16,997 bases of DNA from positions 1-16,997 of the forward strand of contig JAKLKB010000143.1 in the NCBI GenBank assembly GCA_023150835.1, in the 5' to 3' direction. The first letter of the stretch is position 1; each line of letters begins with the position of its first letter. The stretch comes from Myxococcota bacterium. GTDB lineage: Bacteria > Myxococcota_C > UBA6777. A program made the translations under genes and the position numbers. This document shows positions 1-16,997 of this stretch, piece after piece. Below the pieces are notes generated by a model, which worked only from the letters and a program-made list of their open reading frames with translations, was not told the origin of the DNA and made no database searches.

Positions 1-2153
1 CCGTCGTTGTAGCCGATGCGACCGCCAAGGGTGGTGTTTTCGCCGAGCTTGGTGTTTGCGTTGGCTTCGCCGTTGAGTTTGCCGTCGTTGTAGCCGATGC
101 GACCGCCAAGGGTGGTGTTTTCGCCGAGCTTGGTGTTTGCGTTGGCTTCGCCGTTGAGTTTGCCGTCGTTGTAGCCGATGCGACCGCCAAGGGTGGTGTT
201 TTCGCCGAAGCGTCGGGTGATATCGGCTTCGCCGTTGATCTTGCCGTCGTTGTAGCCGATGCGACCGCCAAGGGTGGTGTTTTCGCCGAAGCGTCGGGTG
301 ATATCGGCTTCGCCGTTGATCTTGCCGTCTTGGTATTCGATTTGTGCGTTGGCGCGGGTGTTTTCGTCGATTTGGGAAGACACGCGACCGCCGCCTTGGA
401 TCTGTCCGTCTCGGTAGGCCACGCCCCCTTCGATGGCGGTGCGTTCGTTGATCTGACCGTTGACTTGGGCGCCGCCTTCGATCTTTCCATCGCGGTAAGA
501 GATCTGGCCTTCTGCGGTGGCGTCTTTTCCGAAGCGCGTGCGCACGTTGGCATCGGCTTCTTGGAGTTTGCCATCTTTGAGGCGGAGGCCGCCGTTCAGG
601 TCGGTGTTTTCGCCGAGGCGGGTGCGGCCTTGAGCGTGTGTGGTGAGGTGTCCGTCTCGATCGATGACTGCGCCGCCGCGTAGCTCGCTGTGTTCGTTAA
701 AACGGTGCTGTGCATCGACGCCCAGTTCGGTCATTCGGCCATCTTCAAAACGAACGCGGCCATCGACGTTGGTGCGTTCGTTGAGGGCGGTGTGTGTGTT
801 GAGGGCGACTTGGCTTTTGCCTTCGGGATCGACGCTGATTCGGCCATCCACGGCGGTGCGTTCGCCTACTTTGGTTTTGCCTGTGATATCGCCCGACCAA
901 CGGCCATCTGCGTGTTGAAGATCGGTGTTGATTTGGGTGTTTTTGCCGAGATGCGTTTCGGTTTGGATATCGGCCTTGTGGAGTCGGCCTTCTTTGAGGG
1001 TGACGTCGGCTTCGACCTGTGTGTGATCTGCGATCTTGGTGGCGATATCGCCATCAAGGGTCAAGCGACCGCGACTATCGACGGTGGCGGTTCCTTTGAG
1101 GGTGGTGTCTTCGCCGACTTTGGTGGTGATGCCTGCGCTTGCGCGGCGAAGTTGATCGTTTTCAAGACCCAAGGATGCGGTGAGTTTGGTATCTTTGCTG
1201 ACTTTGCTTGTGACGGAAGCATCGGTGCGGAGGTCGCCTTGTTTGTCGATGCCGATCTGTCCGGTGAGTTTGGTGTGGTCTGCAAGCTTGGTATCGCCAC
1301 CGACGTGGCCGTAGACACGGCCATCGTCAGCGCGGATCTCGCCCTTCAATCGGCTATCTTGGCCGAGGCGAGTTTCGGCTTTGACGTGACCGTTATCGAC
1401 TTGGTTGTCTTTGAGGGCGACCTCGCCTTGGAGGCGGGTTCCTGTGCGTGGGTTGCTTTCGGCTTGGACGGTTCCGTTGAGTTTGCCGTCGTTGAGTTGG
1501 AGGTCGGTGTGGAGGGTGGCGCGTTTGTCGACTTGGGTGTGGGTTTGGAGTTCACCGTTGAGTTTGCCGTCTTGGTAGTGGGCGCGGCCTTCGAGGGTGG
1601 TGTGATCTTTGATTTGGCTTTTTCCATCAAGGCTTGCGTAATTATTTCCGTTGTTGCGTCCGACTTCGGCTTGCCATGTGTGGCGATCGTTGGGTTGGTA
1701 GTTTGCGCGGACGCTGGCGTTGCGTTCTTCGTTGGTTGCGTTGGCGCGGCCTTCGACTTGGAGGCCGTTGATCGGGCGCCATTGGACGTTGCCTTGGCCC
1801 GAAGTGCGTCCTTGCGCATCCATCGCAAGGCGTCCGTTGGCGCTGGTGCGCTCGCTGTCATGGGAGCCTTGGGCGGTTCCGCCTTCAAATCCGCTGCGTT
1901 TGCTGGTGTGTTTGATATCGGCGTAAGGAGTGAAGCGCTCCGCAAGGCTGCGCAGTCGGGAGAAAAAGCCTTGGGAGGGGCGTCGACTGTCTTGGAGGGC
2001 GGTGTTTCCGCCTTGGGTGAAGGAGTCGGCGCGGCGGGGTTCGTGGAGCGCGGGTTGTGAAGGAGAGTGGACGGGGGCGGTGGTGGAGGTCGAGCGTGGC
2101 GCTTGAACCGCAGGGGCGGGGGGCTGTTGTGGTTTTCGGGTGTTGATGTTCAT
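1..2153 (-). CDS. Long beta-hairpin repeat protein, N-terminal 717 residues (C-terminus beyond the left edge)
   Basis: This minus-strand frame is open from an ATG at 2153-2151 to the left edge. An in-frame TAA at 2171-2169 lies just upstream, so this ATG is the most upstream possible start, and an AAGGAG (2165-2170) sits 11 nt before it. Residues 1-85 are Pro/Ala/Ser/Thr-rich, begin MNINTRKPQQPPAPAV and have no Sec signal peptide. From about residue 85, and very regularly from about 190, the protein is a string of 26-28-residue repeats. Each consists of two amphipathic stretches of about 10 residues with alternating small/hydrophobic and polar residues, joined by a DG turn (as in YNDGK or YQDGK) and a G-E-N-T turn. 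About 20 units are recognisable; the sharpest motif is GENTTLGGRIGYNDG. I recognise no family. The pattern suggests stacked or membrane-type beta hairpins (barrel, solenoid or surface fibre), but that is inference. The YARHG gene lies 243 bp upstream on the same strand. Confidence 0.85.
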   Translation of the reverse strand, partial: MNINTRKPQQPPAPAVQAPRSTSTTAPVHSPSQPALHEPRRADSFTQGGNTALQDSRRPSQGFFSRLRSLAERFTPYADIKHTSKRSGFEGGTAQGSHDSERTSANGRLAMDAQGRTSGQGNVQWRPINGLQVEGRANATNEERNASVRANYQPNDRHTWQAEVGRNNGNNYASLDGKSQIKDHTTLEGRAHYQDGKLNGELQTHTQVDKRATLHTDLQLNDGKLNGTVQAESNPRTGTRLQGEVALKDNQVDNGHVKAETRLGQDSRLKGEIRADDGRVYGHVGGDTKLADHTKLTGQIGIDKQGDLRTDASVTSKVSKDTKLTASLGLENDQLRRASAGITTKVGEDTTLKGTATVDSRGRLTLDGDIATKIADHTQVEADVTLKEGRLHKADIQTETHLGKNTQINTDLQHADGRWSGDITGKTKVGERTAVDGRISVDPEGKSQVALNTHTALNERTNVDGRVRFEDGRMTELGVDAQHRFNEHSELRGGAVIDRDGHLTTHAQGRTRLGENTDLNGGLRLKDGKLQEADANVRTRFGKDATAEGQISYRDGKIEGGAQVNGQINERTAIEGGVAYRDGQIQGGGRVSSQIDENTRANAQIEYQDGKINGEADITRRFGENTTLGGRIGYNDGKINGEADITRRFGENTTLGGRIGYNDGKLNGEANANTKLGENTTLGGRIGYNDGKLNGEANANTKLGENTTLGGRIGYND
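3..326 (-). repeat. Four in-frame 81-bp tandem repeats in the beta-hairpin gene
   Basis: Units lie at 3-83, 84-164, 165-245 and 246-326, each coding 27 residues. The two left units are identical in DNA and carry KLNGEANANTKL. The two right units are identical to each other and carry KINGEADITRRF. All four share GENTTLGGRIGYNDG. The array continues past the left edge, because the partial codon at 1-2 still fits the unit. Identity within pairs points to recent tandem duplication. Confidence 0.95.
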
Positions 2154-2396
2154 CTCGGGTGGCTCTCCTTACCGTTCGGATAAAAAGGGGGGTTTTGTGT
2201 GACAAGAAGGTGTCGTTTGTATTTTCGCCGAGATCAGGGGGTGTGTTGCGGATCGCATCACCTCGGCGCAAAGATTTCGGGCGAGGGTACACCAAACAGG
2301 AATAGAATCAAGGGGATTTGGGGCGCTTCTTCACAAGGCCAGTCATGTGTGCAGAGCAGGATTGTTCACGGGCGACGGTGGCGCGATCCAACGCCG
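2154..2396. other. Intergenic gap upstream of the beta-hairpin gene
   Basis: These 243 bp lie between the YARHG gene stop and the repeat-protein start. On the minus strand there is a TTGTCA (2205-2200), 17 bp, then TATCCG (2182-2177). This is a weak promoter candidate that would leave almost no leader, because the Shine-Dalgarno sits at 2165-2170. I see no convincing terminator after the YARHG stop, so read-through from the kinase operon is possible. No supported gene lies here. Confidence 0.4.
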
Positions 2397-3215
2397 TCAC
2401 AAGGCGAGCAGGGCGCGCAGATCGTCGGGTAGGCCAAGGTGAAGATCGCGTGTTCCGTAGTGGATGACTTTCCATCGCGTACAGCCGCGCCCCATCAGAA
2501 GGGCTTTTCCGCCAACGACAGCGAGGCTCGAAAAGGTCGAAGGCAGGGGGGCAGGGGGCTTGGGCGGGAGAGGTGAATACATCTGATCCGAAAGGTGCAG
2601 AACCGCGAAGAGATAGCGGCGGTAGAGGACGATACGGAGTTTCAAAAAGGCGAAGTAAGCGAGGTGATGGTGTTGCCATTGACGGGTTTGATGAAGCAAA
2701 CTGCGGGTGCAAAAGTCTTGGTGCTGGAGAGACAGCGTTGGGGGAAAGGCCGAGGCCGATAGCGGCGGATCTTGCGGGCGGGTTTGGGGAGTCTGTCGCT
2801 CAGCAAGAACAAGCGCTTGGAGGTTGTGGCGTGCGGTGGGGGATAGCGATATGGCGTCTGTGGAGCGAAAGGGCCGATACCAAGGCTGTTTGGAAAAGAA
2901 TTGTTGGAGGTCAGGAGAGCGGAAACGTGCGCCTTCGAGGGCAAACAGCGTGTTGCGTAAGCGGCGTGTGTCGAGCGGAGCGAGGCGAGCAGGCCATGTC
3001 GGATGCAGCGGATGTTGCAGCAAGATCGCTTGCAGCTTGGAGGGGTCGGTGGGTTGTTCAGAGAGAAGATCGCGCAACACATCGGGAAATCGGGGGCCTT
3101 GGTAGGCAGAGGACGGGGTGGCGTAGAGCAAGAGTAGCCCGAACAAAAGCGCCCAAGCCATCGAGAGCTTGCGATGAGCAAAGGGGTGTGTTGAGAGGTC
3201 CGATCGGGGAGGCAT
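2397..3215 (-). CDS. Exported YARHG-domain protein
   Basis: This encodes 272 residues, starting at ATG 3215-3213, 9 bp after the stop of the DUF2786-like gene; there is no clear Shine-Dalgarno, which suggests translational coupling. The N-terminus is a Sec-type signal: a basic n-region, a hydrophobic core WALLFGLLLLY and an ATPSSA cleavage site near residue 37. A second ATG at residue 19 (position 3161) would give a more usual n-region. Residues about 85-135 match the YARHG domain, with LRNTLFALEGARF, then SPDLQQFFSKQPWYRP, then a trailing N-rich helix. YARHG domains are extracellular or periplasmic and of unknown function, often next to peptidase or kinase modules. The remaining C-terminal half (about 150-272) is His/Arg-rich, has a Pro-rich stretch near 215-226 and is unrecognised. 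There is no lipobox cysteine, so it is probably soluble in the periplasm or secreted. As the last gene of the kinase operon it may be an envelope partner of the kinase (inference). Confidence 0.8.
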   Translation of the reverse strand: MPPRSDLSTHPFAHRKLSMAWALLFGLLLLYATPSSAYQGPRFPDVLRDLLSEQPTDPSKLQAILLQHPLHPTWPARLAPLDTRRLRNTLFALEGARFRSPDLQQFFSKQPWYRPFRSTDAISLSPTARHNLQALVLAERQTPQTRPQDPPLSASAFPPTLSLQHQDFCTRSLLHQTRQWQHHHLAYFAFLKLRIVLYRRYLFAVLHLSDQMYSPLPPKPPAPLPSTFSSLAVVGGKALLMGRGCTRWKVIHYGTRDLHLGLPDDLRALLAL

Positions 3216-3224
3216 GGGGTTGTG

Positions 3225-3794
3225 TTAAGCCCAGCGCACGCGCAGGGGCGCGCTGCTGCGGGGTTCTTGGGGGATGTCGGTGATCTTGACGCGGGAGAGT
3301 TGCTCTTCGGGGAGGTGTTGGATTTGGTGTTCGATATGGCGAACGATGCGCTCACATCGGGGGTCTCGTTCGTGTTGGCGCAGACCTTTGACAGCTTCCA
3401 ACAGGCGGTGTTCGAGTGTTTGGTAGAGATGCTGCCAACGCTCAAAGGTGCTGCTCTCTTTGCTGCGCAGGATCACACAGCTAAATATCCGCATCTCTAG
3501 GTTCATGCGTTGCGCGAGAGCGTACATCAAAAGACGACGCCAAGCTTCGGCAGGAGGAGAGAGGCGCATCTCAAAGTGGAGCGTCCATGGCTCGTCTTGG
3601 AAGCGGTAGGCGGGTTTGGCTGGAGGGAGCAGGTGAGGGTGCCAGATCTGGCGTTCTTCGCCGAGTTCCGACGGTCGGATATCGTAGCGTTCGATCATGC
3701 GTTCGGCGAGTTTTCGGGCTTCTTGACCTTCTGGCTTTTCGCTTTCGCACGCAGCGAGGCGCAAAAGAGCGCGGACTTTTTCGATCTTGTTCAA
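3225..3794 (-). CDS. DUF2786-like protein
   Basis: This encodes 189 residues. The start is a TTG (3794-3792), supported by a GGAG (3803-3806) 8 nt upstream and by the position of the conserved N-terminus; no ATG or GTG fits. Only 3 nt separate it from the kinase stop, so it should be translationally coupled. Residues 1-45, starting MNKIEKVRALLRLA and running through EARKLAERMIERYDI, match the N-terminal helices of the DUF2786 family, which begin with a K-I-x-K-I/V-R-x-L-L-x-L-A pattern and a second helix ending in a Y-x-I motif. DUF2786 proteins occur in bacteria and phages and have no established function. The rest is charged, helical in appearance and has no membrane segment or signal peptide. 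The middle part (about 80-150) is Arg/Glu-rich. It is presumably cytoplasmic, with a role tied to the upstream kinase inferred from operon position only. Confidence 0.75.
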   Translation of the reverse strand: MNKIEKVRALLRLAACESEKPEGQEARKLAERMIERYDIRPSELGEERQIWHPHLLPPAKPAYRFQDEPWTLHFEMRLSPPAEAWRRLLMYALAQRMNLEMRIFSCVILRSKESSTFERWQHLYQTLEHRLLEAVKGLRQHERDPRCERIVRHIEHQIQHLPEEQLSRVKITDIPQEPRSSAPLRVRWA

Positions 3795-3797
3795 GTG

Positions 3798-5894
3798 TCA
3801 GACTCCGCCTTCGGGGGCATCGGGGTTTGGGGGAGCATCCATGCGTTCGCCTTCGGAGATATCGATGTTGGGAGAAGCGAGGTGAAGTTCTTCGGCGGCG
3901 AGGATCGCTTCCATCTTGATCGGATCGGCGACCCACGACGGAAGCCCCGTGGTCAAGAGGATCACCGAACGTTCGACAACCCACCGACCGTTGTAGAGGA
4001 TGCAGGGTTGGTCTTCGGGCCAATCCAACGCGCCTGCGAGTTCATCGGCTTGGCGAAGGATCGGACGCACATCGCCACCGTAGACTTGTTCTGCGACGTT
4101 GAGTACGCGCCGAAACACCGTATTCCATGCGTCGTTGGTTTCGCCTGCATCTTCGACCAAGTCAAGCCCCACAGGCAAATTTTCGAGATGGCGCATAAAA
4201 AAATCGATCAGGGACTCTCGGATCACACGGCCATGTTGAGGAGCGATCATCTGCGGGGCGGGGGAGAGTTGGCGGATGCGTTGGATCACACGGGCAAGCG
4301 CTTTGTTCATCGGCATATAGAGCTGGTGAAAGGCTCGCATCCCTGTCCAATCGCTGTCATCGGCGTATAAGCCCACAGCTTCGCGGGCTGTCAAGCCCCC
4401 AAACAGATCGCCTGTGTAAAGCACCCGTGTTTCGGGGTCGTACAACATGACCGCCCCTGCAAAGTGGCAAAATGGCGAAGGGACGGGAACCAAGGTGTGG
4501 CCTGTTTCGATCGCGAAACCACGCGGATATTTGTCAGTCGAAAGAAAGCGCTCGCGTGGCAGATTGTAGTGTTGCACCAGACGCCACGTATCTTCGGAGC
4601 AGATGATGTTGGCGCGTGGTGCGTAGCGTCCAAGCAGCAAGGTGGTCGAAGACGCGACATCGGGATCTTGGTGGTTGATAAACACTGCCGAGATCTTGTC
4701 CATCCCACCGATCAGAGAGGACACTTTGGCTTGTACGGTTGCGAAATCTTGGCTTGAGCCCGGGTCGATCAACAGATTGAACTGAATCTTTTGCCCATTT
4801 TTGTTGCGCCCCCGAAAGATCCGCAAGTAGGGGTTGGCAAAAAAGATCGACTTGGAAGGCCGTGAACCCACCCAATAACTCGACGGCGCGATCTCGACCG
4901 CAAACAGATGTTCGTTGGTTGTGGTGGCTGTCTTGGGGGCGGGTTTGGGCTTGGTTGCGTAAGGCGACAAGGCTTCCCAAAAAGCTTTCATGCTTTCGTA
5001 GCGTTGTTGGGGATCTTTGGCGAGTGCGCGAAACAAGACTTGTTCAAAGCCGTTGTCAAACGGAGCCGATGGATGTTGAGGGAGGGGGCGCGGCGTTTGC
5101 CAGACATGCGCTCGTAGCAGCGATACGACATCTTCTTCGCTGCGTTTCTTCGGCATATCGAACGGCAAGTAGCCCGTAAACATCTCATAGAGCATGACGC
5201 CTAAAGCGTAGATATCGCAACGGTGGGTCACTTGTTCGCCCAAACATTGTTCAGGGGACATGTATTCGGGTGTTCCGAGCGCTCCCACAGTGCGTTTTGT
5301 GCTGTCTTGGATACTACGAGCGATCCCAAAATCGAGCAATTTGACGTAGAGTGGGTCGCTTTCGTGCTGAATTAAAAAGACATTGTCTGGCTTGAGATCG
5401 CGGTGGATGATCCCCTGCTGGTGTGCGGCGTGTAACGCTCGGCAAAGCTGTTCGGCGATATGGAATACTTCTTCTCTTTTCGGTAGCTTATTCTTTTTCA
5501 TCCACAACGACAGATCTTGTCCTTGTAGGTATTCCATTACAAAGTAGTAGCCCAAGTTTTCTTCATGACCAAAATCGTCAAAGATTCTGACGATATGGTT
5601 GTTTTTTTCTGAAAGAACAGCGGTCACTTGGACTTCTTGCTCAAAGCGCGATAAGGATTCAGGCTTTTTCTGCTGGTGGCTTTTCAGTAGCTTGATGGCG
5701 CGCCGAGGGTTGTGTTGCAGGCCGATATGCCTCGCCGCATACACGACACCGAAGCCGCCTTCGCTTAGTACATGCTCTAGCCGATATTTTCCTGCGATCA
5801 GCTTTTGGGGAAAAGAGCATTGTGGGCAAAAGTCTTGATCTTTGATGATCTCTTTTTGGCAATTTGAGCAGAAGTTCTCTTGTTGAGCGCTCAT
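3798..5894 (-). CDS. Zinc-ribbon Ser/Thr protein kinase fused to an ODP-type metallo-beta-lactamase-fold domain
   Basis: This encodes 698 residues; ATG 5894-5892 with AAGGA about 12 nt upstream. Residues 9-26 form a zinc ribbon (Cys 9, 12, 23, 26). The kinase domain spans about 37-312: glycine loop SEGGFG (44-49), AIK Lys68, HRDLKPDN (164-171, catalytic Asp166), DFG (188-190) and GTPEYMSPEQ (207-216), so it should be active. After a Pro/Lys/Thr linker (311-327), residues about 330-580 resemble the MBL fold of flavodiiron and ODP proteins: NHQDPD (His408, Asp410, Asp412), His477 in FCHFAG, Asp496 in TGDLFGG and His554 in PQHG. These supply six of the seven usual diiron ligands; the second His of the first motif is Val413. 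No flavodoxin domain follows. Residues about 585-670 are an unrecognised Trp-containing tail. There is no membrane helix, so it is cytoplasmic. It is the first gene of the kinase/DUF2786/YARHG operon. A kinase whose activity is set by O2, NO or redox at the diiron centre is a reasonable inference. Confidence 0.92.
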   Translation of the reverse strand: MSAQQENFCSNCQKEIIKDQDFCPQCSFPQKLIAGKYRLEHVLSEGGFGVVYAARHIGLQHNPRRAIKLLKSHQQKKPESLSRFEQEVQVTAVLSEKNNHIVRIFDDFGHEENLGYYFVMEYLQGQDLSLWMKKNKLPKREEVFHIAEQLCRALHAAHQQGIIHRDLKPDNVFLIQHESDPLYVKLLDFGIARSIQDSTKRTVGALGTPEYMSPEQCLGEQVTHRCDIYALGVMLYEMFTGYLPFDMPKKRSEEDVVSLLRAHVWQTPRPLPQHPSAPFDNGFEQVLFRALAKDPQQRYESMKAFWEALSPYATKPKPAPKTATTTNEHLFAVEIAPSSYWVGSRPSKSIFFANPYLRIFRGRNKNGQKIQFNLLIDPGSSQDFATVQAKVSSLIGGMDKISAVFINHQDPDVASSTTLLLGRYAPRANIICSEDTWRLVQHYNLPRERFLSTDKYPRGFAIETGHTLVPVPSPFCHFAGAVMLYDPETRVLYTGDLFGGLTAREAVGLYADDSDWTGMRAFHQLYMPMNKALARVIQRIRQLSPAPQMIAPQHGRVIRESLIDFFMRHLENLPVGLDLVEDAGETNDAWNTVFRRVLNVAEQVYGGDVRPILRQADELAGALDWPEDQPCILYNGRWVVERSVILLTTGLPSWVADPIKMEAILAAEELHLASPNIDISEGERMDAPPNPDAPEGGV

Positions 5895-6128
5895 CTCGTT
5901 TGTCTTTCCTTAATCGGGAAGGGCTTCGTGATCTTTTCCGCGAATCGTGGACGACTCTCGTTTGATCTCTTGATGCTTTCAACGTGAATGCGAATCGTTT
6001 TGCGCTCTTGAATACGCAAGGGTGCTTTTGGGGCGGTGGGCAAAATCAAGTTTCTTTTTCCTTTTGTGGCGCTCTTTTGATATAACGCTGGGCGCACAGC
6101 CAAGGGCTTCAACATAACCTTGTGTCTA

Positions 6129-6229
6129 GGGTTTGGGAAGATCGCAAGAGGTACAAAGAGCGTGGCACACCTGTGTGGGCTTTGTGCGCGATAATCCACT
6201 TTCGCAGAAAAAGATCATCTCCCAAACCC
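6129..6229. repeat. Nested inverted repeats, possible structured leader or operator
   Basis: The outer arms GGGTTTGGGA (6129-6138) and TCCCAAACCC (6220-6229) are perfect 10-bp complements, each flanked inside by GATC. Inside them CAAAG (6154-6158) pairs with CTTTG (6180-6184), and CACAC (6166-6170) pairs with GTGTG (6173-6177) around a 2-nt centre. No T-run follows on either side, so it does not look like a rho-independent terminator. Confidence 0.5.
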
Positions 6230-6318
6230 GCGATGTTTTGGGCGCTGGTACAAGAGTTGTTCGTAGATAAAAAAGTCGGTGGAAAAAAGAAGTGATTGTC
6301 GGATGTATACGCCAAAAG

Positions 6319-6324
6319 AAAGGA
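6319..6324 (+). promoter_or_regulatory. Ribosome binding site that fixes the acyltransferase start
   Basis: AAAGGA lies 7 nt before ATG 6332. The frame is open further upstream to a TTG at 6296, but that codon has no Shine-Dalgarno and would only add a short Lys-rich run that reads through this site. The ATG is therefore preferred. Confidence 0.8.
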
Positions 6325-6331
6325 AAAAAAA

Positions 6332-7165
6332 ATGCGTTTTCTTTTTTGGTTTTTGATCAATGCAAGTCAGGTTTTGTTTTTTTTCTTTTGGAGTATTATT
6401 TGGCAAAGTTATTCGATTTTTTCTCGTTTGTTGTTCGGGGATCCACGTCCAGCCTTGTGGGTGGCGCATTACATTTGGGCGCCTGTGTTGTTGGGGATCA
6501 CAAGGTCAAAGATCCATGTGTATGGTTTGGAGAAGGTGGATCTGAGTAAGCCGCATATCTTTGCTTCAAATCACCAGTCGACATTGGATATCGCGGCGGC
6601 CTTGTCTACCTTGCCCATTCCATTGCGTTTTGTGGCAAAGAAGGAGTTGTTTTATATCCCGTTTTTGGGTTGGTATATGTGGGCCACACAGATGATCTTC
6701 GTGGATCGCAAGAAGGGCAAAGAAGCGATCCGAAGTCTCAAGCGTGCAGGAGATCTGATCCGTGAGGGCGCGGATATCATCGCATTTCCCGAGGGAACGC
6801 GCAGCGATGACGGCAAGGTGCATCCGCTTAAAAAGGGGATCTTTGTGGTGGCGTTGGAGGCAGGGGTGCCGATCATCCCCTTGGCGATCGAGGGGACGCG
6901 GTACGTGATGCCGAAAAACAGCTTCCAAGTCCGCCCGCACGATATCCACATCGCTTTTGGCGAACCCATCGAAACAAAGGGATTGGGCTACGAAGATCGA
7001 GAGCGGCTGATCGTTCAAACTCGGCAAGCGATGGGGAATTTGTTGGAATCGATCGGTGGGGCGGGGGTTTCAGAACATCTTCAAGTCGCAGAAGAACCAG
7101 AACACCAGACGTTCCGAGGATTCAGCCAAGACATGGAGCGCGAAGATCGTTTCCTTAGGGGGTGA
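6332..7165 (+). CDS. plsC: 1-acyl-sn-glycerol-3-phosphate acyltransferase (PlsC family)
   Basis: This encodes 277 residues. PlsC enzymes transfer an acyl chain to the sn-2 position of lysophosphatidic acid, giving phosphatidic acid for phospholipid synthesis at the inner membrane. The sequence shows N-terminal hydrophobic segments (about 2-23, and a weaker one near 43-56), the catalytic NHQSTLD motif (His82, Asp87; the HX4D signature), a V-D-R-K motif at 125-128, FPEGTRS (153-159, acceptor binding) and VPIIPLAIEGT (180-190). Length is normal for the family. The C-terminal 30 residues are charged and unconserved. The family also includes acyltransferases for lyso- and ornithine lipids, so the exact acceptor is not proven. 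The stop overlaps the end of the convergent desaturase gene by 11 bp, and both genes concern membrane acyl chains. Confidence 0.93.
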   Translation: MRFLFWFLINASQVLFFFFWSIIWQSYSIFSRLLFGDPRPALWVAHYIWAPVLLGITRSKIHVYGLEKVDLSKPHIFASNHQSTLDIAAALSTLPIPLRFVAKKELFYIPFLGWYMWATQMIFVDRKKGKEAIRSLKRAGDLIREGADIIAFPEGTRSDDGKVHPLKKGIFVVALEAGVPIIPLAIEGTRYVMPKNSFQVRPHDIHIAFGEPIETKGLGYEDRERLIVQTRQAMGNLLESIGGAGVSEHLQVAEEPEHQTFRGFSQDMEREDRFLRG

Positions 7166-7958
7166 CATCGGAAGCGATATCGGCCTCGTTAAGGGTGAGT
7201 GCGGGTTTTTCGGGGATGTGCGCGATGCGGATGCGTTCGAGGAAACGCAACAGTTGGAAGCCGGGGTCCCATTCGTGGTCGAGGTGAGCGTGAGAAGCGC
7301 GGCTTGGTTTGGCATGGTGGTTGTTTTGGAGGGCTTCTCCTGCGGTCAAAAACAGCGCGATTCGGCTTGTCAGGTTCACGGACTGATCTTTGATATCGTA
7401 ATTCCGATAACCCCACCCGCGATCTCCGCCATGAGCGAAGTAGCTTTGAAAAGAAAGCACGAGCATACCAAGGACGCGGATCGTCACCCACACCATCGTG
7501 GCGTAGATCCAAGATCCCGTGAGCGCAAACGGAGCAAGCCACGCGGTGACGGCGCAGAGGGGGCCTGCGATCGGGTGGCTAAAGAAGGCGAAGATCGGAT
7601 GTTGGAAGATGGCGTCTTTCGTGAATTTTTGGATCATCGGATCGCTGGCTTTGGGGCTGTGTTTGAGGAAGCCCGCGAGCCATTGCGCATACGTGACGTT
7701 TGGTTGTTTATCGGGATCTTTGTCGGTGTCCGAATAAGCATGGTGCATCCGATGATCTGCGCACCATGTCCGAGGATTGATGTGTAGCACAAAAAGGTTG
7801 GTCAGCGTGGTCGAGGTAAAGATCCACCAGCGCGGAAGATCGACTGCGCGATGAGCAACACACCGATGCAACACCACCGAGAGGTAGTTTGCCAACATCA
7901 ACCAAGCCACCCCGATCGTTGGAACCATCGCAAGCAAGTACCAAGTCAGATTTCTCAC
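7155..7958 (-). CDS. Membrane fatty-acid (acyl-CoA/acyl-lipid) desaturase
   Basis: This encodes 267 residues, starting at GTG 7958-7956. The GTG is supported by a strong GGAGGA (7968-7973) 9 nt upstream. The protein carries the three histidine boxes of the diiron membrane desaturases: HRCVAHR (31-37), HRMHH (69-73) and QNNHH (211-215), the last within GEALQNNHHAKPSRA. Hydrophobic segments lie at about 5-29, 45-60, 128-147 and 151-172. The enzyme puts a double bond, most often delta-9, into a saturated acyl chain using O2 and an electron donor. It is somewhat shorter than typical stearoyl-CoA desaturases but complete, as in many bacterial members. It converges on the acyltransferase gene with an 11-bp overlap at 7155-7165. 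A promoter candidate with a consensus -35 lies upstream at 8017-8046, so it is probably expressed alone. Regiospecificity cannot be read from the sequence. Confidence 0.93.
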   Translation of the reverse strand: MRNLTWYLLAMVPTIGVAWLMLANYLSVVLHRCVAHRAVDLPRWWIFTSTTLTNLFVLHINPRTWCADHRMHHAYSDTDKDPDKQPNVTYAQWLAGFLKHSPKASDPMIQKFTKDAIFQHPIFAFFSHPIAGPLCAVTAWLAPFALTGSWIYATMVWVTIRVLGMLVLSFQSYFAHGGDRGWGYRNYDIKDQSVNLTSRIALFLTAGEALQNNHHAKPSRASHAHLDHEWDPGFQLLRFLERIRIAHIPEKPALTLNEADIASDVTP

Positions 7959-7967
7959 AGAAAGATA

Positions 7968-7973
7968 TCCTCC
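7968..7973 (-). promoter_or_regulatory. Ribosome binding site that fixes the GTG start of the desaturase
   Basis: On the minus strand GGAGGA lies 9 nt before GTG 7958-7956. The next in-frame ATG (residue 11) would remove part of the first membrane segment and has no comparable site. Confidence 0.8.
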
Positions 7974-8016
7974 AAGGAGTTAAAAAAGCGCACTCCTATC
8001 CCAAAGCGCGGCTCTA

Positions 8017-8046
8017 TCCATACTGCTTTCCAATACCGCCTGTCAA
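8017..8046 (-). promoter_or_regulatory. Candidate sigma-70-type promoter of the desaturase gene
   Basis: On the minus strand a consensus TTGACA (8046-8041) is followed after 18 bp by TATGGA (8022-8017), a 3/6 match to the -10 box. This would start transcription about 50 nt before the GTG. Downstream on the same strand GGATAG occurs twice (near 8020-8015 and 8001-7996), a possible direct-repeat operator. Its position after the transporter stop suits independent expression. Confidence 0.45.
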
Positions 8047-8127
8047 CGGTGTTTTGTGGACGGATGGGGCTTGGTTTTGTGCTCTGTTGGATCGTCTTGT
8101 GACGGAGTCGTATCGCAAGCCTCGGGA

Positions 8128-10254
8128 TCACGTTTGTTCGTTGATCTTTTTTAAGATCGATTCACTACAGCCACAACGCGGCTGTCCACAAGGAGCCACC
8201 TCCTTGTTCATCGCAGACAGCGCGATCTCCGCGTTGGATTGGGGGGGGTGGAGCTTCGCATGGCTGTGTTCGTGGTGGTCGTGTGGATGGGTATGTTCGT
8301 GGTGGTGGTCGTGTGGATGGGCATGTTCGTGGTGGTCGTGTGGATGGGCATGTTCGTGGTGGTCGTGTGGATGGGCATGTTCGTGGTGGTGGTGTTCGTG
8401 GATGTGGTGTTCATGTTCATGTTCGTGAGCATGGTGTTCGTGAGTGTGGTGTTCATGTTCATGTTCGTGAGCATGGTGGGCGTGTTCGTGGTGGTTGTGG
8501 GAGTCATGGGTCGGGGGGGCATACGCAGGGATGAGTTGGCCGAGCAAGAAGCGAGGGCCATTGCGCAACAGAGTGCTGAGTGTGATCAGGCCGAGAATCC
8601 CGAGGCAGACGATGCTGAGCATGGAGTGGTTGTGATGGTGATGGAGATGGATCGGCGGGGGAGGGACGTGGAACAGCAAGTCGACGCTCCAACCAAGAAG
8701 ACAAGAGACCCCGATCATGGAGGCCGCGAACGCGAAGGCGACACGTTTGTTGTGAAGGGCGCTAAGGACGCCAAATGTCGTGAGGTTGGTGGCGGGGCCT
8801 GTGAGCAAGAACGCGATGGCAGCGCCGGGAGAAAGCCCCTTGGCGATCAACACGGCAACAAAGGGCGTTGCGCCCGAAGCGCAAACATACACGGGCATAC
8901 CGATCAAGGCGGCGAGCGGGACTTGTATCGCAAAGGGCAGCGTGGCGAGCGCGCTGGTTGGGAGCAGAGGTTGGAGCGCGGCGGCTAGAAAAAGACCTGC
9001 TAAGATCCAAGGCAATGTATGATCTGCATTTTCACCAAATCCGTAAGAGAAGCCTTTGTGGAGTTGGCTTTTGAGCGAGGGAGTGGGGGCATCGGGAGTG
9101 GAAGAGGCCGTCGTAAGGGGGGAAGGGGTAGGGATCAAGCGGCTTACGAGCAAGGACACGCAGACCGCAGCGATGGCAGCGGCGGCGAGGCGCAGCCATG
9201 TCATTTTTGCACCGAGCAGCGGGATGGATAGCAAGATCGCATCGATCCCCAGTTCAGGAGTGGCGATCAAAAAGGCCATCCCTGCGGTCGCTGGTGCGCC
9301 TGCTCGCACAAGGCTTTGATACAGCGGAACCACACCACACGAGCAGATCGGCAAGGGCAGACCAAACAACATCCCCCGAGCACTTTGCGATAACGCAGAG
9401 CCACGCCCCAACCAAGACACCGCCGCAGGACGCAAAAAGGCAAACATCAGGCTTGCGCCGATGTAGGCCAAGAGCAACGCAGGTGCGCTTTCAAGCGCGA
9501 TCTGCCAAAAGGCTTGCCCCATCGAGTTTCCTGCGTGGTGCGCGTGTGCGGTGTTGTGTTCGAGCGAGATGCCCCATAACAAACCGATCCCCAACAATGC
9601 GCCGAATCCGCTCCATACAGGCGATACATCCGAAGTTTTGGGTTCGTGCTGTGGATGCTCGAACAGGATATGCAAGAGGCTTCCTGCCACGAAGGCTTGG
9701 AACCACGCCATCATCTGCAAAGGAAGGCTCTGATGAAGTGGCTTGCCTGCAAGATAACCCACCGTCGTGGCAGCGGCGTTAAGGAAGATCACCCACCAAG
9801 CGATCCGTGCGCCTTTGCGTGGAATCAACAACCATGCGATCGCTAAACCCACGGGGATACGGTGAAGTACGACAGCCAGCGCCAGAAGCTTTTCTTCTGT
9901 GTGGGCGTGTCCTGCTTCAGGCAAAGCAAGCGCGACACCATCCAATACGGCATGGACCCCCAAACCAAGCAGGGCCAACATCCCCAACCATCCGAGGCGA
10001 TGGGGATTTGCGGGCGCGACTTTGCTCCAAAATCGATCCGCCCCAAGCGGCAACAAGATCCCCAGCAACGCAGCGAAGATCACCCCCCCTCCTGCGATGT
10101 GGAGGCTGTGTGGTAACAAGTGCAGCAACACCAGTCCCACTACAGACACCAAAAGAAATCCATCCAAAACAGCCAAACTACGGGCTGCTCGTCGGATGTA
10201 AGGATACAAAAAGGGGCCAAAAAACAGCGGAAGCAGGCTCATCCAGAAAAGCAT
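8128..10254 (-). CDS. Fused metal transporter: ZIP-like domain, ArsP/SO_0444-like permease and poly-His tail
   Basis: This encodes 708 residues from ATG 10254-10252; AAAGGA is about 13 nt upstream. The frame is open further upstream to 10383, but that extension is hydrophilic and runs through the divergent promoter region. Residues 1-200 are multi-pass and ZIP-like, with HAVLDG (101-106) and HRIPVGLA (131-138), the latter resembling the H-N-I-P-E-G-L-A helix of GufA-type ZIPs but with Val for the metal-ligand Glu. Residues about 247-530 match the DUF318 permease family (ArsP; SO_0444-type Cu/Zn efflux), with LPICSCGVVP (301-310), ATPELG (331-336) and VCASGATPF (457-465), separated by a Pro/Ser/Thr linker (373-398). 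HLHHHHNH (536-543) and one more helix (545-563) precede a tail of about 80 residues (583-665) made mostly of His with Glu, Asp and Ala. The protein ends CGQPRCGC (689-696). Export of Zn, Cu or another soft metal, with the tail as buffer or sensor, is inferred. No metal regulator is adjacent. Confidence 0.85.
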   Translation of the reverse strand: MLFWMSLLPLFFGPFLYPYIRRAARSLAVLDGFLLVSVVGLVLLHLLPHSLHIAGGGVIFAALLGILLPLGADRFWSKVAPANPHRLGWLGMLALLGLGVHAVLDGVALALPEAGHAHTEEKLLALAVVLHRIPVGLAIAWLLIPRKGARIAWWVIFLNAAATTVGYLAGKPLHQSLPLQMMAWFQAFVAGSLLHILFEHPQHEPKTSDVSPVWSGFGALLGIGLLWGISLEHNTAHAHHAGNSMGQAFWQIALESAPALLLAYIGASLMFAFLRPAAVSWLGRGSALSQSARGMLFGLPLPICSCGVVPLYQSLVRAGAPATAGMAFLIATPELGIDAILLSIPLLGAKMTWLRLAAAAIAAVCVSLLVSRLIPTPSPLTTASSTPDAPTPSLKSQLHKGFSYGFGENADHTLPWILAGLFLAAALQPLLPTSALATLPFAIQVPLAALIGMPVYVCASGATPFVAVLIAKGLSPGAAIAFLLTGPATNLTTFGVLSALHNKRVAFAFAASMIGVSCLLGWSVDLLFHVPPPPIHLHHHHNHSMLSIVCLGILGLITLSTLLRNGPRFLLGQLIPAYAPPTHDSHNHHEHAHHAHEHEHEHHTHEHHAHEHEHEHHIHEHHHHEHAHPHDHHEHAHPHDHHEHAHPHDHHHEHTHPHDHHEHSHAKLHPPQSNAEIALSAMNKEVAPCGQPRCGCSESILKKINEQT
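8260..8508 (-). repeat. Histidine-codon repeat tract with 27-bp tandem units
   Basis: This encodes residues 583-665 of the transporter. The cleanest units, each about 27 bp and coding HEHAHPHDH-like nonapeptides, begin on the plus strand at 8283, 8313, 8340 and 8367; the first spacing is 30 bp because of one extra His codon. The rightward part is a looser HEHEHHTHEHHAH pattern, itself duplicated at about 595-606 and 609-620. The plus strand is strongly G/T-rich here. Confidence 0.9.
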
Positions 10255-10318
10255 GGGGATTTTGTCGTCCTTTGGAGGGAGTCTTGGTTTTGGCGCGAAC
10301 AGAACACCTTGCAACACT

Positions 10319-10347
10319 TTGCTTTTTGTGCGCGCCTTTGCTATAGC
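10319..10347 (+). promoter_or_regulatory. Weak promoter candidate for the giant kinase gene
   Basis: In the 160-bp gap between the divergent transporter and kinase starts, TTGCTT (10319-10324), a 17-bp spacer and TATAGC (10342-10347) form a plausible but weak promoter with a leader of about 60 nt. The -10 lies within the palindrome GCTATAGC (10340-10347), so the same bases could serve as a -10 on the minus strand for the transporter, though I see no matching -35 there. Confidence 0.35.
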
Positions 10348-10414
10348 TCGGTCTTGTAGCATGGAGTGTGCGTCTTTGCGCAACGAAATCTATCTATCTG
10401 AGGGTGCTTTTTCG

Positions 10415-13400
10415 ATGAACCAAGCCTGTCCACAATGTGCGTTTCCTTTCGCTGAGGGGCAACAAGACGCCTTCTCCTTTTGTCCCAAGTGCAGCTTTCC
10501 CTTGATGCGTGTCGCGGGAAAATATCGCCTTACACGCTTGCTTGGCGAAGGGTCGTTTGGGCGGGTGTATCTTGCGCGTCACATGAACTTGCGTCACAAA
10601 CCTGAGCGCGTCATCAAAGTCATGCGCTCCGATGTCTTGCGCCAACACGGTATGGAAGAGCGCTTTTGGCGTGAGGTACAATTGACGGCTGCGCTCTCTG
10701 AGCAAAACGCGCATGTTGTCCGTGTATACGACGATTTTGGCGAAGAAGAAGGACTCGGATTTTACTATGTGATGGAGTATCTTCGCGGACGTTCCTTGAA
10801 AGAAGTGTGTCGGGCTTGCGGCCCACTTCCGACTCCACTGGTTTGGCATATCTTTCAACAGCTTTGTGAAGCCGCTACGTTGGCTCACAACGAAGGCATC
10901 ATCCACCGCGATCTCAAACCCCAAAATATCTACCTGATCCCGCGAGGTCGTGACCCTTACTTTGTCAAGATCTTTGACTTTGGGATCGCCAAGTCGCTTG
11001 TTGAAGCCAAACAAGCCGATTGGACACGCGGAGCGCTCGGAACACCCGCGTATATGGCTCCCGAACAATGCAGCAATCGCCAAATCGACCAACGCACCGA
11101 TCTTTACGCGATGGCTGTGATCCTTTACGAGATGCTTTCTGGACGGACGCCCTTTCTTTTTGATGGACTTGCCCAAGGCACTTCCCCCGATCCGATGGCG
11201 ATCTTGATCGCTCACATGACGCAATCACCCGTCCCGCTGACCAAACAAGCCCCTTGGCTGGCGATCGATCCCGCCTTGGATCAAGTCATCCTCAAAGCCC
11301 TTTCAAAAGATCCTGCCGAGCGTTTCGAGAGTGTCGAGTCTTTTTGGCGAGCGATTCTTCGCTTTCTTCCGCCCGATACCTTCCAACAAACTTTGCCGAC
11401 ACCTCACGAACTGCTTGGCCCCGAAGCCCCTGTCCTCTCTTCAGATGGCTGGTCGGCAATCGATTCGGTCGAAGAATCCGACATCTTGACTCCTGTTCCT
11501 TCTTCTTCGGCTCTTTGGAAAACACCCCCTGAGTCGGCGGAAAAACCCAACGAACACGCCGATGCCTCCGATGAATACGCCTTTCCTTCTTCCGCCTTCG
11601 CTGAAAAGAACATCGGTCGCTCCATGATGTGGCCCGAACGCACGCTGGATCTCGGTGGAATCCTGACCCTGCGCAAAGAGCAGCAGACCCTTGCGCTTGG
11701 CGAAGGTGATCTTCTCGAAGAGGTCGGACTTTTTTCTGAACAAGAAGAAGTCAGACTTTTCTCTGAGCAAGAAGATGTCGTAGACCTGTTAACAGAAGAT
11801 CATACCCCCGATCCACGGCGTTTGGTCGAAACCCTCAACTTGCGTGTTCCCACCGAAACAGCACTCGCCGCCGACGCCTTGGATGGAGCCTCGCACACTG
11901 CCGATGCTTCGCAAAAAGCCCAGACTGCCCTCGATGTCTCGCCTTTTACACAACCTTTGCCTCGCCCTGCGTTTGTGCCGATCTGGAGCGATGCACTTCC
12001 CCAGCCTCATCCCTCTGAGCCGCCTGCTCCCTCTCTCCAAGAACCCACCCGTGCCTACGGAACTTTTCAAGACGAAGCATCCTTCGCGGCGTCACCTTTT
12101 CAAAGCGAACTATCCGCCGAAGCCGCGCCTTATCAGAACGAAAAAAGCACCGTCGAAGTCTCGCCTTATCAGAACGAAAAAAACACCGTCGATGCCTCCT
12201 TCTTCCCAAACGAGAAAACTACGGAATATCCGACGTTTTCTTCTGGAAAGATGCTTGATCCACTTTCCACACAACCGCAAACAAACCTTGTTTCTCCGCT
12301 TTTTCAAGAAGAACAACAAACTCTCGAAGCCAACGCTTTTCAACAGGCCCCATCCTCCGACACCTCTCGTCCTGAAACGTTTTCTCCTTCCCGATCTCCC
12401 GTCGAATCTATCAAGATACCGCTCTTTCTTGCCGAATCATCGCCTTCTTTGTCTTCGCTTCCTCAGGAACGCACCCTTGAACTGCAAAACAAAAAGCGTG
12501 CGATCTTCTATGAAACGGACAACAGCGATACCGAACTTTCCGAACGTAAAAAGCGCAAGACCCTCCACGAACAGCCTTTTTCAATGCCCCCCGTCCCTCC
12601 TGTCTCGTTGACCTTGCCGAAACTGCCTGAAACAGAGCCGTTGGCTTCTTTTGCTTCTGTTCCTTCCACGCCTTCGGCTGCTTCGGCTGTTCCTTCTTTC
12701 GCGCCTTCGGCTGTTCCTTCTTTCGCGACTTCGGCTGCTTCGGCTGTTCCTTCTTCCTCCGCTGCTCTTTCTATGCGATCCACTTCTCCGCAAGAACTAC
12801 CCGACTTCTCCGAAGACAGCGAACCTCCTGTGCTTCTGGCCGCAGAAGATGAACGGCCTCATTTCTCCGAAGAAAACGAGCCTCCTGTGCTGTTGGCCGC
12901 AGAAGACGAAGTCTCCGAAGCAGCCGAACTTGATGACGCTCCTGTGCTGTTGGCCGCAGAAGACGAAGTCTCCGAAGCAGCCGAACTCGATGACGCTCCT
13001 GTGCTGTTGGCCGCAGAAGACGAAGTCTCCGAAGCAGCCGAACTCGATGACGCTCCTGTGCTGTTGGCCGCAGAAGACGAAGTCTCCGAAGCAGCCGAAC
13101 TTGATGACGCCCCTGTGTTGCTGGCAGAAGAAGACCCGTTGCTCTTGGACGAGCAACATCGTTCCCGACCCAACGCACCCACTCAGACAGAGGAATCCCC
13201 TGTTCTCTTGGAAGAATCGCCTCCCGTGCGTTTGGATCCCTCACCCGCAAACAAACCAACGCTCTCGCCTCACGAAGCCGTCACCGTCGCGATCCCCAAC
13301 CCCCTCCACAAAAAAACCTCGCCGCCCACAGAATCTTTTTCCGCAAACTCTCCTTCGCCTTCTGCTGTTTCGTCTTTCTTGCCTCCTTCCTCTTCTCCTA

Positions 13401-16400
13401 CCGCCCGACCCACCGTGCCTTTCGCTCCACCACCTCCCCCGTTTTCTGCGCCTTCTCTCTTTTCGCCAGCCGCTGCTTCGCAGATCAGAGGAACATTGGG
13501 ACTCGCCAAACCTTCGGATAATGCGATACCTTCGCCCTCTTTCTCCGGCATCTTTACAGATCCGCCCGCTCCACCCGACAGCGGGTTTCTTCGCGAACTT
13601 GACCGATTGCTTGATGGCTTGGGAACTCATACACGCAAAGACAAAGCCGAACCCAGCGCCGAATTGATCCTTGGAACAGATGATCTGTTTGAAAGCAGCG
13701 AAGCCGCAGAGAAACCAACCCCAAAACCGCCCGAACCCAGCGTCGAACTGATCCTTGGCACCGATGACTTGGTCGAACACGTTCAAACGACCGAACACCC
13801 TGCTGTTCAACCACCCGAACCCAGCGTTGAGTGGGTTCTCGGGCAAAACGATCTGATCGAACCAACCCCGCAAACGGACGAACATCCGCCAGTTGCGAAG
13901 ACATCTGCGCAAACGGACGAACATCCGCCAGTTGCGAAGACATCTGCGCAAACGGACGAACATCCGCCAGTTGCGAAGACATCTGCGCAAACGGACGAAC
14001 ATCCGCCTGTTGCGAGCGACGCGATCCCACAAGCGACCCACGAGATGCCTGTTCTTTTGGACGAGGCCGAGCCGACACAAGATTGGCAAGACACCCTTGA
14101 TAGCCGCGAATTGGACGCAGTATCGCAAGGCCGTCTCTCGCAGATCCTCGATGAAACACGCGAACCAGCCGCTCTTGAGACGACAACGGAACCTCCATCA
14201 GCCGTTGTTGGAGCGGTAACGGAACCCAAAAAAACCGCGCCCTTGTTTGCTTTGCCGAAACAAGACGCTCGATCTGCGTTTTCTCCGCCCAAAAATACGC
14301 CGCTTGCGCTCTTGATGTCTAATGAAGACGATGATGATCTGCCTCCGCCTCCGACCTCCGAAGTGGATATCTCTCGATTCGCATCCGCAGACGAACCCGA
14401 TGCAGAGGCGATCCGCAAAGCGTTGGTGGGGACGTTGCCTCCGAATACTCCGCTTACCACGTCTGCCTTCCAAGCGCTTTTTGAAGAAGCCCAAGCCGCA
14501 AAAAACAAAGCCGACACCGCAACAAAGTCCGATACGCCCACCTTTTCGGCAGAGCAGACGCGCCACACTCTACAAGATGATGACGCTGTGATGGCCCCCA
14601 AGTTGGCGGTGTTGCTTGAACAGGTGCTGCCCGAGGAGATCGACGAGGCGGATGCTCTCGAAGGCTTCGATGCTCTCGAAGTCTCTGATGCTTCAAAAGA
14701 AGAGGCGCTTCTTCTACTTTCTACACCTGCAAAACACGAGGCCGAAAAACAACAGCCTACCGACCAAGATCCCGCATCGCTCGCGCTTTCCGAGAACGAA
14801 GACGAAGAGGACGAACCCGCCGCATTTTCTGCGCCTCCTTCCTCTTCTGCCCGTCGCCTTCGTGCTGATGCTTCCCTCGCAAAACCCGGTGCTTTCGCTT
14901 CTTTGCTTGACGAAGCCCACAAAACCGAAGCGTTGATCGAGGCCACCTTCGGCCCTTCGACAAAGGCCCCGTCCTCCTCGTCCTCCGATACTCCTCGTAG
15001 ATCAGACGAAGAACCCCTCTCTCCCACAGCGGCGACGGCTGCATCGGCGAGTGATGCGACGATCGCGCACAAAACTCCTGTACCATCCGAACAAAAGCCC
15101 CCATCCGTTCGCTCGGCCTTTTCTATCCAAGCCGTCCTGTTGACGGACGAAGAAGCCAAAGAACTCCAAATCTCCACAGATCCGACAGAAGAAGAGCAGA
15201 TCGCTGCACGCTTGTTGAAGGACGAAAGCCAAGACGGCCTTTTGACCGAAGAGTCACTTCCTTCTTCACTTCCTGCCCGACGTGCCGAGACTTCTGGCGT
15301 GGATCGCAAAGCGCCCTTGCGACTCTCTCCTACTTCTCTCTTGGTCGATGAAAACACGCTATTTGAAGCCGAAGATGCTGCGTTGCGACGACGCCATCTC
15401 GTGATCGGCGGCACCTTGGTGCTTTCGGTCTTGATGATCTTCGTTGCGCTTGGAACCTTGCTTGGCTGGTTTTCCTCCAAACCGACTTCTTCTCTTCAGC
15501 ATCCCTCCGCACAGGCAGGCAAAACAAACGAACCCCCTGCGCGAAACGTCCTTGCTTCCGCCTCCAAAAACGATCTGCCTCTAGATATCCGAGACGTACC
15601 TCCATCCCGCTCTTCTGAAACGCCCGATATAGGTTCTTCTCAGCCTTTGCGCTCCCATCCTCCTCTCTCTCCAACGGCTCGCACTGCACCTGTTGCTGTT
15701 CCTCCTGCTGTCACTTCTTCGCCAACGGCGCTTTCTGTCCAAAAACAACCGTTGTCTCTTCCATTCACACCACCCATGCCTCCCACGCCACCGGCGATTC
15801 CGCCGCTACCTGCGGATCCAAACGCGCTGCCTGCGGTTTCCAACGAACCTCCAACCCCGCGCATCGAAACCATCAAACCCCCACAACCTTCGTCGCGTGC
15901 TCCTGCCTTGCCCTCGCCTGCTTTGCCGCGTGGGCGACCCCGCAAACGCCCAAAAGTTGCAACGGCTACCTCTTCAAATGACCGCTGCCCCGAAGGGATG
16001 GCGTGGATCGCTGCGGGGGCTTTTCCGATGGGCAGCGCCGTGAGTGATCCCATGCACTTCTTTGGCGAAAAAGCGTTGGTGCGCACCTCTACTTCGGGCT
16101 TTTGTATCGACCGCTACGAAGCCCCCGGCAAAGGTGAGATGCCCATCCGCGATATCTCTTGGAGTGACGCCAAAGCGCATTGCGCCACAAAGGGCAAACG
16201 CTTGTGTTCGGAGATCGAGTGGGAACGCGCTTGCAAAGGTTCTTCTGAGCGGCGTTTTCCTTATGGAAACACTTTCCAACCCAACCGATGCAACACCCGT
16301 GATGCCAAAGGCCGCAACCGCAGCATCCGTCGCGGAGGCTCCATGCCCCGATGCAAAAGCCCCTTTGGAGTCTTCGATCTCAGCGGCAACGTCGCCGAAT

Positions 16401-16558
16401 GGACCTCCTCGCCTTTCTTGCGCAAGGGCTGGCGCATCATTCGTGGCGGCTCCTTCAATCGGCCCGATTGGGATGTCCGTTGCGCCAGTCGTGGCGGGCT
16501 CCCCCCCAACTCTCGCAAATCCAGCGTCGGCTTCCGCTGCTGTTCTTCCCCAAAGTGA
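10415..16558 (+). CDS. Giant zinc-ribbon Ser/Thr protein kinase with membrane anchor and extracytoplasmic FGE-sulfatase-like domain
   Basis: This encodes 2047 residues from ATG 10415, preceded by a modest GAGGG (10400-10404). The frame is open back to 10253, but the zinc ribbon should begin the protein as in the paralogue at 3798-5894. Cys 5, 8, 23 and 26 form the ribbon. The kinase spans about 37-320: GEGSFG (44-49), Lys68, HRDLKPQN (164-171), DFG (188-190), GTPAYMAPEQ (209-218); all catalytic residues are present. Residues about 330-1655 are a disordered, acidic, Pro/Ser/Ala-rich linker with several tandem repeats (listed separately) and recurring P-V-L-L-x-E/D and ILGTDDL motifs. A membrane helix lies at 1662-1686 after ALRRRH, so the kinase is inside. 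A Pro-rich spacer (about 1690-1850) leads to an FGE-sulfatase/SUMF1-like domain (about 1858-2043) with PEGMAWIAAGAFPMGS, CSEIEWERACKG, DLSGNVAEW, RIIRGGSF and VGFRCC. The catalytic cysteine positions after GGSF hold other residues, so a binding or sensing role is likelier than formylglycine synthesis. It is probably a receptor kinase; ligand and substrates are unknown. Confidence 0.92.
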   Translation: MNQACPQCAFPFAEGQQDAFSFCPKCSFPLMRVAGKYRLTRLLGEGSFGRVYLARHMNLRHKPERVIKVMRSDVLRQHGMEERFWREVQLTAALSEQNAHVVRVYDDFGEEEGLGFYYVMEYLRGRSLKEVCRACGPLPTPLVWHIFQQLCEAATLAHNEGIIHRDLKPQNIYLIPRGRDPYFVKIFDFGIAKSLVEAKQADWTRGALGTPAYMAPEQCSNRQIDQRTDLYAMAVILYEMLSGRTPFLFDGLAQGTSPDPMAILIAHMTQSPVPLTKQAPWLAIDPALDQVILKALSKDPAERFESVESFWRAILRFLPPDTFQQTLPTPHELLGPEAPVLSSDGWSAIDSVEESDILTPVPSSSALWKTPPESAEKPNEHADASDEYAFPSSAFAEKNIGRSMMWPERTLDLGGILTLRKEQQTLALGEGDLLEEVGLFSEQEEVRLFSEQEDVVDLLTEDHTPDPRRLVETLNLRVPTETALAADALDGASHTADASQKAQTALDVSPFTQPLPRPAFVPIWSDALPQPHPSEPPAPSLQEPTRAYGTFQDEASFAASPFQSELSAEAAPYQNEKSTVEVSPYQNEKNTVDASFFPNEKTTEYPTFSSGKMLDPLSTQPQTNLVSPLFQEEQQTLEANAFQQAPSSDTSRPETFSPSRSPVESIKIPLFLAESSPSLSSLPQERTLELQNKKRAIFYETDNSDTELSERKKRKTLHEQPFSMPPVPPVSLTLPKLPETEPLASFASVPSTPSAASAVPSFAPSAVPSFATSAASAVPSSSAALSMRSTSPQELPDFSEDSEPPVLLAAEDERPHFSEENEPPVLLAAEDEVSEAAELDDAPVLLAAEDEVSEAAELDDAPVLLAAEDEVSEAAELDDAPVLLAAEDEVSEAAELDDAPVLLAEEDPLLLDEQHRSRPNAPTQTEESPVLLEESPPVRLDPSPANKPTLSPHEAVTVAIPNPLHKKTSPPTESFSANSPSPSAVSSFLPPSSSPTARPTVPFAPPPPPFSAPSLFSPAAASQIRGTLGLAKPSDNAIPSPSFSGIFTDPPAPPDSGFLRELDRLLDGLGTHTRKDKAEPSAELILGTDDLFESSEAAEKPTPKPPEPSVELILGTDDLVEHVQTTEHPAVQPPEPSVEWVLGQNDLIEPTPQTDEHPPVAKTSAQTDEHPPVAKTSAQTDEHPPVAKTSAQTDEHPPVASDAIPQATHEMPVLLDEAEPTQDWQDTLDSRELDAVSQGRLSQILDETREPAALETTTEPPSAVVGAVTEPKKTAPLFALPKQDARSAFSPPKNTPLALLMSNEDDDDLPPPPTSEVDISRFASADEPDAEAIRKALVGTLPPNTPLTTSAFQALFEEAQAAKNKADTATKSDTPTFSAEQTRHTLQDDDAVMAPKLAVLLEQVLPEEIDEADALEGFDALEVSDASKEEALLLLSTPAKHEAEKQQPTDQDPASLALSENEDEEDEPAAFSAPPSSSARRLRADASLAKPGAFASLLDEAHKTEALIEATFGPSTKAPSSSSSDTPRRSDEEPLSPTAATAASASDATIAHKTPVPSEQKPPSVRSAFSIQAVLLTDEEAKELQISTDPTEEEQIAARLLKDESQDGLLTEESLPSSLPARRAETSGVDRKAPLRLSPTSLLVDENTLFEAEDAALRRRHLVIGGTLVLSVLMIFVALGTLLGWFSSKPTSSLQHPSAQAGKTNEPPARNVLASASKNDLPLDIRDVPPSRSSETPDIGSSQPLRSHPPLSPTARTAPVAVPPAVTSSPTALSVQKQPLSLPFTPPMPPTPPAIPPLPADPNALPAVSNEPPTPRIETIKPPQPSSRAPALPSPALPRGRPRKRPKVATATSSNDRCPEGMAWIAAGAFPMGSAVSDPMHFFGEKALVRTSTSGFCIDRYEAPGKGEMPIRDISWSDAKAHCATKGKRLCSEIEWERACKGSSERRFPYGNTFQPNRCNTRDAKGRNRSIRRGGSMPRCKSPFGVFDLSGNVAEWTSSPFLRKGWRIIRGGSFNRPDWDVRCASRGGLPPNSRKSSVGFRCCSSPK
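12128..12199 (+). repeat. Two 36-bp repeats in the kinase linker
   Basis: Units at 12128-12163 and 12164-12199 code PYQNEKSTVEVS and PYQNEKNTVDAS. Weaker relatives flank them (PFQSEL before, FFPNEKTTEYPT after), so this is a decayed 12-residue periodicity. Confidence 0.8.
12824..13135 (+). repeat. 57-bp in-frame tandem repeats in the kinase linker
   Basis: Five 57-bp units start at 12824, 12881, 12938, 12995 and 13052, with a truncated sixth from 13109. The last four full units are nearly identical, differing mainly at the Leu-Asp codons and the first residue, and code the 19-residue motif PVLLAAEDEVSEAAELDD plus one Pro/Ala. The first unit is diverged (PVLLAAEDERPHFSEENE). They correspond to about residues 804-907 and are strongly acidic. 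Confidence 0.95.
13871..14016 (+). repeat. 39-bp in-frame tandem repeats in the kinase linker
   Basis: Three identical 39-bp units at 13871-13909, 13910-13948 and 13949-13987 code QTDEHPPVAKTSA. A fourth, truncated and slightly changed unit starts at 13988. They lie just after three degenerate repeats of the PSVELILGTDDL type (about 13645-13860). Residues are about 1153-1201. Confidence 0.95.
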
Positions 16559-16577
16559 CTCGACCTTTTCTCTTTAT

Positions 16578-16681
16578 CGGCGTGGCTTGTGGGATGGTTT
16601 TTGTGGGACTTCGTCGGCGTGGCTTGTGGGATGGTTTTTGTGGGACTTCGTCGGCGTGGCTTGTGGGATGGTTTTTGTGGG
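16578..16681. repeat. 37-bp tandem repeat (two full copies plus a partial third)
   Basis: Identical 37-bp units lie at 16578-16614 and 16615-16651, and the first 30 bp recur at 16652-16681. The core is GGCTTGTGGGATGG followed by TTTTTGTGGG. Units abut without spacers. It starts 20 bp after the kinase stop and runs into the hairpin at 16677. Confidence 0.95.
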
Positions 16682-16693
16682 GCTTTGCCCCAC
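16677..16693. repeat. Perfect 7-bp stem-loop GTGGGGC-TTT-GCCCCAC
   Basis: A perfect G+C-rich hairpin with a 3-nt loop lies at the right end of the 37-bp repeats. It is directly followed by another CCCCAC and the CAAGGG/CCCTTG stem. It could slow or end transcription leaving the kinase gene, but no U-tract follows. Confidence 0.7.
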
Positions 16694-16955
16694 GCCCCAC
16701 AAGGGACTGTCGCCCCTTGACCCCGCATCGGCGAACAGATCAGCGTTTTTCACACCAATCACTCTTTCGCTTGATATGGCGCGAACACGAGGGTTTTTGT
16801 CTATCGCGCAGCATCCTCTATTCTTTAGATGCGATCTTTTCTGTCGCTGCTGTGTTCATAAGTAAGTATCACTAAGTTTCTTCAACTTTCGCGCCCGAAG
16901 AACGGGTTCGTTCAAAAAAGATGGCGATGAAGAGGTCACCGACGCAACAGATCGA

Positions 16956-16977
16956 GGGCAGGCACGGGGGCCTGCCC
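16956..16977. repeat. 8-bp-stem hairpin resembling a dispersed intergenic repeat
   Basis: GGGCAGGC (16956-16963) pairs perfectly with GCCTGCCC (16970-16977) around ACGGGG, followed by CTACG. Read on the minus strand, this GTAGGGGCAGGC form resembles intergenic repeat hairpins found in many copies in several bacterial phyla; copy number in this genome is unknown. Confidence 0.55.
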
Positions 16978-16997
16978 CTACGAAACACCGTGTGATT

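What the first reader, a model, noticed from the sequence alone, without database searches (positions are those of the whole stretch)
1..2153. Unrecognised protein built from about 20 or more tandem beta-hairpin repeats
Translating the minus strand gives an uninterrupted 717-residue start of a protein with regular 26-28-residue units. Each is two alternating-polarity strands joined by a DG turn and a G-E-N-T turn. The start is fixed by an upstream in-frame stop, and the N-terminus is Pro/Ala-rich with no Sec signal. Outer-membrane barrels normally need a signal peptide, and curli-type or solenoid repeats look different. A non-Sec surface, predation or secretion-needle protein, or a giant barrel or fibre, are all open. 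No known family comes to mind.
Basis: partly seen in the sequence, partly recalled or inferred. Interest (0 to 1): 0.75.

Follow-up and report, generated by a model that had tools for sequence, protein, structure and literature searches.

The report
Non-Sec myxobacterial beta-sheet repeat protein
The window holds the first half of a large, undescribed bacterial protein: about 22 repeated hairpins predicted to form one long membrane-protein-like sheet, which in relatives is followed by a conserved domain and calcium-binding repeats and is encoded next to a helper (TPR) gene, so it is probably a membrane-active protein kept soluble by its own chaperone.

Summary
Window 3-2153(-) encodes a 717-aa N-terminal fragment with about 22 units of 27 aa; the contig ends inside near-identical repeats. 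AlphaFold2 on six units gives a confident antiparallel beta-meander (pLDDT 92), and Foldseek/VIA match it to arcs of outer-membrane barrels. There is no Sec signal. Sister genomes supply the missing half: a conserved amphipathic beta domain ('A2'), then 5-10 EF-hand/dockerin-like Ca2+ loops between amphipathic helices, ending in an aromatic tail. A2 defines an unnamed family without a Pfam or NCBIfam model, present in all 5 held genomes of its phylum and 89 of 195 of a second one. Thirty-four of 49 members with readable flanks sit next to a cognate TPR gene; A2 and TPR similarities correlate (rho 0.75). The family co-occurs with a type III-type export gate (SctV), confounded by phylogeny. Best reading: a membrane-active, non-Sec protein kept soluble by a dedicated TPR chaperone and probably exported. 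The anatomy is shown; chaperoning, membrane insertion and export are inferred. Main rival: an intracellular apolipoprotein- or perilipin-like lipid coat. The Pfam bactofilin hit is judged a repeat artefact.

The parts
3..2153 (-). 717-aa N-terminal fragment of the repeat protein; runs off the contig
2163..2170 (-). Shine-Dalgarno AAGGAGAG, 8 nt before the ATG
   Evidence: sequence read
1974..2153 (-). residues 1-60: Pro/Ala/Thr/Ser/Gln-rich, basic, no hydrophobic core; low AF2 confidence (disordered)
1878..1973 (-). residues 61-92 (GFFSRLRSLAERFTPYADIKHTSKRSGFEGGT region), predicted short helix 61-73; counterpart SFWGRLRDASKNFKTYAECKRTSERHGFGG in the G003 homologue
1566..1763 (-). residues 131-196: degenerate N-terminal hairpins
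3..1565 (-). residues 197-717: about 19 clear 27-aa hairpin units; one face L/I/V/A/G/T/Y, other face K/N/E/D/R
3..323 (-). residues 611-717: four near-identical units (KxNGEAxxxxxxGENTTLGGRIGYNDG) where the assembly breaks

Best explanation
The ORF is the N-terminal half of a roughly 1,300-1,700-residue protein that does not use the Sec route and probably acts outside the cytoplasm. SHOWN in sequence or prediction: a polar/Pro-rich N-terminus without Sec signal; a long array of 27-aa hairpins predicted to form one continuous amphipathic antiparallel sheet like an arc of a wide outer-membrane barrel; and, from orthologues in sister genomes, a conserved amphipathic-beta domain (A2), then 5-10 EF-hand/dockerin-type Ca2+ loops between amphipathic helices, ending in a short aromatic tail; a TPR gene without signal peptide next door that has diversified together with it. 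INFERRED: the TPR protein is the client's dedicated chaperone, masking amphipathic regions and/or the C-terminal tail so the protein stays soluble in the cytoplasm; the protein is then exported by a non-Sec machine (most likely the type III-type/SctV apparatus these bacteria carry); outside, Ca2+ folds the C-terminal region and the beta array inserts into, or coats, a membrane (predation or contact functions are plausible). The confidence refers to the whole chain; the anatomy alone I would put near 0.9.
For: Repeats and strand amphipathicity; AF2 pLDDT 92 meander whose Foldseek/VIA matches are outer-membrane and mitochondrial barrels, e.g. OmpU 7e-5, LptD Z 12.2, 2.9 A over 159 residues. Complete homologue G003:C79, 1311 aa; C-terminal half G001:C181, 918 aa. 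EF-hand_1 3.8e-22 and Dockerin_1 3.1e-11; 10 and 5 EF loops; helical moment 1.27 vs 0.63-0.65 shuffled. A2 in 5/5 genomes of the own phylum and 89/195 of a second phylum. TPR gene in 34 of 49 loci with readable flanks by script (33 downstream, 1 upstream; earlier per-locus tables); A2/TPR similarity Spearman 0.75 over 561 non-independent pairs, and matching partners for most paralogues checked. Aromatic C-terminus: 16/32 non-redundant members end exactly in F/W vs 1.2 expected, maximum 6 in 2000 resamplings. One member carries a LysM domain (1.6e-15) without Sec, arguing for action outside the cytoplasm. The own genome has SctV above the TIGR01399 cut-off (803 vs 692 bits); SctV above cut-off in 81/89 A2+ vs 32/106 A2- genomes; outside the dominant family 8/12 vs 19/87, p=0.003.
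Against: No physical linkage between A2 loci and SctV was seen. Co-occurrence is phylogenetically confounded, and many SctV+ families lack A2. The Myxococcus T3SS* lacks secretin, needle and translocon (PMC12075869). TPR partners match several TPR families below cut-off (MamA, PilW, Tom70 as well as LcrH/SycD), so sequence does not single out a type III chaperone. About 13-15 loci have no TPR neighbour, some instead a kinase-like gene. EF-hands also occur in cytosolic bacterial proteins. Barrel closure was not shown: the full-length model is poor (pLDDT 57).
Confidence: 0.4

Rival explanations
1. Intracellular lipid-surface protein: an apolipoprotein/perilipin-like coat of lipid bodies or storage granules. 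The one-sided amphipathic beta sheet (as in ApoB) and the amphipathic helices lie on a lipid core; the TPR protein helps target or assemble it.
For: Full-length model matches ApoB100 (2e-5, low-confidence model); helices match ApoLp-III 6e-4, under its cut-off, Apolipoprotein 8e-7 and Perilipin 2e-6 in single family members; no Sec signal; myxobacteria form lipid bodies (own knowledge).
Against: Amphipathic helix models match many low-complexity Ala-rich proteins; a LysM-bearing member and many Ca2+ loops suggest the outside of the cell; the barrel matches come from the confident model.
Confidence: 0.25
2. Soluble Ca2+-dependent scaffold or adhesin exported by another non-Sec route (type I-like, C-terminal tail as signal), with the hairpin array as a long rigid arm and no membrane insertion.
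For: Ca2+ loops, repeat length variation, conserved C-terminal tail; type I substrates use C-terminal signals and Ca2+-driven folding (own knowledge).
Against: No RTX nonapeptides and no ABC/MFP genes recognised by eye next to the loci read; a hydrophobic face along the whole sheet is hard to keep in water.
Confidence: 0.15
3. Ordinary Sec/BAM outer-membrane barrel with a mis-called start.
For: Fold matches.
Against: In-frame stop 5 codons upstream, good Shine-Dalgarno at the ATG, same start region in the sister genome, no signal peptide in the G003 homologue, EF-hand/helical C-terminus instead of a terminal beta-signal strand.
Confidence: 0.04
4. Bactofilin-type cytoskeletal polymer.
For: PF04519 35.8 bits, cut-off 27.9.
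Against: Predicted fold is antiparallel meander, not parallel beta-helix; the G003 homologue has no such hit; five partial matches, as periodic sequence gives.
Confidence: 0.02

Closest known systems
Outer-membrane beta-barrels with wide curvature (LptD, FimD usher, TonB receptors, OmpU)
   Same: Antiparallel meander, strands of 10-13 residues, alternating polarity; LptD 2.9 A over 159 residues
   Different: No Sec signal, no long extracellular loops, about 44 strands by repetition, closure not shown, EF-hand/helical C-terminus, TPR partner
ApoB100-type amphipathic beta sheets and perilipin/apolipoprotein helices
   Same: One-sided amphipathic sheet plus amphipathic helices
   Different: No sequence relationship to ApoB found; bacterial; Ca2+ loops; TPR operon
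Type III translocators with class II TPR chaperones (SycD/LcrH)
   Same: Non-Sec client presumed membrane-active, adjacent TPR gene, SctV in the genome
   Different: TPR partner is about 390-460 aa and below the TIGR02552 cut-off; client unrelated in sequence; not seen near SctV
Dockerin/EF-hand repeat proteins
   Same: DxNxDGxVxxxD loops, Dockerin_1 3.1e-11
   Different: Loops separated by long amphipathic helices; no cellulosomal context seen
Bactofilins (PF04519)
   Same: Nominal profile match in the repeats
   Different: Predicted fold differs

Membership tests
Sec/BAM outer-membrane beta-barrel | N-terminal Sec signal peptide | tested here: not met
   No hydrophobic segment in first 60 aa of window protein or G003 homologue; start fixed by upstream stop
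Sec/BAM outer-membrane beta-barrel | Amphipathic antiparallel beta-meander of 10-13 residue strands | tested here: met
   AF2 pLDDT 92; strand moment about 12 s.d. above shuffles; barrel matches
Sec/BAM outer-membrane beta-barrel | Closed barrel | tested here: inconclusive
   The six-unit model covers only a segment; full-length model pLDDT 57
Bactofilin | Parallel beta-helix core | tested here: not met
   Antiparallel meander predicted, although the profile match alone is above cut-off
EF-hand/dockerin repeat protein (C-terminal half, sister genome) | DxDxDG-type Ca2+ loops matching EF-hand/dockerin models | tested here: met
   EF-hand_1 3.8e-22, Dockerin_1 3.1e-11; 10 loops; this half is not in the window's contig
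Type III secretion client with class II TPR chaperone | Cognate TPR gene adjacent | tested here: met
   34 of 49 readable loci by script, correlated divergence rho 0.75; for the window gene itself shown only in orthologues
Type III secretion client with class II TPR chaperone | TPR partner belongs to the SycD/LcrH family | tested here: not met
   TIGR02552 29.6-73.5 bits vs cut-off 104.8
Type III secretion client with class II TPR chaperone | Secreted in an SctV-dependent way | not testable with these tools
   Only co-occurrence
ApoB/perilipin-like lipid coat | Binds the surface of lipid droplets | not testable with these tools
   Only weak profile and fold matches
MORN, YD/RHS, YPDG and other hairpin repeats | Match to the family profile above cut-off | tested here: not met
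   None reported by Pfam at E 10; NCBIfam YPDG_rpt 24.9 bits, under its cut-off of 40

The most novel reading that the evidence does not exclude
A previously undescribed class of non-Sec, TPR-chaperoned, Ca2+-binding membrane-active proteins of myxobacteria, whose largest members build a single-chain beta sheet of more than 40 strands, and which are substrates of the myxobacterial type III-like (T3SS*) apparatus.
Probability: 0.2. Interest if true: 0.9.

Novelty: new variant of a known kind. Interest (0 to 1): 0.6.

Why it matters
It points to a widespread, unnamed protein family (A2 domain plus cognate TPR gene plus aromatic tail) in myxobacteria, many of them predators. If its members are exported clients, they are testable candidates for effectors of the Myxococcus needleless T3SS*, which the paper read here discusses without naming any (PMC12075869). 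If they coat lipids instead, they would be a bacterial counterpart of ApoB/perilipin. The repeat array would also be an unusually long amphipathic beta-meander in one chain.

Tried and rejected
Bactofilin: rejected, see text. DUF2860, DNAJC11 barrel, TorF/OmpO porin hits: below cut-off, read as generic amphipathic-strand resemblance. Recovering the own C-terminus: own-genome DNA and protein searches found no continuation, only paralogues. Plasmid and phage collections: no match. PHROGs: none for the N-terminal half. Repeat profile in 195 genomes of a second phylum: none at 1e-5, without a positive control in that search. PDB by sequence: nothing convincing for repeats or A2. Viral structure library: nothing below 1e-3; weak porin and MORN matches. 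Folding the A2 domain, the EF-hand half or the TPR pair was not tried: those loci come from sources the structure tool does not admit. T3SS link by gene position: not supported in the genomes with both coordinates. Papers: none found describing the family.

Full report
OBSERVATION. The minus-strand ORF 3-2153 is real: ATG with AAGGAGAG 8 nt upstream, in-frame stop five codons before it, 717 codons open to the contig end. The sister genome G001 has the same gene, 96% identical, with the same upstream context; the titled record of that genome is 'Myxococcota bacterium isolate KLAP109'. The repeat period is 27 aa. A repeat HMM scores units at up to 46 bits; 200 shuffles reach 5.5. About 19 units are clear, about three more are degenerate. 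The last units are near identical, which explains why the assemblies of this genome and of G001 both break there.

FOLD. One face of each strand is L/I/V/A/G/T with Tyr near the DG turn, the other K/N/E/D/R; the strand moment is 1.52 vs 0.81 +/- 0.06. AF2 on residues 557-717, with an alignment made only of the window's and L017's own repeats, gives 12 antiparallel strands, pLDDT 92, pTM 0.70. Because the alignment was built from internal repeats, a regular structure is favoured by construction, but hairpin order agrees with the independent amphipathic pattern. Foldseek's best PDB matches are barrels (OmpU, porins, VDAC, Tom40, FimD), and VIA gives LptD at Z 12.2, 2.9 A over 159 residues. Most other high-Z rows have rmsd of 6-13 A, so the curvature fits a wide barrel or an open sheet. 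The full-length model is weak (pLDDT 57; about 32 strands between 131 and 568, mostly at 55-84) and cannot decide closure. A strand moment as high as that of the repeats (1.63 vs 0.83 +/- 0.10) is also found in the A2 domain.

THE MISSING HALF. G003:C79 (same family, other genus) holds a complete homologue of 1311 aa; G001:C181 begins inside the repeats and runs 918 aa to a stop. Both continue: last hairpins, a Thr-rich linker, domain A2 (44% identical over 305 columns), EF-hand/dockerin loops (5 and 10 by pattern) separated by amphipathic helices (moment 1.27 vs 0.63-0.65), and the ends ...RAQGAVSRLVRFFGG and ...RARGAVSRLGNFFGF. That C449 and C181 of G001 are one gene is inferred from matching repeat sequence and from the G003 gene, not from a joined read.

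A FAMILY. A2 occurs in all five held genomes of the phylum, 2-5 copies each, in 11 of 386 mixed genomes (the weakest hits may be unrelated), and in 89 of 195 genomes of a second phylum. Members keep A2 and the C-terminal region and vary in front of it; repeat arrays of this kind were seen only in G000, G001 and G003. Pfam and NCBIfam have no model for A2, and none accepted for the repeats. Across 40 members Pfam finds only EF-hands, one LysM, one Apolipoprotein and one Perilipin match.

TWO CONSERVED LINKS. (a) A TPR gene on the same strand lies next to 34 of 49 members whose flanks could be read (33 downstream, 1 upstream, typically within 100 bp, stop-to-stop frames); two more, L081 and L083, show a TPR-like frame by eye that the script's distance rule missed. 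TPR and A2 similarity correlate (Spearman 0.75, 561 non-independent pairs), and paralogues keep their own partner types across genomes, e.g. L018/L020, L034/L079, L077/L078, L073/L098. The four TPR partners examined have no obvious signal peptide, although start sites are uncertain. (b) The C-terminus is aromatic: 16 of 32 non-redundant members end exactly in F or W and 24 of 32 have one in the last four residues, expected 1.2 and 4.6.

EXPORT. The genome has an SctV above the NCBIfam cut-off. Above-cut-off SctV occurs in 81 of 89 A2+ and 32 of 106 A2- genomes; excluding the dominant family, 8 of 12 and 19 of 87 (p = 0.003). Relatedness was not corrected for, and many SctV+ families lack A2, so I count this as consistent, not as proof. 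No A2 gene was found beside SctV. In Myxococcus the T3SS* is needed for prey lysis and lacks secretin, needle and translocon (PMC12075869); this is context, not evidence for this protein. The LysM-bearing member without a Sec signal (L122) and the Ca2+ loops favour action outside the cytoplasm.

MECHANISM. I commit to a membrane-active non-Sec client with a dedicated TPR chaperone, exported and folded by Ca2+ outside (0.4 for the chain). The strongest rival is a lipid-surface protein of ApoB/perilipin type inside the cell (0.25). Both share the core claim that the amphipathic sheet faces lipid; they differ in location, which one fractionation experiment would settle.

NOVELTY. The parts resemble known kinds (barrel-like sheet, EF-hands, TPR chaperone); the combination and the A2 family match nothing in the libraries tried. 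I rate it a new variant, with 'categorically new' left open.

Noticed in passing
L118:1157-3523 (G000:C25): 788-aa ORF fusing NadC (TIGR00078, 325 bits) to the C-terminal cytoplasmic domain of FlhA/SctV (PF00771 residues 357-655, 138 bits) without the membrane part; similar C-domain-only hits in G001, G002 and G004. That domain is the chaperone-substrate docking site in type III export (own knowledge).
   Followed up: partly
window 3798-5894 (-): Ser/Thr kinase (162 bits) fused to an ODP-type metallo-beta-lactamase domain (174 bits), with a weak zinc ribbon at the N-terminus.
   Followed up: no
window 8128-10383 (-): ZIP-like and ArsP_1 permease domains in one protein with a long His/Glu-rich repeat stretch, suggesting metal binding.
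   Followed up: no
window 10253-16558 (+): 2101-aa ORF: Ser/Thr kinase, long low-complexity middle with tandem repeats, C-terminal FGE-sulfatase domain.
   Followed up: no
window 690-2060 (+): 456-aa open frame antisense to the repeat protein; probably a by-product of its codon usage, not treated as a gene.
   Followed up: partly
window 2397-3215 (-): Gene just upstream encodes a YARHG-domain protein with a hydrophobic N-terminal segment; not seen beside the homologue in G003.
   Followed up: no
L119:4530-8150 (G561, 1.1 Mb genome): A 1206-aa A2 member ending in ...IKAVFSGW in a very small genome that also has SctV, without a TPR neighbour.
   Followed up: no
L091, L093, L100 (genus g361): A2 members followed not by TPR but by a sensor-kinase-like ORF on the same strand, named by eye only.
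   Followed up: no
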